Part shown: positions 1-64,000 of the stretch, one piece after another | Layout: each line of letters starts with the position of its first letter | How positions within the stretch are numbered: position 1 is the stretch's first letter | Source of the DNA: Magnetospirillum sp. XM-1 | GTDB lineage: Bacteria; Pseudomonadota; Alphaproteobacteria; Rhodospirillales; Magnetospirillaceae | Assembly (NCBI RefSeq): GCF_001511835.1 | Contig: NZ_LN997848.1 | Span: 2,880,001-2,944,000 of the forward strand | Reading direction: 5' to 3' | Length of the DNA: 64,000 nucleotides | Program-made: the position numbers and the translations under genes | The notes under the pieces: model-generated | Told to the model about the DNA's origin: nothing | Seen by the model: only the letters and a program-made list of their open reading frames with translations | The model's database searches: none

Positions 1-1050
1 GCTGCCCAGGACGGAATCGGCCACATTCTGCAGGTTGCCGCGCGCCTGGAATTGCGGGTCCTCGAAGATGTCGGCGATGGTGTTCAGGGGAGCCGCCGGC
101 ACCTCGAACTCCAGGCACAGCTCCATCACCGTTTCGCGCGGGCGGGTGGCGGTCCAGTGGCCGACCAGGGCGTCCACGTCGGTGCGTTCGGCCAGGCGGT
201 GGCGCAGCAATCCCCATTTGGCGGCATCGGCCAGTTCGGGCCGTTCCATGGCCTCGCACAGGCGGGCGAACATGCGGTCGGTGGTGCAGGCCAGCGCCAC
301 CCACTTGCCGTCGCCGCAGCGGAAGTGGCCGTGGGGGCAGGCGTTGACCGTGCCGGCGCCTTCACGCTCGCGCACCTTGCCGAACATGGCGTAGGCCGGG
401 GCGATCTCGTCCAGCGCCCGGAAGACGGATTCGTAGAGGGCGAGGTCGATGACCTGGCCCTCGCCGGTGGCGTCCTTGTGACGCAGCGCCAGCAGCACGC
501 CGATGGCGCCGTAAAGGCCGCTCATGTAATCGGCCAGCGAGGTGGAGCCCGGCGTCACCGGCACGTCGCCCGGCATGCCCGCCAGATAGGACAGGCCGCC
601 GAAGGCATGGGCGATGCGGGCGAATCCGGGCCGGTCCTTGTAGGGACCCGTCTGGCCGTAGCCCGAGATGCGCAGCAGGATCAGGCCGGGATTGACGCGA
701 CGCAGCTCATCCCAGCCCAGGCCCCATTTCTCCAGTGTGCCGGGGCGGAAGTTCTCGGCGATGACGTCGGTCTTGGCGACCAGCTTGAGGAACAACTCGC
801 GGCCCTCGGGCTTGCGCAGGTCCAGGGTGACGGAATCCTTGTTGCGCGCTTCGGACAGCCACATCAGCGAATCGCCGTCGCGTTCCGTGATGGAGCCGAA
901 GCGGCGGAAGGTGTCGCCGCCCTGGGGCTGCTCGACCTTGATCACCTCGGCGCCGAACTCGCCCAGGATGGCGGCGGCGTAGGGCGCGGCGATGAAGGTG
1001 GCGACGTCGAGGACGCGGATGCCGTCCAGGGGGCGCTTGGGCTGGGCCAT
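1..1050 (-). CDS. CaiB/BaiF family (class III) CoA-transferase, 3' end outside window
   Basis: The family moves CoA between acyl-CoA and carboxylic acids through an aspartyl-CoA thioester. The protein begins [19 protein letters not shown], the usual N-terminus. It has the nucleotide-contacting segment [20 protein letters not shown] and a SLADYMSG segment near residue 172 whose Asp fits the catalytic Asp. The ATG at 1050 is the first good start. The frame is open to base 1, giving 350 codons of a family usually near 400, so only the C-terminus is missing. The substrate cannot be read from sequence. Proximity to benzoyl-CoA genes makes an aromatic or dicarboxylic acid plausible, but the family is very broad. 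Confidence 0.9.
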
Positions 1051-1103
1051 GGTGTCTCGCTGGCAATGGAGCCGATTTGATACCATGGCCGATCTTGGCC
1101 GAT

Positions 1104-3056
1104 CTAGACGGTCTTGACGTTGCCCAGGAAGGTTTCCACGTGCCGGCCCAGGCTGTCGCCGGATTCCTCCAGGGCTTCGGCCACCTTGTACATGTTCGAC
1201 GCCATCTCGCCGGTCATCTGGGCGGCCGAGGAGACCTCGGCGATGTTGCTGGTGACCTCCTGGTTGCCGTTGGCGGCTTCCTGGACGTTGCGCACGATCT
1301 CCTGGGTGGCGGCGTTCTGCTCTTCCACCGCAGCGGCGATGGAGGACACCACCTCGTCCACCCGGGCGATGGCGGCGCCCACCGTCTTGATGGCGCTGAC
1401 GGCGTTCTGGGTGGAAGACTGAATGCCGCCGATCTGCTCGGCGATCTCGCTGGTGGCCTTGGCGGTCTGGGTGGCCAGGTGCTTCACTTCGTTGGCGACG
1501 ACGGCGAAGCCCTTGCCCGCCTCGCCGGCGCGCGCCGCCTCGATGGTGGCGTTCAAGGCCAGCAGGTTGGTCTGGGCCGCGATGTCGTTGATCAGGCTGA
1601 CGATCTCGCCGATCTTCTGGGCGGCGGTGGACAGGCCCTCCACGGTGGCGTCGGCGGTCTGCACCCCGTCCACGGCTTCCTGGGTGATGCGGGTGGTGTC
1701 CTGGACCCGGCGGCTGATCTCGTGGGTGGAGGCGCCCAGTTCCTCGGCCGCCGAGGCCACGGTCTGGATGTTGGCGGTGGCCTCCTCGGCGGCCGCCGCG
1801 ACGGCGGCGCTCTGGCGCGAGGTCTGCTCGGCGGCGGCGTGCAGGCTGGTGGAGGTGGAGTGGACGCTCTGCACCGCACTGTCCACCTTGGACATCACCC
1901 GGCGGATCATCACGTCGAAATCATTGGTGAGCAGCTCGCGCTTGCGGCCGCGGGCCACTTCGCGCTCCTGCTCGGCCTTGGACTGGGCTTCCAGCTGTTC
2001 CGCGCGAATCAGCCCATCCTTGAACACCTGCACCGAACGGGCCATGTCGGCGATCTCGTCGGCGCCATCGGTATAGGGGACGCTGACCGTCCGGTCGCCG
2101 CCAGACAGCGAGCTCATGACCCCCGTGATGCCGCGAACCGGCCGGACGATGGAACGGCCTACGAAGAAGGCCAGGACGACGAACACCATTCCCGCCGTCA
2201 GGCTCAGTCCCATGGCCACGCCGATCACCCGGCGGTGGATGGCGTCATCTTCCTCTGCGACGCGGACTCCCTCGCGGTCGGCGAACTCGACGATCTTGTC
2301 GAAGTTGGGGGAAAAGGCGGAATAGATGGCGCTGAGTTCGGCGATGTCCTTGCGCACGATCTGGTCCGCCCCGATCAATTTGACCGCGTCGGCGAGATAG
2401 GCGTCGATCAGGTCCTTCAGTTCGGCTTTCTGGGCGGCGGGCACGCCGGAGCGCTGAAGGACGTCCAGGAAGACCTTGTGTTCCGCTTCAAGCTTCGCCT
2501 GCAGCTCGGGTTGGCCGCGCAGCAGGTAGTCCTTCTCGTGCCGGCGCAGCATCAGCATGTGCCGCATGAGCTCGGATTGCCCCTGGGCTTCGAGGGCGCT
2601 TTCCACCTTGTGGACCGCCTGGCGCAGTTGGCCCTGCAGCCCGGATCGCTCGTTCATGCCGGCGATGGTCAGGTTGGCGGCCAGTTCGTCCAACTGCTTG
2701 CGATAGGCGGCCATGCCGGTCCGGACGGCCTGGGCCAGACCGGCCACCGGGGCGGCTTCCTGGCGCTTTTCAAGGTCGGCGGCCAAGGCGACGACCGCGT
2801 CGGAGGCCTTGGCCGCCTGCTCCGCGTATTTGGCGTCACGGCGCAGCAGAAGGTCCTTCTCGTTCCTCCTGGCTTCAAGGCTGGCGATGCGCAGTTCCTT
2901 GCCGAGGTTGGCGACCGCCCCGAAGGCCTTGGCGTGGCGATCCAGCTCGTCAAGAGTGGCGACGGCCCAGAACATCACGGCCGCCAGGGCGATCATCGCC
3001 GTGATGGACGCACCGGTCAGGATGGCGATGCGGGCGCGGATGGTCAGTCTGTTCAT
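1104..3056 (-). CDS. Methyl-accepting chemotaxis protein with helical bimodular-like sensor
   Basis: Inner-membrane chemoreceptor of 650 residues starting [15 protein letters not shown]1 is at about 10-30 and a periplasmic helical region at about 31-270. TM2 is the [20 protein letters not shown] stretch, followed by HAMP ([12 protein letters not shown]) and a cytoplasmic signalling domain with the conserved hairpin tip [20 protein letters not shown]. The sensor contains RNEKDLLLR and RHEKDYLLR about 90 residues apart, a duplication typical of helical bimodular (HBM) ligand domains, which in known cases bind small organic acids. The last residues (NVKTV) show no CheR/CheB-binding pentapeptide. 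An earlier start would add about 31 low-complexity residues and looks wrong. The ligand is unknown. Confidence 0.93.
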
Positions 3057-3124
3057 GGGAACCCCGCAGTGCTGTGGCAACAGGGGTTGAGCCGTCCGGC
3101 TATGTATTTTGGGAGCGCCCGGTC

Positions 3125-3661
3125 CTATACAAGTGGCTTTGGTATGCAACGGGAAAAAAGTAGTTTCTCAACCCTGGCGATTGTCCAGGGCATGGCGAAA
3201 GCCTCGCGCAGCCAGGCCGCGTACCACTCCCGTCCCGGCCTGGTCTCGGGCCAGGCGGGAGCGGGGCTGACCGGCAGGCCGAGGCGATGGAAGACGTAGA
3301 GCGAGCGGGCCATGTGGCAGGCGTCGGTCACCACGGCCAGACGCCTCCAGCCCCGCGTCTCCACCAGGGCGCGCGACAGCAGGGCGTTGCCGATGGTGTT
3401 GACGGAAACGTCCTCCACATGCAGCCGCTCGGCCGGGATGCCGGCCCGAAGGGCGAGGTCGCGCATCACATGGGCCTCGGGCACCGGGTGGCGAACCGCG
3501 CCGCCGCTCATCAGGAGATGGACGGCCCGGCCCTCCTCGATCAGCCGGACGCCCCGCGCCACCCGCCGCGCCATGGCCGGGCTGGGGCTGCCGTCGGGCC
3601 GCACCATGGCGCCCAGGACGATGGCGGCGTCGAAAGGGCTATCGACAGGAGTGGCGGACAT
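3125..3661 (-). CDS. YdcF/SanA-like DUF218 protein
   Basis: 178-residue DUF218 protein. Visible family features are the opening strand [17 protein letters not shown], a second strand [18 protein letters not shown], the [11 protein letters not shown] segment and [20 protein letters not shown], which correspond to conserved acidic/His positions of the YdcF/ElyC/SanA group. No clear signal peptide or membrane segment is present, so it resembles cytosolic YdcF more than the envelope proteins SanA/ElyC. It lies 68 bp upstream of the chemoreceptor on the same strand and back-to-back with the methyltransferase at 3699. Family biochemistry is poorly known, and I infer no specific reaction. Confidence 0.82.
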
Positions 3662-3698
3662 CTCTTAACTGTGGGCAACGGATTACAAGGAGAGTGCC

Positions 3699-4382
3699 AT
3701 GGACAAGCGCCGCAACACCGACGTCATCGTGGAGACCCTGGGGCTGGAAGGCAAGCGGGTCATCGACGTGGGCTGCGGCGATGGGGCGCTGGCGCGCCTG
3801 ATGGCCCGGTTTGGCGCCCATGTGCTGGGGGTGGAGTGCAGCCCGCGCCAGTTGGCCAAGGCCCGCGCCGCCGCCAAAGTGGCCGACGAGGAGATCGTCG
3901 AGGGCGTGGGCCAGGCGCTGCCCGCCGACGACGAAAGCGCCGACGCCGTGGTGTTCTTCAACTCGCTGCATCACATTCCCATCGCCTTCCAGGCCAAGGC
4001 CCTGGCCGAGGCGGCCCGGGTGCTCAAGCCCGGCGGCGAGGTCTATGTCTCGGAACCGCTGCCCTGGGGCGCCTTCTTCGAGGCGGTGCAGCCCATCGAC
4101 GACGAGACCTGGGTGAGGGGGGCGGCGCTGGCCTCGGTCAAGGGCGCCTGGGTCCATGGGCTGGAGGAGGAGAGCGAGTTCACCTACCTGCATCCCATGG
4201 TGCTCAAGGATTACGACGCCTTCCGCGACAAGATCGTCTCGGCCAACACCGAGCGCGAGGCCAAGTTCGTCGAACTGGACGCCGAGATGCGCGAACGCTT
4301 CGCCCGCCTGGCCAAGCCGGCCGAGGACGGCGGCTTCGCCTTCGAACAGCCCATGCGCGTCAACCTGCTGCGCAAGGAATAG
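3699..4382 (+). CDS. Class I SAM-dependent methyltransferase
   Basis: 227 residues with the Rossmann-type SAM fold. Motif I is VIDVGCGDGALARL near residues 26-39, followed by the acidic strand GVECSPRQL, then ADAVVFFNSLHHI (motif II region) and the post-motif LKPGGEVYVSEPL. This is the Methyltransf_11/25 pattern. The ATG follows a good ribosome-binding site (AAGGAG, 6 nt away). The substrate is unknown. It ends 10 bp before the TPR/glycosyltransferase-like gene, so the two are probably co-transcribed, and a role in modifying a surface glycan or protein is possible. Confidence 0.88.
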   Translation: MDKRRNTDVIVETLGLEGKRVIDVGCGDGALARLMARFGAHVLGVECSPRQLAKARAAAKVADEEIVEGVGQALPADDESADAVVFFNSLHHIPIAFQAKALAEAARVLKPGGEVYVSEPLPWGAFFEAVQPIDDETWVRGAALASVKGAWVHGLEEESEFTYLHPMVLKDYDAFRDKIVSANTEREAKFVELDAEMRERFARLAKPAEDGGFAFEQPMRVNLLRKE

Positions 4383-4392
4383 GACCCGAGGG

Positions 4393-6066
4393 ATGAACAA
4401 CCCGGCTTTGCTTCAGTCCATGTTTCAGCGGGCGGTCCAAGCCTTTCAGAACGGCAACATGGATCTGTCCGCCGCCGAGTGCCAGCGCATGCTCTCCATC
4501 GACCGCCGCAACACGGCGGCCATGCATATCCTGGGATCGGTGGCCTTTCGCCAGGGTGACCATGAGCGGGCCGTGGAATTGCTGGGCAAGGTGGTCAAGC
4601 AGGACCCCGGACGCATCCAGGCGGTGATCACCTTGGGCGAGGCGCAGCTGGCGCTGTCGCGCTTCTCCCTGGCCGCCATCAATTTCAGGAAGGCGGTGGC
4701 GGCCCGGCCCGATGACTGGGGCCAGCACTATAATCTCGGCCTGGCGCTCAGGGGGCTCGGACAACTGGACGAAGCCGCGACGGTGTTCGAGAAATGCCGG
4801 GACATGGCCGAAGCGGAGGCAACCGCGCCGGCGCCGTGGAACGCCCTGGGGGACGTCTACCGCGCCCAGGGGCGGCTGGACGAGGCGCGGGCCTGCTTCG
4901 AGCAGGCGCTGAGGATCTCGCCGAATTTTTCCATGGCGCAGAACAACCTGGGCCTCACCCTGAATGCCCTGGGCCGGATCGCCGAGGCCATCTCCATGCT
5001 GGAGAAGGCCATAGCCATGAATCCCCAAGACCCGGAACTGCACTACAACCTGGGTTGTTCTCTCCAGGATGATGGGCAGACCCTGCCGGCGATCGCGGCC
5101 CATCGCCAGGCCATCGCGCTTCGCCCCGATTACGCCGCCGCCCATTGGAACCTGTCCCACTCGCTGCTGCGGGCCGGGGAGTTCGCCGAGGGCTGGCGCG
5201 AATATGAATGGCGCTGGCAGACGGTCCAGACCGCCGACACCTATTCCCAGCCCGCCTGGACCGGAGACGCGGCGGCGGGACGGACCCTCCTGATCTGGGA
5301 GGAGCAGGGCCTGGGCGACACCATCCAGTTCATCCGCTTCGCGCCGCTGCTGGCGAAGCAGGGGTGGAAGGTGGTCGTGGTGGTGCAAAAGCCGCTGAAG
5401 CGGCTGCTGGACGGCCTACCCGGCGTCGAGATCGTGGCGCGGGGCGAAGCCCTCCCGCACTTCGACGTCCATGCCCCGATGCTGAGCCTGCCGCGCCTGC
5501 TGGGCGTCACCGCCGATGCCGTTCCGGCCCCGGCACCCTACTTGGCGGCCGATTCCGCCAGGATCGCCCTTTGGGCCGAGCGCCTCGGCTCACGGGAGGG
5601 AATGCGGGTCGGCCTCGTCTGGCAGGGCAATCCCACCGCCAAGGTGGACAAGGGCCGTTCGATCCCTCTGGCTTGCCTGGCTCCGTTGGCCGCGATTCCC
5701 GGCGTTCGGCTGATCAGCCTGCAGAAGAACGAGGGGGTGGAGCAGTTGGACTGCCTGCCGGCCGGCATGACGGTCGAGACCCTGGGGGCGGATTTCGACG
5801 CCGGTCCCGGAGCCTTTCTCGACAGCGCCGCGGTGATGATGAACCTGGATCTGGTCGTCACCTCGGATACGGCCATCGCCCATCTGGCCGGCGCGCTGGG
5901 CCGCCCGGTCTGGGTCCTGCTTCAGGCGGTTCCCGACTGGCGCTGGCTGGACGGCCGGGCCGATTGCCCCTGGTATTCCAACATGCGCCTGTTCCACCAG
6001 GAGGCGGCGGGAGACTGGGACGGGCTGGCGGCGCGGGTGGCCGCAGAGTTGTCCCGCTTCAAATGA
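4393..6066 (+). CDS. TPR protein with C-terminal glycosyltransferase-like domain
   Basis: 557 residues starting MNNPALLQSMFQRAVQAFQNG. The first ~290 residues are tandem TPR helices (for example HYNLGLALRGLGQLDEAATVF and AQNNLGLTLNALGRIAEAISML). The C-terminal ~260 residues resemble the GT-B type GT9/heptosyltransferase-like domain often fused to TPRs: WEEQGLGDTIQFIRFAPLL, VGLVWQGNPTAKVDKGRSIP, and LVVTSDTAIAHLAGALGRPV near residues 485-505. Such proteins are usually linked to glycosylation of envelope or flagellar proteins, but no donor can be assigned. It is the short relative of the large protein at 27159-30767, sharing the signature DSPWYP/DCPWYS near the end. A strong terminator follows directly. 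Confidence 0.85.
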   Translation: MNNPALLQSMFQRAVQAFQNGNMDLSAAECQRMLSIDRRNTAAMHILGSVAFRQGDHERAVELLGKVVKQDPGRIQAVITLGEAQLALSRFSLAAINFRKAVAARPDDWGQHYNLGLALRGLGQLDEAATVFEKCRDMAEAEATAPAPWNALGDVYRAQGRLDEARACFEQALRISPNFSMAQNNLGLTLNALGRIAEAISMLEKAIAMNPQDPELHYNLGCSLQDDGQTLPAIAAHRQAIALRPDYAAAHWNLSHSLLRAGEFAEGWREYEWRWQTVQTADTYSQPAWTGDAAAGRTLLIWEEQGLGDTIQFIRFAPLLAKQGWKVVVVVQKPLKRLLDGLPGVEIVARGEALPHFDVHAPMLSLPRLLGVTADAVPAPAPYLAADSARIALWAERLGSREGMRVGLVWQGNPTAKVDKGRSIPLACLAPLAAIPGVRLISLQKNEGVEQLDCLPAGMTVETLGADFDAGPGAFLDSAAVMMNLDLVVTSDTAIAHLAGALGRPVWVLLQAVPDWRWLDGRADCPWYSNMRLFHQEAAGDWDGLAARVAAELSRFK

Positions 6067-6100
6067 AAAAACCCCCGCCGGGCGAACCGGCGGGGGTTTT
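6067..6100. terminator. Bidirectional rho-independent terminator
   Basis: Perfect 10-bp stem CCCCCGCCGG / CCGGCGGGGG at 6072-6081 and 6087-6096 with loop GCGAA, an A-run before it and TTTT after it. It sits between the convergent TPR gene (plus) and the ferredoxin gene (minus), so it can end both transcripts, including the long benzoyl-CoA operon. Confidence 0.9.
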
Positions 6101-6126
6101 CCGAACCTGTGGCCGAGGCCTCAAGG

Positions 6127-6366
6127 TCAGCCGTGGATGGCCTTGTACTTGGCCAGCAGGGCGTCCTTGCTCTCGACTTCGTGCTGAACGATGCAATCGG
6201 CCGGGCAGACCATCTGGCACTGCGGGCTGTCTTCGGCGCCGACGCACTCGGAGCAGCGGGACGCGTCGATCACGTAGATCACGTCGCCGGCGGAAATGGC
6301 CTCGTTCGGGCAAGCCGAAACACAGGCGTCGCAGCTGGTGCAGTCGTCGGTAATCTTAAGGGACAT
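6127..6366 (-). CDS. fdx: 2[4Fe-4S] ferredoxin, electron donor to benzoyl-CoA reductase
   Basis: 79-residue cytosolic ferredoxin starting MSLKITDDCTSCDACV. Cluster-I ligands are CTSCDACVSACP. The second motif has an expanded spacing, CSEC-X8-CQMVC, followed by a C-terminal helix, which is the Allochromatium-type (Alvin) 2[4Fe-4S] ferredoxin with very low potential. In Thauera and Magnetospirillum this ferredoxin carries electrons from 2-oxoglutarate:ferredoxin oxidoreductase to benzoyl-CoA reductase. It is the last gene of the bcr operon here, 85 bp behind bcrD with a stable hairpin between. The ATG at 6366 follows a GAGGA-rich leader. Confidence 0.95.
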   Translation of the reverse strand: MSLKITDDCTSCDACVSACPNEAISAGDVIYVIDASRCSECVGAEDSPQCQMVCPADCIVQHEVESKDALLAKYKAIHG

Positions 6367-6405
6367 GAGTTTTTCCTCTCTCCTCGCAACCCCACTTTTG
6401 GCCGC

Positions 6406-6439
6406 CCCCGGTCCCCGCGTTGATCGCGGGTGACCGGGG
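6406..6439 (-). promoter_or_regulatory. Intercistronic hairpin between bcrD and fdx
   Basis: A 14-bp stem (CCCCGGTC plus CCCGCG, loop TTGAT, one bulged base) lies in the 85-bp gap between the bcrD stop and the fdx start. No U-run follows on the minus strand, so it looks more like an mRNA-stabilising or processing element than a full terminator. It could set a different dose of the small ferredoxin mRNA. Confidence 0.6.
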
Positions 6440-6451
6440 AACGGGTGGATA

Positions 6452-7291
6452 TTACGCCGCTTGACCCAGGCGGGCCAGCTTTTCGTGACGGAAGGCGCCC
6501 CACAGCGCGGCGCCAATGGCGCCGGCATAGATCGAGTCCGGATGGGACACGGCCTTGAGGTTGACCTTCTCCTGCTCGGCCGCCTCGTTCAGGGCGGCGA
6601 CCAGGCCGGTGTCGAGCGCCAGACCGCCGGTAACCTGGACGATGCCGTCCACGGCGCCGATGGACTTCAGCAGCTTGGCCAGACGCACCGCCATGGACAC
6701 GTGAATGCCCTTGAGGATGTTCGAGGCCGAGATGCCGCGCGACACCATGTTGATGACGTCGGTTTCAGCCAGCACGGCGCAGATGGACGACACCTTCTCG
6801 GGGTCGTCGGCCTTCTGCGACAGCGAGCCGATCTCGTCCTGGGCGATGCCGAGGTAGCGGGCGATGTTCTCGAGGAACTGGCCCGACCCGGAAGCGCACT
6901 GGCTGGTCATCTTGTAGGACAGCACCTTGCCCACGCCGTCCATGCGGATGGCTCGGCCGTTCAGCGCACCGATGTCGAGCACCGCGCGGGCTTCCGGGTT
7001 GAGGTACAGGCCGCCACGACCGTGGGTGGTCATGGAGTAGAAGTGGCCGGTGGCGAAGCTGAGATTCTCGGCGTCGCCGGTGGAGGCCACATAGGAGACG
7101 TCCTTACGGCCGAGGCCGGCCGTCTTCAGCATGTGGTCATAGGCCTCGTTGGTCAGCTGGAAGGGGTCGCGGTTACGGATACGCGCGGTTTCCTTGCCCA
7201 GCCACTCCACCTTGTCGCCATTGACCTTGAAGACGACGGTCTTGATGCAGCCCGAACCGATGTCAACACCGGTAGTGATAAGTTCAGACAT
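6452..7291 (-). CDS. bcrD: Benzoyl-CoA reductase subunit D (ATPase subunit)
   Basis: 279 residues, one of the two ASKHA-fold ATPase subunits of class I benzoyl-CoA reductase. The phosphate-binding motif GVDIGSGCIKTVVFK is at residues 8-22. The family Cys positions are Cys132 (SQCASGSGQF) and Cys171 (SSICAVLAE), which supply ligands of the [4Fe-4S] cluster shared with BcrA. DIGALNGRAI near 106 is the second phosphate loop. ATP hydrolysis here drives electrons to the BcrBC active site. Length matches the ~280 residues of BcrD rather than the ~435 of BcrA. It is 21 bp from bcrA and co-transcribed. Confidence 0.95.
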   Translation of the reverse strand: MSELITTGVDIGSGCIKTVVFKVNGDKVEWLGKETARIRNRDPFQLTNEAYDHMLKTAGLGRKDVSYVASTGDAENLSFATGHFYSMTTHGRGGLYLNPEARAVLDIGALNGRAIRMDGVGKVLSYKMTSQCASGSGQFLENIARYLGIAQDEIGSLSQKADDPEKVSSICAVLAETDVINMVSRGISASNILKGIHVSMAVRLAKLLKSIGAVDGIVQVTGGLALDTGLVAALNEAAEQEKVNLKAVSHPDSIYAGAIGAALWGAFRHEKLARLGQAA

Positions 7292-7312
7292 TGGTGTCTC
7301 CTCCCTTCCCGA

Positions 7313-8605
7313 TTAGTTGACGACCGCGCGGACGGCGAAGGTGGCTCCGCCGAGAGCGCCGGTGTAGATCGAGTCCGGGTCGATGTTGATGGTCACGTCG
7401 CCGTAGTTTTCCTTGATCAGCTTGCGCAGCTCGCGCACCGCCGCCTCGTTCTTGGCGACGCCACCGGTGAAGGTGAACTGGTCCTTGACGCCGCCGGCGC
7501 GCGACAGGATCGACATGGCGCGCAGGATGATGGCGCGGTGCAGACCGGCCAGGATGTCCTCGCGCTTTTCGCCCAGAGCCAGACGGTCACGCAGCTCGGC
7601 ACCCGCGAACACGGTGCAGGTGGAGTTGATGCGCACCTGCTTGTTCGACTTCATGGCCAGCGGCCCGAGTTCGTGCAGGCCCATGTTCATTTCGTCGGCG
7701 ATGTAGCCCAGATAACGGCCGCAGCCCGCGGCGCAACGGTCGTTCATCTGGAAGTTCTCGACGATGCCGACGGGATCCACCTGGATGCCCTTGGTGTCCT
7801 GGCCGCCGATGTCGAGCACCGTGCGGGTGTCGGGGTACATCATGTGGGCGCCCAGGCCGTGGCACAGGATCTCGGAGCGGATGTGCTCCTTGGGGAAGGG
7901 CAGGCGGACGCGGCCGTAGCCGGTGCCGACCACGTAGGTCTCCTCCAGCGGAATGGCGAGCACGTCCTGCACCGGCTTGATGATGTGGTTGCCGGTGATC
8001 GAGCCCTTCTCCAGGGCGCGGATGAACTTGCCTTCCATGTCGCCGGCCGGCGGACGGTTTTCCACTTCGATGATCGACTTGTCATAGACGTTGAGGATCA
8101 GGTCGAAGCCGAGACCGGCCTCCTTGCACACCGCTTCGCCGTGGCTCATGAACTCGGCGCCGGCCAGATCGCGGAAGAAGTCCGACTTGCGCTTGACGCC
8201 GGGGGCGTACTGGGCGGCCGAGCTGGTCCGCAGGCGCGAGAAGGTGCCTTCCAGGGCCTCGATCACCACCTTCTCGCGGCCGGCGAAGCGCGGGCCCTTG
8301 ATGTTGGCGACGCAGGTCTGCTCCAGGTCATCGAGCTGCTCGAGGAACTGGACGTGACGGAAGTTGCGCTCCAGATCCGTCAGGATGTCGTCGACCTTGC
8401 CCGACACTTCCGACACGTTCGACAGAGCGCGGCGGAACAGGGTGAGACGGGTGTCGATCAGCGCTTCCTGCTTGGAAACGGCGGCCGCGGTGTCGTAGTT
8501 GGAACGCGAATTGGTGATGCCGCGTCCCATGACCTGCAGGTTTTCGTCCATGACCACCGCCTTGGTGGTGGTGGAACCCAGGTCAATGCCGATGAAACAA
8601 CGCAT
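7313..8605 (-). CDS. bcrA: Benzoyl-CoA reductase subunit A (ATPase subunit)
   Basis: 430 residues with ASKHA ATPase motifs [18 protein letters not shown] at 4-21 and [12 protein letters not shown] near 263-274. Cys291 ([13 protein letters not shown]) and Cys330 (NSTCTVFAG) are at the cluster-ligand positions of the BcrA/HgdC superfamily. The ~150-residue insertion before the second half separates BcrA from BcrD. With BcrD it forms the ATP-dependent electron-activation module of benzoyl-CoA reductase, which feeds single electrons at two ATP per electron pair into the ring-reducing BcrBC module. It sits 14 bp from bcrB, and its start [10 protein letters not shown] is unambiguous. Confidence 0.96.
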
Positions 8606-8619
8606 TGTTCATTCCTCCC

Positions 8620-9918
8620 TTACGCGGCCACGGTCTTGGAGCCGCCGCCGCGGCGCTTCTGCTCGATCATCTGGAAGTAGCTTTCCAGGCGGTTCTTGAC
8701 GTTGGCCGCCGAGAAGTAGCGCGGATCGACCAGGTCGGTTTCGATGAAGGCGCCCGGGCGACCGGTGCGGCGCTCGACTTCCTTCATGATCATCAGCTGG
8801 CCGGCCGAGAAGCTGTTGCAGCTCTTGATCGAGTTGATCAGCAGGCCGTCGGCCTCGTATTCCTCGACATACTTGGCCAGCAGGTCGACGCGGGTCGGCA
8901 GGTTGAGGTTGGTGTAGCAACCCAGGCAGTAATCGGCCAGCGATTCCAGGGGGTTGTCGGGATCGTGACGGAAGCCCTGGTCGTACAGACCGCCCACCTT
9001 GGTGTAGGAGGAGGCGACCACGATCGCGCCCTCGTCGTAGAACATCTTCCAGAACTCACGGAAGTTGGTCCAGTTGGGCGGGCCCTCGACGATCAGACGA
9101 TACTTCTGGTCGTTGAAGTAGGTGCCCTCGGGGGTCAGCGGGCCCTGGGCGTTGTCGACGCGATTCTGCACTTCCTTGCGCAGCATCTCGTAATAGGTGA
9201 CAGCGTCCTCGGTGCCGCGGAAGGCGGTGAAGATCGGGCCGATGTAGTACACGCCGCCGAAATAGGCGTCGATGGGCGAGGGCTTCTTCTTGCCCTGCTC
9301 CAGGCACCACACCAGGTTGTCCTCGGCCTTGGCCGAGTTGCGCAGGTACTGGCGCAGGCGGTCGATGTCGAACTTGACGCCCGAGACCTGCTCCAGGCCC
9401 GGAATGACCACTTCCTTGAGCTGCTTGACGATGTAGTCGCGCATGTTCTTGGTGGAGTGGCCGTCGCCCTCGTAGGGGACGTGCAGCATCAGGGTCGGGC
9501 ACTTGTACTCTTCACGCAGCAGCTCGAACCACTTCATGAAGGTGTAGCAGCCGGTGTAGCTGAGCATCAGCACGTCCGGGTTCGGATAGGGCTTGCCGTT
9601 GGGGGCGATGTTGCCCTTGGACATCTGGCCGATATCCGCCTTCACGTAGGTGCAGACGTCTTCGGAATGGCCCGACTTCTCGGCTTCCATGATGTAGCCG
9701 CCCGAGGCCTTGCGCATGCCGGCCTGGATGGCGTTGATCTCGGGAAGGTTGTTGACGATGTCGAAACACATCAGCAGTTCGTTCAGGTTGCCCGGAACGA
9801 AGGTGGAGGACACTTTGCGGCCGGTCTCGTGCTTGGACGTGATCGCGTCGTAGTTACGAGCGATCATCGCCTTCTGCATTTCCATCGACGGCTCTTTGAC
9901 GGCTTCAGGCTTGCTCAT
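8620..9918 (-). CDS. bcrB: Benzoyl-CoA reductase subunit B
   Basis: 432 residues of the HgdB/BcrB family, one of the two subunits that bind benzoyl-CoA and the active-site iron-sulfur cluster. Conserved Cys are visible at Cys89 (SEDVCTYVK), Cys124 (SYTGCYTF) and in the YCLGCYTNLNLPTRVD segment. Its length matches the ~435 residues known for BcrB. The product of the BcrBC site is cyclohexa-1,5-diene-1-carbonyl-CoA. It lies 4 bp downstream of bcrC, so translation is probably coupled. Confidence 0.95.
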   Translation of the reverse strand: MSKPEAVKEPSMEMQKAMIARNYDAITSKHETGRKVSSTFVPGNLNELLMCFDIVNNLPEINAIQAGMRKASGGYIMEAEKSGHSEDVCTYVKADIGQMSKGNIAPNGKPYPNPDVLMLSYTGCYTFMKWFELLREEYKCPTLMLHVPYEGDGHSTKNMRDYIVKQLKEVVIPGLEQVSGVKFDIDRLRQYLRNSAKAEDNLVWCLEQGKKKPSPIDAYFGGVYYIGPIFTAFRGTEDAVTYYEMLRKEVQNRVDNAQGPLTPEGTYFNDQKYRLIVEGPPNWTNFREFWKMFYDEGAIVVASSYTKVGGLYDQGFRHDPDNPLESLADYCLGCYTNLNLPTRVDLLAKYVEEYEADGLLINSIKSCNSFSAGQLMIMKEVERRTGRPGAFIETDLVDPRYFSAANVKNRLESYFQMIEQKRRGGGSKTVAA

Positions 9919-9922
9919 GATG

Positions 9923-11098
9923 TCAGCTCCACAGCTTGATGGAATCGGCGAAGGTGCCAGCCTGCTCGCGGATCGGCTGCATCTGGCCCGAATTTTCGGC
10001 GTACTTGAAGGCGATGTAGGGGATGCCGGCTTCCGACAGCTTGTTGCAGACCATCGGGCGGTCCAGCAGGGCCGGATCGCAGAAGCTGGGGGTCGCGTAG
10101 ATCACGCCCTCGGCGCCGCAGGCCTTGACCGCGTCCACATGGAACTGGCCCTTGACCTTGCCGTCGGGGACGTACTTGCACGAGGTCTCCACCGAGTTCT
10201 CGATATAGGTGGTGGCCAGGGCCTCCAGCGGGTCGCCGCTGGTGGGGACGTCCACCATCAGGAAGCGGTTGTTCAGCGAGTAGTCGTCGTCGACCACGTA
10301 GCAGCCGGCCATCTCGATCGACTTGATCAGGTTCAGCGGGGGCTGCTCACAGAACGAGCCGTAGATGGAGATGCGGACGTTGTCGCGCTTCGGACGGTCT
10401 TCCTTGGCGGCGGCGGCCATGTAGTCCTTGAGCATCTGGTTGTGCTCTTCCACGTCCATCATCAGGCCGGCGCGCATCAGCACGTAGACCTCGGAGGTGG
10501 GGGCCAGCCAGGGCTGCTTGGCGCGGAAGGCATAGACCTCGCGGATCAGGCGGCGGTTCTCGTTGTACAGGCCGATGGAACGACGGATGTCGTCGTCGCT
10601 GATCTTACGGCCGGTCATGTGCTCCAGGCCTTCCTTCAGCTCCTTCAGCTCCTGCACGTAGTAGGTGCCGCCGATGGACTTGTCGTAGTTCTGGGGCGTG
10701 TCGAAGAACTTGGACCACACGTTCGGGAACATCAGCTTCCAGATGCCCGACAGGTTGCGGATCACGTCGCAGACGAACGGGAAGATCATGCCGTCGACGA
10801 AGTCGAGACGGCTGGTCACGCCCAGCTCGATGGTCGAGCGCGGAATGCGGCAGATGTAGCTCTGATAGTAGGCGTCGCCGTGGATGACTTCCATCTGGTC
10901 GCCGCCGCCGAAGATGCCGAGCGGCAGGCAGCCGGCGGCATGGATCATCTCGATGGGCGAGTAGACGGGCAGGAAACCGACGACCTTGCGGCCGGGCTTG
11001 GCGTCCTTCCACTTGCGGGCATACGTGAAGTTCAGGTCTTCGAACATCTCCTGGCACACGGCCATGATGTCGGCGACGCTTTTATTCTTTCCAGACAT
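9923..11098 (-). CDS. bcrC: Benzoyl-CoA reductase subunit C
   Basis: 391 residues, the smaller HgdB-family subunit paired with BcrB. The core features are FLPVYSPIEMIHAAGCLPLGIFGG (Cys57), the QSYICRIPRSTIE stretch (Cys83) and ATPSFCDPALLDRPM. These Cys agree with cluster ligands of the BcrC/HgdB group. It is separated from the dch stop codon by one base, the tightest junction in the operon. Neighbour order had-oah-dch-bcrC-B-A-D-fdx is that known from Thauera and Magnetospirillum, which supports the ATP-dependent class I enzyme rather than the Bam type. Confidence 0.95.
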   Translation of the reverse strand: MSGKNKSVADIMAVCQEMFEDLNFTYARKWKDAKPGRKVVGFLPVYSPIEMIHAAGCLPLGIFGGGDQMEVIHGDAYYQSYICRIPRSTIELGVTSRLDFVDGMIFPFVCDVIRNLSGIWKLMFPNVWSKFFDTPQNYDKSIGGTYYVQELKELKEGLEHMTGRKISDDDIRRSIGLYNENRRLIREVYAFRAKQPWLAPTSEVYVLMRAGLMMDVEEHNQMLKDYMAAAAKEDRPKRDNVRISIYGSFCEQPPLNLIKSIEMAGCYVVDDDYSLNNRFLMVDVPTSGDPLEALATTYIENSVETSCKYVPDGKVKGQFHVDAVKACGAEGVIYATPSFCDPALLDRPMVCNKLSEAGIPYIAFKYAENSGQMQPIREQAGTFADSIKLWS

Positions 11099-11099
11099 C

Positions 11100-11879
11100 C
11101 TATCGGTCCTCCCAAAGTGCCGGCCTCTTTTCGAGAAAGGCGTTCAAACCCTCGACTGCGTCGTGGGTGGCCATCAGGCCGTTGAGATAAAGGGCTTCAA
11201 CTTCGGCGATCTTGGCCTTGACCCGCTCGTTCATGCCGAGACGGGCGGCCTTGACCGCAAAACGCAGGCTTGCGGCCGAGTGCTTGGCCGGGCCGTTGTC
11301 GAACCAGGCGAGGGCGGCGCCCTCCGGGTCGTCCACCACCGCGTTGGCGATGCCCAGCCGGGCCGCCTCGGCGCCGTCGATGGACCGGCCCGAATAGAGC
11401 AGGTCCTCGGCGGCAACGCGGGGCATGCGCTCGGGCAGCAGGCAGGACGCCGCCGGAGCGAACACGCCCAGCACGATCTCCGGCTGGCCCAACTTGGCAT
11501 CGGGCGAGACGAACATCATGTGGCCGGCCAGGGCGACCTCAAGTCCGCCGCCCAGGCACTGGCCGCGCACGGCGACCAGGATGGGCAGCGGGAAGTCGAC
11601 CATGGCGATGACCAGCTTGTGCAGGCTGGCCAGCATGTCGGCGCACTGGTCGGGCATGTGCTCGGCCACCGAGGCGCCGAAGCTGAAGTGCGGCCCCTCG
11701 TGGTCGATGAGCACGCCGCGCAGCTTCGAGTCCTCATGGGCGTCTGCCAGCGCCGCCGTCAGCGCCGCGATCATCTCGGCGTCGACGATGTTGGCCTTGG
11801 GACGCGACAGGCGCAGCCGAAGCAGCTTCCCGTCGCGGTCCTTCCAGACCTTCAGGCAGTTGGAGGTCGCCTCGGCCAT
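11100..11879 (-). CDS. dch: Cyclohexa-1,5-diene-1-carbonyl-CoA hydratase
   Basis: 259-residue crotonase-fold enzyme. It adds water to the dienoyl-CoA made by benzoyl-CoA reductase, giving 6-hydroxycyclohex-1-ene-1-carbonyl-CoA. The oxyanion-hole segments are HFSFGASVAEHM and VRGQCLGGGLEVALAGH, with the LGQPEIVLGVFAP stretch after them. It starts MAEATSNCLKVWKD. The assignment to Dch rather than a generic enoyl-CoA hydratase rests on its position between oah and bcrC plus these family-like motifs. The spacing to both neighbours is 1 nt, so it is translated as part of a tightly packed operon. Confidence 0.92.
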   Translation of the reverse strand: MAEATSNCLKVWKDRDGKLLRLRLSRPKANIVDAEMIAALTAALADAHEDSKLRGVLIDHEGPHFSFGASVAEHMPDQCADMLASLHKLVIAMVDFPLPILVAVRGQCLGGGLEVALAGHMMFVSPDAKLGQPEIVLGVFAPAASCLLPERMPRVAAEDLLYSGRSIDGAEAARLGIANAVVDDPEGAALAWFDNGPAKHSAASLRFAVKAARLGMNERVKAKIAEVEALYLNGLMATHDAVEGLNAFLEKRPALWEDR

Positions 11880-11880
11880 A

Positions 11881-13014
11881 TTAGTGGCCCGCCTTGGGGA
11901 TCAGGGATTCGATCAGCTCGGCGGTCCACGGAGCGCCCTTGGCCAGGGCCTGACGCAGCGCCACGAAGTCGATCTCGCGGTCGTCCTTCGGGCCCTCGTT
12001 GAAGGCGCGGAAGCCGGTGCGGGCCTCGGTCATCATGTTGAGGCCCAGCCAGTCGCGGCTGTTTTCCTTGTTGGCGTTCCAGGCGTTCAGCTTGGGCTTG
12101 CGCAGCTCCTGGATGGTCTTGGTGAAGCAATCCGGGAAGGTGTGCAGGATCTTGGCGCAGATCTCCTCGACCTTGGCGTCGAGCAGCGACAGGTCGATGG
12201 TGCCCTTCTTCAGCAGCTCCTTGCCGGCGGCCAGTTCGGCACCGGTCTTGGACTCGCCGTGGATGATCTTGCCGAACTCGTCCAGATAGCGGTCGGTGAC
12301 CACCAGGGGATTGGGAACGAACTTGCCGTCCACCTTCAGGGCGGGGACCAGATCCATGATGATGCCGGTGCGGTAGGCCTTGTGGGCCGACCAGGGCTCG
12401 CACAGCGAACCGGACACCATGGCCTGCTCACAGCCGACCATGACGGGCAGGAAGTCGGTGGCGCCGCCGATGGGGGCCGAGCCGTGCTTGGGGCCGGCCT
12501 GACCGAACTTGGCCAGATCCTGGGCGACCGAGAAGTCGGCGGCCATGCCGATTTCCTGGCCGCCGCCGATGCGCATGCCGTTGACGCGGCAGATCACCGG
12601 CTTGTCGCAGCCCAGGATGGACGAGACCATGTCGTTGAACAGCCGCATGTACTGGCGGTATTCCTGCGGATTGCCGGCATAGTACTCGGCGTATTCCTTG
12701 GTGTTGCCGCCGGTGCAGAACGCCTTGTCGCCAGCGCCGGTGAACACCACCGAGGACACGTCGCGGGCATTGGACGCCTCGCGGAAGCCCATGATCACGC
12801 CCTTCACCATGTCGGTGGTGTAGGAGTTGTACTGCTTCTGGTTGTCCAGGGTGATCCAGACGTTGTACAGGCCCTCGGCCACCGAGCCGTCGGCCCGCTT
12901 GGCCGGGCGCTTCTCGTACAGCACGCCGGGAACGATGGTGGTGGGCACCAGGTTGTGATCGTTGAGGTGGGCGGGCGCCGTCCGGTCGACGATGGCCGCG
13001 GTTTCCTTCTTCAT
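11881..13014 (-). CDS. oah: 6-oxocyclohex-1-ene-1-carbonyl-CoA hydrolase (ring-opening)
   Basis: 377 residues, a long crotonase-superfamily member. It adds water and hydrolytically opens 6-oxocyclohex-1-ene-1-carbonyl-CoA to 3-hydroxypimelyl-CoA. Characteristic stretches are WITLDNQKQYNSYTTDMVKG, FCTGGNTKEYAEYYAGNP, and NGMRIGGGQEIGMAADFSVA. The ~375-residue length and the extended C-terminus (SRDWLGLNMMTEARTGFRAF) separate Oah from ordinary enoyl-CoA hydratases. It is co-transcribed with had 44 bp upstream and dch 1 bp downstream. Confidence 0.95.
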   Translation of the reverse strand: MKKETAAIVDRTAPAHLNDHNLVPTTIVPGVLYEKRPAKRADGSVAEGLYNVWITLDNQKQYNSYTTDMVKGVIMGFREASNARDVSSVVFTGAGDKAFCTGGNTKEYAEYYAGNPQEYRQYMRLFNDMVSSILGCDKPVICRVNGMRIGGGQEIGMAADFSVAQDLAKFGQAGPKHGSAPIGGATDFLPVMVGCEQAMVSGSLCEPWSAHKAYRTGIIMDLVPALKVDGKFVPNPLVVTDRYLDEFGKIIHGESKTGAELAAGKELLKKGTIDLSLLDAKVEEICAKILHTFPDCFTKTIQELRKPKLNAWNANKENSRDWLGLNMMTEARTGFRAFNEGPKDDREIDFVALRQALAKGAPWTAELIESLIPKAGH

Positions 13015-13058
13015 GACCCGAATTCTCCCTCTCTAGGATTTCTTAGGCGTGGGTTTCT

Positions 13059-14135
13059 TTAGGCGTTGGGGCACAGGACGGCGCGGCGCGACAGCTTGTG
13101 GTCGTGCACGGCGGCGAACGTGTCGTTGATGCTGTCGAGCGGGCGGCGCTCGACGAAGTTCTTGATGTTGACCTTGCCCGACAGCACCAGCTCCAGCGCG
13201 CCCGGATACAGGTCGGGGCCGCAGCCCCAGTTGCCCAGGGCGCGGGCGTGGAAAGCCATCAGGTTGGACAGGCGGAACTCCGCCTTGTTCATGGTGTAGC
13301 CCACCACGCAGATGGTGCAGCCGTGGACCATCAGGTCGAAGGCGGTCTGCTGGCCTGGCACGGAGCCCGAGCATTCCATGATGATCCACTCGGTGGAGCG
13401 CAGGCCCTGGGCCTTGGCGAAGGCGCCGATCTCCTTCTTGAGATCGCGGGTGCTGGCGAAGTCCTTGGGGTTGAGCCCCAGGGTCGCGCCGGCCGCCTTG
13501 ACCGCTTCCAGCTTGGCCGGGTCGATGTCGAGGGCCACCACCTTGGCGCCCAGGGCCGAGGCCACCTGGACGGAATAGCCGCCCACGCCGCCGCAGCCGA
13601 TGACGATCACCAGGTCGCCCTCGCCGATGCCGGCCTGCACGGCGGCCTGGTAGGGGGTGGTCAGCGCGTCGGCGACCACCGAGACTTCCGACAGCTCGAG
13701 GCCGGCGGCCTTCAGGCGGGCCTCGTCGACCTCGCACAGGCCGTTGGCGGGAACGGTGATGTGGGTGGCGAAGCCGCCCTGCAGGTCGTTGCCCGGCATC
13801 TTCTGCGAACGGCAGATGGTGCCCTTGCCGCGCTTGCACAGGTCGCACTCGCCGCAGGGGATGACGGCGGAGATGATCACGGCCTTGCCAGCCCAGCCTT
13901 CGGCACCGGCGCCGGTCTTGATCACGCGGCCCGAAATCTCGTGGCCCAGCGCCAGCGGCAGGGCGTGGTTGGTGCGCACACCGTTATAATAATAGTCCAT
14001 GTCGGTGTGGCAGACGCCGCAGCCGGCGATCTCCACCAGAACCTCGCCGGCGCCCGGAGCGGCGAGTTCCATCGCCTCCTTGACCATGGGCTGGCCAACG
14101 CCGGTCATCATCCAACGATAAGCGGACTTGCTCAT
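13059..14135 (-). CDS. had: 6-hydroxycyclohex-1-ene-1-carbonyl-CoA dehydrogenase
   Basis: 358-residue zinc-type medium-chain alcohol dehydrogenase starting [16 protein letters not shown]. The catalytic zinc region is [15 protein letters not shown] and the structural zinc ligands are [15 protein letters not shown]. The NAD-binding loop is [20 protein letters not shown]. The enzyme oxidises the 6-hydroxy product of Dch to the 6-oxo compound used by Oah. It is the first gene of the minus-strand operon, so the promoter must lie in 14136-14451. An upstream in-frame start would add ten residues, but the ATG at 14135 has the better family fit. Confidence 0.94.
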
Positions 14136-14451
14136 TCCGTTTTCCCTCTCTCTTCCCGTTATCACCGGCCCGCCGCCTAAGGCTTAACGGACCGCCCTTG
14201 TATTATTCCGTAAATACGTACCACAATACCGAATTAGCCGTCAAGCGCAGCATGTGGGCTTGTGGTCCGACCCAAATGGGTGGTATGCACCTAGTCTCAG
14301 CCGCGTGGGGGAAACGGTCTGCCCCTTTTCCCCGAGCGGTGTGTAATCCCCCTTATGTCGAGCCGTCTTAAGGCTTGGGAGCGGGGGCGGCTTAAACACT
14401 GGCCAGGCCCACTGCGAAGGAATTCGGGGGCCTCATCTGGGGAAACAGAAT
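14136..14451. promoter_or_regulatory. Divergent regulatory region between had and korA
   Basis: This 316-bp gene-free stretch must hold the promoters of both the bcr operon (leftward) and korAB (rightward). The A+T-rich core is 14200-14236, next to a TTGACG hexamer (minus strand, 14238-14243). An 18-bp gap leads from this to TACGTA, a weak leftward promoter candidate. The operator-like motif at 14214-14233 lies inside this core. The right half is G+C-rich and shows no clear promoter or sigma-54 site. No regulator gene is nearby, so control must come from outside this cluster. Confidence 0.65.
14214..14233. promoter_or_regulatory. Operator-like motif shared with the SDR promoter
   Basis: The 20-bp stretch ending TACCGAA matches 15 of 20 positions of the near-perfect palindrome at 19726-19745, including the run GTAC-A-AATACCGAA. 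The left arm is degraded here (ATACGTA in place of TTCGGTA). A further related half, TTCCGTA, lies a few bases to the left at 14206-14212. Position and resemblance suggest a binding site for one transcription factor acting at both loci. The factor is not in the window. Confidence 0.5.
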
Positions 14452-16188
14452 ATGACGACGAGTTCCGGATTCGGGTCTGTCTCGATCGCGATGTGCGGCA
14501 GTGGTGGCGCCGGCGTGATGACGGCCGCCAACATGTTCCTCGACGCCGCCGCCGAGGCTGGTTACTACGCGCTTTTCGGCCGCTCCTCCGGCCCGCAGAT
14601 CCGCGGCGGCGAGGCCGCGGCCCTGGTGCGCCTGGGGGTTGATCCCATCACTTCGGTGGACGACACCTTCGACATCATGCTGGCCATCGACTGGCAGGGC
14701 GTTCAGCGCTTCGCCGCTGAGGTGCCGCTGTCGAAGAACTCCCTGGTGATCTGCGATCCCTCCGCCGGCGATGTGCCCGAGGTCTACGTCAAGACCGGGG
14801 CCAAGATCGTCCACCTGCACATGAAGGATCTGGCCAAGGAGATTCCCGGCGGCCGTCCCAACATGATCGCTCTCGGCGCCGTCGCCGAGCTGATCGGCAT
14901 TCCGGTCGGCCCGCTGACCGAGGTGCTGGGCAAGTCGCTGAAGAAGAAGCGCGCCGACGCCTACGAGGCTTCGGTGGCCGGCGTCAAGGCCGGCGCCGCT
15001 GCCGCCGCCACCCTGGGCGGCGCCAAGCGCCTGGCTCCGGCCAAGGCCAAGGACGTCAAGCGCTGGACCGTCACCGGCAATTACGGCGCCGGCCTGGGCG
15101 CCATCCGCGGCGGCGTGCGCTTCTGCGCCGCCTATCCCATCACCCCGGCCACCGAGGTGCTGGAATACCTGTCGTCCGCCCTGCCCAAGGTGGGCGGCGT
15201 GTTCGTGCAGGCCGAGGACGAGCTGGCCTCCATCAACATGTGCCTGGGCGCCTCCTATGGCGGCGAAGCCTCCATCACCGCCACCGCCGGTCCCGGCCTG
15301 TCGCTGATGACCGAGGGCCTGGGCCTGGCCGTCGCCTCCGAGACCCCCGTGGTGGTGGTCGACGTGCAGCGCGTCGGTCCCTCCACCGGCATCGCCACCA
15401 AGTGCGAGCAGTCGGACCTCAACATCGCGGTCTACGGCCTGCACGGCGACGCCCCCCATCTGGTGGTGGCCGCCAATTCGGTCGGCGACTGCATCTTCAC
15501 CACCCAGTGGGGCGTCTATCTGGCCGAAAGCCTGCAGACCGCCTGTCTGGTGATGAGCGACCAGGCCCTGGGCCAGAGCCGCGCCATCATCGACGTGCCC
15601 GCCGACGTGGCCTTCGTGGGCAAGCGCCTCGCGGCCGTCGCCCCGGCCGAGGGCGAGGTGTTCAAGCGCTACGCCAACACCGCCAACGGCATTTCGCCCA
15701 TGCCGGTTCCCGGCCAGCCGGGCTGCCAGTACACCTCGGACGGCCTCGAGCACACCGAGACCGGCACGCCGTCGTCGCAGTCCTCGGACCACACCATGCA
15801 GCTGGACAAGCGCCAGCGGAAGCTGGACCAGTTCGACTACGGCAACCATTGGGCCACCATCGAGGGTGAGGGCGACATCGCTGTCATCACCTGGGGTGCG
15901 TGCACCGGCGCCGCCCGCGAGGCCATCGCGCGGGCCAAGGCCGACGGCGTCAACGCCAAGCTGATCTCGCTGCGTCTGATCTCCCCGATCCGGCCGCAGC
16001 ACCTGGCCGAGGCGCTGAAGGGCACCAAGAAGATCCTGGTGGTCGAGCAGAGCCATCAGGGCCAGTTCACCCGTTACCTGCGTGGCGAATACGATCTGCC
16101 GGTGAAGCCGGAATCGTTGTCGCGTTCCGGCCCGCTGCCCATGCGTCCCGGTGAAATCCACGCCCGCCTCCTGTCGATGGGGAAGTAA
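14452..16188 (+). CDS. korA: 2-oxoglutarate:ferredoxin oxidoreductase, fused gamma-alpha subunit
   Basis: 578 residues. The N-terminal gamma-type domain (about 1-190) carries MCGSGGAGVMTAANMF and FGRSSGPQIRGGEAAALVRL. The alpha-type domain from about 205 carries GNYGAGLGAIRGGVRFCAAYPITPATEVLEYL (in part) and the TATAGPGLSLMTEGLGLA loop. This gamma-alpha fusion is the KorA arrangement of Thauera and Magnetospirillum. With KorB it oxidises 2-oxoglutarate from the TCA cycle to succinyl-CoA and reduces the ferredoxin that drives benzoyl-CoA reductase. Leader bases GGGGAAACAGAAT precede the ATG. It ends 3 bp before korB. Confidence 0.94.
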   Translation: MTTSSGFGSVSIAMCGSGGAGVMTAANMFLDAAAEAGYYALFGRSSGPQIRGGEAAALVRLGVDPITSVDDTFDIMLAIDWQGVQRFAAEVPLSKNSLVICDPSAGDVPEVYVKTGAKIVHLHMKDLAKEIPGGRPNMIALGAVAELIGIPVGPLTEVLGKSLKKKRADAYEASVAGVKAGAAAAATLGGAKRLAPAKAKDVKRWTVTGNYGAGLGAIRGGVRFCAAYPITPATEVLEYLSSALPKVGGVFVQAEDELASINMCLGASYGGEASITATAGPGLSLMTEGLGLAVASETPVVVVDVQRVGPSTGIATKCEQSDLNIAVYGLHGDAPHLVVAANSVGDCIFTTQWGVYLAESLQTACLVMSDQALGQSRAIIDVPADVAFVGKRLAAVAPAEGEVFKRYANTANGISPMPVPGQPGCQYTSDGLEHTETGTPSSQSSDHTMQLDKRQRKLDQFDYGNHWATIEGEGDIAVITWGACTGAAREAIARAKADGVNAKLISLRLISPIRPQHLAEALKGTKKILVVEQSHQGQFTRYLRGEYDLPVKPESLSRSGPLPMRPGEIHARLLSMGK

Positions 16189-16191
16189 GTC

Positions 16192-17031
16192 ATGACCAGC
16201 TGCGATTCTACCGCTACCTACACCGCCAAGGACTTCAAGTCCGAGGTCAAGCCGGTCTGGTGCCCTGGCTGCGGCGACTATGCCGTGCTGTCCTCCATCA
16301 CCAAGGCGTTCGCCGATCTGGGCCTGAAGCCGCACGAGACCTCGGTGGTCTCGGGCATCGGCTGCTCGTCGCGTATCCCGGCCTACACCAACACCTACGG
16401 CATCCACTCCATCCACGGTCGCGCTCTCGCGGTCGGCCAGGGCCTCAAGCTGGCCCGCCCCGATCTGACCGTGCTGGTGGCCGGCGGTGACGGCGACGGC
16501 TTCTCCATCGGCGGCAACCACTTCCTGCACGCCTGCCGCCGCAACGTGGACCTGACCTACATCGTCATGGACAACCGCGTGTACGGCATGACCAAGGGTC
16601 AGCCCTCGCCGACCACCGAGTCGGATTGGGACGCCTCGGCCATGGCCCCGCCCGGCGGCACCGGCATGACCCCGTTCCACCCGCTGGCCATCGCGCTGGC
16701 GTCTGGCGCCAACTTCATCGCGCGGGGCTTCTCGGGCGATCCGAACGGCACCGCCCAGGTCATCGCCGAAGCCATCCGCCATCCCGGCTTCTCGTTCGTT
16801 GCCATCATGTCGCCCTGCATCACCTTCCGTGAAGAGCAGCGCGAGTGGAAGAACACCATGCGCAACGTCAACATCGAGCCGACCACCGATCCGGCCCAGG
16901 CGGCCCGCCGCCTGATGACCGACGACGGCTACAACTGCGGTATCCTCTACCGCGGCAACCGTCCGGCCTATGGCAAGGAGAAGAAGGCGACCAATTCGGT
17001 GTCCGATCTCGATCGGGAATTCACCCTTTGA
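16192..17031 (+). CDS. korB: 2-oxoglutarate:ferredoxin oxidoreductase beta subunit
   Basis: 279 residues with the thiamine-diphosphate site GGDGDGFSIGGNHF at about 98-111 and the paired Asn in VMDNRVYGMTKGQ. Four Cys expected to hold one [4Fe-4S] cluster are visible: Cys24 and Cys27 (WCPGCGDY), Cys58 (GIGCSSR) and Cys209 (MSPCITF). It completes the KorAB enzyme that regenerates reduced ferredoxin. No separate gamma or delta ferredoxin subunit gene is present, which agrees with the two-subunit form. The final bases overlap the next reading frame as TTGA. Confidence 0.95.
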   Translation: MTSCDSTATYTAKDFKSEVKPVWCPGCGDYAVLSSITKAFADLGLKPHETSVVSGIGCSSRIPAYTNTYGIHSIHGRALAVGQGLKLARPDLTVLVAGGDGDGFSIGGNHFLHACRRNVDLTYIVMDNRVYGMTKGQPSPTTESDWDASAMAPPGGTGMTPFHPLAIALASGANFIARGFSGDPNGTAQVIAEAIRHPGFSFVAIMSPCITFREEQREWKNTMRNVNIEPTTDPAQAARRLMTDDGYNCGILYRGNRPAYGKEKKATNSVSDLDREFTL

Positions 17032-17546
17032 GCCGTGCCCCTGATTATGGGGCGGTGAAGACCTCCGCCGAGTTGCTCTCCGTCGCGCGTGCGATGGAAG
17101 AGCGCTCGGCGGAGCGCTACCGCGAACTGGCCGAAGCGTTCGAGGCGTCGTGCAACAACCCCGACACCGCCGAAGCCTTCGCGGAACTGGCCGACATCGA
17201 GGAACGGCACGCCGCCGACTTCCCCGCATCCACCGGCCCGCGACCCGAGACCGTGCCGTGGGGAGAAGACGATCCCGAGATCGCCGACCCCGACGCGGTC
17301 CACTACCTGATGTATCCGTGGCACGCCTTCGACCTGGCGCTGCGCCACGAACAGGAAACCCTGGCCCTGTTCTCCGCCCTGGCGGAACACTCCCCCCACG
17401 CCGAGGTTCGCGCCGAGGCGCTGCGTCTGGTGGAGCGCGAAAAAGGCCACATCGTCACCATGCAAACCCGCCGTGACGAACTCCCCGTGCCCCCCGACGA
17501 CTGGGACGACGACGACGACGACCCCAACTGGGAAGCCGGGGACTGA
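17028..17546 (+). CDS. Rubrerythrin-like ferritin-fold diiron protein
   Basis: About 172 residues if translation starts at TTG 17028, which overlaps the korB stop as TTGA. A GTG at 17055 preceded by GGGG is an equally likely start. Four helices carry the diiron pattern: AMEERSAERYREL, ADIEERHAADF (ExxH), HEQETLALF and VEREKGHIV (ExxH). There is no C-terminal rubredoxin domain; instead a very acidic tail (DDWDDDDDD) ends the protein. Such proteins usually detoxify peroxide or oxygen. Coupling to korB suggests protection of the oxygen-sensitive ferredoxin/benzoyl-CoA reductase system, which is inference. A perfect terminator follows. Confidence 0.8.
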   Translation: MSRAPDYGAVKTSAELLSVARAMEERSAERYRELAEAFEASCNNPDTAEAFAELADIEERHAADFPASTGPRPETVPWGEDDPEIADPDAVHYLMYPWHAFDLALRHEQETLALFSALAEHSPHAEVRAEALRLVEREKGHIVTMQTRRDELPVPPDDWDDDDDDPNWEAGD

Positions 17547-17561
17547 TCCCCTGATTCATGG

Positions 17562-17592
17562 AAACGCCCCGCTCGGACTGAGCGGGGCGTTT
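17562..17592 (+). terminator. Rho-independent terminator of the korAB operon
   Basis: Perfect 13-bp stem AAACGCCCCGCTC / GAGCGGGGCGTTT with loop GGACT, starting 15 bp after the rubrerythrin-like gene and ending in a T-run. Confidence 0.9.
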
Positions 17593-17696
17593 CTCGTTGG
17601 GGGAGCGGGGCGTTATTCACCACCAAGACACCAAGGACACCAAGAGGATGGAGCGGACCTGTTCGCCTCTCTCCCCATCACCGCCCCTCATGGAGC

Positions 17697-17745
17697 GCGG
17701 GCGTCCCGCCCGCAGGAAGAATGCGAAGGGACTCGTCCCTTCGCA
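17697..17745. repeat. Two adjacent inverted repeats (REP-like)
   Basis: GCGGGCG / CGCCCGC (17697-17713, loop TCC) is followed by TGCGAAGGGA / TCCCTTCGCA (17722-17745, loop CTCG). They lie just beyond the convergent hepT stop. They could end hepT transcription or be an intergenic repeat family member. Copy number cannot be judged from one window. Confidence 0.6.
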
Positions 17746-17753
17746 CCCTTACC

Positions 17754-18065
17754 CTACCTTTCCTTCCCGGCTCCGCCCATCCGCCCCAGCACGGCCTTGC
17801 TGAACGTCGTGAAATCGCCCAGGTGGCGTTCGATCACCGCGATGGTGATGGGGAGCGACAGGGCTTGGTAGTCGTGGACGGCGATGTTGCGGAAGCCGAC
17901 CATGCGCTGGAGCTTTTCGGCTAAATCGTCGTTGATCCATCCGGCCTTGGCCAGCAGGGTGAAGTCGGTGGCGAAGGTGGCCGGGTCCTTGGCGAATTCC
18001 TCGGCGGCGCGGGCGGCGCAGCGTTCGATGGTGGCGGCTTTGTTGAGGAGCACGTCATCGGCCAT
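17754..18065 (-). CDS. hepT: HepT-like HEPN toxin with an internal deletion
   Basis: 103 residues; HepT proteins are normally about 130-145. The N-terminus (DVLLNKAATIERCAARAAEEF) and C-terminus (LAEKLQRMVGFRNIAVHDYQAL) are typical, and the RX4HXY motif RNIAVHDY, the RNase active site and AMPylation target, is intact. About 35-40 residues are missing between ATDFT and LLAKAGW, where HepT normally carries a helix like LQRACEAAIDLA. The reading frame stays open. The lost helix is part of the HEPN bundle, so the toxin is probably inactive or altered. It overlaps mntA by 11 bp, the usual arrangement. Confidence 0.85.
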   Translation of the reverse strand: MADDVLLNKAATIERCAARAAEEFAKDPATFATDFTLLAKAGWINDDLAEKLQRMVGFRNIAVHDYQALSLPITIAVIERHLGDFTTFSKAVLGRMGGAGKER

Positions 18066-18459
18066 GGACGCGGCCTTCCCGTTGGATGTCGGCGATGAGG
18101 GGGGCGCGGGCGTGGTCGAAGTCGATCATTTCAGACAGGATGAACAACTCGTAGCGCTCGGCATCGCCGTTCAGGGCGAACAGGCGGCGTCCGGTGGTGA
18201 TGATCTGGTGTTGCATCACGGTGCTGGCGGCGCGCAGGTCGACGAGGTCCACATGGGTGTTCAGGCGCCGTGCGACGGCTTCGCCCGCTTCCCACAGGCG
18301 CACCGGATCGGGGCGGGTGGGGAGCAGCACGGCGAGGTCGAGGTCGCTGTCCCCGCCATGGCTGCCGTCGGCGCGGCTGCCGAACAGGAACAGGGCCTGG
18401 GCGTCGGGCAGGGCGGCTTGAACGGCCTCGATGATGGCGGCGTCGGAGATATCCTTCAT
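18055..18459 (-). CDS. mntA: MntA-like minimal nucleotidyltransferase antitoxin
   Basis: 134 residues starting MKDISDAAIIEAVQAALP. The nucleotidyltransferase signature GSX10DXD is complete (GSRADGSHGGDSDLD), with a third acidic residue expected in THVDLVDLR. MntA antitoxins attach AMP groups to the Tyr of the HepT RX4HXY motif and so neutralise it. Gene order antitoxin then toxin, with overlap, is standard for HepT/MntA. Eleven extra residues would result from an upstream start, but MKDI fits relatives. It appears intact although its toxin partner is shortened. Confidence 0.9.
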   Translation of the reverse strand: MKDISDAAIIEAVQAALPDAQALFLFGSRADGSHGGDSDLDLAVLLPTRPDPVRLWEAGEAVARRLNTHVDLVDLRAASTVMQHQIITTGRRLFALNGDAERYELFILSEMIDFDHARAPLIADIQREGRVHGR

Positions 18460-18558
18460 GGCGAAAGGATATCGCGTCCCCGGATAATTCAAAAGGACCG
18501 GGATGCGCGAAGGGATGAATCCCTTCGCCTCCTCTTTTGGCTTGCCCCAAACGGAAGC

Positions 18559-18588
18559 GGGGCCGGCAGTCGGGCAACTGCCGGCCCC
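18559..18588. terminator. Inverted repeat, possible terminator
   Basis: Perfect 12-bp stem GGGGCCGGCAGT / ACTGCCGGCCCC with loop CGGGCA, located between the tandem GNAT gene and mntA, both on the minus strand. No T-run follows on the minus strand, while TTT follows on the plus strand, so its terminator role for the GNAT gene is plausible but not certain. Confidence 0.55.
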
Positions 18589-18642
18589 TTTCGGGCGGGT
18601 CGGGAACGGGAAGGGCGACCCGCCGAGTGCGGCAGGGGAGGG

Positions 18643-19623
18643 TTACCCGAGCCGACGCTGGAAGATGAGACGCTGGGAGGGCTTGAAGCCGCAGCGGGCG
18701 AGGAAGCCCAGCAGGCTGAAGCTGTCCCAGGCCAGCTGGGTCTGGACCTTCTCGACGCCGAGCGAGGCCAGGTTGGTGAGCAGCTGGCTCATCAGGGCGC
18801 GGCCGACGCTGTGGCGGGCGTAGGCGGGATCGACGCCGATGGTGTCGAGCACGGCGGTGGACTGGGCGCGGCCGAACTCGCCGAACTCGGTCCGCGCCAT
18901 GACGAAGCCGGCGAACAGGCCGTCGATCTCGGCGACCAGCGAGACGCGGACGCCGGATTCCTTGGTCACCTCGGCGATCTTGCGCTTGTAGTAGGCCGAG
19001 CGGTCACGGCGGGTCACCTTGCGGTCCACCGAGACGATGAAGGGGTAATCGGCCTCGGTCAGCGAGCGCACGGGGATGCGGTCGCGCGACAGGGCGGCAT
19101 AGTCGTCGCCGGAGGGATCGGACAGGTCGACTTCGTCGCTGTCACGAACCTGGGTGGCCAGGGGGGCCTCGAAATCGGAGACGTTGTCGGTGGAACGCTC
19201 GAGGACCAGGCGAGGGGCCAGCTCGAAGCCGGCGGACTGGAAGAAGCGGGTGATGCCGTGCTCGGTCCAGTCGGCCTGGCTGACCACTTCCTTGATGCCG
19301 CGCTTCTTCAGCGTTTCCTCGACGGCGGCCATCAGCTTGCGGCCCAGGCCTTGGTTGCGCTGGTCGGGATCGACGCCGATGGTGTCGACCACGCCCACGG
19401 GGCCGGAGCCGCCGAATTCGCCATCCAGGATGTGGGCGTAGGCATAGCCCTTGAGGACCGGGCCGTCGGCGGCGGCCAGGGTAACGAAGCTGGCCGGGTC
19501 GGCGGTGACGGCCGCCATGCGCTTTTCATGGTAGTTGCGGCGCGGCTTGCCGGTCAGACGGCGATCCAGCTCGATAACGCGCTCCAGGTCGGCGGCAGCG
19601 ATGTCGCGGATGGTGGTGCTCAT
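18643..19623 (-). CDS. Tandem-domain GNAT N-acetyltransferase
   Basis: 326 residues made of two GNAT folds. The first (about 1-150) has the acetyl-CoA loop VDPDQRNQGLGRKLM. The second (about 180-326) has the related but weaker VDPAYARHSVGRALM. Each half also repeats the pattern TIGVDP and FFQSAGF / FLARCGF. In such duplications one half is often catalytic and the other structural; the first half keeps the better Q/RxxGxG/A motif. The gene is divergent from the SDR gene, and the palindrome at 19726-19745 lies in their shared promoter region. The substrate is unknown. Confidence 0.85.
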   Translation of the reverse strand: MSTTIRDIAAADLERVIELDRRLTGKPRRNYHEKRMAAVTADPASFVTLAAADGPVLKGYAYAHILDGEFGGSGPVGVVDTIGVDPDQRNQGLGRKLMAAVEETLKKRGIKEVVSQADWTEHGITRFFQSAGFELAPRLVLERSTDNVSDFEAPLATQVRDSDEVDLSDPSGDDYAALSRDRIPVRSLTEADYPFIVSVDRKVTRRDRSAYYKRKIAEVTKESGVRVSLVAEIDGLFAGFVMARTEFGEFGRAQSTAVLDTIGVDPAYARHSVGRALMSQLLTNLASLGVEKVQTQLAWDSFSLLGFLARCGFKPSQRLIFQRRLG

Positions 19624-19711
19624 GAACTCGCGAACCTCCCCTCTCGTGGGTCCACCGGTCTGGTTTGGTCGGGAGCCGGCACTTGACGGCTTCCCTTGGC
19701 GGGCGGTACCC

Positions 19712-19745
19712 TGTTAAATGAATAATTCGGTACTATAATACCGAA
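19712..19745. promoter_or_regulatory. Palindromic operator over the -10 of divergent promoters
   Basis: TTCGGTA-N6-TACCGAA at 19726-19745, with an inner TATA, is a 20-bp palindrome with one mismatched pair. It contains a perfect TATAAT (19734-19739), 17 bp from a weak CTGTTA -35, pointing to the SDR gene. On the other strand TTGACC, 16 bp, TATTAT points to the GNAT gene. A protein bound here would block both promoters, so this is a likely repressor operator. A related motif sits in the had-korA promoter region. Confidence 0.65.
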
Positions 19746-19774
19746 ATCAAATCGGCGGTCAAGAGGAGCGTGTC

Positions 19775-20482
19775 ATGAAGTGGGAGTTTCCTGGACGGGT
19801 GGCGGTGGTCACCGGCGGAATGCGCGGAATCGGGCGCACCATCGCCGACAATCTGCTGGCCGGAGGGGCCGAGGTGCATGTCTTCGACCGCGAGACCGGG
19901 GATCTGCCCAAGGGCATGACGGCGCACGCGGTCGACGTGTCCAACTCGGAATCGGTGAACGCCGCCTTTGCCGCCATCGGCAAGCCGGTTCACCTGCTGG
20001 TCAACAACGCCGGCATCACGCGCGACCGCACGCTCTTGAAGATGAGCGACGAGGAATGGGCCTCGGTGCTGACCGTCAACCTGACCAGCGCCTTCAACAC
20101 CATCCGCGCCGCCGGGCCGGGCATGGTGCAGGCGGGCGTGGGGCGCATCGTCAACATGATCTCCATCAACGGCCTGCGGGGTAAGATGGGCCAGGGCAAC
20201 TACGCCGCCTCCAAGGCGGGCATGGTGGGCCTGACCAAGACGGCGGCCAAGGAGTTGGGCCCCAAGGGCGTGACCTGCAACGCCGTGGCGCCGGGCATGG
20301 TGCTGACCGAGATGACGCTGAAGCTGGACCAGCAGTTCCGCGACAAGGCGCTGTCGGAAGCGGCGCTCTCCATCCTGCCCGACACCTCGGACATCGCCAA
20401 CGCCGTGCTGTTCCTGCTGTCGGACGCGGCGCGCTGCATCACCGGCGAGGTGATCAAGGTGGATTCGGGGCAGTATATTTAG
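19775..20482 (+). CDS. Short-chain dehydrogenase/reductase, FabG/PhaB-like
   Basis: 235 residues. The cofactor loop is VTGGMRGIGRTIADNL and the NNAG motif is LLVNNAGITRDRTLL. The catalytic Ser is in MISINGLRGKMGQGN and the YxxxK pair is NYAASKAG. The C-terminus TGEVIKVDSGQYI is typical of classical SDRs acting on 3-oxoacyl thioesters. The ATG follows AAGAGGAGCG. The operator it shares with the benzoyl-CoA block suggests a role in acyl-CoA metabolism, for instance 3-hydroxyacyl-CoA oxidation after ring cleavage or acetoacetyl-CoA reduction, but sequence alone does not choose between them. Confidence 0.85.
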   Translation: MKWEFPGRVAVVTGGMRGIGRTIADNLLAGGAEVHVFDRETGDLPKGMTAHAVDVSNSESVNAAFAAIGKPVHLLVNNAGITRDRTLLKMSDEEWASVLTVNLTSAFNTIRAAGPGMVQAGVGRIVNMISINGLRGKMGQGNYAASKAGMVGLTKTAAKELGPKGVTCNAVAPGMVLTEMTLKLDQQFRDKALSEAALSILPDTSDIANAVLFLLSDAARCITGEVIKVDSGQYI

Positions 20483-20522
20483 GCCCGGCTTCGTTGCAGT
20501 CAGGCCAAATTTTCCGCCGTCA

Positions 20523-20573
20523 CCCTCGGGCTTGACCCGAGGGTCAATGGATGGCCGGGTCAAGCCCGGCCAT
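20523..20573. repeat. Paired hairpins of a dispersed intergenic repeat type
   Basis: CCCTCGGG / CCCGAGGG (loop CTTGA) and ATGGCCGGG / CCCGGCCAT (loop TCAAG) lie 7 bp apart, 40 bp after the SDR stop and just before the convergent CorC-like gene. The core, GGCCGGGTCAAGCCCGGCC, is familiar from intergenic repeats of many alphaproteobacteria. It may also act as a terminator for both genes, though no T-run is present. Confidence 0.65.
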
Positions 20574-20589
20574 GACGGCTGAATGGCCG

Positions 20590-21900
20590 CTACATCCCCA
20601 GGGTTTCGGTGTCGCGCGACACCAGGATCTTGTCGATGCGCCGCCCATCCATGTCCACCACCTCGAACCGCCAGCCGTCGCGGACGAAGTGGTCGCCGGC
20701 CTCGGGGATGGCGCGGAACTGGGACAGTATGAAGCCGGCGGCAGTGGTGTAGTCGCTGCCGCCTTCCATCATCGCCCGGCAGCCCAGCTTCTCGGCGGCC
20801 AGGTCCACGGCCATGTCGCCGTCCACCAGCCATGATCCGTCCTCGCGCTCGGTGATGACGCCCTGGTACTCCTCGCCGTGCTCGGACAGGGTGCCGAGGA
20901 TGGAGCCCAGGATGTCGGCGGCGGTGACGATGCCTTCGACGCCGCCGTACTCGTCCACCACCAGGGCCATGTGGATGTCCGATTGCTTCAGCACGTCGAG
21001 AACGTGGAGCGCCGGGGCGTTGTCGTGGACCACGGCCAGCGGCCTGACCGCCGCCGCCACGTCGAGGGGGCCGCCGTCCAGCGCGGCATCCAGCAGGTCC
21101 TTGGCCTGGACCACGCCCTGGGTCTCGTCGATGCCGCCGCGACAGACCGGCAGGCGCGAATGGCGGCAATGGCGCAGCGTCCTCATGATCTCGTCGGCTT
21201 CCCAGTCGAGGTCGATCCACACCATGTCGGCTCTGGGCGTCATGATGGCGCGCACCCGGCGGTCGCCGAAGCGCATGACGCCGGCCATCATCTCCTCTTC
21301 CTCGGGCTCGAAGACGCCGCTTTCGGTGCCTTCGGCGATCATGGCGCGGACCTCCTCCTCGGTGACCGTCTGGTCGTCGGACCTGCGGATGCCCAGGATG
21401 CGGATCAGGGCGTGGCTGGAACCCTCCAGCAGCCAGACCAGCGGCGAGGTCAGGCGTGCCACTGTGGCCATGGGGCGCGCCACCTTCTCCGCGATGCCCT
21501 CGGGATCGGCCAGGGCGATGTGCTTGGGCACCAGTTCGCCGACGATCAGCGAGGCGTAGGTGATGGCGCCTACCACCAGGGCGATGGCGATGCCCGGCGC
21601 GAACGCCGCCGCTACGGGGAAGTGGGCGGCGATGGCGCTTCCCAGCTGCTCGGCCAGGGTGGCCCCGGAATAGGCGCCGGCCAGCACGCCCACCAGGGTG
21701 ATGCCGATCTGTACCGAGGACAGGAAGCGGGTGGGATTGTCGGCCAGGCGCAGGGCGGCCTCGGCTCCCTTGCTGCCCTCGGCGGCGCGTGCCGCCAGCC
21801 GGGCGCGTCGGGCCGAGACGATGGCCAGCTCGGACATGGCGAACCAGCCGTTGAGGCAGACCAGGGCGATGATCACGGTGATTTCGAAGATGAGGCGCAT
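20590..21900 (-). CDS. CorC/TlyC (CNNM-CBS) family membrane protein
   Basis: 436 residues starting MRLIFEITVIIALVCLNGWF. An N-terminal CNNM/DUF21 transmembrane domain (about 1-185) contains FLSSVQIGITLVGVLAGAYSG and LIVGELVPKHIAL. Paired CBS domains follow (about 205-330: IMTPRADMVWIDLD and ALVVDEYGGVEGIVTAADIL), then the CorC_HlyC domain (YTTAAGFILSQFRAIPEAGD). Family members are linked to magnesium or cobalt efflux; older 'hemolysin' names are misleading. It sits in the inner membrane. The upstream bases show no good ribosome-binding site, so the start is chosen from the membrane domain. It converges with the SDR gene. Confidence 0.88.
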   Translation of the reverse strand: MRLIFEITVIIALVCLNGWFAMSELAIVSARRARLAARAAEGSKGAEAALRLADNPTRFLSSVQIGITLVGVLAGAYSGATLAEQLGSAIAAHFPVAAAFAPGIAIALVVGAITYASLIVGELVPKHIALADPEGIAEKVARPMATVARLTSPLVWLLEGSSHALIRILGIRRSDDQTVTEEEVRAMIAEGTESGVFEPEEEEMMAGVMRFGDRRVRAIMTPRADMVWIDLDWEADEIMRTLRHCRHSRLPVCRGGIDETQGVVQAKDLLDAALDGGPLDVAAAVRPLAVVHDNAPALHVLDVLKQSDIHMALVVDEYGGVEGIVTAADILGSILGTLSEHGEEYQGVITEREDGSWLVDGDMAVDLAAEKLGCRAMMEGGSDYTTAAGFILSQFRAIPEAGDHFVRDGWRFEVVDMDGRRIDKILVSRDTETLGM

Positions 21901-22255
21901 GGGGGAATGATGACCGATTCTTTCCGTGGGGCAACCATGCTTTCGCCACAAAGCAGGGCCACCCTGACCATGTCCGAATATACCCCTATGCTTTTGCGGG
22001 TAAGGGTAGGCAAAGGATTTTGTTAAGAACCATTCGCTAGAGTGGTGTTGATAGGAAGCAGGCGAAAGGATGACGCCATGTGGTCTTCCGTCTCCGCTAC
22101 AACCTTGTCGGGCCGAAAGCCCCCGAAGCGCATGCCGATTTCTGAGGCGTGCATGACTGGTTTGCGGAAATTCTCGCGCTCGCCTGATGAATTCCGCCGA
22201 AGCGATCCAAACATAAGGAATTGATCCGTTAGACCCTCTTCGATGGAGTGACGAT
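21901..22255. other. Intergenic region upstream of prkA, no convincing gene
   Basis: This 355-bp stretch separates the divergent CorC-like gene and the prkA operon. Open frames of about 60 codons exist on both strands (around 22023-22224), but they oppose each other and look unlike proteins. The region is less G+C-rich than its flanks around 22010-22060 and probably holds the prkA promoter. The prkA operon is stress and starvation controlled in other bacteria, but I see no sure sigma-factor motif. Confidence 0.5.
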
Positions 22256-24202
22256 ATGCCCAGCAATGACGATATCTTCACCCGGTACTCGCGAGCCTAC
22301 GAGGGTCGCAAGGACGTGGAACTCAGCCTTCTGGAGTATCTCGAGGGCTGCCGCGACGACCCCATGATGTACGCCTCGGCGGCCGAGCGGATGATTGCCG
22401 CCATCGGCGAGCCCGAGGTGATCGACACCGCCAAGGACGCCCGGCTGTCCCGCGTCTTCATGAACCGCACCATCAAGGTCTACCCCGCCTTCTCGGAATT
22501 CTACGGGATGGAGGAGACCATCGAGCGCATCGTCGGCTACTTCCGCCATGCGGCGCAGGGGCTGGAGGAGCGTAAGCAGATCCTCTACCTGCTGGGCCCG
22601 GTGGGCGGCGGCAAGTCGTCGCTGGCCGAGAAGCTGAAGGCGCTGATGGAGGTCTATCCCATCTACGTGCTGAAGGCTGGCAAGGAGGTCAGCCCCCTGT
22701 TCGAAAGCCCGCTGGGGCTGTTCGACCCCGAAGGCATGGGGACGGTCCTGCTGGACAAGTACGGCATTCCCCGCCGCCGGCTGCCCGGGCTGATGAGCCC
22801 CTGGGCGGTCAAAAGGCTGGAGGAATTCGGCGGCGACATCTCCAAGTTCAAGGTCGCCAAGATCTATCCCTCGCGCTTAAAGCAGATCGCCGTCTCCAAG
22901 GCCGAGCCGGGCGACGAGAACAACCAGGACATCTCGACCCTGGTGGGCAAGGTGGACATCCGCAAGCTGGAAATGTTCAGCCAGAACGACCCCGACGCCT
23001 ATTCCTTCTCGGGCGGGCTCAACCGCTGCACCCAGGGCCTCCTCGAATTCGTCGAGATGTTCAAGGCCCCCATCAAGATGCTGCACCCCCTGCTTACCGC
23101 GACGCAGGAGAGCAACTATATCGGCTCCGAGAACATCGGCGCCATGCCCTTCCTGGGCACCGTGCTGGCCCACTCCAACGAGGCGGAGTGGCAGACCTTC
23201 AAGAACAACCGCAACAACGAGGCCTTCATCGACCGCATCTGCGTCATCAAGGTGCCGTATTGCCTCAGGGTCACCGAGGAACTGAAGATCTACGACAAGC
23301 TGATCGACACCTCGGAACTGGTGGACGCCCCTTGCGCGCCCGGCACGCTGGAGATGCTGTCGCGCTTCTCGGTGCTGTCGCGCCTGCGCGAGCACGAGAA
23401 TTCCAACCTCTACTCCAAGATGCGGGTCTATGACGGCGAGAACGTCAAGGAGACCGATCCCAAGGCCAAGCCCATGCAGGAATACAAGGACGCGGCGGGC
23501 GTGGACGAGGGCATGGACGGCATCTCGACCCGCTTCGCCTTCAAGGTCCTGTCGTCCACCTACAACTACGACACCCACGAGGTCTCGGCCGATCCGGTGC
23601 ATCTGATGTACGTGCTGGAACAATCCATCCGGCGCGAGCAATTCCCCGAGGAGGTCGAGAAGAAATACCTGGAGTTCATCAAGGGCGAACTGGCGCCGCG
23701 CTATGCCGAGTTCATCGGCAACGAGATCCAGAAGGCCTATCTGGAGAGCTACCACGATTACGGCCAGAACCTGTTCGACCGCTATGTGGACTACGCCGAC
23801 GCCTGGATCGAGGACCAGGACTTCAAGGACCCCGACACCGGCCAGTTGCTCAACCGCGACCTGCTGAACCAGGAGCTGTCCAAGATCGAGAAGCCCGCTG
23901 GCATCGCCAACCCCAAGGACTTCCGCAACGAGGTGGTCAAGTTTGCGCTGCGCTCCCGCGCCGCCAACGGCGGCAAGTCGCCGTCCTGGACCTCCTACGA
24001 GAAGATCCGCGAAGTGATCGAGCGCCGCATGTTCAGCCAGGTGGAGGAACTGCTGCCGGTGATCAGCTTCGGGTCCAAGAAGGACTCCGATTCCGAGAAG
24101 AAGCACTCGGAATTCGTCGAGCGCATGATGAGCCGCGGCTACACCGAACGCCAGGTCCGCCGGCTGGTGGAATGGTACATGCGGGTGAAGCAGGCGGGAT
24201 GA
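22256..24202 (+). CDS. prkA: PrkA/YeaG family serine protein kinase with AAA domain
   Basis: 648 residues, the usual PrkA length. An AAA-type N-terminal domain has Walker A GPVGGGKSS at about 114-122. The C-terminal PrkA kinase-like domain contains the long conserved block ending RRLVEWYMRVKQAG. PrkA/YeaG proteins are cytoplasmic and act in sporulation in Bacillus and in nitrogen-starvation and stationary-phase responses in enterobacteria. The start MPSNDDIFTRYSRAYEG matches relatives. It forms an operon with yhbH and spoVR, the standard trio. Confidence 0.95.
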   Translation: MPSNDDIFTRYSRAYEGRKDVELSLLEYLEGCRDDPMMYASAAERMIAAIGEPEVIDTAKDARLSRVFMNRTIKVYPAFSEFYGMEETIERIVGYFRHAAQGLEERKQILYLLGPVGGGKSSLAEKLKALMEVYPIYVLKAGKEVSPLFESPLGLFDPEGMGTVLLDKYGIPRRRLPGLMSPWAVKRLEEFGGDISKFKVAKIYPSRLKQIAVSKAEPGDENNQDISTLVGKVDIRKLEMFSQNDPDAYSFSGGLNRCTQGLLEFVEMFKAPIKMLHPLLTATQESNYIGSENIGAMPFLGTVLAHSNEAEWQTFKNNRNNEAFIDRICVIKVPYCLRVTEELKIYDKLIDTSELVDAPCAPGTLEMLSRFSVLSRLREHENSNLYSKMRVYDGENVKETDPKAKPMQEYKDAAGVDEGMDGISTRFAFKVLSSTYNYDTHEVSADPVHLMYVLEQSIRREQFPEEVEKKYLEFIKGELAPRYAEFIGNEIQKAYLESYHDYGQNLFDRYVDYADAWIEDQDFKDPDTGQLLNRDLLNQELSKIEKPAGIANPKDFRNEVVKFALRSRAANGGKSPSWTSYEKIREVIERRMFSQVEELLPVISFGSKKDSDSEKKHSEFVERMMSRGYTERQVRRLVEWYMRVKQAG

Positions 24203-24224
24203 GGCAAGGGAGCCCCCACCCCAA

Positions 24225-24251
24225 CCCTCTCCCGGCATAGCCGGGGGAGGG
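24225..24251. repeat. Intergenic hairpin between prkA and yhbH
   Basis: CCCTCTCCCGGC / GCCGGGGGAGGG with loop ATA forms a 12-bp stem with one G-U type pair. It occupies the 104-bp gap inside the prkA operon. No T-run follows. This CCCTCTCCCGGC type is a common proteobacterial intergenic repeat. It may partly decouple prkA from yhbH-spoVR. Confidence 0.6.
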
Positions 24252-24306
24252 AGGGACCCGCGAAGCGGGGGGGAGGGGGCAATGCCTGGGCGATCGAGGG
24301 ACTAGA

Positions 24307-25629
24307 ATGATGAACATCATTGACCGGCGCCTCAATCCCAAGGGTAAAAGCCTCGCCAACCGGCAGAGGTTCCTGCGCCGCGCCCGCGCCCAGATCGTCA
24401 AGGCGGTGCGCGACGCGTCCGGCTCGCGCTCCATCCAGGACATCGCCAACGGCGAGAAGATCTCCATTCCCGCCGACGGCCTGCGCGAACCCAGCTTTCG
24501 CCGCGCCGACGACGGCGGGGTGCGCGATTACGTGGTGCCGGGCAACAAGGACTTCGTCGAGGGCGACCGCATCAAGAAGCCGGACTCCGAAGGCGGCGAG
24601 GGCGGCGGCTCGGAGGGCAGCCCCGATGGCGAGGGTCAGGACGATTTCGCCTTCGTGCTCTCCCGCGACGAGTTCCTCGACATCTTCCTCGACGATCTGG
24701 AACTGCCCGATCTGGTCAAGAAGAAGCTGAAGCAGACCGAATCCACCACGCCCACCCGGGCGGGCTATTCGGTCACCGGCTCGCCGGCCAATCTCAACGT
24801 GGTGCGCACCATGCGCAACTCGCTGTCGCGCCGCATCGCGCTGAACCGGCCAAAGCCCGCCGAGCTGAAGGAACTGGAGGACGAGATCAAGGCGCTGGAG
24901 GAATCGGGCGCCGACCCCGAACGCCTGTCCCAACTGCGGGTCGAATTCGACCGGCTGGTGGCCAAGTCCCGGCGCATTCCCTACATCGACCCCCTGGACG
25001 TGCGCTATTCCCGCTTCGAGCATGTCCCTAAGCCGGTGACCCAGGCGGTGATGTTCTGCCTGATGGACGTGTCGGGCTCCATGACCGAGCACATGAAGGA
25101 CCTGGCCAAGCGCTTCTTCATGCTGCTCTACCTGTTCCTGACCCGGCGCTACCGCAACGTGGACGTGGTCTTCATCCGCCACACCCACGAGGCCGAGGAG
25201 GTGGACGAGGACACCTTCTTCTATTCCACCGAGACCGGCGGCACCGTGGTGTCCACCGCGCTGGAGGAAATGCACAAGGTGATCGCCGACCGCTATTCGC
25301 CGGCCGACTGGAACATCTATTGCGCCCAGGCCTCCGACGGCGACAACACCTCGTCGGACAACGCCAAGACCGCCGGGTTGCTGGAAGAAGCCATCCTGCC
25401 CGCCACCCAGTACTTCGCCTATATCGAGGTGGGCGCCGAGTACAAGGACTGGCTGGGGCGCGATTCCGACCTGTGGCGCACCTACAAGGAGGTGGCCAAG
25501 ACCGCCGACAACTTCGCCATGCGCCGGGTGCGGGTGAGGAGCCAGATCTTCCCGGTGTTCCGTGACCTGTTTTCCAAGGAACGGGGCGACAACGCCGCCT
25601 GGTCGGGCGGGGAGGAGGCCGAATCATGA
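24307..25629 (+). CDS. yhbH: YeaH/YhbH family protein (DUF444, VWA-like)
   Basis: 440 residues of the UPF0229/DUF444 family. An N-terminal region with FLRRARAQIVKAVRDASGSR is followed by a charged, Gly-rich linker (GGEGGGSEGSPDGEGQDD). The C-terminal von Willebrand A-like domain carries a MIDAS-type DVSGS at about 254-258 and the closing segment VFRDLFSKERGD. Function is unproven, but the protein is nearly always co-encoded with PrkA and SpoVR and is thought to work with them. Its stop overlaps the spoVR start (ATGA), so translation is coupled. Confidence 0.93.
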   Translation: MMNIIDRRLNPKGKSLANRQRFLRRARAQIVKAVRDASGSRSIQDIANGEKISIPADGLREPSFRRADDGGVRDYVVPGNKDFVEGDRIKKPDSEGGEGGGSEGSPDGEGQDDFAFVLSRDEFLDIFLDDLELPDLVKKKLKQTESTTPTRAGYSVTGSPANLNVVRTMRNSLSRRIALNRPKPAELKELEDEIKALEESGADPERLSQLRVEFDRLVAKSRRIPYIDPLDVRYSRFEHVPKPVTQAVMFCLMDVSGSMTEHMKDLAKRFFMLLYLFLTRRYRNVDVVFIRHTHEAEEVDEDTFFYSTETGGTVVSTALEEMHKVIADRYSPADWNIYCAQASDGDNTSSDNAKTAGLLEEAILPATQYFAYIEVGAEYKDWLGRDSDLWRTYKEVAKTADNFAMRRVRVRSQIFPVFRDLFSKERGDNAAWSGGEEAES

Positions 25630-27164
25630 GCGATTCCTCCCAGCTTCTGTTCACCGGCGCCGATTGGGATTTCGAGAAGGTCAGCCGGGCCTACGACGCC
25701 ATCGAAAAGATCGCCAAGGGCGAGATGGGTCTGGTCACCTATCCCAACCAGATCGAGGTGATCACCGCCGAGCAGATGCTCGACGCCTATTCCTCCATCG
25801 GCATGCCCCTGATGTACAAGCACTGGTCGTTCGGCAAGCATTTCGCCCGCGACGAGACCCTCTACCGCAAGGGCATGCGCGGCCTAGCCTACGAGATCGT
25901 CATCAATTCCAGCCCCTGCATCAGCTACATCATGGAAGAGAATTCCATGGCCATGCAGACCCTGGTCATCGCCCACGCCGCCTTCGGCCACAACCACTTC
26001 TTCGCCAACAACACCTTGTTCAAGCAGTGGACCGACGCGCGCGGCATCCTCGACTACATGGAATTCGCCAAGAGCTACATCGCCAAGTGCGAGGAGCGCC
26101 ACGGCCATGCGGCGGTGGAGCGCGTGCTGGACGCCGCCCACGCCCTGATGAGCCACGGGGTGCATAAATACCCCAGGAAGCGCACCCCCGACCTGCGCGA
26201 CGAGGAAAAGCGGGCCGCCGAGCGCCGCGCCTATCAGGAGCAGATGTTCAACGACCTGTGGCGGACGGTCCCTAAGAAGGCGGCGGCCAAGATGGGCTCG
26301 CAGGAACTGGCCGAGCGCAAGCGGCGCTTAGGGTTGCCCGAGGAGAACATCCTCTATTTCCTGGAGAAGCTGGCGCCCAGGCTGGCCGACTGGCAGCGCG
26401 AGATCATCCGCATCGTGCGCAAGATCAGCCAGTACTTCTATCCCCAGAAGCAGACCAAGATGATGAACGAGGGCTGCGCCACCTTCACCCACTACACCAT
26501 CGTCAACCGGCTGCACGAGATGGGCATGCTGTCCGACGGGGCCATGCTGGAAATCCTGCATTCCCACACATCGGTGGTGTTCCAGCCCGATTTCGACGAC
26601 CGGCGCTATTCCGGCATCAACCCTTATGCGCTGGGCTTCGCCATGATGAACGACATCAAGCGCATGTGCGAGGAGCCCACCGAGGAGGATCGCGTCTGGT
26701 TCCCCGAATTCGCCGGCAACGGCGATGCCTACGGCACGCTGCGCCAAGCCTGGGCCGATTACCGCGATGAAAGCTTCATCCTGCAATACCTGTCGCCGGC
26801 CCTGATCCGCAAGTTGCGGTTGTTCAAGATCCACGACGAATCCGATAGCCCCCACATGGAGGTGGCGGCCATCCACAACGAGCGCGGCTACCGCGAGGTG
26901 AGGAAGGCGCTGGCGCGCAATTACGACATCGCCCATCTGGAGCCCGATATCCAGATCGTCGACGTGGACCTGGCCGGCGACCGCCGTCTGATCCTGCATC
27001 ACTTCGTCGAGAACGGGCTGATGCTCGACGAGACCGAGACCATCCGGGTGTTGCGCCACATCGCCAATCTGTGGGGCTACGAGGTGCGGCTGCTGGAGAT
27101 CGAATCCGGCACTGACGTGGTGTTGAAGACCTACGAGGACGTGGCGCCGGTGGCCGAGCTATAG
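25626..27164 (+). CDS. spoVR: SpoVR/YcgB family protein
   Basis: 512 residues, the full SpoVR length, starting MSDSSQLLFTGADWDFEKV. Conserved family stretches include HWSFGKHFARDETLYRKGM, INSSPCISYIMEENSMAMQT, HAAFGHNHFFANN and KMMNEGCATFTHYTI. SpoVR is needed for spore cortex formation in Bacillus and is present in many non-sporulating bacteria, where it travels with prkA and yhbH. The biochemical role is unknown. The His/Glu-rich motifs suggest metal binding, which is inference. It converges with the large TPR gene, the two stop codons overlapping within 6 bp. Confidence 0.95.
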   Translation: MSDSSQLLFTGADWDFEKVSRAYDAIEKIAKGEMGLVTYPNQIEVITAEQMLDAYSSIGMPLMYKHWSFGKHFARDETLYRKGMRGLAYEIVINSSPCISYIMEENSMAMQTLVIAHAAFGHNHFFANNTLFKQWTDARGILDYMEFAKSYIAKCEERHGHAAVERVLDAAHALMSHGVHKYPRKRTPDLRDEEKRAAERRAYQEQMFNDLWRTVPKKAAAKMGSQELAERKRRLGLPEENILYFLEKLAPRLADWQREIIRIVRKISQYFYPQKQTKMMNEGCATFTHYTIVNRLHEMGMLSDGAMLEILHSHTSVVFQPDFDDRRYSGINPYALGFAMMNDIKRMCEEPTEEDRVWFPEFAGNGDAYGTLRQAWADYRDESFILQYLSPALIRKLRLFKIHDESDSPHMEVAAIHNERGYREVRKALARNYDIAHLEPDIQIVDVDLAGDRRLILHHFVENGLMLDETETIRVLRHIANLWGYEVRLLEIESGTDVVLKTYEDVAPVAEL

Positions 27165-30100
27165 GCGCGCCTTCCTCTCCGCCATCACCGCCAGGATATC
27201 GGCGACCCGGCGCAGCGCGGGCCGCCAGGACCCTGATCCATCGGCACGCAGCACCCGCACCGATGGATACCAGGGGCTGTCTTCCCGCTCCATCGGCCAG
27301 TGCCAGTCGAAGCCTTGGGGGGCCAGGGCGATGACCGGCTTGCCCAAGGAAGCGGCCAGATGAAGCTGGACGGTGTCGTTGCCCACCACCACGTCGAGCC
27401 CTGCGATCAACGCCGCCATTTCCGCCAGATCGGCCGGCTGCGGAATAGGGCATTCCACCAGGGCGTCGGCCCCGTCCACTGCGATGCGGCCCAGATCGTC
27501 GTCATCGGCCAGGGCGACCAAGGCGATGGCCGGATCAGCTCCCAGGTTCAGCATCTCGCCCAACGGGCAACTCCGCCCCGCCTTGCGGCCGCCCCAGGTC
27601 AGCCCCACCCGCAAGCGGTTGTCGCGCAGCGCGCGCCGGCCGCGACCGGCCACCAGATAGCCGGCCGAGCCAGAGGGGGAGGGCGCATCGCTTGCCGCCA
27701 GCAGGCCGGGAAGGGCCGTCAGGCTGGTGCGCAGCGAACACGATGGTAGTGGCTCGTCCTCGCCCACCGTCTGCTCGATGCCGGGCAACTCGGCCAGCAG
27801 AGGGGCAAGCTCGTCGGGACAGGCGATGGTGACCAGCGCCCCCCTGGCCGCCAGAAGGGGAAGGTAGCGGGCCAGCAGCAGGGAATCGGAGAGGTCGCCC
27901 GCCGCCTCCACCAGCAGGGGGGTGGCGATGATCTCGCCTCCGTCCCATTGCGGCAGGTCCGGCGCCCGGCTGGGCGGCGCGGGCCGGTGGGCCAGCAGGG
28001 CCAGACCCTTGTCCAGCTTGCCGGCGCCCAGCAGAATCTGGCCAAGCATCCACTCCAGGCCAGGAGGGCGCGACTCCAGCGACAGCACCCGCCGGATCAG
28101 GGCTTCCGCCTCGTCCAGGCGTCCCTGGTCGCGGCGCAGCTTGGCGAGGTTGTAGAGCAGGTCCGCGTTCTCCCGGTCGACGGCGAGGGCTTCACCCAGC
28201 AGCGCATCGGTTTCGCCAAGCCGTCCGGCCTGCCTCAGGACGCCGGCCAAGTTGCTTATGATCGCCGGATGGCCGGTCCGGCCCAGGGCGCGGGTCAGGC
28301 TGGCGACGGCGGCGTCGCCCTTGCCCGCCATGTGCTGCATGACCGCCAGATTGGCGTTGGCCATGGCGCAGAAGGGATCGATGGCCAGGGCCTCGCCGTA
28401 CAGGCGGGCGGCTTCATTCACCCGTCCCGCCGCCTGCAGGGCGGGGCCGGGGGCGGCGGTTTGCGTCGCCCGCTCCGCCTCGGCCCCGACCAGCGTGGGC
28501 GAGGGCGGCAAGGCGGGCGGTCCGTAATGGGCATGGGGGGCGATGCCGGCGGCCAGGGCCAGGACCGGCCCGGGGCTGCCGTCGAAGGGGATCGGGGAGC
28601 CGCACGCCACCTCCTCGGCAAAGCGCCACAGCCCGTATCCCGCCTGGGCGAGGCCGTCGGCGGCGGCCGATCCGTTCCGATGCTTGAAGACGACGATAGC
28701 GGCGCGGCCGGCGAGGCCGCTGACCACGGACTCTTCCCAGCCGGCCTGTCCCAGCCGCACGATGACCCGGCACCGGGCCAGATGCGGCCGTTCGTCCAGC
28801 AGGGCGGCCAGCGGACGCACCGGCGTGGCGGCCGGAACCCAGTCGGGCAGGGCGAAGACCCGCGCGCCGCCCTTCGGCTCACGCGACGCCAGGACCCGGC
28901 CCTCCCCGGCGCCGGCGGCGGCGGCGATCACCTCCACCTGATCCTCCAGCCCGGCGACGGCGAGGCTGTCGCGCAGGATATCGGCATCGGCCCGCGACGG
29001 CTCCAGGGCGATCACCAGCAGGTCCGGGCAATGGTCCAGGGCCCCGAAGACGTGATCACCGCTGCCGGCTCCCACCTCCAGCAGCAGATCGCCGGGGGCG
29101 AGGTGGGCGGCCAGGAACGCCTCCATGGCGGCGCCGGTTCCCATGGCGCGGCGGCGCTGCTGCTCATGCCGCTCGGCGGCGAGCTGGGCCAGCATCTCCA
29201 TGCGCCGCCGGGCCTCGGCCAAGGGGGCGTCCCACCGGCCCGGCATGGGCTGGCGCAGCAGGCATAGGCCGGGATACCAGGGGGAATCGTCGCGGCCCTG
29301 CAGCCAGCGTTGATGGGCGGCATGGGGCAGCAGCAGCAGGACCGGCTTGCCCATGGCGGCGGCCAGATGGGCGGCGGGGCCGTCGGTGGCGATCACCAGA
29401 TCCATCTCGGCGATGCGCCCGGCCAGATCGGCGAAATCGGTGACGGTCGGGGACAGGTCGGTGATCAGGCCGGGGTCGGCCCGTTCGCGTGCCTCGGCCG
29501 CCCGTGGCCCGGTCTCGAGCGAGAACAGCAATGTCCCCGGCACGGTAGCCAGATCGAGCACGCGTCCGAAATCCAGGTCATCGGCCGGGCGCTCTGCGGC
29601 CCAGGCGATGCCGACCTTGACCAGGGTGGAGGCCGGGACACGGATGCGGCGGATGCGGCCCGGCGGGGCGGTCAGATAGGGGGCGGCGGGAATGGAATCC
29701 GGCCCGACCCGCAGCAGCCAGGGCAGGTCCTCCAGGGAGGCGACATAATCGGCGGTGACGTCTTCGGGCAGGGGAGGCCCGAGCCGCAGGGTCCGCGCCA
29801 CGCCGCCCATGGTCTCCAGAAGCGGGGCCAGTTCGGGCTGGACCAGCAAGGTGATGCTTGCGCCCCGTCCGGCCAGGACGGGAATGAAGCGGGCCATCAT
29901 CAAGGTATCGGACAGCCCCGATTCCGCATACAGCAGCAGGCTGGCTCCCTCCAGGTCCTGGCCTTCCCATGGATGGGCGGGCAGGGGCGGACGGGGGGCG
30001 CCGGGCAGCCGGTGGCGCCACTGGGCGTTTTCCCACGATTGCGTCAGGCGGAAATTCAGCATCAGCAGCCGGGCCTGGGCGAGGCGGGCCGGCGCATCCT

Positions 30101-30767
30101 CGTCGTCCAGGACCAGGGCGTGGGCGATGGGGGCGGCGGCCTCGTCGACCCGCCCCAGATCCATCAGGGTCTCGGCCAGTCCCACCCGGTGCCCCGGTTG
30201 TTCGGGCTCTAAGATGATGGCGGCGTGGAAGGCGTCGAGCGCCGCCTCGCCCTCGCCCCGGCGGGCCAGCACCCGGCCCAGCGCCGCCCAGGCCGGACCG
30301 TGCCCCCGATTGAGGCGAAGGGCGCGGCGCAAGGTGGCCTCGGCCCCGGCCAGGCGCCCCTCGTCGGCCAGCAGGCGGGCCAGGCCGCACCACACGGCGA
30401 CGGAATCGGGGCGTTCCATCAGCAGGATATCGATGATGGCGTGGGATTCGTCGGGCTGGTTGAGCTGGCGCAACGCTTCGGCCAGTTCCAGGCGGCAGCC
30501 CAGGTGTTGGCGGTCCATCTCCAGCAGTTCCAGGCAGAAGCGCAGCGCGTCGCGCGGCCGTCCGGCCAGCCTGGAGGTTTCGGCGGCGGCAAGGCGCGCC
30601 TCGGAATGGCTGGGGTCGAGTTCGATGATGCGGCGATAGGCTTCCAGCGCCGGGTCCATGTCGCCGTAGCGCCTGGCGACACTGGCTTCCTGCCATAGCG
30701 TATCGATGACCGCCGAGTGCTCGGAGAGGTCGGCGAATTCCAGATCGAGGTCTTCGATTTCGCTCAT
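27159..30767 (-). CDS. Giant TPR-glycosyltransferase-like protein with central methyltransferase-like domain
   Basis: About 1,202 residues starting MSEIEDLDLEFADLSEHS. Order: TPRs (about 1-235), a GT9-like domain (about 245-510, LVIATDGPAAHLAAAMGKPV near 460), a SAM methyltransferase-like segment (about 530-690, LLLEVGAGSGDHVF near 560), more TPRs (about 760-920), and a second GT9-like domain (about 930-1195, VVVGNDTVQLHLAASLGKPV near 1127). Both GT-like halves end with DSPWYP. It looks like two copies of the architecture at 4393-6066 fused around a methyltransferase. A role in protein or envelope glycosylation is inferred. It converges with spoVR and follows the ferredoxin oxidoreductase by 38 bp. 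Confidence 0.82.
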   Translation of the reverse strand: MSEIEDLDLEFADLSEHSAVIDTLWQEASVARRYGDMDPALEAYRRIIELDPSHSEARLAAAETSRLAGRPRDALRFCLELLEMDRQHLGCRLELAEALRQLNQPDESHAIIDILLMERPDSVAVWCGLARLLADEGRLAGAEATLRRALRLNRGHGPAWAALGRVLARRGEGEAALDAFHAAIILEPEQPGHRVGLAETLMDLGRVDEAAAPIAHALVLDDEDAPARLAQARLLMLNFRLTQSWENAQWRHRLPGAPRPPLPAHPWEGQDLEGASLLLYAESGLSDTLMMARFIPVLAGRGASITLLVQPELAPLLETMGGVARTLRLGPPLPEDVTADYVASLEDLPWLLRVGPDSIPAAPYLTAPPGRIRRIRVPASTLVKVGIAWAAERPADDLDFGRVLDLATVPGTLLFSLETGPRAAEARERADPGLITDLSPTVTDFADLAGRIAEMDLVIATDGPAAHLAAAMGKPVLLLLPHAAHQRWLQGRDDSPWYPGLCLLRQPMPGRWDAPLAEARRRMEMLAQLAAERHEQQRRRAMGTGAAMEAFLAAHLAPGDLLLEVGAGSGDHVFGALDHCPDLLVIALEPSRADADILRDSLAVAGLEDQVEVIAAAAGAGEGRVLASREPKGGARVFALPDWVPAATPVRPLAALLDERPHLARCRVIVRLGQAGWEESVVSGLAGRAAIVVFKHRNGSAAADGLAQAGYGLWRFAEEVACGSPIPFDGSPGPVLALAAGIAPHAHYGPPALPPSPTLVGAEAERATQTAAPGPALQAAGRVNEAARLYGEALAIDPFCAMANANLAVMQHMAGKGDAAVASLTRALGRTGHPAIISNLAGVLRQAGRLGETDALLGEALAVDRENADLLYNLAKLRRDQGRLDEAEALIRRVLSLESRPPGLEWMLGQILLGAGKLDKGLALLAHRPAPPSRAPDLPQWDGGEIIATPLLVEAAGDLSDSLLLARYLPLLAARGALVTIACPDELAPLLAELPGIEQTVGEDEPLPSCSLRTSLTALPGLLAASDAPSPSGSAGYLVAGRGRRALRDNRLRVGLTWGGRKAGRSCPLGEMLNLGADPAIALVALADDDDLGRIAVDGADALVECPIPQPADLAEMAALIAGLDVVVGNDTVQLHLAASLGKPVIALAPQGFDWHWPMEREDSPWYPSVRVLRADGSGSWRPALRRVADILAVMAERKARL

Positions 30768-30805
30768 GGGCCAAGTCAAACCCGGCCAGGAGCGCGAATC
30801 AAGGG

Positions 30806-33800
30806 CTATTCCGCCGCCCGCCTGCCGTCTTTTGGTGATGCGAGGCGTTGCAGCATCTCGGCCATCTCGGCCCGGACTTCGGCGGCGGCCTTCAGCTTGA
30901 TGGGGCCGAACCCACGGATGCGTCGCGGTGCCGAGGCGATCTCCACCGCCAGATCATGGGTGTCGGCGGCCAGATGGGCCAGGATGGTCTCGACCGCGCT
31001 CTCGAACTCGGCGATCAGGTGGCGTTCCAGCTTGCGCTCCGCGCTGCCGCCGAACGGGTCCAGCGCCGTGCCACGCAATCCCTTGAGGCGGGCGAGCAGC
31101 GGCATCAGGCGCAGCACCCAGGGGCCGAAGCGGCGCTTTTCAGCTCCCATGAAGGGCGGGGCCAGATGGATTTCCAGACGCTTCCAATCCTCGAACTGCT
31201 CCTTGAGCGAGGTGGTGAAGGCCGGGTCGGAATAGAGCCGGGCCACCTCGTACTCGTCCTTGTAGCTCATCAGCTTGGCTGCCGAGCGGGCCACCGCCTC
31301 GGTCAGGCTCTCCATGCCGGGCAGGACGGCGTTTTCCGCCGCCCTGACCCGGTCCACCAGGGCGCGGTAGCGGGACGCCCAGGCGGCGTTCTGGTAGCCG
31401 GTAAGATGGGCCACCCGGCGTTCGATGAGTTCGTCCAGGGTCTCGGACAGGCGGCGATGGTCGTTGCCGCCTACCGGCGGCGCGGCCATGCGCTCCACCG
31501 CGCCCAAGTCATGGGCGGCGAGGCGGCCCCAGCGGAAGGCCTGGACGTTGAAGTCCACCATGGCGCCGTTCAGCTCGACGGCGCGCAGGATGGAATCCTC
31601 GGACAGGGGGATGCGGCCCTTCTGCCAGGCATAGCCCACCAGGAACATGTTGGTGGCCAGCGCGTCGCCCAGCAGGGTGGTGGCCAGCCGGGTCGCCTCG
31701 ACGAATTCGGATTCGCCGCCCACCTGATCCCTGATGGTGTCCTCCATGCTCCGCGCCGGGAAGTCCAGATCGGGGGCGTGGGTGAAGGTGGCGGGCATGG
31801 ATTCGTGGCGGTTGACCACGGCGAAGGATTTGCCGGGCTTCAGCTTGGCCAGGGTGTCGAAGCCGGCCGCCACCACCATGTCGCAGGCGAGCAGCAGGCG
31901 GGCCTGGCCGGCGGCGATGCGCACGGCGTGCAGGCGGGCGGGATCGTCGCAGATGCGCACATGGCTCATCACCGCGCCGTTCTTCTGGGCCAGTCCGGTC
32001 TGGTCCAGCGAGGTGACGCCCTTGCCTTCCAGATGGGCGGCCATGCCCAGGACCTCGGCCACCGTCACCACGCCGGTGCCGCCGATGCCGGTGACGATGA
32101 TGCCGTAGGGTTCGGCGGCGCCGGGTAGAGCGGGGGCGGGCAGGGAGGTGAGGTCGGCCTCGCCCCGGCCGGTCAGCCGGCGGATATGGGCGCCCTTGAC
32201 CGAGACGAAGCTGGGGCAGAAGCCCTTGACGCAGGAAAAGTCCTTGTTGCACGACGACTGGTCGATGGCGCGCTTTCTGCCCCATTCGGTCTCGACCGGG
32301 ATCACGGCGACGCAATTGCTTTGCACGCCGCAATCGCCGCAGCCCTCGCAGACCTTCTCGTTGATGAAGATGCGCTCGTCGGGGTCGGGCATCAGGCCGC
32401 GCTTACGACGGCGGCGCTTCTCGGCGGCGCAGGTCTGGTCGTAGATCAGCACGCTGACGCCCTGTTCCTCGCGCAAGCTCCGCTGCAAGGCATCCAGGGT
32501 GTCGCGGTGGTGGATGGTGGTACCCGAGGGGAAGCTGCCGGCCGGGTATTTGTCGGGATCGTCGGAGACCACGGCGATGCGCTTGACGCCCTCGGCGCGG
32601 ACCTGGGCGGCCATGGCGGCCACCGAGAAGGCGGATTCGGCCGGTTGGCCGCCGGTCATGGCCACGGCGTCGTTGTAGAGGATCTTGTAGGTGATGTTGA
32701 CCTTGGCGGCCAGCGCGGCGCGGATGGCCAGCGAGCCGGAATGGGTGTAGGTGCCGTCGCCTAAGTTCTGGAACATGTGGGTGCGCGACGTGAAGGGGGC
32801 CTGGCCGATCCAGGTGGCGCCCTCGCCGCCCATATGGGTGTAGGTCAGGGTCTCGCGGTCCATCCAGGTGGCCATGAAATGGCAGCCGATGCCGGCCATG
32901 GCCTGGCTGCCCTCGGGGATGTTGGTGGACGTGTTGTGGGGGCAGCCGGCGCAGAAATAGGGAATGCGGGTGAAGCCCTGGGGGATGGCGGCCAGGCGCC
33001 GCTCCTTGTCGGCCAGGAAGTCCAGGCGCTCCTTGACCCGGAGCGAGGTGTAGAAGCGGCCGATGCGGCCCGCGATGACCCGGGCGATCATGGCCGGGGT
33101 CAGCTCGCCATAGGGCGGCAGGGCCCAGGCGCCGCTCTCGTCGTGTTCGCCCACCACGCGGGGGCGGACGTCTTCGCGCCAGTTGTAGAGCTGGGCCTTG
33201 AGCTGCTCCTCGATGATTGCGCGCTTTTCCTCCACCACCAGGATCTCGTCCAGCCCCTCGGCGAAGGCGCGGATGCCGCTGGGCTCCAAGGGCCAGCTCA
33301 TGCCCACCTTGTAGAGGCGGATGCCGATCTCGGCGGCGTGGCGCTCGTCGATGCCAAGATCCGCCAGGGCTTGCATGACGTCCAAATACGACTTGCCGGT
33401 GGTGACGATGCCGAAGCGGGGCGAAGGCGAATCGATGATCGTGCGGTCGATGCGGTTGGCCTTGGCGAAGGCCAGGGCCGCCGGAATGCGCTGCGCCATC
33501 AGCCGGTGTTCCTGTTCCAGGAACTTGTCGGGCCAGCGGATGTTGAGGCCGCCCTGCGGCATCTTGAAATCGTCGGGCGTGACGAACACCTGGCGCCAGG
33601 GATCGATGGTCACCGAGGCCGAGCTTTCCACCGTCTCGGAAATGGCCTTCATGCCCACCCACAGACCGGAAAAGCGCGACAGCGCCCAGCCGAACAGGCC
33701 GAAATCCACCACCTCCTGCACGCCCGCCGGATTGAGTACCGGCATCTGGGCGGCCATGAAGACGTGCTCGCTTTGATGGGCCAGCGTCGAGGACTTGGCG

Positions 33801-34249
33801 CCGTGGTCGTCGCCGGCCAGCACCAATACGCCGCCATGGAGGGCGGCGCCGGCGGAATTGGCGTGCTTGAAGACGTCGACGCTGCGGTCCAGCCCGGGGC
33901 CCTTGCCGTACCACATGGCGAAGACGCCGTCATGGGTGGGGCCCTTGAACAGGCCGATCTGCTGGGTGCCCCAGATGGCGGTGGCGGCCAGATCCTCGTT
34001 GAGGCCGGGCTGGAAGCGCACGGCGTGGCGCTCCAGATGGGCCGCCGCCCGCCACAATTCCTTGTCGAGGCCGCCGAGCGGCGATCCACGGTAGCCGGAC
34101 ACGAAGCCGCCGGTATTGAGCCCGGCGGCCCGGTCGCGCAGATGCTGCAGCATGGGCAGCTTGACCAGCGCCTGGATGCCCGACAGGTAAACGCGGCCCT
34201 GCTGCTGCAGGTACTTGTCGTCCAAGGTGACGGCGGTGGCGACGGTCAT
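30806..34249 (-). CDS. Indolepyruvate ferredoxin oxidoreductase family, single-chain alpha-gamma type
   Basis: 1,147 residues, the length of the fused 2-oxoacid:ferredoxin oxidoreductases. The N-terminal half has GGFVSGYRGSPLGGLDKELW and the TPP-domain stretch IPYFCAGCPHNTSTNIPEGS. Next is a Cys-rich ferredoxin-like segment, CEGCGDCGVQSNC with SCNKDFSCVKGFCPS, for [4Fe-4S] clusters. The gamma-type domain is GIIVTGIGGTGVVTVAEVLG. These enzymes decarboxylate aryl pyruvates (indole-, phenyl-, hydroxyphenylpyruvate) to aryl-acetyl-CoA, making reduced ferredoxin. That could funnel aromatic amino acids toward benzoyl-CoA, but the substrate is not provable here. Confidence 0.9.
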   Translation of the reverse strand: MTVATAVTLDDKYLQQQGRVYLSGIQALVKLPMLQHLRDRAAGLNTGGFVSGYRGSPLGGLDKELWRAAAHLERHAVRFQPGLNEDLAATAIWGTQQIGLFKGPTHDGVFAMWYGKGPGLDRSVDVFKHANSAGAALHGGVLVLAGDDHGAKSSTLAHQSEHVFMAAQMPVLNPAGVQEVVDFGLFGWALSRFSGLWVGMKAISETVESSASVTIDPWRQVFVTPDDFKMPQGGLNIRWPDKFLEQEHRLMAQRIPAALAFAKANRIDRTIIDSPSPRFGIVTTGKSYLDVMQALADLGIDERHAAEIGIRLYKVGMSWPLEPSGIRAFAEGLDEILVVEEKRAIIEEQLKAQLYNWREDVRPRVVGEHDESGAWALPPYGELTPAMIARVIAGRIGRFYTSLRVKERLDFLADKERRLAAIPQGFTRIPYFCAGCPHNTSTNIPEGSQAMAGIGCHFMATWMDRETLTYTHMGGEGATWIGQAPFTSRTHMFQNLGDGTYTHSGSLAIRAALAAKVNITYKILYNDAVAMTGGQPAESAFSVAAMAAQVRAEGVKRIAVVSDDPDKYPAGSFPSGTTIHHRDTLDALQRSLREEQGVSVLIYDQTCAAEKRRRRKRGLMPDPDERIFINEKVCEGCGDCGVQSNCVAVIPVETEWGRKRAIDQSSCNKDFSCVKGFCPSFVSVKGAHIRRLTGRGEADLTSLPAPALPGAAEPYGIIVTGIGGTGVVTVAEVLGMAAHLEGKGVTSLDQTGLAQKNGAVMSHVRICDDPARLHAVRIAAGQARLLLACDMVVAAGFDTLAKLKPGKSFAVVNRHESMPATFTHAPDLDFPARSMEDTIRDQVGGESEFVEATRLATTLLGDALATNMFLVGYAWQKGRIPLSEDSILRAVELNGAMVDFNVQAFRWGRLAAHDLGAVERMAAPPVGGNDHRRLSETLDELIERRVAHLTGYQNAAWASRYRALVDRVRAAENAVLPGMESLTEAVARSAAKLMSYKDEYEVARLYSDPAFTTSLKEQFEDWKRLEIHLAPPFMGAEKRRFGPWVLRLMPLLARLKGLRGTALDPFGGSAERKLERHLIAEFESAVETILAHLAADTHDLAVEIASAPRRIRGFGPIKLKAAAEVRAEMAEMLQRLASPKDGRRAAE

Positions 34250-34451
34250 GGCGGTGGCCTCGAAGCGACCCTATGGCTTGAAGGTAATGACCGAGCCTTG
34301 CGGTGGAAAGAGCCGGGGCGAAAATAGCAATGAACGCAATGCGGCCGGGCCTGGGCGGCAAGGAAATTGCGGTTCCATGACGAAATACGGGGGATGATTT
34401 CCGCCCCCGATCAAGCTATATGGAAGCGCTTGTGCTTGAAGGGTTCCCGGG

Positions 34452-35432
34452 ATGACGATCCTTGTTACCGGCGCTGCCGGATTTATCGGTTATCACACCT
34501 CTCTGCGCCTGCTGGCCCGTGGCGAGCGGGTGCTCGGCGTCGATTGCATCAGCCCCTATTACGACGTCAGGCTGAAGCATACCCGCCTGGACCATCTGCG
34601 CCGGCACGAGGGCTTCTCGTTCGTGCAGGCCGACATCGCCGACCGGGCCGCCATGGAAGAGGTGGCGCGGACCCATTCCGAGGTGACCGCCTACATCAAT
34701 CTGGCCGCCCAGGCCGGCGTGCGTCATTCGCTGACCGCCCCCTTCGACTACACCCATTCCAACATCGAAGGGCATCTGGTGATGCTGGAGATGGCGCGCG
34801 CCAATCCGAAGTGCCGCCACTTCGTCTACGCCAGTTCGTCCTCGGTCTACGGCGCCAACACCAAGCTGCCGTTCTCGGTCGAGGACCGGGTGGATGCCCC
34901 CATCTCGCTCTATGCCGCCTCCAAGCGGTCGGGCGAGCTGATGAGCCATTCCTATAGCCATCTGTTCCGCATCCCCACCACCGGACTGCGCTTCTTCACC
35001 GTCTACGGCCCCTGGGGCCGCCCCGACATGGCCGCCTATCTGTTCGCCGACGCCATCGTCGCCGGCCAGCCCATCAAGGTCTTCAACAACGGCGACATGC
35101 GCCGTGACTTCACCTATATCGACGACATCGTCTCTGGCGTGGTCGGCGTGCTGGACAATCCGCCGGCCGACGACGGCAAGACTCCGCCCTGCCGCCTGTA
35201 CAACATCGGCAACAACAATTCCGAACGGCTGATGGATTTCATCGGCCTGGTGGAAAGCTCGCTGGGCAGGAAGGCGACCTATGATTTCCACCCCATGCAG
35301 CCGGGGGACGTCAAGGAGACTTACGCCGACATCTCGGCCATTCAGCGCGATGTGGGCTTCGCGCCCACCACGCCCATCAGCGTCGGCGTTCCCAACTTCA
35401 TCGCCTGGTACAAGCAGTACCACGGGCTGTAG
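34452..35432 (+). CDS. NAD-dependent epimerase, UDP-glucuronate 4-epimerase-like
   Basis: 326 residues of the extended SDR family. The NAD loop is LVTGAAGFIGYHTSLRLL, the catalytic Ser is in FVYASSSSVYGANTKLPF and the YxxxK pair is YAASKRSGEL. The segment VDCISPYYDVRLKHTRLDHL is typical of UDP-glucuronate 4-epimerases (CapI/GlaE), which make UDP-galacturonate for capsule or LPS. It starts at ATG 34452. It is divergent from the ferredoxin oxidoreductase gene across 202 bp and is followed by a terminator. Other nucleotide-sugar epimerases cannot be fully excluded. Confidence 0.9.
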   Translation: MTILVTGAAGFIGYHTSLRLLARGERVLGVDCISPYYDVRLKHTRLDHLRRHEGFSFVQADIADRAAMEEVARTHSEVTAYINLAAQAGVRHSLTAPFDYTHSNIEGHLVMLEMARANPKCRHFVYASSSSVYGANTKLPFSVEDRVDAPISLYAASKRSGELMSHSYSHLFRIPTTGLRFFTVYGPWGRPDMAAYLFADAIVAGQPIKVFNNGDMRRDFTYIDDIVSGVVGVLDNPPADDGKTPPCRLYNIGNNNSERLMDFIGLVESSLGRKATYDFHPMQPGDVKETYADISAIQRDVGFAPTTPISVGVPNFIAWYKQYHGL

Positions 35433-35447
35433 CCCTTTCTGAGGGGT

Positions 35448-35469
35448 GGGGCTGGTCAAAAGCCCCTTT
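35448..35469 (+). terminator. Terminator of the epimerase gene
   Basis: GGGGCT / AGCCCC stem (35448-35453, 35461-35466) with a 7-base loop and TTT after it, 15 bp behind the stop codon. Confidence 0.65.
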
Positions 35470-35600
35470 CATTCCAATCTATATGCAAGTTGACATGCAT
35501 TTCGCCGGCGGCAGGTATTCGCCGGCGACCATGCCTGTTGATTCCGTGCCCTAAAATGAGATCCGCAAATATGGCGACAATAATCGGCAAAGTTTGTTTC

Positions 35601-35629
35601 TTGGAGGCGTAGGTAATTTTAGGTATATT
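35601..35629 (+). promoter_or_regulatory. Candidate promoter of the 35664 gene
   Basis: TTGGAG at 35601-35606, a 17-bp gap and TATATT at 35624-35629 lie in a notably A+T-rich patch 35 bp before the start codon. The -10 is good and the -35 is weak. Confidence 0.35.
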
Positions 35630-35663
35630 CGATGCGGGAAGTGACTATGGGCGGGAGGGCAGA

Positions 35664-37187
35664 ATGTCGGCCACCATGGGGAGCGTCTGGCTTCGTCTGG
35701 CGCAATCGCTGAAGACCCTTTGGGATGAAGACAAGCCGGCTCCGGCCAATGCCGCCGCCGGCAAGGTTCCCCGCCCGACCGCCCGTTCGTCCGTGGAATC
35801 GGCCGCGGAATGGCTCGAGCAGATGCTCGCCCGCGATCCCAGCATCAAGGCCAAGCTGCATGTGATTTCACTGCTCGAATACCGCGAGTCGGTGGGCGAG
35901 AAGTGGCCGCGCCTGGCCGACAAGGTGGCGATCATCGTCGAGCAGGTGGTCCGGCGCAACATCGGGCGAGGCAGCACCTTCTGCCGCGACGGCGAGGATT
36001 GCTGGATCATGGCCTTTCCCGAACTGAGCCCCGACGACGCAAGGCGGCGCACCATCACCGTGGTCGAGGAGCTGGGCCGCTTCCTCTATGGCCAGCAGCA
36101 GGCGAGCGGGCAGGAGCGTCCGGTGGCCCTGGCGGCGGAAGTCGCCGTTTCCGAGGCGGTTGGCCCCGACGGGGAGCTGAACCACGGATGCATCCATTCG
36201 GCGGTGGCCGAGGTGAGGGCCAACGTCTCCACCACCGGACTGCCCTATCTGCCCACCCAGGTGGTGAAGACCGGCCCGGCTGCCAACGACCCGCTCCAGG
36301 GCTGGGCGGCGCTCGATCGCGGTCCCGACCTGCGCAAGGAGGACATGCAGTGGGAGACCATCGAGGGGACCGGGGTGAAGAAGCCGGCCGCCTATCTCGA
36401 TCCCAGCATCGTCGGCCCCATTCCGCCCGGCGCGGCCCTGGCGCTGGTCTGGCGCCCGACCTGGGTGGCGGTGGGCGAGGCCATTTCGGCCTATAGCGCC
36501 CGGGTGGTCCGCCGCGACCACGACAAGGCCGATCCCGTCGAGGGGTGTTGGGCCTATCCCGAGGGCGACGTGGCGACCGCCATCACGCTCGACCGCTTCG
36601 TGGTGAATTCGGCGGTGCGCGACATCCGCAACGCGGCGCGCAATGCCCAGGAGGGCGTGCCGCAGCCTTCGGTGATCCTGCCGCTGTCGTGGCAATCCTT
36701 GGCCTCGGACCAGCGCCAGGGAGTGGTCTTCGCCCTCTCGGACCTGACCCAGGACACACGCAATACCCGGCTGGTGATCGAGATCTTCCACATTCCCGAC
36801 GGCACCACCACGCCCGAGCTGGAATCGGTGGTGTCTTTCGTCGGCGGGCTGTGCCGCGAGGTTCTGGTCCGGACCCGGCTGTCGTCCCACCGCACCTCGG
36901 TGGCCGCCGAGATCGGGGTATCCAAGATCGGCCTCGACCTGTCCGAGCTGCGTCCCGAGGAGAAGATGGACGACGAGCAATTGCTGGCCGTGCTGGCCCG
37001 CATCCAGGAAGAGACGACGCGCGACGGCATCGGCTGCTACCTGTGGAGCGCCCGGCGCAAGCGGGTGGTCGGCAGCGTGGTGCAGGGCGGCTTCGACATG
37101 GTCAACGGCCCCGGCCTGATGAAGGACATCCCCCGTCCGGCCATCGTGCTGCCGGCACCCAAGACCAGATTTGCGGCCGCCGAATAG
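35664..37187 (+). CDS. Uncharacterised protein, possible degenerate GGDEF/EAL
   Basis: 507 residues starting MSATMGSVWLRLAQSL behind a good GGAGG site. I do not firmly recognise it. Residues about 60-150 (VISLLEYRES, GRGSTFCRDGEDCWIMAFPELSPDDARRRTITVVEELGRF in part) have the strand-helix rhythm of a GGDEF domain, with the signature replaced by RDGEDC. The C-terminal part (LVIEIFHIP and VSKIGLDLSEL) resembles an EAL fold without its catalytic motifs. There is no signal peptide or membrane segment. If this reading is right, it would be a non-enzymatic c-di-GMP-related effector. The next gene converges 7 bp away. Confidence 0.6.
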   Translation: MSATMGSVWLRLAQSLKTLWDEDKPAPANAAAGKVPRPTARSSVESAAEWLEQMLARDPSIKAKLHVISLLEYRESVGEKWPRLADKVAIIVEQVVRRNIGRGSTFCRDGEDCWIMAFPELSPDDARRRTITVVEELGRFLYGQQQASGQERPVALAAEVAVSEAVGPDGELNHGCIHSAVAEVRANVSTTGLPYLPTQVVKTGPAANDPLQGWAALDRGPDLRKEDMQWETIEGTGVKKPAAYLDPSIVGPIPPGAALALVWRPTWVAVGEAISAYSARVVRRDHDKADPVEGCWAYPEGDVATAITLDRFVVNSAVRDIRNAARNAQEGVPQPSVILPLSWQSLASDQRQGVVFALSDLTQDTRNTRLVIEIFHIPDGTTTPELESVVSFVGGLCREVLVRTRLSSHRTSVAAEIGVSKIGLDLSELRPEEKMDDEQLLAVLARIQEETTRDGIGCYLWSARRKRVVGSVVQGGFDMVNGPGLMKDIPRPAIVLPAPKTRFAAAE

Positions 37188-37194
37188 GAGAGCC

Positions 37195-38214
37195 CTAGTA
37201 AGCCCGGTCGATGCAGAAGTCGATGACGTCGATCATCGCCTGCTTCACGGGTGAGTCCGGGAAGATGCCCAGCGCGTCGCGGGCGATCTCGCCGTAATGC
37301 CGGGCCCTGGCGATGGTGGCGGCCAAGCTGCCGTGCTTTTCCATCAGCTTGATGGCCCGGCCCAGATCCTCGTCGGTCTGTTCCAGGTCCTCGAGGCAGC
37401 GGCGCCAGAAGGCGCGCTCTTCTTCGTCGCCCCGGCGGAAGGCCAGGATGACCGGCAGGGTGATCTTGCCCTCGCGGAAATCGTCGCCCACCGTCTTGCC
37501 CAGCACCGCCTGCTTGGCGGAGTAGTCCAGCACGTCGTCGATCAGCTGGAAGGCGATGCCTAAGTTCAGGCCATAGGATTCCAGCGCCTCTTCCTCGACC
37601 TTGGGGCGGTCGGCCACCACCGCGCCGATGCGGCAGGCGGCGGCGAACAGGGCGGCGGTCTTGGAGCGGATGACCTCGAGATACGAATCCTCGCTGGTTT
37701 CGGTGTCGTTGGCGGTGATCAGCTGCAGCACCTCGCCCTCGGCGATGACCGAGGAGGCGCGCGACAGAATGGCCAGTACCGACAGCGACCCGTCCTCGAC
37801 CATCAGCTCGAACGAGCGGGAGAACAGGAAATCGCCCACCAGCACGCTGGGCTTGTTGCCGAACAGGGCGTTGGCCGAGGCCTGCCCGCGGCGCAGGTCG
37901 GACTCGTCGACCACGTCGTCGTGCAGCAGGGTGGCGGTGTGAATGAACTCGACGCAGGCGGCCAGCTTGATGTGGCGGTCGCCGGTATGGCCGGCCAGCT
38001 TGGCCGAGGCCAGCGTCAGGACCGGGCGCAGGCGCTTGCCCCCGGCCGCGATGATGTGCCCGGCCAGTTGGGGAATCAGTTCCACCGGGCTGTGCATGCG
38101 GTCGACGATGGCGCGGTTGACCTTCTCCAGGTCGTCCTTGACCAGGGCGACAAGGGCATCGAAGCTCTTCGCCTTCCTACCGCGTTCGTCCTCGAAATTG
38201 ACCACGATCGCCAC
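37195..38214 (-). CDS. ispB: Polyprenyl diphosphate synthase (octaprenyl/decaprenyl type)
   Basis: 339 residues from a GTG start at 38214, ten bases after AGGAG. Both aspartate-rich motifs are present: LLHDDVVDESDLRRG (first DDxxD) and FQLIDDVLDYSAK (second), along with AAGGKRLRPVLTLASA. It elongates isoprenoid chains with isopentenyl diphosphate to make the ubiquinone side chain. An 8- or 10-carbon-unit product cannot be told from sequence; ubiquinone-10 would be usual in this group. A longer upstream start would add about 25 residues unlike the family. It is divergent from the TrmN6-like gene by 95 bp. Confidence 0.92.
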   Translation of the reverse strand: MAIVVNFEDERGRKAKSFDALVALVKDDLEKVNRAIVDRMHSPVELIPQLAGHIIAAGGKRLRPVLTLASAKLAGHTGDRHIKLAACVEFIHTATLLHDDVVDESDLRRGQASANALFGNKPSVLVGDFLFSRSFELMVEDGSLSVLAILSRASSVIAEGEVLQLITANDTETSEDSYLEVIRSKTAALFAAACRIGAVVADRPKVEEEALESYGLNLGIAFQLIDDVLDYSAKQAVLGKTVGDDFREGKITLPVILAFRRGDEEERAFWRRCLEDLEQTDEDLGRAIKLMEKHGSLAATIARARHYGEIARDALGIFPDSPVKQAMIDVIDFCIDRAY

Positions 38215-38309
38215 GATGCTGAAACTCCTCCCGTGCGGGGCATGCCTACCCGCGCGACGAACATAGTGTTGCCTGGGAAAGCCGGTCAAGCTTACATCGC
38301 CTTTTGCGT

Positions 38310-39110
38310 ATGTCTTTCACCCCGATCAAGAGCTTCGACCTCATGGAATCGACCGAGCCGCTGACCGAGGACCGCCTGCTGGACGGCAGGTTGCGCCTGA
38401 TTCAGCCCCGTGACGGCTACCGCGCCGCCATCGACCCCGTTCTTCTGGCGGCGGCGGTTCCGGCCCGGCCGGCAGACAGCGTGCTCGACCTGGGATGCGG
38501 GGTCGGCGCGGCGGCGCTGTGTCTTCTGGCCCGGTGTCCCGAGGTCACGGTGACCGGGCTGGAACTGCAGGAGGGCCTGGCCGAACTGGCGCGGCGCAAC
38601 GCCGCTCTCAACGCCATGGAGGGGCGGTTCATTCCCTTGGAGGGCGATGCGGCGGCTCCGCCCCCCGGTCTTAGCGGGTTCGACCATGTGCTGACCAACC
38701 CGCCGTTCTTCGCGGACGGCAGCGGCACGCCGGCGGCCAATGCGTCTCGCGCCGCCGCCCACCAGGAAGGGGGGCTGGACCTGGCCGGCTGGATCAAGGC
38801 GGCGGTGAAGCTGCTGCGCCCCAAGGGCCGCCTTACCCTCATCCACCGGGCCGAGCGTCTGGGGGATATCCTGGTGGCGCTGCGGGGCAGGGGCGTGGGC
38901 GATATCTCGATCCTGCCCCTGTGGCCCAAGGCGGACCGGGCGGCCGGACGGGTGATCGTCGGCGCGCGCAAGGGGGTGCGCTCGCCCTTGCGGCTGCTGC
39001 CGGGAATCGTGCTGCACGGCGACGACGGGGCCTTCACGCCGCCGGCCCAGGCCATTCTGCGCGGCGGTGCGGCCATCGAGACCCTGGGTGTGGGGGAGGA
39101 GAAGACCTGA
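38310..39110 (+). CDS. TrmN6/YfiC-like tRNA1(Val) adenine-N6 methyltransferase
   Basis: 266 residues with the SAM motif VLDLGCGVGAAALCLLARCP and the N6-adenine signature NPPFF in FDHVLTNPPFFADGSG. The early block LDGRLRLIQPRDGYRAAIDPVLLAAAV is typical of the TrmN6 group, which methylates adenine 37 of tRNA1(Val) in E. coli. The family also contains other methyltransferases, so the target is probable, not proven. Start alternatives are ATG 38310 and ATG 38343. Its stop overlaps the next start as TGATG, indicating coupled translation. Confidence 0.85.
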   Translation: MSFTPIKSFDLMESTEPLTEDRLLDGRLRLIQPRDGYRAAIDPVLLAAAVPARPADSVLDLGCGVGAAALCLLARCPEVTVTGLELQEGLAELARRNAALNAMEGRFIPLEGDAAAPPPGLSGFDHVLTNPPFFADGSGTPAANASRAAAHQEGGLDLAGWIKAAVKLLRPKGRLTLIHRAERLGDILVALRGRGVGDISILPLWPKADRAAGRVIVGARKGVRSPLRLLPGIVLHGDDGAFTPPAQAILRGGAAIETLGVGEEKT

Positions 39111-39343
39111 TGTTCGGAAAGTTCCTGCTGACCGTCGCGGTCATCGCCGTCATCTGGTTCGGCTTCCGGTATCTGAGCCGGCTGGCCGAGCTGCGCCGTC
39201 GCGACCAGCCCGACACGGTCGCGCCGCCACACCCGCCGGGGGGCGCCGCCGAAGCCGAAACCATGGTGGAATGCCGCATCTGCGGAACCTGGCAGCCGGG
39301 GCGGACTGCCCGGTCATGCGGCAGGGCCGACTGCCCGTACTAA
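39110..39343 (+). CDS. Small membrane protein with C-terminal zinc-ribbon (PP0621-like)
   Basis: 77 residues starting MFGKFLLTVAVIAVIWFGF, a single N-terminal transmembrane helix. A Pro-rich linker follows, then a four-Cys ribbon: ECRICGTW and SCGRADCPY. The arrangement resembles the PP0621 family of small uncharacterised proteins. Its ATG overlaps the preceding stop by one base, so expression depends on the methyltransferase gene. Role unknown. Confidence 0.78.
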   Translation: MFGKFLLTVAVIAVIWFGFRYLSRLAELRRRDQPDTVAPPHPPGGAAEAETMVECRICGTWQPGRTARSCGRADCPY

Positions 39344-39451
39344 TCCTTATTGAAATATAATCTGGCATCTTCAATATGCCTTTTGGATCGGTGCGACCGC
39401 GCCGCCCGTCGTTCTGGCGGGCCGGTGGGGTCGCACGGGGGAGAAAATCCG

Positions 39452-42046
39452 GTGCCGGAAACACGGTATCGCGCACAGGATCTGCTGGTAGGCCTCTACC
39501 GTCGCCAGGCTGCGGTGATCGGTGCGCTGCTGCTGTTGACCCTGGCGGGCTACCAGTCCCAGGACTGGCTCATCTCCCATATGTCCGACGACGGCGCGCT
39601 GATCAACGTTGCCGGGCGCCAGCGCATGCTGTCCCAGCGCTCCGTGGCGATCGCCCATCAGATGGCGGCGGCCTCCAGCCCCGACGAGCGCACCATGTTC
39701 GCCGACCTGCTGGCCCAGGCGGGATCGGAAATGGGGGCGGGACATGCCCGCCTGATCGGCGAAAGCCGGGCGCGCGGCATGAGCGCCGAGATGGAGCAGC
39801 TTTATTTCGGCGGTGCCCCGTCGCTTGATGCCGAGGTGACGGATTTCGTCGCCGACGTTCGGCGTCTGGCGGCGTCCGACGGGTTGGGAATCGGGCAATC
39901 TTCGCCCAGGTTGCGGGCGCTGGCCGACAAATCGCGTCTTACCCTGCTGCCGGGGCTCGAGCGTCTGGTGGTGCGCTACCAGGACGAGAGCCGCCAGAAC
40001 GTCGCCCGGCTGCGCCAGGGCTTCACCCTCGGGCTCTACCTGGTCATCGCGGTGCTGGGCCTGTCGTGGTTCGGGGTGTTCCGCCCCATGGCCCGGCGCC
40101 TGCGCGAGGAATTCGCCGCCCATCAGGCGGCGGTGGAACACAACCACCTGATCCTGGAATCCATGGGCGAGGGCATCATCGGCCTGGACCGGAACGGGGC
40201 GGTCACCTTCGCCAATCCGGCGGCGTCGAGCATGCTGGGCTTCGCTCCCTGGGAGATGCTGGGCAGAAGCCTGCATCAGCTGATTCACCACACCCGCCCG
40301 GACGGCAGCGAGTATCCCAGCCGGGAATGCCCCCTGGCCCGCACCCTGGCCACCGGCGAGGATTGCTCGGTCGAGGGCGAATGGTTCTGGCGCCGGGACG
40401 GCTCCAGCTTTCCGGTGCATTACGGCTCGACCGCCATCGTCAAGGAAGGCGCGCTGATCGGCGCCGTCGTCACCTTCCGCGACCTGAGCGACGTCACCGC
40501 CACCCGCCGCGCCCTGGAAGCCAGCGAGCAGATCAAGAGCAGCATCCTGGACGCGGCGCTGGACGCCATCGTCACCATCGACCGGTCGGGCATGGTGGTG
40601 GAGTTCAACCCCGCCGCCGAGCGGATCTTCGGCCGCCGGGCCACCGACGCCCTGGGCATGGAGGTCTCCGACCTGATCATTCCCGAGGCCCATCGCGAGG
40701 CCCACCGGCGCGGTCTGGCGCGGGTGGCGGCGGGGCACGGGTCGACGGTCCTGGGCAAGCGGCTGGAAATGAGCGGCCTGCATGCCGACGGCCACGAAAT
40801 TCCGCTGGAATTGACCATCACCCATCTTTCCGACCACGGGTTGTTCACCGCCTTCATTCGCGACATCTCCGAGCAGAAGCAGACCGAGGCGGCGCTTCGC
40901 CGGTCCCAGAAGATGGAGGCCGTGGGGCAGCTGACAGGCGGCATAGCCCATGATTTCAATAACTTGCTTGGCATTATTACCGGAAATCTGGAACTGCTGG
41001 AGCGGGCCGTCCAGGGCAACGAGGCTGGTCAACGGCGGGTTGACACCGCGCTGCGCAGCGCCCGGCGCGGCGCCGACCTGACCCGTCGCCTGCTGTCGTT
41101 TTCCAGGCAGGACCCCAAGGCCCAGGGCAAGAGCCTCACCGACCTCAACGAGGCGGTTTCCGGCATGCAGGAGATGATTCAGCGCTCGCTGACCAGGATG
41201 GTCGAGGTCCGCACCCGCCTGACCCCCGACGCCTGGCCGGCCGACATCAATCGCAGCGAGTTCGAGGACTGCCTGCTCAATCTCTGCCTCAACGCCCGCG
41301 ATGCCATGCCCAAGGGCGGATTGCTGACCATCGAGACCGCCAATATGGAGATCGACGCGGAATTCCGCCGCGCCGACCCCAACATGACGCCGGGGCGCTA
41401 CGTGCTGGTGTCGATCAGCGATACCGGCACGGGGATTCCCAAGGACATCCTCGACCGCATCTTCGAGCCGTTCTTCACCACCAAGGAACGCGGCAAGGGG
41501 ACCGGGCTGGGGCTGTCCATGGCCTATGGTTTCGCCAAGCGGTCGGGCGGCCATATCCGGGTCTATTCCGAGCCCGGAATCGGCACCACCTTCCGCCTGT
41601 ATCTGCCCAAGGCGTCCACCGGCGCGGCAATCGGGACCTCGGCGGACCTTCCCGCCGAGGCGCCGCCCACCGGCTCCGAGCATATCCTGATCGTCGACGA
41701 CGAGCCCCATCTGGCCGAGATCGCCGGTGAGTTCCTCACCGAACTGGGGTACCGGGTGACCATCCGGACCCATGCCGCCGAGGCGCTGGCCCTGTTGCGC
41801 GACGATCCCGATATCCAATTGCTGTTTACCGACGTGGTGATGCCGGACGGCCTGGACGGCTATGGCCTGGAACGGAGCGCCCGCGAGATGGGGCACGGCT
41901 GCGCCGTGCTGCTCACCTCGGGTTTCACCGGCTATGCCGTGGAGCATAAGGACAGGCACGGCGAAATTCTGTCCAAACCCTATGGCAAGACGGATCTGGC
42001 CAGAGCCGTGAGAAAGGCCCTGGACGAGCGAGAGAGGAAGACATGA
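39452..42046 (+). CDS. Hybrid sensor histidine kinase with PilJ/NarX-type input and two PAS domains
   Basis: 864 residues from a GTG start at 39452 behind GGGGGAGA. Order: TM1 (about 20-36); a periplasmic region with the PilJ/NarX-like motif [22 protein letters not shown]2 near 195-215; PAS (about 235-350) and PAS (about 365-480); HisKA with phospho-acceptor His500 ([12 protein letters not shown]); HATPase ([20 protein letters not shown]); and a C-terminal receiver with Asp794 ([10 protein letters not shown]). It is a membrane sensor of unknown signal. The receiver could regulate or relay. It overlaps the REC-EAL gene as ATGA, so the two form a likely pathway that ends in c-di-GMP breakdown. 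Confidence 0.92.
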
Positions 42047-43239
42047 CCGTTGATCCCGCCCTCGACCCACCGCCGCCGGTGCTCATCCTCGACGACGAGC
42101 GCGACATGTGCGAATTCGTCGCCGACGTCGGGGCCGACATGGGCTTCAAGACCACCTGGTGCGACAATTTCGAGGATTTTGCCTGTCGCTATTCCGTCGA
42201 CCTGCGCGGCATCTTCCTCGATCTCGCCATGCCGGGAATGGACGGCGTCGAGATCATCCGCTTTCTCGCCGACAACAATTCCGGCGCCCATCTGGTCCTG
42301 ATGAGCGGCTATGATTCCGACGTGATCGAGGCCGCCAAGCGTCTGGCGGAATCCCGTGGGCTGAAGGTCGCCGGCGCCCTGCACAAGCCCTTCGGCGTGG
42401 GCGAATTGTCGGCGGTCTACGACGTCCTGGCCGCCGCCCGGGCTCCCATCCGTCCCAGCGTGGTGGCGCGGGCGCCGGACCGCTACCATCCCGATACCGA
42501 GGCCCTGGGCTCTGCCCTTGACGACGGCCACGTGGTGCCCTGGTTCCAGGCCAAGTTCTGCACCAAGAGCCGGCGAATCCTGGGGGCGGAAGTGCTGGCC
42601 CGCTGGATCCACCCCGACCACGGCATGGTGGGGCCGGACCGCTTCATCGGGCTGGCCGAGCGTGAAGGAATGATCGACCGCCTGACCGATTCGGTGATCC
42701 GCCAGGCCCTGGCCCATTGCCGCATCTGGCGCAAGGCCGGGTTCTCGCCCCGGGTGGCGCTCAACCTGTCGCCCCACATGCTGCACAATCTCGATCTGCC
42801 CGACGCCCTGGTGGACATCGCCCGCGATTACGACATTCCGCCCGAAAAGATCACCATCGAGATCACCGAGACCGCGCTGGCCGGGGACTTCACCGCCCAG
42901 CTGGACATCCTGACCCGGCTGCGCATGCGCCGCTTCGGCCTGTCCATCGACGATTTCGGCACCGGCTACTCGTCCTTGAAGCAATTGCAGCAGGGACCCT
43001 TCACCGAATTGAAGGTGGACCAGTCCTTCATCGCCAAGGCCCTGACCGAGGAAGGGGCCCTGGCCATCGTCGAAAGCTCCATCCAGCTGGGGCATCGCCT
43101 CGGCCTCAAGGTGGTGGCCGAGGGCATCGAGACCGAAGAGCAGATGGACATGGTCAGCCGGCTCGGATGCGACGAGGTGCAGGGCTATCTGCTGGGACGG
43201 CCCTGCGCCGCCGCATCGTTCAACTGGCCGAACAACTGA
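42043..43239 (+). CDS. Response regulator with EAL phosphodiesterase output
   Basis: 398 residues. The receiver domain (about 12-130) has the acidic pair LDDERD and phospho-acceptor Asp60 (FLDLAMPGMDG). The EAL domain (about 155-398) has the signature as EVLARW at 183-188, a common active variant, with SIDDFGTGYSSLKQL and the metal/base residues KVDQSFI and VVAEGIETEEQ. All known catalytic positions appear kept, so it should hydrolyse c-di-GMP under control of phosphorylation. It is translationally coupled to the upstream kinase, its probable partner. A perfect hairpin follows. Confidence 0.92.
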   Translation: MTVDPALDPPPPVLILDDERDMCEFVADVGADMGFKTTWCDNFEDFACRYSVDLRGIFLDLAMPGMDGVEIIRFLADNNSGAHLVLMSGYDSDVIEAAKRLAESRGLKVAGALHKPFGVGELSAVYDVLAAARAPIRPSVVARAPDRYHPDTEALGSALDDGHVVPWFQAKFCTKSRRILGAEVLARWIHPDHGMVGPDRFIGLAEREGMIDRLTDSVIRQALAHCRIWRKAGFSPRVALNLSPHMLHNLDLPDALVDIARDYDIPPEKITIEITETALAGDFTAQLDILTRLRMRRFGLSIDDFGTGYSSLKQLQQGPFTELKVDQSFIAKALTEEGALAIVESSIQLGHRLGLKVVAEGIETEEQMDMVSRLGCDEVQGYLLGRPCAAASFNWPNN

Positions 43240-43241
43240 CG

Positions 43242-43275
43242 CCATTGCCCGATGAGCGGACTCATCGGGCAATGG
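43242..43275. terminator. Long perfect hairpin between convergent EAL and ctaE genes
   Basis: 15-bp perfect stem CCATTGCCCGATGAG / CTCATCGGGCAATGG with loop CGGA, 3 bp behind the EAL stop. There is no T-run on the plus strand. A smaller hairpin, GGGTTTC / GAAACCC (43317-43333), stands nearer the ctaE stop. Confidence 0.7.
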
Positions 43276-43361
43276 TTAGGCCCAAGGGGCCGCGCGGCTT
43301 ATGCCGCGGGAGCCAAGGGTTTCGGAGAAACCCGCCCGGCGATTGAGGGGCATATAGACCC

Positions 43362-44177
43362 TCAGCCGTTGCCCCACCAGTAGACCCAGATGAACAGGAA
43401 CACCCAGACCACGTCCACGAAGTGCCAGTACCAGGCGGCGGCTTCGAAGCCCACATGCCTGGCCGGCGTGAAGTCGCCGACCCGCACCCGGTGCAGGCAG
43501 ACGGTGAGGAAGCACACGCCGACGAAGACGTGGAAACCGTGGAATCCGGTGGCCATGTAGAACACCGACGGATAGATGCCGTCGGTGAAGGCGAACATGG
43601 CCTGGCCGTATTCGTGGATCTGCAAGCTGAGGAACAGCACGCCCAGCGCGATGGTCACCAGCAGCCACGCCTTGGTGGCGCCGCGGTTGTCGTGCATCAG
43701 GGCGTGGTGGGCCTTGGTCAGCGTCACGCCCGAGCTCATCAGGATCAGGGTGTTGACGAAGGGGATGTGCCAGGTCTCCAGCGTCTGGATGCCGGCCGGC
43801 GGCCATTGGGGCACCATGGGAGCCACCCCCAGGGCCGAGTGGAAGTAGGCCCAGAAGAAGGCGACGAAGAACATCACTTCCGAGGCGATGAACAGGCTCA
43901 TGCCCATCCGAAGGCCGTGGCAGACCTCCTCGGAATGGGCGTGGCCCGAGCGGGCCTCGCGGAAGATGTCGCGCCACCAGCCGAACATGGTGAAGGCCAC
44001 CAGGCCCAGCCCGATCAGCATCACCGTGGTATGGGCGTGGTTGCGGAACCAGTCCACCGCGCCGTAGACCAGCACCAGGGCGGAAAAGGCTCCGACCAGG
44101 GGCCAGGGGCTGGGATCGACCAGATGGAAGGGGTGGGGGGGCGACGAAGCGCGGGGCGTGGCGTGGGCGTGGCTCAT
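43362..44177 (-). CDS. ctaE: Cytochrome c oxidase subunit III
   Basis: 271 residues starting MSHAHATPRASSPPHPFHLVDPS, with seven predicted transmembrane helices in the COX3 pattern. Conserved stretches include MFGWWRDIFREAR, FFVAFFWAYFHSALGV and the closing WHFVDVVWVFLFIWVYWWG. It belongs to the aa3-type oxidase in the cytoplasmic membrane and stabilises the proton-pumping core. Its start overlaps the ctaG stop (ATGA). Confidence 0.95.
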   Translation of the reverse strand: MSHAHATPRASSPPHPFHLVDPSPWPLVGAFSALVLVYGAVDWFRNHAHTTVMLIGLGLVAFTMFGWWRDIFREARSGHAHSEEVCHGLRMGMSLFIASEVMFFVAFFWAYFHSALGVAPMVPQWPPAGIQTLETWHIPFVNTLILMSSGVTLTKAHHALMHDNRGATKAWLLVTIALGVLFLSLQIHEYGQAMFAFTDGIYPSVFYMATGFHGFHVFVGVCFLTVCLHRVRVGDFTPARHVGFEAAAWYWHFVDVVWVFLFIWVYWWGNG

Positions 44178-44725
44178 GACCGTCCTCTCTCGTCAGAAAC
44201 GTTGGCGTTGAAGAAGGTATAGGACAGGGTGACGGTGCCGACTTCGCTGGTATGGACATCGGCTCCCATGGCGGGGTCGAGCACGAAGCTGACCACCATG
44301 TCGACGCTCTGGCCCGGTTGCAGAATCTGCTCGGTGAAGCAGAAGCACTGGATCTTGGCCACGTACTTGCCGATCTTGTCGGGCGTGGCGTTGAACACCG
44401 CGTTGCCGGTGATGGGGCGGTCCGACAGGTTGGTGGCGGTGAACACCGCCAGGGTGTCCTCGCCGAGCCGCACCTTCATCTCGCGCACCTGGGGGGCGAA
44501 GCGCCATTGCAGGCCCTTGGCCACCGATGCGTCGAACCGCACCGTAACCGTCTTGGCGGCAGGCGCGGCGGACTCCGCCGCCACCTGCCGGGGCGGGCCG
44601 CCGATGCCGGCGAACTGGCAGAAGGCCCGGTACAGCGGCACGCTGCCGATCACCAGCCCGACCATGGCGACGATGATCACCACCAGTCCCGCCAGGGTCG
44701 CTTGGGTCCGGCGCCGGGGGCTCAT
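44174..44725 (-). CDS. ctaG: Cytochrome c oxidase assembly protein CtaG/Cox11
   Basis: 183 residues: a single N-terminal transmembrane helix (ATLAGLVVIIVAMVGLVIGS) and a periplasmic beta-domain with the copper motif KIQCFCFTEQIL. The protein delivers copper to the CuB site of subunit I. The segment VPLYRAFCQFAGIGG is family-typical. It lies 5 bp after ctaD. In most alphaproteobacteria ctaB (heme O synthase) stands between ctaD and ctaG, but here there is no room for it. Confidence 0.95.
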   Translation of the reverse strand: MSPRRRTQATLAGLVVIIVAMVGLVIGSVPLYRAFCQFAGIGGPPRQVAAESAAPAAKTVTVRFDASVAKGLQWRFAPQVREMKVRLGEDTLAVFTATNLSDRPITGNAVFNATPDKIGKYVAKIQCFCFTEQILQPGQSVDMVVSFVLDPAMGADVHTSEVGTVTLSYTFFNANVSDERGRS

Positions 44726-44730
44726 GGCCC

Positions 44731-47247
<2,517 letters not shown>

Positions 47248-47364
47248 TCATTCTAATTAGTGGGGCTGCCAATCCCTCTTTCCAAGACCCTCGGGCAAAA
47301 AAGGTGGATTGGGCTTGAATCCGGCCGGGAAAAACTTACATTCGCGTCATCTGATAAAAGTGGG

Positions 47365-47742
47365 ATGTGCGGCATGCTTTCGCGGCTTTTCGGTCTTTCC
47401 TCCTCGCCCGCCAGCGACAAGGTCCATGTGGTGGACCCCTCGCAGATCCGCCAGTGGTGGGAGGCGGGCTCCATCCTTCTGGTGGACGTGCGCGAGCCTG
47501 ACGAATACGCCGCCGAGGCCATCGCCGGCTCCGTCAACCTGCCGCTGTCAACCTTCGATCCGGCCCGCATGCCCAAGCCGGAGGAGGGCAAGCGCCTGGT
47601 GATCCACTGCCGCAGCGGTGTGCGGTGCGGCACTGCCACCGAGAAGCTGCTGGCCGCCGGCTGGGACGGCGAGATCAACCGCATGCAGGGCGGCATTCTC
47701 GGCTGGAAGGCTTCCGGCGGTCCCACCGTACCGGGACGCTGA
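47365..47742 (+). CDS. Rhodanese-like sulfurtransferase
   Basis: About 125 residues. A single rhodanese domain has VDVREPDEYAAEAIAGSVNLPLS in part and the active-site loop HCRSGVRCG, whose first Cys is the expected persulfide-forming residue. The start could be ATG 47365 or 47374; neither has a strong ribosome-binding site. It lies 48 bp upstream of the flavocytochrome c genes on the same strand, so it may handle sulfane sulfur made from sulfide oxidation. There is no signal peptide, so it acts in the cytoplasm. Confidence 0.85.
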   Translation: MCGMLSRLFGLSSSPASDKVHVVDPSQIRQWWEAGSILLVDVREPDEYAAEAIAGSVNLPLSTFDPARMPKPEEGKRLVIHCRSGVRCGTATEKLLAAGWDGEINRMQGGILGWKASGGPTVPGR

Positions 47743-47790
47743 CAGGGGCGGGAAGCCGCGATAGACTGTCCCCCGCAAAGGGGGATTGCC

Positions 47791-48084
47791 GTGCGCCGCG
47801 TTGCCGTCTTCACGACCCTGATGATGATCGCCGCCGCGCCGGCCGTGCGGGCCGATGGCGTTGCGCGGGTGATGGCCGACACCTGCACGGCCTGTCATTC
47901 CACCGAAATCCATTCATTCATTCCCACCCTGGCCGGGCGTCCGGCCGGGGAATTGCTGCGCATGCTGCTGGCCTTTCGTGACGGCGGGCGGGTCGCCACC
48001 ATCATGGACCGCATCGCCAAGGGGTATTCGCGCGAGCAGTTGGGCGCCATCGCCGGCGAATTGTCGGCTAGGGGCGCGCCATGA
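47791..48084 (+). CDS. fccA: Monoheme cytochrome c subunit of flavocytochrome c sulfide dehydrogenase
   Basis: 97 residues from a GTG start, with a signal peptide ending near VRADGVARV. One heme c site is CTACH, and the distal Met is probably in RVATIMDRIAKGYS. The short one-heme form differs from the diheme subunit of Allochromatium. It accepts electrons from FccB in the periplasm. The stop overlaps the fccB start (ATGA). Confidence 0.85.
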   Translation: MRRVAVFTTLMMIAAAPAVRADGVARVMADTCTACHSTEIHSFIPTLAGRPAGELLRMLLAFRDGGRVATIMDRIAKGYSREQLGAIAGELSARGAP

Positions 48085-49355
48085 CCGCGCCGCTCTCCCG
48101 GCGGGCCTTGCTGGCCGGTGGCGGGGCGGCGCTGCTGGCGTCGCCTGCCTTGGCGAGGGGGGAGGCGGCGGCCTCGGTGGCCATTATCGGCGGCGGATTC
48201 GGCGGAGCGACGGCGGCCCGCGCCCTGCGCCGGACCATGCCGGAGGTGGCGGTCACCCTGGTCGAGCCCGATTCCGTCCATGTCACCTGTCCCGGCTCCA
48301 ACGGGGTGATCGGCGGGCTGGCGCCGCTGTCGCGCCTGGAGCACGGCTATGACCAACTACGTTCGCGGTTCGGCATTCGGGTGGTCCGCGACGCCGTCAC
48401 GGCCATCGAGGCCGACCGGCGGGTGCTGCGTCTGGCGGGCGGCGGGCGGGTGGCCTATGACCGGCTGATCGTCTCGCCCGGCATCGGCTTGCGCTGGAAC
48501 GAGATCGAAGGCTACGGCGAGGCGGCCGCCCAGGCCATGCCCCATGCCTGGAAGGCCGGTCCGCAGACCGCCTTGCTCCGCCGCCGGCTCGAGGCGGTGG
48601 AGGATGGCGGCGTGGTGGTCATCGCCGCCCCGGGCAATCCCTTCCGCTGCCCGCCCGGTCCCTACGAGCGGGCCGGGCTGATCGCCTGGCATCTGTCGCG
48701 GCACCGCAAGGGCTGCAAGGTGCTGATCCTCGATGCCAAGGATTCGTTCTCCAAGCAGGCGCTGTTCCAGGAGGGCTGGAAGGCCCTGTACGGCGACATG
48801 GTCGAATGGGTGTCGGGCGCCGCCAACGGCCGCGTGGTGCGGGTCAACGCCGCCGAGGGCTGGGTGGAGACCGATTTCGACCGCTTCACCCCGGCGCTGG
48901 CCAACGTCATTCCGCCCCAGGAGGCCGGGGCCATCGCCATTGCCGCCGGACTGGCCGATGAAGGCGGCTTCTGTCTTGTGGACCCGGCCACCTTCGAATC
49001 CCGGCGCATACCCGGCATCCACGTGATCGGCGATGCCTGCGTCGCCGGCGAGATGCCCAAATCCGCCTCCTCGGCCAACAACCAGGCCAAGATCGCGGCA
49101 GCGGCGGTGGCCGCCTCGCTGTCCGGGCAAGGCTTTGCCGCGCCCAAGGCCATCAATGTCTGCTACTCGCTGCTGTCTCCCGATTACGCCATCTCGGTGG
49201 CGGGGGTCTACGAGGTGGCGGACGGCAGCCGGGTGGGTGTGGCGGGGGCGGGCGGCGTCAGTCCGCTGGGCGCCGACGCCCATACCCGCAAGGCCGAGGC
49301 GGAGTATGCCGCCGGCTGGTACGCCGGCATTTGCGCCGATGCCTGGGGGGCTTGA
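48081..49355 (+). CDS. fccB: Flavocytochrome c sulfide dehydrogenase flavoprotein subunit
   Basis: 424 residues. A Tat-type signal (LSRRALLAGGGAALLASPALA) leads to an FAD fold with VAIIGGGFGGATAARALR. The sequence VTCPGSNGVIGG holds the Cys expected to bind FAD covalently. PFRCPPGPYERAGL and AINVCYSLLSPDYAISV carry the two redox Cys that form the active disulfide. The enzyme oxidises sulfide to sulfur or polysulfide in the periplasm and passes electrons to FccA. The neighbouring rhodanese supports a sulfur role. Magnetospirilla are known to live at sulfide-oxygen interfaces. Confidence 0.92.
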   Translation: MTAPLSRRALLAGGGAALLASPALARGEAAASVAIIGGGFGGATAARALRRTMPEVAVTLVEPDSVHVTCPGSNGVIGGLAPLSRLEHGYDQLRSRFGIRVVRDAVTAIEADRRVLRLAGGGRVAYDRLIVSPGIGLRWNEIEGYGEAAAQAMPHAWKAGPQTALLRRRLEAVEDGGVVVIAAPGNPFRCPPGPYERAGLIAWHLSRHRKGCKVLILDAKDSFSKQALFQEGWKALYGDMVEWVSGAANGRVVRVNAAEGWVETDFDRFTPALANVIPPQEAGAIAIAAGLADEGGFCLVDPATFESRRIPGIHVIGDACVAGEMPKSASSANNQAKIAAAAVAASLSGQGFAAPKAINVCYSLLSPDYAISVAGVYEVADGSRVGVAGAGGVSPLGADAHTRKAEAEYAAGWYAGICADAWGA

Positions 49356-49422
49356 TACCTTCCGTTAAGGATAAGCTGGATATTCTGTCCATGTAGTCGC
49401 TTCCATTGAAGGAGGATCGACC

Positions 49423-49596
49423 ATGGGCCAGAAGGCTGCGCGCCGCGAGAAACTAGCGGCAATCCGGGACCGGGTCTGGGCGATCATCGCCGCACCCGAA
49501 GCCCACTCCCTGATGTCGCGGGAGCGGGCGCTCGATTCCCTCGGCTATCTGTGGGAGATCGAGAAGGACGGCGGCGCCGCCCTGCTGGTCCTGTGA
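49423..49596 (+). CDS. Small 57-residue hypothetical protein
   Basis: A complete ATG-to-TGA frame of 57 residues with a strong ribosome-binding site (GGAGGATCGACC). It begins MGQKAARREKLAAIRDRVW, is basic at the N-terminus and mostly helical, and ends in GGAALLVL. Codon use is like its neighbours. A perfect terminator follows 9 bp later, which supports it as a true gene. I do not recognise a family. Confidence 0.65.
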   Translation: MGQKAARREKLAAIRDRVWAIIAAPEAHSLMSRERALDSLGYLWEIEKDGGAALLVL

Positions 49597-49604
49597 ATGT
49601 TACC

Positions 49605-49631
49605 GGCCCGCCCCCGACACGGGGGCGGGCC
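49605..49631. terminator. Rho-independent-like hairpin between convergent genes
   Basis: Perfect 11-bp stem GGCCCGCCCCC / GGGGGCGGGCC with loop GACAC, between the 57-residue gene and the minus-strand zinc-finger gene. The following bases (AATTC) give only a weak U-tract. Confidence 0.75.
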
Positions 49632-49648
49632 AATTCACGAGAGCCGGA

Positions 49649-49879
49649 TCAGCGCGGACCGCAGCGCCGGGCCATGCGGGCGCGGGACTCGGCTTCGTCG
49701 GCGCAGTCGCGGCAATGCTTGGCGTAGGGATTGGCGGTAAGGCGCTCGGGCTCGATCTCTTCGTTGCAAGCGCGGCAGATGCCGGTGGACAGCACCGATT
49801 CCGTCCGTCCGAGAACCGCCTGAATGGCGGCGGCGTTCAGCATGTCGGTACGCTCTGCCGCCAGATCGATATCATCCAT
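49649..49879 (-). CDS. DksA/TraR-type zinc-finger small protein
   Basis: 76 residues from ATG 49879. The C4 zinc finger is CRACNEEI with HCRDCADEAE 17 residues later. The helix before it (AAERTDMLNAAAIQAVLGR) matches the coiled-coil end of short TraR/DksA-like proteins, which act in the RNA polymerase secondary channel. The start is uncertain, because the GGGGA lies directly next to the ATG and an in-frame TTG exists at 49906. Relation to the stringent response is by family only. Confidence 0.75.
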   Translation of the reverse strand: MDDIDLAAERTDMLNAAAIQAVLGRTESVLSTGICRACNEEIEPERLTANPYAKHCRDCADEAESRARMARRCGPR

Positions 49880-49959
49880 TCCCCACACTCCATAAGAGTT
49901 GCCCAACCCGCCATATAGTGGCAGGAGGGCAGGGGTGAATCAATATCTATGATGGATGC

Positions 49960-50445
49960 CTATTCGACCGCCTTGGGAATCCAGGTCAGCACGGCGCCGC
50001 CCTCTTCCTGGTAGCACAGGTCGGACAACTTGGCCGCCGAGACGCGCAGCGGCATGGTGCCGTTGATGGACAGCAGACCCTTGCGCACCAGTTTCCAGCC
50101 CACCGAGACGCAGGCCGAGGGCGGCACGTTGTCGGCCACCAGGGCCAGCATGCTGCCGTTGCGCTCGGTGCGGATGGTGCCGCCGAAGACATGGGGAATG
50201 GTTCCGCCGCCGGCGCGGGCGGCCGCCTCCATCTGCTCGGCGAAGGCTTCCGGCGTGGCCGCCGCGCCGCCGCCCTTGAGCCTGGGCTGAAGCAACAGCG
50301 CCCCGGCTCCCAGTGCGGCCGCCAGCACGACGATGCCGGCCAGGGCCAGCGGCCTGGTCCAGATGCCGCCCGACTTTCCCGCCGGCTTGCGCGGGGCGGG
50401 GGGATGGATGAAGGGCTTGGAGTGGGTTGCCGATGTGGTGGCCAT
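49960..50445 (-). CDS. Uncharacterised membrane-anchored protein
   Basis: 161 residues. A Pro/Lys-rich cytoplasmic N-terminus (HPPAPRKPAGKSGG) is followed by one transmembrane helix (about 32-53, LALAGIVVLAAALGAGALLL) and a ~105-residue extracytoplasmic domain with two Cys (PPSACVSVGWK and LSDLCYQEEGG), likely a disulfide. The pattern GWKLVRKGLLSINGTMP is reminiscent of the PilS/type 4 pilin C-terminal domain group, but I cannot confirm it. It is monocistronic and not recognised as a named family. Confidence 0.6.
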   Translation of the reverse strand: MATTSATHSKPFIHPPAPRKPAGKSGGIWTRPLALAGIVVLAAALGAGALLLQPRLKGGGAAATPEAFAEQMEAAARAGGGTIPHVFGGTIRTERNGSMLALVADNVPPSACVSVGWKLVRKGLLSINGTMPLRVSAAKLSDLCYQEEGGAVLTWIPKAVE

Positions 50446-50534
50446 GATGATTCCCCGCTTTCTGCGGCGATAATGAGAATTACATCATGCCAGGGATTGC
50501 TTAAGGCGAGGTTGATATCGGCGCCAAAACGGAC

Positions 50535-50562
50535 GAAGGCCCCAGGTTTCCCTGAGGCCTTC
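50535..50562 (-). terminator. Terminator of tRNA-Val
   Basis: Read on the minus strand: GAAGGCCTCAGG, loop GAAA, CCTGGGGCCTTC, a 12-bp stem with one mismatch, followed by GTCCGTTTT. It begins 2 bp after the encoded CCA end of the tRNA. Confidence 0.8.
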
Positions 50563-50564
50563 GA

Positions 50565-50639
50565 TGGTGGGCGGTACTGGGATTGAACCAGTGACCCCTA
50601 CGATGTCAACGTAGTGCTCTCCCGCTGAGCTAACCGCCC
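50565..50639 (-). tRNA. tRNA-Val (anticodon GAC)
   Basis: The minus strand gives acceptor GGGCGGT pairing with ACCGCCC, a D-arm with TAGCTCAGCGGGAGAGC, an anticodon stem CTACG / CGTAG around loop TTGACAT (anticodon GAC), and a T-arm with GGTTCAATCC. The 3' CCA is encoded (50565-50567). All stems pair well. Confidence 0.95.
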
Positions 50640-50781
50640 TTGTCTTGGTCTGTCCCGTTGGTTGGGTCCGGCCGAGGGACGTTCTTTTAGCGTCGTTTTT
50701 CGGGCATTGCAAGCCCTTCCGGAATGTCTGCACAATGGAAAATGAACGAGGCGGAATCTCGCCGATTTCCTGGAGCGGGGT

Positions 50782-51729
50782 ATGACACGGGCCGGGCGAT
50801 TTGCTAAGAAGGACGGGCAAGCCGTGGATGACATGCCCGCCGAGACCATGCCCATCGAGAAGACCAACGACGACGATGCCGTGCTGAGGGTGTTCCTGCC
50901 TGCCCGGCAAACGGCGCCGCTGGTGTTCGCCTCGCCCCATTCCGGCCGCGACTACCCGGCCGAGTTCGTGGCGCAGTCGCGGCTCGACGCCCGCATGCTG
51001 CGCCGGTCCGAGGACAGTTTCGTCGACGAGCTTTACGCCGGCGTGGTGGATCTGGGCGCGCCGCTGATCACCGCCCTGTTTCCCCGGGCCTATTGCGATC
51101 CCAACCGCGAGCCTTACGAGTTGGACCCGGCCATGTTCTCGGGCGCTTTGCCCGAGCACGCCAATACCCGCTCTCCCCGTGTCCTGGCCGGGCTGGGGAC
51201 CATCGCCCGGGTGGTGGCCAGCGGCGCCGAGATCTATGCCGGACGCCTGCCGGTGGCCGAGGCCGAAAACCGCATCGCCCGCTGCTACCATCCCTATCAT
51301 CGCCGGCTGCGGGGATTGGTGGACGCCACCCGCGCCGCCTTCGGCTGGTCGCTTCTGGTGGATTGCCATTCCATGCCCTCGGTGGGCGGGCCCATGGACC
51401 GCGATTCGGGGCTTAGCCGGGTGGACGTGGTGCTGGGCGATTGCTTCGCCGCCGCCTGTTCGCCGCTGTTCACCCAGGTGGCCGAGGATTCCTTCAGCCA
51501 ACTGGGCTACCGTGTGGTGCGCAACGCGCCCTATGCCGGCGGCTTCACCACGCGGCATTACGGCCAGCCACGCCAGGGCAGCCACGCGCTGCAGATCGAG
51601 ATCAACCGGGGGCTTTACATGGACGAGGGGCGGCATTGCCACGGGCCTGATTTCGAGGCGGTGAAGGAAGACCTTCAGAAGGTGGCCGCGGCCCTGGCGG
51701 CGGCGGCCCGGGAGTTCGGCCGCGCATGA
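50782..51729 (+). CDS. N-formylglutamate amidohydrolase family protein
   Basis: 315 residues of the FGase fold. Family motifs are VFASPHSGRDYP, SEDSFVDELYAG, CDPNREPYELDPAMFSG, LVDCHSMPS and LQIEINRGLYMDEG. The His and Glu residues in these are expected zinc or catalytic ligands. The known enzyme releases formate and glutamate from N-formylglutamate in histidine degradation, but no hut gene is nearby, and many members act on other substrates. The ATG follows GGAGCGGGGT. The stop overlaps the next GNAT gene (ATGA), suggesting they work or are expressed together. Confidence 0.85.
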   Translation: MTRAGRFAKKDGQAVDDMPAETMPIEKTNDDDAVLRVFLPARQTAPLVFASPHSGRDYPAEFVAQSRLDARMLRRSEDSFVDELYAGVVDLGAPLITALFPRAYCDPNREPYELDPAMFSGALPEHANTRSPRVLAGLGTIARVVASGAEIYAGRLPVAEAENRIARCYHPYHRRLRGLVDATRAAFGWSLLVDCHSMPSVGGPMDRDSGLSRVDVVLGDCFAAACSPLFTQVAEDSFSQLGYRVVRNAPYAGGFTTRHYGQPRQGSHALQIEINRGLYMDEGRHCHGPDFEAVKEDLQKVAAALAAAAREFGRA

Positions 51730-52319
51730 GGGGGCTCAATACGCCGCTTTCCGTCGAGATCCGCGACGCCACCGACGACGACATGGCGGCGGTGCAGTCG
51801 ATCTATGCTTTTTACGTATCGCGCACCGCCGCCTCGTTCGAGGAGGAGGTGCCGTCCGTCGAGGAGATGAAGGCGCGCCGTGCCGCCGTGGTGGCGCGCG
51901 GCCTGCCGTTCCTGGTGGCGGTGGAGGAGGGCGAGGTCCTGGGCTACACCTATGCCGGGCCGTTCCGCCAGCGCTCGGCCTATCGCTATACGGTGGAGGA
52001 TTCCATCTATGTGGCGCCCTTCGTGGTGCGCCGGGGCATCGGCCGGGTGCTGCTGGGCGCCCTGATCGAGCGCTGCATGGCGCTCGGCTATCGTCAGATG
52101 ATCGCGGTGATCGGCGATTCCGCCAACCAGGGCTCCATCGCCGTCCACCGGGCGCTGGGCTTCGGCCAGGAGGGCGTGCTGCGCGGCGTGGGGCTGAAGT
52201 TCGGCCGCTGGGTGGACGTGGTGATCATGCACCGGACGCTGGGCGGCGACGACCGGCCGCTGCCCGACGGTGCCAAGGCGCCGCCGCTGCTGTCCGCCTC
52301 GGATCCCGAGCTTCCCTAG
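51726..52319 (+). CDS. GNAT acetyltransferase, phosphinothricin/methionine-sulfone type
   Basis: 197 residues, one GNAT domain. Conserved stretches are IYAFYVSRTAASFEEEVPS, the acetyl-CoA loop VAPFVVRRGIGRVLLGAL, MIAVIGDSANQGSIAVHRALGF and GRWVDVVIMHRTLG. They match the Pat/YncA/MnaT group that acetylates phosphinothricin, methionine sulfone or related amino-acid analogues. The start overlaps the amidohydrolase stop. Its stop also overlaps the convergent kinase gene by 4 bp. The physiological substrate is unknown. Confidence 0.88.
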   Translation: MRGLNTPLSVEIRDATDDDMAAVQSIYAFYVSRTAASFEEEVPSVEEMKARRAAVVARGLPFLVAVEEGEVLGYTYAGPFRQRSAYRYTVEDSIYVAPFVVRRGIGRVLLGALIERCMALGYRQMIAVIGDSANQGSIAVHRALGFGQEGVLRGVGLKFGRWVDVVIMHRTLGGDDRPLPDGAKAPPLLSASDPELP

Positions 52320-53836
52320 CCTTCCGCCACCAAAGGCAGTTGCACGGTGAAGACCGTGCCGTCGGCCGGACAACTTTCGACGGTAATGGCCCCGCCATGC
52401 ATGTCGACGATGCGCTTGACCAGATACAGGCCGAGCCCCACGCCGCAGACCCGGTCGGTCCTGACGGAGCGGTAGTACTTCTCGAAGATCTTGTCGCGCT
52501 CGCTGGCCGGTATTCCCGGCCCCCAATCGCGGACGGCGACCTCTGCTCCTTGCGGCTGGCGGCGCGCCGTCACGGTGACGGGGCTGCCGGCGGGGGAGTA
52601 TTTCATGGCGTTGTCGACGATGTTGGCCACGGCGATGGCGATCAGGTTGCTGTCGCCCGAGACGAACAGCTCGCTTTCCGCCAAGACGTTGATCGGCCGC
52701 AAGCCGGTCGAGAACATGCCGGACGAGCAGGCCTCATGCACCAGTTCGCCCAGGTCGAAGCGTCTGACCTCCGGCGGGCTGGTCGTGGAGTCGAGGCGCT
52801 CCTCGTTGAGATATTCGTCGATCAGGCCGACCATGCGGGCGACGGCGCGGTTGATCTTGGCCACTTCCTCCGCCAGTTCGCCGTTGCCTTGCCCGTAGAT
52901 GGCGATGATCTGGGCCGCTCCGCCGATGGCGGACAGCGGCCCGCGGAATTCGTGGGAGACCATGGACAGGAAGTTCCGCTGCTCGCCCATGGAGCGCAGG
53001 ACCGCGGCAGTGGCTTCCTCGGCGTTTTCCTTGCTTCTTTCCAGTTCGGCGGTCTTTTCTTTGACCCGTGCATCCAGATCGGCGTTGGCGGAGTGGAGCG
53101 CCGCCTTGGCGGTCCGCATGCTGCCGACGGCCTCGTTCAGGCGGGTTGCCATCCGGGTGAAGCTCTCCTTGAGGGCCTCCAGCTCGTCGCCGGCCGCGTC
53201 CGGAACGGAGGGCTGTCCGGAATCGTCGAGAACGGCCTCGATTTCGCGCTTGAGCGGGGCCAGGCGGCTGGTCACCAGCACATGGATCAGCCAGCCCATG
53301 AACCCGGCCACCAGGAAGGTCTTGATCGCGTTGCCGAACAAAATCCCGGCGGTCATGGTGAAGACCGCCACGTAGACGGCGTCGATGCCGGCGGTGATCT
53401 CCAGGGTGCCGAGGGCCTGCGGGCCTGTGCGGCCGTGACGTTCGAGGAGGTAGGTGCGTTGCATGAAGCGGGTGGATTGTTGTCGCCCGCTCGTCCAGCG
53501 CCCGCCCTCGGGCGTCAAGATGGTTGCTTCCTCGAAATGCGGCATGCTGGTCAGGGCTCGCAGGGCCAGGGCGATCTGGGCGTCGTTGAAGGTCCACACG
53601 CTCTCGGCGATGGATGGCAGCAGGACGTGGACGCCGTCCAGCTCCTGCTTGACCGCCGACTGCCGGTCACTGAACTCGTTGCTTAGTTGCACGATGCTGA
53701 TGATCAGGGTGATCAACGAGCTGAAGACGATGGTGTGCAAGATGATGCGCTGCCCCAGGGGCCGGTCGGGTTTCGGCTTGATGGTGATCAGGGGCGGGAT
53801 CTTCAAGCGCGGTTCTCGACAGAAAGGGTGTCGCAC
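52316..53836 (-). CDS. Membrane sensor histidine kinase
   Basis: About 506 residues, probable GTG start at 53836 with no clear ribosome-binding site. TM1 is at about 31-50, a ~110-residue periplasmic sensor (SVWTFNDAQIALALRALTSMPHFEEA in part) follows and TM2 is at about 158-188. Then come a HAMP-like/coiled-coil linker (to about 275), HisKA with His295 (SMVSHEFRGPLSAIG), and HATPase with DNAMKYSPAGSP, DWGPGIPASERDKIFEKYY and GVGLGLYLVKRI. No response regulator is adjacent. The signal is unknown. This is the last gene before the composition change at about 53,940. Confidence 0.88.
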   Translation of the reverse strand: MRHPFCREPRLKIPPLITIKPKPDRPLGQRIILHTIVFSSLITLIISIVQLSNEFSDRQSAVKQELDGVHVLLPSIAESVWTFNDAQIALALRALTSMPHFEEATILTPEGGRWTSGRQQSTRFMQRTYLLERHGRTGPQALGTLEITAGIDAVYVAVFTMTAGILFGNAIKTFLVAGFMGWLIHVLVTSRLAPLKREIEAVLDDSGQPSVPDAAGDELEALKESFTRMATRLNEAVGSMRTAKAALHSANADLDARVKEKTAELERSKENAEEATAAVLRSMGEQRNFLSMVSHEFRGPLSAIGGAAQIIAIYGQGNGELAEEVAKINRAVARMVGLIDEYLNEERLDSTTSPPEVRRFDLGELVHEACSSGMFSTGLRPINVLAESELFVSGDSNLIAIAVANIVDNAMKYSPAGSPVTVTARRQPQGAEVAVRDWGPGIPASERDKIFEKYYRSVRTDRVCGVGLGLYLVKRIVDMHGGAITVESCPADGTVFTVQLPLVAEG

Positions 53837-53891
53837 TCAAAGATATATATCAGAAGGAGTGGTGGTCTGCCCACCCGTCATAACCGAAAAA

Positions 53892-53917
53892 AAGCCGCTG
53901 GGTTGCCCCAGCGGCTT
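53892..53917. terminator. Hairpin at the island edge
   Basis: Perfect 11-bp stem AAGCCGCTGGG / CCCAGCGGCTT with loop TTGC and A-rich bases before it. It lies upstream of both the kinase (minus) and the integrase (plus), so it does not end either gene. It may terminate a transcript lost when the island inserted, or be part of an attachment region. Confidence 0.6.
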
Positions 53918-53980
53918 GAGTTTAGGGAGGAAAGCTGCGGCTAAACCAACCCATTGAATTCCTTGATATACGCCAATTAT

Positions 53981-54016
53981 TGGGGGATAGTGTGGGGGGA
54001 AACGTGGGGGAAAGTG
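53981..54016 (+). repeat. Three tandem 12-bp repeats at the integrase start
   Basis: TGGGGGATAGTG, TGGGGGGAAACG and TGGGGGAAAGTG follow each other without gaps, sharing TGGGGG and a purine-rich tail. They span the integrase start codon. A regular ~12-bp repeat at this place fits recombinase arm-type or operator sites, or a slippage-prone start region. Confidence 0.65.
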
Positions 54017-55623
54017 CTGTGGCCTCTGGAATCCGCCAAGGAAAAATACCTTATCTGGTCAAAATTCGAGGCGTATATCATTACGAGAGAGATTTTGACC
54101 AAAAGATACGCGGGCTGGTGGAGTTTGAGGGGAGGCTCCTCGGTCGACGGGTTCGAAAGTCATTTAGTACCAGCGAACAATCTCGTGCATTGCTCGGTTA
54201 TACGGGCATTCATCTAACCATCGAAAAGGCCATTGAGGAGGCATGGAAAAGAACCAAGCCACCAAGGCGTCGAGTTTCCGAGATGGGGGTTGACGACATC
54301 TTGGGTGGGCTTTCGATACAATTTAAAACCGTTAAAATTGGCGGCACGGTTGATGACTTGATCGCTAATTTCGAAGCAACCCAATACGTTGAACTTTCTC
54401 CTCAGCTACGTAATAAGTTCCACGATCTTGCCATTGCTGCGGCCCGTTCGGCGGTGCGGGAGATGATGGTTAGTTTAAACTTTAATCCCGCCATCATTGC
54501 GGCTGGCAATTTTATTGATTCAAACCCCGATAGGGCTGCCCCACTTGCCAAAATCGTCTCTCTTAAAGACGCAATTGAAAAATTTAAAAGCAATCCTGAG
54601 CGGCAAGAATTGGCAACGTCGAATATCACAAATTATAGCACAATATGCGACGTTATTTTGGAGACTCTCGGGGGCAATACAAATGTCGCCTACATCAACC
54701 GCGATGATATCATTAGAGTCCGTGAGATAATCCGTTATTTGCCAGCAAATGCAAAAGAGAATCCAGCATTTTTTGGGATGACATATGAAGATATTTCAAA
54801 AATTATTAGGAGGGAGGTTGATGAGATAAGGTCCGAATCTGAGAAAGATGAAATCGGTGAGGATGACTTGCTTGATGCTATTCAGGGCCTTGGTGTTTTG
54901 AAAATTTCAACAATAAACAAATATCTAACAAACATGGGGACGGTTTTTGAGTTTTTTAGGGTGAATGGTTGGGTTCCGTTGAATCCTGCTGAAAGAATTA
55001 AGTTGAATGACAGTGGGTATCAATCAATCCGGGAGGCTTTTCCAGACGAAATGTTGGTCAAGCTATTTAACTGTAAATATAACTTTGATGGGATTGGCTG
55101 GTTGCCGTATCTCGCATTGTATCATGGGATGCGTGGAAACGAACTGGCACAACTTGATGTAACTGATGTTGTTCAAGAGGATGGGGTGTGGTGCTTCAAT
55201 GTGTCTCCAAGCATTCGGGTGTCGCATCTTATAGCCTTGTCAAAGACTGTGAAAAATAAGAAGCCGCGATTTGTCCCGATACACTCTCGGGCAATTGAGC
55301 GTGGGTTTCTTGATTACGTGGAGTCCAGAAGGGCAGGGGGGAAGTCGAAGATATTTGATGCGACAAAAATTAAGAGCGGAAACTATCTAACATCTCTGGC
55401 AAGTCAGATTGATGAAATCTTGGCCCCGGTCAAATCGCCACAGCATACATTGCATTCATTTCGGCATAATTTCGCCCAGCGGGCTGAACAAGTCATGGAA
55501 GACTCAATGTTAAAGACCTTGGGAGGTTGGTCTATGTCTAAGTCGGCGGATGAACGCTATAAGAAGGGGATACCCGTAAGCCATTTAAAGCAAGAGATCG
55601 AAAAAATAGTTTTTCCCGTGTAA
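53992..55623 (+). CDS. Tyrosine recombinase/phage-type integrase
   Basis: About 543 residues from GTG 53992 (TTG 53980 is an alternative). The N-terminus (IPYLVKIRGVYHYERDFDQ) resembles the arm/DUF6538 start of alphaproteobacterial integrases. A long helical middle leads to a SAM-like core-binding region (ISTINKYLTNMGTVFEFFRVNGW). The catalytic domain has Arg in YHGMRGNELAQLD, HxxR in HSFRHNFAQR, and the Tyr nucleophile in SADERYKKG near the C-terminus. A G+C content well below the chromosome and less biased codons indicate transfer. It should integrate or excise the island it borders. Confidence 0.9.
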   Translation: MGGNVGESAVASGIRQGKIPYLVKIRGVYHYERDFDQKIRGLVEFEGRLLGRRVRKSFSTSEQSRALLGYTGIHLTIEKAIEEAWKRTKPPRRRVSEMGVDDILGGLSIQFKTVKIGGTVDDLIANFEATQYVELSPQLRNKFHDLAIAAARSAVREMMVSLNFNPAIIAAGNFIDSNPDRAAPLAKIVSLKDAIEKFKSNPERQELATSNITNYSTICDVILETLGGNTNVAYINRDDIIRVREIIRYLPANAKENPAFFGMTYEDISKIIRREVDEIRSESEKDEIGEDDLLDAIQGLGVLKISTINKYLTNMGTVFEFFRVNGWVPLNPAERIKLNDSGYQSIREAFPDEMLVKLFNCKYNFDGIGWLPYLALYHGMRGNELAQLDVTDVVQEDGVWCFNVSPSIRVSHLIALSKTVKNKKPRFVPIHSRAIERGFLDYVESRRAGGKSKIFDATKIKSGNYLTSLASQIDEILAPVKSPQHTLHSFRHNFAQRAEQVMEDSMLKTLGGWSMSKSADERYKKGIPVSHLKQEIEKIVFPV

Positions 55624-55636
55624 TAATCTAACCATA

Positions 55637-56143
55637 CTAATTGGCACCACCCAAAGCCTTCGCCATCGACAGAACCTGATCCCGGACCTTGGGGTCACTG
55701 ATGCTGAAATAGGCCCGTACCAATTCGAGGGTTTCCCGCTTTGTCATGGGATTGTCGTCAGCGACATCGATTGCCTTGGTGACATTGCCCCGGATCACCT
55801 CGACCGGCGATGCTGCCTGGGCAATATCAGAGATTTCCTCAAAAAAGTAGCCAACCCGGACATCCAGAACACGGGACAGATCGAACAGCCTCGAAGCCCC
55901 CACCCGATTGGCTCCACGCTCGTATTTTTGGACCTGCTGGAAGGTCAGCCCCAGGCATTCACCCAACTTCTCCTGGCTCATGCCCAGAAGGGTCCGACGA
56001 AGCCGTATGCGGGCACCAACATGAACATCAATGGGATTGGCACTGCCGTCGTCCAATCGGCCACGGGTGGACCGGCCAGCCTTCTTGGCGACCTTGGCAG
56101 GCTTGGGTGCGGTTGCGGGCTTGGCACTCTTACGTGGCGGCAT
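55637..56143 (-). CDS. XRE-family helix-turn-helix regulator
   Basis: 168 residues starting [17 protein letters not shown] behind AAGGGATCACC. A basic Lys/Pro/Ala-rich tail (about 1-35) precedes the Cro/CI-type HTH (about 40-105): [33 protein letters not shown] (in part). A C-terminal helical domain ([16 protein letters not shown]) follows. This layout is common in alphaproteobacterial regulators. It is convergent with the integrase, 13 bp away, and followed upstream by mucR-like and HU-like genes, all minus. It may control the island, which is inference. Confidence 0.88.
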
Positions 56144-56163
56144 GGTGATCCCTTCCCCGTTCA

Positions 56164-56577
56164 TCAGGTGGCTGATTTTGGCTTCCGGTTCGTCCGGGAA
56201 TAGCCCAGCCCAACAGCCTTCGCAAACTCTGATCTGCGTGCGGCGTATTCGGGAGCGACGAGGGGATAATCCTTGGGCAAAGCCCACTTGGTCCGGTACT
56301 CGTCGGCGGTCAGCCCGTGCCCAGTCGTGAGGTGTCGCTTGAGCATCTTCTGCCGATCACCGCATTCCAAACAGACAATGTAATCTGGGGTCACCGACCG
56401 CCTCACCGAAACGGCAGGTTGCTGCCGTTCAGCCGGTGCTGAAGCAGGGTTGTCCGTAGCGGCTAAAGTCGAATAAACGGACTTGATCAGGTTCGGAATT
56501 TCTGTGACCGCCAAGGTGTTGCTGCCCAAGTAGGCGGCAACAATCTTGGTGGTCAGAGCCTTGATGTCATCGGCCAT
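56164..56577 (-). CDS. MucR/Ros-type zinc-finger regulator
   Basis: 137 residues from ATG 56577 ([20 protein letters not shown]). The Ros zinc finger is [19 protein letters not shown], with the basic DNA-binding surface [22 protein letters not shown] that is near-invariant in the family. MucR proteins are H-NS-like regulators that bind A+T-rich DNA and often silence acquired genes. Its start overlaps the HU gene stop by 11 bp. Confidence 0.92.
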
Positions 56578-56845
56578 TGATGGTGTCCTTGAGGCTCTTT
56601 CCGGCGGTGAATTTGGCAGACTTGCTGGCCGCGATGGTGAGGGGCTTGCCAGTTTGCGGATTCCTGCCTTGACGGGCAGGACGGGCAGAAACCGAGAAGG
56701 TTCCAAAGCCAACCAGACGTACATCATCACCCGATTTCATGGCGGCGGTGACGGCTGCGAAAACGGCATCAATGGCACTTGCCGCGTCGGCCTTGGTCAT
56801 GTTGGCACCATCGGCGACGGCGGCGATCAATTCGGACTTGTTCAT
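56567..56845 (-). CDS. HU-family DNA-binding protein
   Basis: 92 residues starting [20 protein letters not shown]. The body has [25 protein letters not shown], the conserved HU core and DNA-inserting arm, and ends [10 protein letters not shown]. It bends and compacts DNA as a dimer. The 11-bp overlap with the MucR gene means both nucleoid-type proteins are made from one message. HU copies on mobile elements often assist recombination, but a direct role with the integrase is inference. Confidence 0.93.
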
Positions 56846-56904
56846 GTGCCCCTCCCTACCAAACAAAAACGGAATGACTAACAGCCATCATTTATCAAAC
56901 GGAT

Positions 56905-58002
56905 TCACTCAGGCGTCGGCAAGGTAAACAGGAAAGTCGAGCCGCCTGAAGGTGATTGCTCGACCCAAATCTCGCCCCCGTGCCGCTCGACAATCTTCTT
57001 GCAGACAGAAAGACCGATCCCTGTTCCCTCGTATACCTCTCGGGTATGAAGTCGCTTGAAAAGCAGAAAAATTCGGTCGAAGTATTCTGGTGCGATCCCG
57101 ATACCATTATCTTGAACAGAGAAGACCGCCTTCCCATCATCGAGACGAGCAGCGACGGCGATGTGGGGTCTTATCCCCTTTTTTCGATATTTGATGGCAT
57201 TCCCAATTAGGTTTTGGAAAAGCCGATCTAATTGGTGGCCATCCCCAACCACCATGAGCGAAGCATCCACATCGACGACCACGTGTGCATCACACTCGGA
57301 AATGGCTGTCCCAAGATTTCTCACGGCACGGGAAATGGCATCACCGATCCGCATCGGAACCAGTGGTTCTCCCTGTCTATCAATTCTGGAGAATGCAAGC
57401 AGGTCCAGAACCATCGCATCCATTCGCCGGGCACCGTCGCGGACGAAGCCAATAAATTCATGCCCATCTGCGTCAAAGTGATGTCCGTAGCGGCGTTCAA
57501 TCAGGTCAACATAGCTGCTGATCATACGGAGTGGCTCACGAAGATCATGGGATGCGACGTAGGCAAATTGCTCAAGTTCAGCGTTGGATGCCGCCAAATC
57601 CTTACAGGCAATTCCCAGTTTTTCTTCGCTCTCCCGTCTGACAGAGACATCAAAACAATAGCCGACATACCCGAGAAATTCGCCGGACTGGTTTTGAATA
57701 GGGATTCCGTAATCTATGATCCAACCGTATTCGCCACAGGCACGCTTGATGCGGTATTCCATGTCGAACGGATGACGAAGTGCGAAGGCATCTAGATAGA
57801 TTTTCAAGCAGCGATCAAAATCATCAGGATGGACACCTTCCGCCCATCCGTTCCCCATCTCTTGCTCCATTGTCCTGCCGGTATAGGCGAGCCATGCGGG
57901 GTTGAACCAATTGCATTTGGCATCGAGACCTGCACGCCAGATCAGAATCGGGGCAGCTTTTAGGAGTTCGAGATCAGGCCAGCCTGTGTTTGCAACAATC
58001 AT
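56905..58002 (-). CDS. Cytosolic PAS-histidine kinase (phytochrome-type kinase core)
   Basis: 365 residues starting MIVANTGWPDLELLKAAP. One PAS domain (about 10-125, APILIWRAGLDAKCNWFN and GYCFDVSVRRESEEKL) is followed by HisKA with His152 (YVASHDLREPLRMISSYVDL) and HATPase (NLIGNAIKYR, DNGIGIAPEYFDRIFLLFKRLH, GTGIGLSVCKKI). The HDLREPLRMI pattern is that of phytochrome-related kinases. There is no membrane segment. No cognate regulator is adjacent; the CheY-like gene at 62604 lies in the same island and is a possible but unproven partner. Confidence 0.9.
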   Translation of the reverse strand: MIVANTGWPDLELLKAAPILIWRAGLDAKCNWFNPAWLAYTGRTMEQEMGNGWAEGVHPDDFDRCLKIYLDAFALRHPFDMEYRIKRACGEYGWIIDYGIPIQNQSGEFLGYVGYCFDVSVRRESEEKLGIACKDLAASNAELEQFAYVASHDLREPLRMISSYVDLIERRYGHHFDADGHEFIGFVRDGARRMDAMVLDLLAFSRIDRQGEPLVPMRIGDAISRAVRNLGTAISECDAHVVVDVDASLMVVGDGHQLDRLFQNLIGNAIKYRKKGIRPHIAVAARLDDGKAVFSVQDNGIGIAPEYFDRIFLLFKRLHTREVYEGTGIGLSVCKKIVERHGGEIWVEQSPSGGSTFLFTLPTPE

Positions 58003-58062
58003 GGCCGTCCTCCGCCTTCACGCCGATCAAATGCTACCAAAGATTTATATCTTTCATCAACC

Positions 58063-58431
58063 TCAAGCAAAATGGTCCGGAGATTTAGCACCTTCCATTG
58101 TGCACCGATCCCCAACGGACTCCTCCTTCACCCGGAGGATTCCTGCCTCCAATCCCGCAGCAATCACCGTGTCCGAAATGGCATCCTTGATCTCATCAGG
58201 CAGAATAATTGCGGCTTTCCATGAGCCATCTGGTGCCCGATATGTTGGCAAGGAAACCTCGGTACTTTTGTCATCAGCCCTCACCTTGACTCCTTGGATG
58301 ATCATCTCGATGCCATCAAAGACGACCTCAACATCAGCCAAGGCACGTAGCTTACCGGCATTCTTCACTTCGGTGATGCCGATTGCCGATACAGTAATCG
58401 ATGCAGTGTCCATGGTCGGATTTACCTTCAT
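58063..58431 (-). CDS. SpoVG-like protein, copy 1
   Basis: 122 residues from ATG 58431 (MKVNPTMDTASITVSAIG); ATG 58434 is equally possible, with GGAG just before. The core, LRALADVEVVFDGIEMIIQG, VSLPTYRAPDGSWKAAIILP and a closing helix, follows the SpoVG strand pattern (…A.v.ld....I…P..r..dG.wkd…hP). SpoVG is an RNA- or DNA-binding regulator in Firmicutes; this relative is divergent, so the function is not transferable. It is about 54% identical (46 of 85 by hand) to the copy at 61885. A small partner gene lies 155 bp upstream. Confidence 0.65.
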   Translation of the reverse strand: MKVNPTMDTASITVSAIGITEVKNAGKLRALADVEVVFDGIEMIIQGVKVRADDKSTEVSLPTYRAPDGSWKAAIILPDEIKDAISDTVIAAGLEAGILRVKEESVGDRCTMEGAKSPDHFA

Positions 58432-58586
58432 CATCTCCGCCTTGATGGCATAAGCCGAATACGATAACCTTTTCTGGTGGCATCCCCCCGATGCGGCCAC
58501 ATCTGGATAGATCACCCCCGTAAACTTGATCCATCCAGCACGATCCGGCGGTGGAGTTCTTACCAGTTCTCCACCGCCGACCTGTT

Positions 58587-58814
58587 TTACGGCTCGTTCC
58601 GAATCACAGGCACAGCCACAAAGTACTCCGGGTCTTCCAGGGTGCGAATCGACACCATTAGTGTCTCGTGCCTGTTCACCAGCCGGGCATGCGGAACCCC
58701 ATCAACGGCCGTCCAAAGCCGTGACACCTCCCACACCTTTCTGGTCGGATCGTTGGCTTTCATGAACAAGTCACCGACTTGGATGGGGGGAGTTTTTCGT
58801 CCGAATATTGCCAT
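58587..58814 (-). CDS. Small uncharacterised protein, module copy 1
   Basis: 75 residues starting MAIFGRKTPPIQVGDLFMKAND. It is predicted to be mostly short strands, with the pattern VWEVSRLWTAVDGVPHARLVN and LEDPEYFVAVPV, like small SH3-type beta-barrels. The same block occurs at 61440 (RK-P-IQ-G--F-KA-DP-RK-W-V-R-W--VDG-PHARL). No Cys or metal motif is present and no family name is known to me. It lies 26 bp downstream of the GGDEF-hemerythrin gene on the same strand. Confidence 0.72.
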   Translation of the reverse strand: MAIFGRKTPPIQVGDLFMKANDPTRKVWEVSRLWTAVDGVPHARLVNRHETLMVSIRTLEDPEYFVAVPVIRNEP

Positions 58815-58839
58815 GTTCGCCCAACCTGCCTGCCCGAAA

Positions 58840-60726
58840 TTATACCGCCGTGTCGCGAACTGCCTGGATGTGCCCAAAGAACTTTCGATCTTCGGACAGC
58901 ATGTGCTTTGCCACCACGTCATAGGCCAGAAAATTGAACAGGTCGCCCAAGGCCAGTTCGCCGGATGTGAAAATCGCCACCAATTCCCCGGCACGGTCGA
59001 TTAGACCCTGGTGGGTTTGGGCATGTTCATCAGCACCGGAATATCCTATCGAGCGGAAAACTGCTTCTTCATCCCGGAAATGATCCAGAAGGTCCGAAAC
59101 AAGTGCTTCGATCTGAGGTGCCACCTCATCGGTTGGTCGCTCTCCGATGACTGCTATCAGCAAATTATTTGCGTGTTCGAATAGATTTCGGTGCTGCGTA
59201 TCGAGCAAAGCATGGCCGGACTCGTAGGTGCTCCTCCAGACCAGACGTAGAAACGAGAGATCGAGAAGCTCTGCCTCATCGGCTTCATCAGCCTCGCAGG
59301 CATCGGTTACGACTCGGTTCCTCCCACCTTCCTTTGCCGCGTAAAGGGCTGCATCAGAACGGCATAGCCAAGATTCCCATGTTTCATCTTCACGGTATTC
59401 GGCGACGCCGAAGCTGGCGGTAACACGGCCAACACCAGGAAAATCGTAGGCCATAACCGCCTTGCGGATTCGTTCTGCAAGCAGGATTGCTATCATCAGC
59501 CCACTGTTGGGGGTAACGATCACAAACTCTTCACCGCCCCAACGTCCGAGCAGATCGGTGGAACGCATGCACTTTTGGGCGATGTCACAAAATGTCTTCA
59601 GAACTTCATCGCCTACAGCATGGCCATAGCCGTCATTGACCCTCTTGAAGTGGTCCAGATCGATAAAGATCAATGAAACAGGGTGACCATATCGCGAATT
59701 TCGGAGCATTTCCTGTTGGGCAGATTCTTCGATTCTGATGCGGCTCCAAGCCCCGGTCAGAGTGTCATGCCGGGCCAAGTGCTCCAGTTCTTCTCGGGCG
59801 GCAACAAGTTCGGCATTCGATGCAGCAAGGGCCGCAACGGTTTTGGAGAGTTCCTGGTTTAAAACTTCGAGTTCGTGGCTACGTTCGGCCAGATGCTGTT
59901 CCGCGATCTTGCGTTCGGTGATGTCAGAAACAACGCACACCAGACCGGCACGACCATCCCTATAAGCAGGCATATGACGGGCCGTCAGTTGCCCCCAAAA
60001 TGCGGTACCATTCGACCGCCAATAATGCCGCTCCAAGTTGACGTTGGGCCTGTCCTGGAGCAGATGATCCGCCATATTCTTTCGGGCTGCTTCCTGCTCT
60101 ACGGGATCGACCAGATCGACGTATTCCATACCAATCAGCGACTCCGATTGGATCATAAACATTTCCGCCATCCGTTGGTTGGCCGCACCAATCCGGCCAC
60201 TGGAATCGATGGTGAAAATGGCCACACTGGAATTGTCGAAAATCAGCCGCAGCAGCCCCTCCTTGTCACGAAGGGTTTCCTCGGCTTCACGTCGTTCAGT
60301 GATGTCCGTGTACAGGGTTATGAATCCACCGCTCGGAAGTGGCTGGCCTGAAATTTCCAGAATGGTTCCATCAGGCCGAACACGCTCGAATTGGTGTGGC
60401 TTCATCGCCATTGCTCTCTGGACAACCTGCCCAGCGAGTTCCCCTGGGTCACCTGGACCGTATTCACCACGTCGTGCGTTGAACATGGCCAGGGATTTCA
60501 TGGAGGGCAGGCTGCCTTCAAACAATTGGTCAGGGAAATCCAGCAGCCGTCTGAACAGGCCGTTGCAGGCAATCATTTCCAGATTCTGATCGAACAGCGT
60601 TACGCCGCACGGAAGGTGATCGATGATCGACTGGATGATGTGGCGGCATTCTGGAGAACTGGCGAGCATCAGCAAGCCGCTGATGCCGCTATGTTCAACT
60701 TGCTGGCTGGCCCAATTTTCAGACAT
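58840..60726 (-). CDS. PAS-PAS-GGDEF-hemerythrin diguanylate cyclase
   Basis: 628 residues, no membrane segments. Order: PAS (about 30-150, IIDHLPCGVTLFDQNLEMIA), PAS (about 160-275, IFDNSSVAIFTIDSSGRIGA), a coiled coil (about 276-325), GGDEF (about 325-490), and a C-terminal hemerythrin-like domain (about 500-628). The GGDEF signature is GGEEF near 397, with the inhibitory RxxD (RSTD) a few residues before it. Hemerythrin iron ligands fit DTQHRNLFEH, HFRDEEAVF, EHAQTHQGL and YDVVAKHML. It should make c-di-GMP in response to oxygen bound at the diiron site. Confidence 0.92.
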   Translation of the reverse strand: MSENWASQQVEHSGISGLLMLASSPECRHIIQSIIDHLPCGVTLFDQNLEMIACNGLFRRLLDFPDQLFEGSLPSMKSLAMFNARRGEYGPGDPGELAGQVVQRAMAMKPHQFERVRPDGTILEISGQPLPSGGFITLYTDITERREAEETLRDKEGLLRLIFDNSSVAIFTIDSSGRIGAANQRMAEMFMIQSESLIGMEYVDLVDPVEQEAARKNMADHLLQDRPNVNLERHYWRSNGTAFWGQLTARHMPAYRDGRAGLVCVVSDITERKIAEQHLAERSHELEVLNQELSKTVAALAASNAELVAAREELEHLARHDTLTGAWSRIRIEESAQQEMLRNSRYGHPVSLIFIDLDHFKRVNDGYGHAVGDEVLKTFCDIAQKCMRSTDLLGRWGGEEFVIVTPNSGLMIAILLAERIRKAVMAYDFPGVGRVTASFGVAEYREDETWESWLCRSDAALYAAKEGGRNRVVTDACEADEADEAELLDLSFLRLVWRSTYESGHALLDTQHRNLFEHANNLLIAVIGERPTDEVAPQIEALVSDLLDHFRDEEAVFRSIGYSGADEHAQTHQGLIDRAGELVAIFTSGELALGDLFNFLAYDVVAKHMLSEDRKFFGHIQAVRDTAV

Positions 60727-60949
60727 TTCGGATATCGGCCGGTTCCAATTTCCGCCATCAAAAGTTCTATCAAAAGTATGGTTGAGCTATGTCCGTGGGG
60801 TCAATCCTAAGTGCCACCGGGTTCCCGTGTTGTTACAAGTCGTCGCAAATCCAATGCCGATATGCACGACTGCCCATGCCACCATTCTTGCTGGCGGTCG
60901 CCATTTCCTGAATGATTGCCCTGGATATTGATAGGGGGGAGGCGATCCA

Positions 60950-61414
60950 ATGCGATGCCCGTTTTGCGGCCAGGACGATACTCAGGTGAAGGATTCACGC
61001 CCGACCGATGATAATGCGGCCATCCGTCGCCGCAGAGCTTGTCCAGGGTGTGGATCACGGTTCACCACCTTCGAACGGGTTCAAATCCGTGATCTGGTCG
61101 TGGTCAAAAAGGACGGATCACGCTCGACCTTCGACCGGGAGAAAGTGGTCAAGTCTCTCCAGATCGCCCTGCGTAAACGCCCTGTCGAAGATGATCAGAT
61201 CGAACGGATTGCCAATGGCATCTACCGCCGCCTTGAGAGCCTGGGGGAGAACGAGGTTCCGTCCAAGCTCATCGGCGAACTGGTCATGGACGTGCTGATG
61301 GAACTCGATCAGGTCGCCTATTTGCGGTACGCCTCGGTCTACCGGAACTTCCGCGAAGCCAAGGATTTCGGGGATTTCCTGGGAAAGATGGGACGCAGTA
61401 GCGGTGATAACTGA
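60950..61414 (+). CDS. nrdR: NrdR-like transcriptional repressor
   Basis: 154 residues, full NrdR length. The N-terminal zinc ribbon is [18 protein letters not shown] with [16 protein letters not shown]. The ATP-cone follows ([21 protein letters not shown]) and ends [18 protein letters not shown]. NrdR represses ribonucleotide reductase genes by binding NrdR boxes when ATP/dATP is bound. NrdR is usually a chromosomal gene beside glyA or ribD. Here it stands inside the island, so it is probably an additional copy, though this cannot be confirmed from this window. Confidence 0.94.
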
Positions 61415-61439
61415 AGCGGCATATTGAAGGTCAAGCTGA

Positions 61440-61676
61440 ATGGGACTGTTTAAACGGAAACTTCCTGCGATTCAGCCGGGATGCAGGTTTGTGAAGGCCG
61501 GTGATCCACCCCGCAAGGCTTGGGTTGTGACGCGGGTCTGGGAAACAGTGGACGGCATTCCCCATGCCCGATTGGAAAACTGCATCCAGCAGAGCGAATC
61601 GCGGCTCGTCTCTATCTCGGTGCTGAACGATCCTGAATTCTTCATACCTGCGGCAGAGCCAACGGTTGAACCGTGA
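61440..61676 (+). CDS. Small uncharacterised protein, module copy 2
   Basis: 78 residues starting MGLFKRKLPAIQPGCRFVKAGD. It is homologous to the 75-residue protein at 58587, with shared VDGIPHARL and DPEFF. A four-residue insertion lies in the middle (CIQQSESRL). It is 26 bp behind nrdR and reads toward a SpoVG-like gene, so the module orientation is opposite to copy 1. Confidence 0.72.
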   Translation: MGLFKRKLPAIQPGCRFVKAGDPPRKAWVVTRVWETVDGIPHARLENCIQQSESRLVSISVLNDPEFFIPAAEPTVEP

Positions 61677-61884
61677 GAAGGCAGAGGGTTTAAAAGGTTC
61701 GGCGGCGTCGAACTGGCGAGAAATCCACCGCCGAACCGTTCAAATACCGGATAAATGCGGAGGAAAGCATCCAACCCGGTGGTGGCTGTTCGTCTTGGGA
61801 GGGAGCCACCAGGGAATTGAACCTCAGTACGATCATTTTAAAAAGAGCAGGGGAAGAAGCCTTCCTGCCGAATGCAAATTTGCT

Positions 61885-62232
61885 ATGATCCCGATCATGG
61901 ATACCCCCTCCGAGGAAACCACAGAAGTTTCCCAGGTCAACATTGAACTTCTCGACTTCACGCCCATGAAGAATGCGGGAAGCTTGTTGGCTTTAGCCGA
62001 TGTCGCACTCATGCTGGATGGCGTTGAGATCATCATCCATGGGGTTCAGGTTCGAGCGGACTTTCGCAACACCAGAATTTCACTCCCGAAATTCCGAGCG
62101 AGCAGCGGCGAATGGAAGCCAGCCATCACGCTACCTGAAGAGGTTCGATATCCGATGGCTGACATTATAATTGCCGCTGGGATTGAGGCTGGCATCCTAC
62201 AGCCGAGAGATGTCGAAAAATCGGAGGTTTAG
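61885..62232 (+). CDS. SpoVG-like protein, copy 2
   Basis: 115 residues from ATG 61885 (MIPIMDTPSEETTEVS) or 111 from ATG 61897. The core LLALADVALMLDGVEIIIHGVQ and ISLPKFRASSGEWKPAITLP with IIAAGIEAGIL matches the copy at 58063. The ~220 bases before it contain an in-frame extension unlike protein, so the shorter start is preferred. Function unknown; see copy 1. Confidence 0.65.
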   Translation: MIPIMDTPSEETTEVSQVNIELLDFTPMKNAGSLLALADVALMLDGVEIIIHGVQVRADFRNTRISLPKFRASSGEWKPAITLPEEVRYPMADIIIAAGIEAGILQPRDVEKSEV

Positions 62233-62382
62233 CCCCGCATAGGGCATCATGATTTTGGCCGGAGGGGCAAATATCTTCAGAAACTTTTGAGCACCCCTCC
62301 CATTTGGGAGTATGGGGAGTTCAGCATAAGAGCGTTGAATGATCGGCAGGGTGAATTTGCATCTACGCTGAGGCAGCCGATC

Positions 62383-62589
62383 ATGGATCATAAGTGCCAG
62401 CACGAGACAAAGCTTGTATGTGCGATTGCTGACATCGCCATCAGCCCGACAGATCACAATTTAATCAAAGCAAGAGAGACCGTTCTGGACATTCTCGAAT
62501 GTTCAGAGACGAATCGATGTGCATGCGATCGGACGCTAATGGATGATGCGTTTAAATTGTATGGCAATATAAAGTCAATTTATAATTAA
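62383..62589 (+). CDS. Possible small hypothetical protein
   Basis: A frame of 68 residues from ATG 62383 (MDHKCQHETKLVCAIADIA), extendable upstream to a TTG at 62287. Four Cys (KCQHE, LVCAI, LECSE, RCACD) and a helical pattern are seen. The start is unclear and there is no good ribosome-binding site, but the codons look coding and no other gene occupies 62233-62603. It precedes the CheY-like gene by 14 bp. Confidence 0.45.
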   Translation: MDHKCQHETKLVCAIADIAISPTDHNLIKARETVLDILECSETNRCACDRTLMDDAFKLYGNIKSIYN

Positions 62590-62603
62590 AGAATATCATC
62601 ACG

Positions 62604-62990
62604 ATGTCAGTATTAAGTAAAAGAATTCTTGTCGTTGACGACAGTGCGACGATGAGAAGAATATTGTGCAATGTGCTTGCACAAATTGGATTCACCAGCG
62701 TAACCAGTGCTACTGGCGGCGGCCAAGCCATCGCCCTACTGAATTCAGAAGAATATGGCCTCGTGATCTCGGACTGGAAAATGGAGCCAATAACTGGATT
62801 GGACCTAGTTCGAGCAATCAGAGGAACCGAGAAAATAGCATCGATGCCAGTTCTGATGGTATCCGCTGAGTCTGAAAAGAATAGAATCATCACTGCAATC
62901 GCGTGCGGCATTAGCGATTATATTGTTAAGCCGTTTACTCGTCGTGTTCTTGAGCAAAAATTAGAAAATATCTTTGGCCCGCTGTCATAG
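62604..62990 (+). CDS. Single-domain CheY-like response regulator
   Basis: 128 residues, one receiver domain. The acidic pair is VVDDSATMRRIL, the phospho-acceptor Asp is in LVISDWKMEPITGLDL, and the Lys-Pro switch is YIVKPFTRRVLEQKL. There is no output domain, so it acts by protein binding, as CheY does at flagellar motors or in kinase cascades. It is 19 bp ahead of the bacteriohemerythrin gene and is probably co-transcribed with it. Confidence 0.92.
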   Translation: MSVLSKRILVVDDSATMRRILCNVLAQIGFTSVTSATGGGQAIALLNSEEYGLVISDWKMEPITGLDLVRAIRGTEKIASMPVLMVSAESEKNRIITAIACGISDYIVKPFTRRVLEQKLENIFGPLS

Positions 62991-63009
62991 GGTCACGATG
63001 GAGGCAATG

Positions 63010-63462
63010 ATGCTTATGTCTAATCGCGTAATTTGGAGCGATGAACTGCTTCTTGGCAACAAAGAAATTGATGCCGACCACAAGGCGTTCTTTGAAATAG
63101 CCCTGATGCTCGATTGCTCACTTGAGCACGAAACAATTAATTTTGACTACGTTCAGTTTTTGGTTAAATCACTGAATGAATATGTTGAAGGGCACTTCAA
63201 GAGAGAAGAGATTCTCATGGTGAGCTTTGGTTACACTGATTGGGTGAGGGATCACATCGAAAAACATGATTTCTTTCGAAGAATTGTTCACAATGTGTCG
63301 AGAACCGCATTGACGGGAAAGAGAGAGTCAATCGCCCTTCTGTCTAAAGTTTGCACCCATTGGTTTTGGAGCCATATTATTGGCTACGACGCACAATTAA
63401 AGAGTCAGGTCGGATTCGAGATGGTCGACAGCCGGTCGATCGAAGAAATTCTTGCCGCATGA
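63010..63462 (+). CDS. Bacteriohemerythrin
   Basis: About 150 residues from ATG 63010 (five bases after GGAGG); ATG 63016 is an alternative. Hemerythrin pattern: IDADHKAFFEIAL, a helix with EGHFKREEILM, HIEKHDFFRRIV and the C-terminal WFWSHIIGYDAQL. These give the His and carboxylate set of the diiron oxygen site. Single-domain bacteriohemerythrins bind or carry oxygen. Next to a CheY-like regulator it may sense or deliver oxygen in aerotaxis, which is inference. Confidence 0.88.
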   Translation: MLMSNRVIWSDELLLGNKEIDADHKAFFEIALMLDCSLEHETINFDYVQFLVKSLNEYVEGHFKREEILMVSFGYTDWVRDHIEKHDFFRRIVHNVSRTALTGKRESIALLSKVCTHWFWSHIIGYDAQLKSQVGFEMVDSRSIEEILAA

Positions 63463-63654
63463 TTTTGGTGTGCGTATTTCCAGGCTGGATTCTGGCTCAC
63501 AAACTTTTTCTCCGGATTGAGCGGCTCGAATCAAGTTTTGTTCGCACTGCATTGCGTCAATACCCATCCTCAAACAACGACGAAATAGACGCTAATTGCA
63601 AGCACGCTGAAACTGAACATTGACCCATCGATTTTTTCTCGTTGTTATGAAGGG

Positions 63655-63996
63655 TTATGGGCACGACGTTGTTGCGGTGTCGATGCCTAGGCTGGCTGGG
63701 TTTTGTGACAGCCATCCAGGCCCAGCCAGCCACATTGCCCCATCGATTTTCGCCTGCCGCTCCTCAAGCTGGAATCCCCCGAACATAACCTTGACGTCAG
63801 CGTCAACCGCAGGAAACACGGTTTCCACAGACATTTCACTTTCTCTGATGATTCTGCCAACAAACGATGAACATTTACCGTTGTTGACCACGAATAAAAT
63901 TCGACAATCTTTGCTAATTATGTCGTCACGGCATTCGTCGTCATCATCGATTAGGTTGCTAATCGGTATGATCATTCCAACTGCATTTTCAATCAT
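63655..63996 (-). CDS. Hypothetical protein, possibly incomplete
   Basis: 113 residues from ATG 63996, and the frame could continue beyond the window. It begins MIENAVGMIIPISNLIDDDDE, with an acidic loop, then alternating strands (CRILFVVNNGKCSSFVGRII and VKVMFGGFQLEERQAK). No signal peptide or membrane segment is seen. I do not recognise a family. The 192 bases between it and the bacteriohemerythrin gene contain nothing I can identify. Confidence 0.5.
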   Translation of the reverse strand: MIENAVGMIIPISNLIDDDDECRDDIISKDCRILFVVNNGKCSSFVGRIIRESEMSVETVFPAVDADVKVMFGGFQLEERQAKIDGAMWLAGPGWLSQNPASLGIDTATTSCP

Positions 63997-64000
63997 TACA

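Follow-up and report, generated by a model that had tools for sequence, protein, structure and literature searches.

SpoVG is described as a nucleic-acid-binding regulator of sporulating bacteria and pathogens. The proteins of Borrelia and Staphylococcus bind DNA sites, and the report on S. aureus SpoVG gives the basic doublet K50-R51 as required for DNA binding (PMC3688583). Listeria SpoVG binds RNAs; in the account of PMC4959528, mutation of the apical loop of Rli31 lowered binding 2- to 4-fold, the spoVG 5'-UTR likewise bound Rli31, and Rli31 is a separate RNA that left SpoVG amounts in Listeria unchanged.

A SpoVG-like gene and a small partner gene occur as a duplicated pair in Magnetospirillum sp. 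XM-1, in a window of 64,000 nucleotides (the whole stretch of DNA analysed here, positions 2880001-2944000 of a 4.83-Mb contig). The two pairs lie on opposite strands, and all four open reading frames were found where a sequence-only reading had placed them. Copy 1, on the minus strand, comprises the SpoVG-like gene at 58063-58431 and a small SH3-barrel-like gene at 58587-58814; copy 2, on the plus strand, comprises the small gene at 61440-61676 and the SpoVG-like gene at 61885-62232. In single pairwise comparisons, the SpoVG-like copies were identical at 51 of 107 residues (E 1e-35), in agreement with an earlier hand count of 46 of 85, and the small proteins at 37 of 69 (E 3e-26); with such E-values the resemblance is not due to chance. 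The gene list and Pfam also bore out that the pairs flank a PAS-GGDEF-hemerythrin gene (58840-60726, minus strand) and nrdR (60950-61414, plus strand), the latter an extra copy in a genome with three in total. Where genes were called by script, a crude length-and-composition caller was used instead of a trained one.

The predicted structure of the SpoVG-like protein has the SpoVG fold that its sequence had suggested. Copy 1 scored 26.3 bits and copy 2 13.7 bits (E 0.072) against Pfam PF04026, both under the gathering score of 29.6 bits. In the register used, aligned position 64 was Tyr in 83 and Phe in 3 of 86 relatives, never Lys or Arg, and position 65 was Arg in all 86. The S. aureus-type basic doublet is thus not present in this subfamily, one of its two basic residues being replaced by Tyr/Phe, and the subfamily is acidic, with a median net charge of −4. 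For the small protein, Pfam and NCBIfam gave no match up to E 10, and PDB sequences none up to E 1. Its structure model (pLDDT 84.5) gave no Foldseek match at E ≤ 0.001; the top structural row was a CarD/CdnL-type domain, but the Z score was within the noise range of the tool, so that a CarD-like function is not supported.

A perfect 39-bp direct repeat, for which strand is not applicable, lies at 53895-53933 of the window (genome 2933895), and its right partner at genome 2973302-2973340, outside the window. The open reading frame of a tyrosine integrase (53980-55623, plus strand; Pfam Phage_integrase, E 1.2e-6) begins 46 bp inward of the left repeat, at one end of the island, and in 2-kb steps the G+C content was 40-54% from 2934 kb to about 2973 kb as against 61-73% in the preceding part of the window. 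The perfect repeats, with the integrase just inward of the left one, place both pairs within a single integrative island 39.4 kb long. At up to three mismatches, 12 of the 17 same-genus genomes contain the inner 33 bp of this repeat, four of them once and eight twice, a spread that fits an attachment hot spot, and the repeat is probably the attachment site of the island. A 17-bp direct repeat flanks sister island B; none of at least 14 bp was found for sister islands C, D and E in the stretches tried. A Pfam scan of 40 proteins from this and the sister islands found further integrase-like, restriction-modification and UmuD/UmuC-type genes, a TumE-type toxin gene with an adjacent helix-turn-helix gene, and hemerythrin, GGDEF, MCP and kinase genes. 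A phage origin was rejected, neither protein occurring in 50,697 phage records, and viral contigs contained neither a relative of the small protein nor the hairpin pattern described below. A plasmid origin was rejected as well, the plasmid search having returned only two distant SpoVG relatives, from Azospirillum, and no small protein.

Within the island, the PAS-GGDEF-hemerythrin gene opens the same-strand run of copy 1 and is followed by the small gene, the SpoVG-like gene and, all on the minus strand, a PAS histidine kinase (56905-58002; Pfam PAS_3, HisKA and HATPase_c), an HU-type DNA-binding protein (56567-56866; Bac_DNA_binding, E 7.7e-33), a ROS/MucR-type regulator (56164-56730; ROS_MUCR, E 3.1e-46) and an XRE-type helix-turn-helix regulator (55637-56143; HTH_3, E 1.9e-10). 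The ROS/MucR-type coordinates are those of the longest open reading frame, whose true start is probably nearer 56577, and the XRE-type gene would start at the methionine of an in-frame MPPRKSAK. One relative (locus L199, its genes named by likeness to the window proteins) has the small gene and the hairpin element followed by HU, MucR and XRE, without SpoVG and kinase. At four other loci, the own genome included, SpoVG is absent and a kinase-like gene comes next.

The search for further copies in the own genome gave, at E ≤ 1, 11 matches for the small protein (8 of them at E ≤ 1.4e-11) and 9 for the SpoVG-like protein, and placed both genes together at five sites, always with the small gene first and on the same strand. 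Across the 17 same-genus genomes (E ≤ 1e-6), the small protein had 83 matches in all 17 and the SpoVG-like protein 64 in 13, and 19 small and 20 SpoVG matches lay within 2 kb of each other. Tight same-strand pairs, with matched stretches 158-251 bp apart, numbered 16 in 7 genomes, against a chance expectation for pairing within 1 kb of 0.18 in a 4.6-Mb genome; the independent pairings are fewer than 16, since many pairs are near-copies. The proposal that the two proteins function together is partly supported. Most matches of both genes in the 17 genomes are unpaired. Among the 150 genomes of the order, 70 contained the small family (7 of them from the same genus) and 10 the SpoVG-like subfamily (6 from the same genus and 3 more from the same family); in the class, the small family was found in 33 of 289. 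The named relatives of the small protein, from 13 loci, belong to Paramagnetospirillum, Magnetospirillum, Terasakiella sp. PR1, Phaeospirillum and Telmatospirillum. Beyond the genus, the neighbours listed for unpaired small genes were differing genes that gave no clue by eye. A literature search returned nothing linking SpoVG to Magnetospirillum and no mention by name of amb2183, amb2184 or amb2077; the islands themselves may already be described.

The two genes and their spacer could be passive co-travellers, held together by the block copying of islands. In an all-against-all comparison of fetched stretches (pieces of at least 80 bases), the DNA of the window at 55.6-61.4 kb resembled pieces within three other stretches, at 2832-2837 kb (88-98% identity), at 461-466 kb (94-95%) and at 4767-4770 kb (86-88%), and a fourth, at 2353-2357 kb, holds a partial copy (78-91%). 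Such block copies, at 86-98% identity over kilobases, favour passive co-travel, as do the unpaired state of most matches and the tight clade into which the paired type-1 SpoVG rows fall in a tree (33 rows, 12 of them paired, from the loci fetched, a subset of the 64 matches). The block matches stop at nrdR, so that copy 2 lies outside that repeat, and in the tree the paired rows form two groups, the type-1 clade and the long branch of copy 2. Two of the genome's unpaired SpoVG genes are closer relatives of the SpoVG-like protein of copy 2 than copy 1 is, and the two copies represent deep, separate lineages; on these grounds we rejected a recent, simple duplication of the pair inside the window. 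Two changes between the paired and unpaired labels were counted on the tree, and a single origin of the type-1 and copy-2 groups, found in 6% of 200 bootstrap trees, could still hold. Copies 1 and 2 share only about half of their residues, yet gene order and hairpin were retained in both paired groups, and the compensatory changes described below argue for selection on the stems. On balance, we consider passive co-travel unlikely.

The spacers of 15 of the 16 pairs were compared and had a common hairpin directly 3' of the stop codon of the small gene; a second hairpin and a third, weaker one come after it. The element of copy 1 spans about 116 nt (58474-58589, minus strand; genome 2938474-2938589) and that of copy 2 lies at 61690-61812 on the plus strand (genome 2941690-2941812). 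Fold z was −3.67 for the copy 1 spacer (58432-58586), and −2.77 for the element and −1.86 for the entire spacer of copy 2. With up to three mismatches, the hairpin-1 pattern occurred five times in the own genome, each time at one of the five pairs. A covariance model built from 11 spacers, searched against the 17 same-genus genomes with 150 candidate places scored per genome out of several thousand (150 of 7828 in the own genome), gave 26 instances in 10 genomes, the weakest at E 6.3e-6. Eleven of these are rows of the model itself, including copy 1 (134.8 bits) and copy 2 (64 bits, E 1.6e-10), 5 are copies or near-copies of such rows and 10 are new. The small gene lay upstream on the same strand for 23 of the 26 (22 within 16 nt; one at 1124 nt, with a transposase-like gene inserted between), and a SpoVG match downstream of 17. 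Another six elements have a small gene upstream and no SpoVG match downstream, and three, with neither gene, have an XRE-like gene downstream. By eye, a SpoVG-like remnant was seen downstream of one of the six, in genome G015. In 38 of the 55 genomes of the family, from other genera, no confident element (best E 0.014) was found with a second model, for which 25 of the 26 rows were used and stricter filters applied. The hairpin set matches no catalogued RNA family of Rfam 15: the gathering scan of the window at 50-64 kb returned a tRNA alone, a relaxed scan of copy 1 gave one overlapping match at chance level (14 as against 80 bits, E 2.3), and relaxed scans of loci L161, L159, L175 and L177 gave none at the element. 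We also rejected a conserved reading frame across the spacer: compared by eye, the peptide stretch that matches changes frame relative to SpoVG from copy to copy.

Covariation was analysed in 25 of the 26 elements, equal to 20 distinct rows (the omitted element, L176, is a near-copy of copy 2), on an alignment fitted to the structure of the model and hence biased in favour of that structure. Paired cells made up 89.6% as against 84.9% after shuffling. Double-sided changes occurred in 12 of 35 pairs (5.8 in shuffles) and 34 cells (8.5 in shuffles), values reached by none of 500 shuffles, and structures slid by 1-3 columns gave at most 5 such pairs and 11 cells. The number of further pair types, 24 against 20.6, was less decisive, being reached by 33 of 500 shuffles. 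An independent MAFFT alignment of 11 rows had double changes in 5 of the 35 pairs. When the larger alignment was folded independently, hairpins 1 and 2 were kept, with 16 pairs in total, 6 of them with double changes. Support for hairpin 3 is weak: no double changes were seen in its outer helix, and the independent fold retained only two of its pairs.

In an RNA read from the sense strand, G-U pairs are expected to exceed A-C pairs. Over all 20 distinct rows the two were balanced (33 G-U and 35 A-C; 544 of 1000 shuffles differed as much), so that the element may act at the DNA level, for example as a palindromic operator, or a cruciform, to which HU, MucR, XRE, an integrase or a transfer protein would bind. 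The cassette in the window encodes HU, MucR and XRE proteins too, and the SpoVG proteins of Borrelia and Staphylococcus are reported to bind DNA sites (PMC3688583). In the 15 type-1 rows (11 distinct), however, G-U outnumbered A-C by 25 to 2, in a split from the degenerate rows that was chosen after the all-row count and on the same data. The orientation relative to the small gene was uniform (23 of 23), and an operator would be unusual inside an operon. We regard a DNA site as very unlikely. In one degenerate type (five rows, 4 distinct) the counts were 4 G-U and 17 A-C, and none of these rows has an intact SpoVG gene; among the 10 of 25 rows that were folded, two degenerate rows had fold z of −0.5 and −1.0, as against −2.1 to −5.3 for the eight others. 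In five further rows the hairpins persist even though SpoVG is absent (L169), truncated (L153, L164 and L165) or reduced to a remnant (L159), so that hairpin decay tracks SpoVG loss in half of the ten copies without an intact SpoVG.

The hairpins might also be an RNase-processing or mRNA-stability element that gives the upstream and downstream genes different levels and is read by neither protein. Their position fits such a role, at or just past the stop codon of the small gene and between same-strand genes, as does their persistence before other genes (HU, XRE) where SpoVG is absent. An intrinsic terminator was rejected, the terminator scan giving no site at either element, a result that also favours a processing element. 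A generic element of this kind would, however, be expected behind many genes, and in the own genome, with 150 of 7828 places scored, it was found behind small genes only. In the paired copies, moreover, conservation at hairpin 1 goes beyond pairing and extends to the sequence of its loop. A pure processing element seems rather unlikely to us.

The pair is thus a genuine module that recurs on islands and includes a conserved hairpin element; its gene order, island setting and hairpin conservation and covariation are read from the sequence, and its SpoVG fold from structure prediction. As the most economical reading of its function we propose a regulatory mechanism, in which the hairpins between the two genes may act as a control switch. 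The element would be transcribed as a spacer or leader ahead of the regulator genes of the island, the SpoVG-like and/or the small barrel protein would bind it, with Listeria SpoVG and its RNAs as the precedent, and binding would set the expression of the downstream regulators, amounting to autoregulation of the island's control genes. This mechanism, taken jointly with the placement of the pair in the middle of a regulatory cassette on a family of integrative islands in Magnetospirillum and Paramagnetospirillum, is the reading we prefer, if only tentatively. A more far-reaching version appears doubtful: a new class of structured leader RNA, limited to one genus and mainly to islands, that would be the dedicated target of a diverged SpoVG and its SH3-barrel partner and would balance HU, MucR, XRE and signalling genes as an RNA-based switch of the lysogeny type.

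Here many natural variants of one package combine a SpoVG relative with a conserved hairpin element and a small partner, and, if the SpoVG-like protein binds the element, these would form a compact system for learning what SpoVG recognises. The small-protein family, widespread in Alphaproteobacteria and without a Pfam or NCBIfam entry, now has a predicted fold, a range and a setting open to experiment. Compared with the RNA-polymerase-binding domain of CarD/CdnL and with other Tudor/SH3 barrels, its predicted fold gave a Z within the noise range. With tyrosine-integrase genomic islands, the present island shares the integrase, the flanking direct repeat and the low G+C content, and restriction-modification genes are found in its sister islands; no relaxase, type IV secretion or other conjugation family was found among the 40 products scanned of 193 open reading frames in five islands. 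Compared with SpoVG of B. subtilis, S. epidermidis, Listeria and Borrelia (PF04026), the protein described here scores below the family cut-off, has Tyr/Phe-Arg in place of K50-R51, and is encoded on an island together with a small partner gene and hairpins. The closest parallel is Listeria SpoVG with Rli31, where a SpoVG protein is likewise combined with a structured RNA. In the present case binding is a proposal, and whereas Rli31 is a separate RNA, the structured element of the present module lies directly upstream of the SpoVG-like gene.

The 39-bp direct repeat that bounds the window's island (genome positions 2933895 and 2973302) probably marks a hot spot for insertion in this genus. Of the 17 same-genus genomes, 12 carry either one copy or two (loci L203-L222), and copies lying on one contig are spaced 1.3 to 39 kb apart. 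On another island, the neighbours of the integrase include a gene for a TumE-type toxin and, beside it, a helix-turn-helix gene (5814-6451 of locus L017).

The hairpin element, which lies between the small SH3-barrel-like gene and the SpoVG-like gene, was also seen apart from the pair. In three loci it precedes an XRE-like gene (L194 at ~4081, L195 at ~4899 and L196 at ~4742), with both the small and SpoVG genes absent and an unrelated ORF of ~100 residues upstream of the element. The RNA-family scan gave a tRNA match at 277-391 of L161, ~1.1 kb from one XRE-linked element. In the same-genus genome G007, a gene inserted within the 3' part of the small gene (3130-4158 of L198) separates the small gene from its element; we take this insertion to resemble an IS1595-type transposase.

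Unpaired SpoVG-like genes adjoin a PLD-type nuclease gene in L017 (15440-16925), where an exonuclease gene is also adjacent, and in L024 (10698-11437, assigned by likeness). Near one unpaired small gene in each of three same-genus genomes (L040, L043 and L044) lies what is, judging by sequence appearance, presumably a carD gene, accompanied in two of them by a presumed rplQ gene, named on the same basis.

The XM-1 genome carries three nrdR genes. Two are island copies, at window 60950-61414 on the plus strand and at 7182-7643 of L019, and their matched residues are identical; the third, at genome position 3101910, shows 84% identity. To our knowledge, it seems unusual for a repressor of ribonucleotide reductase to be carried on an island.
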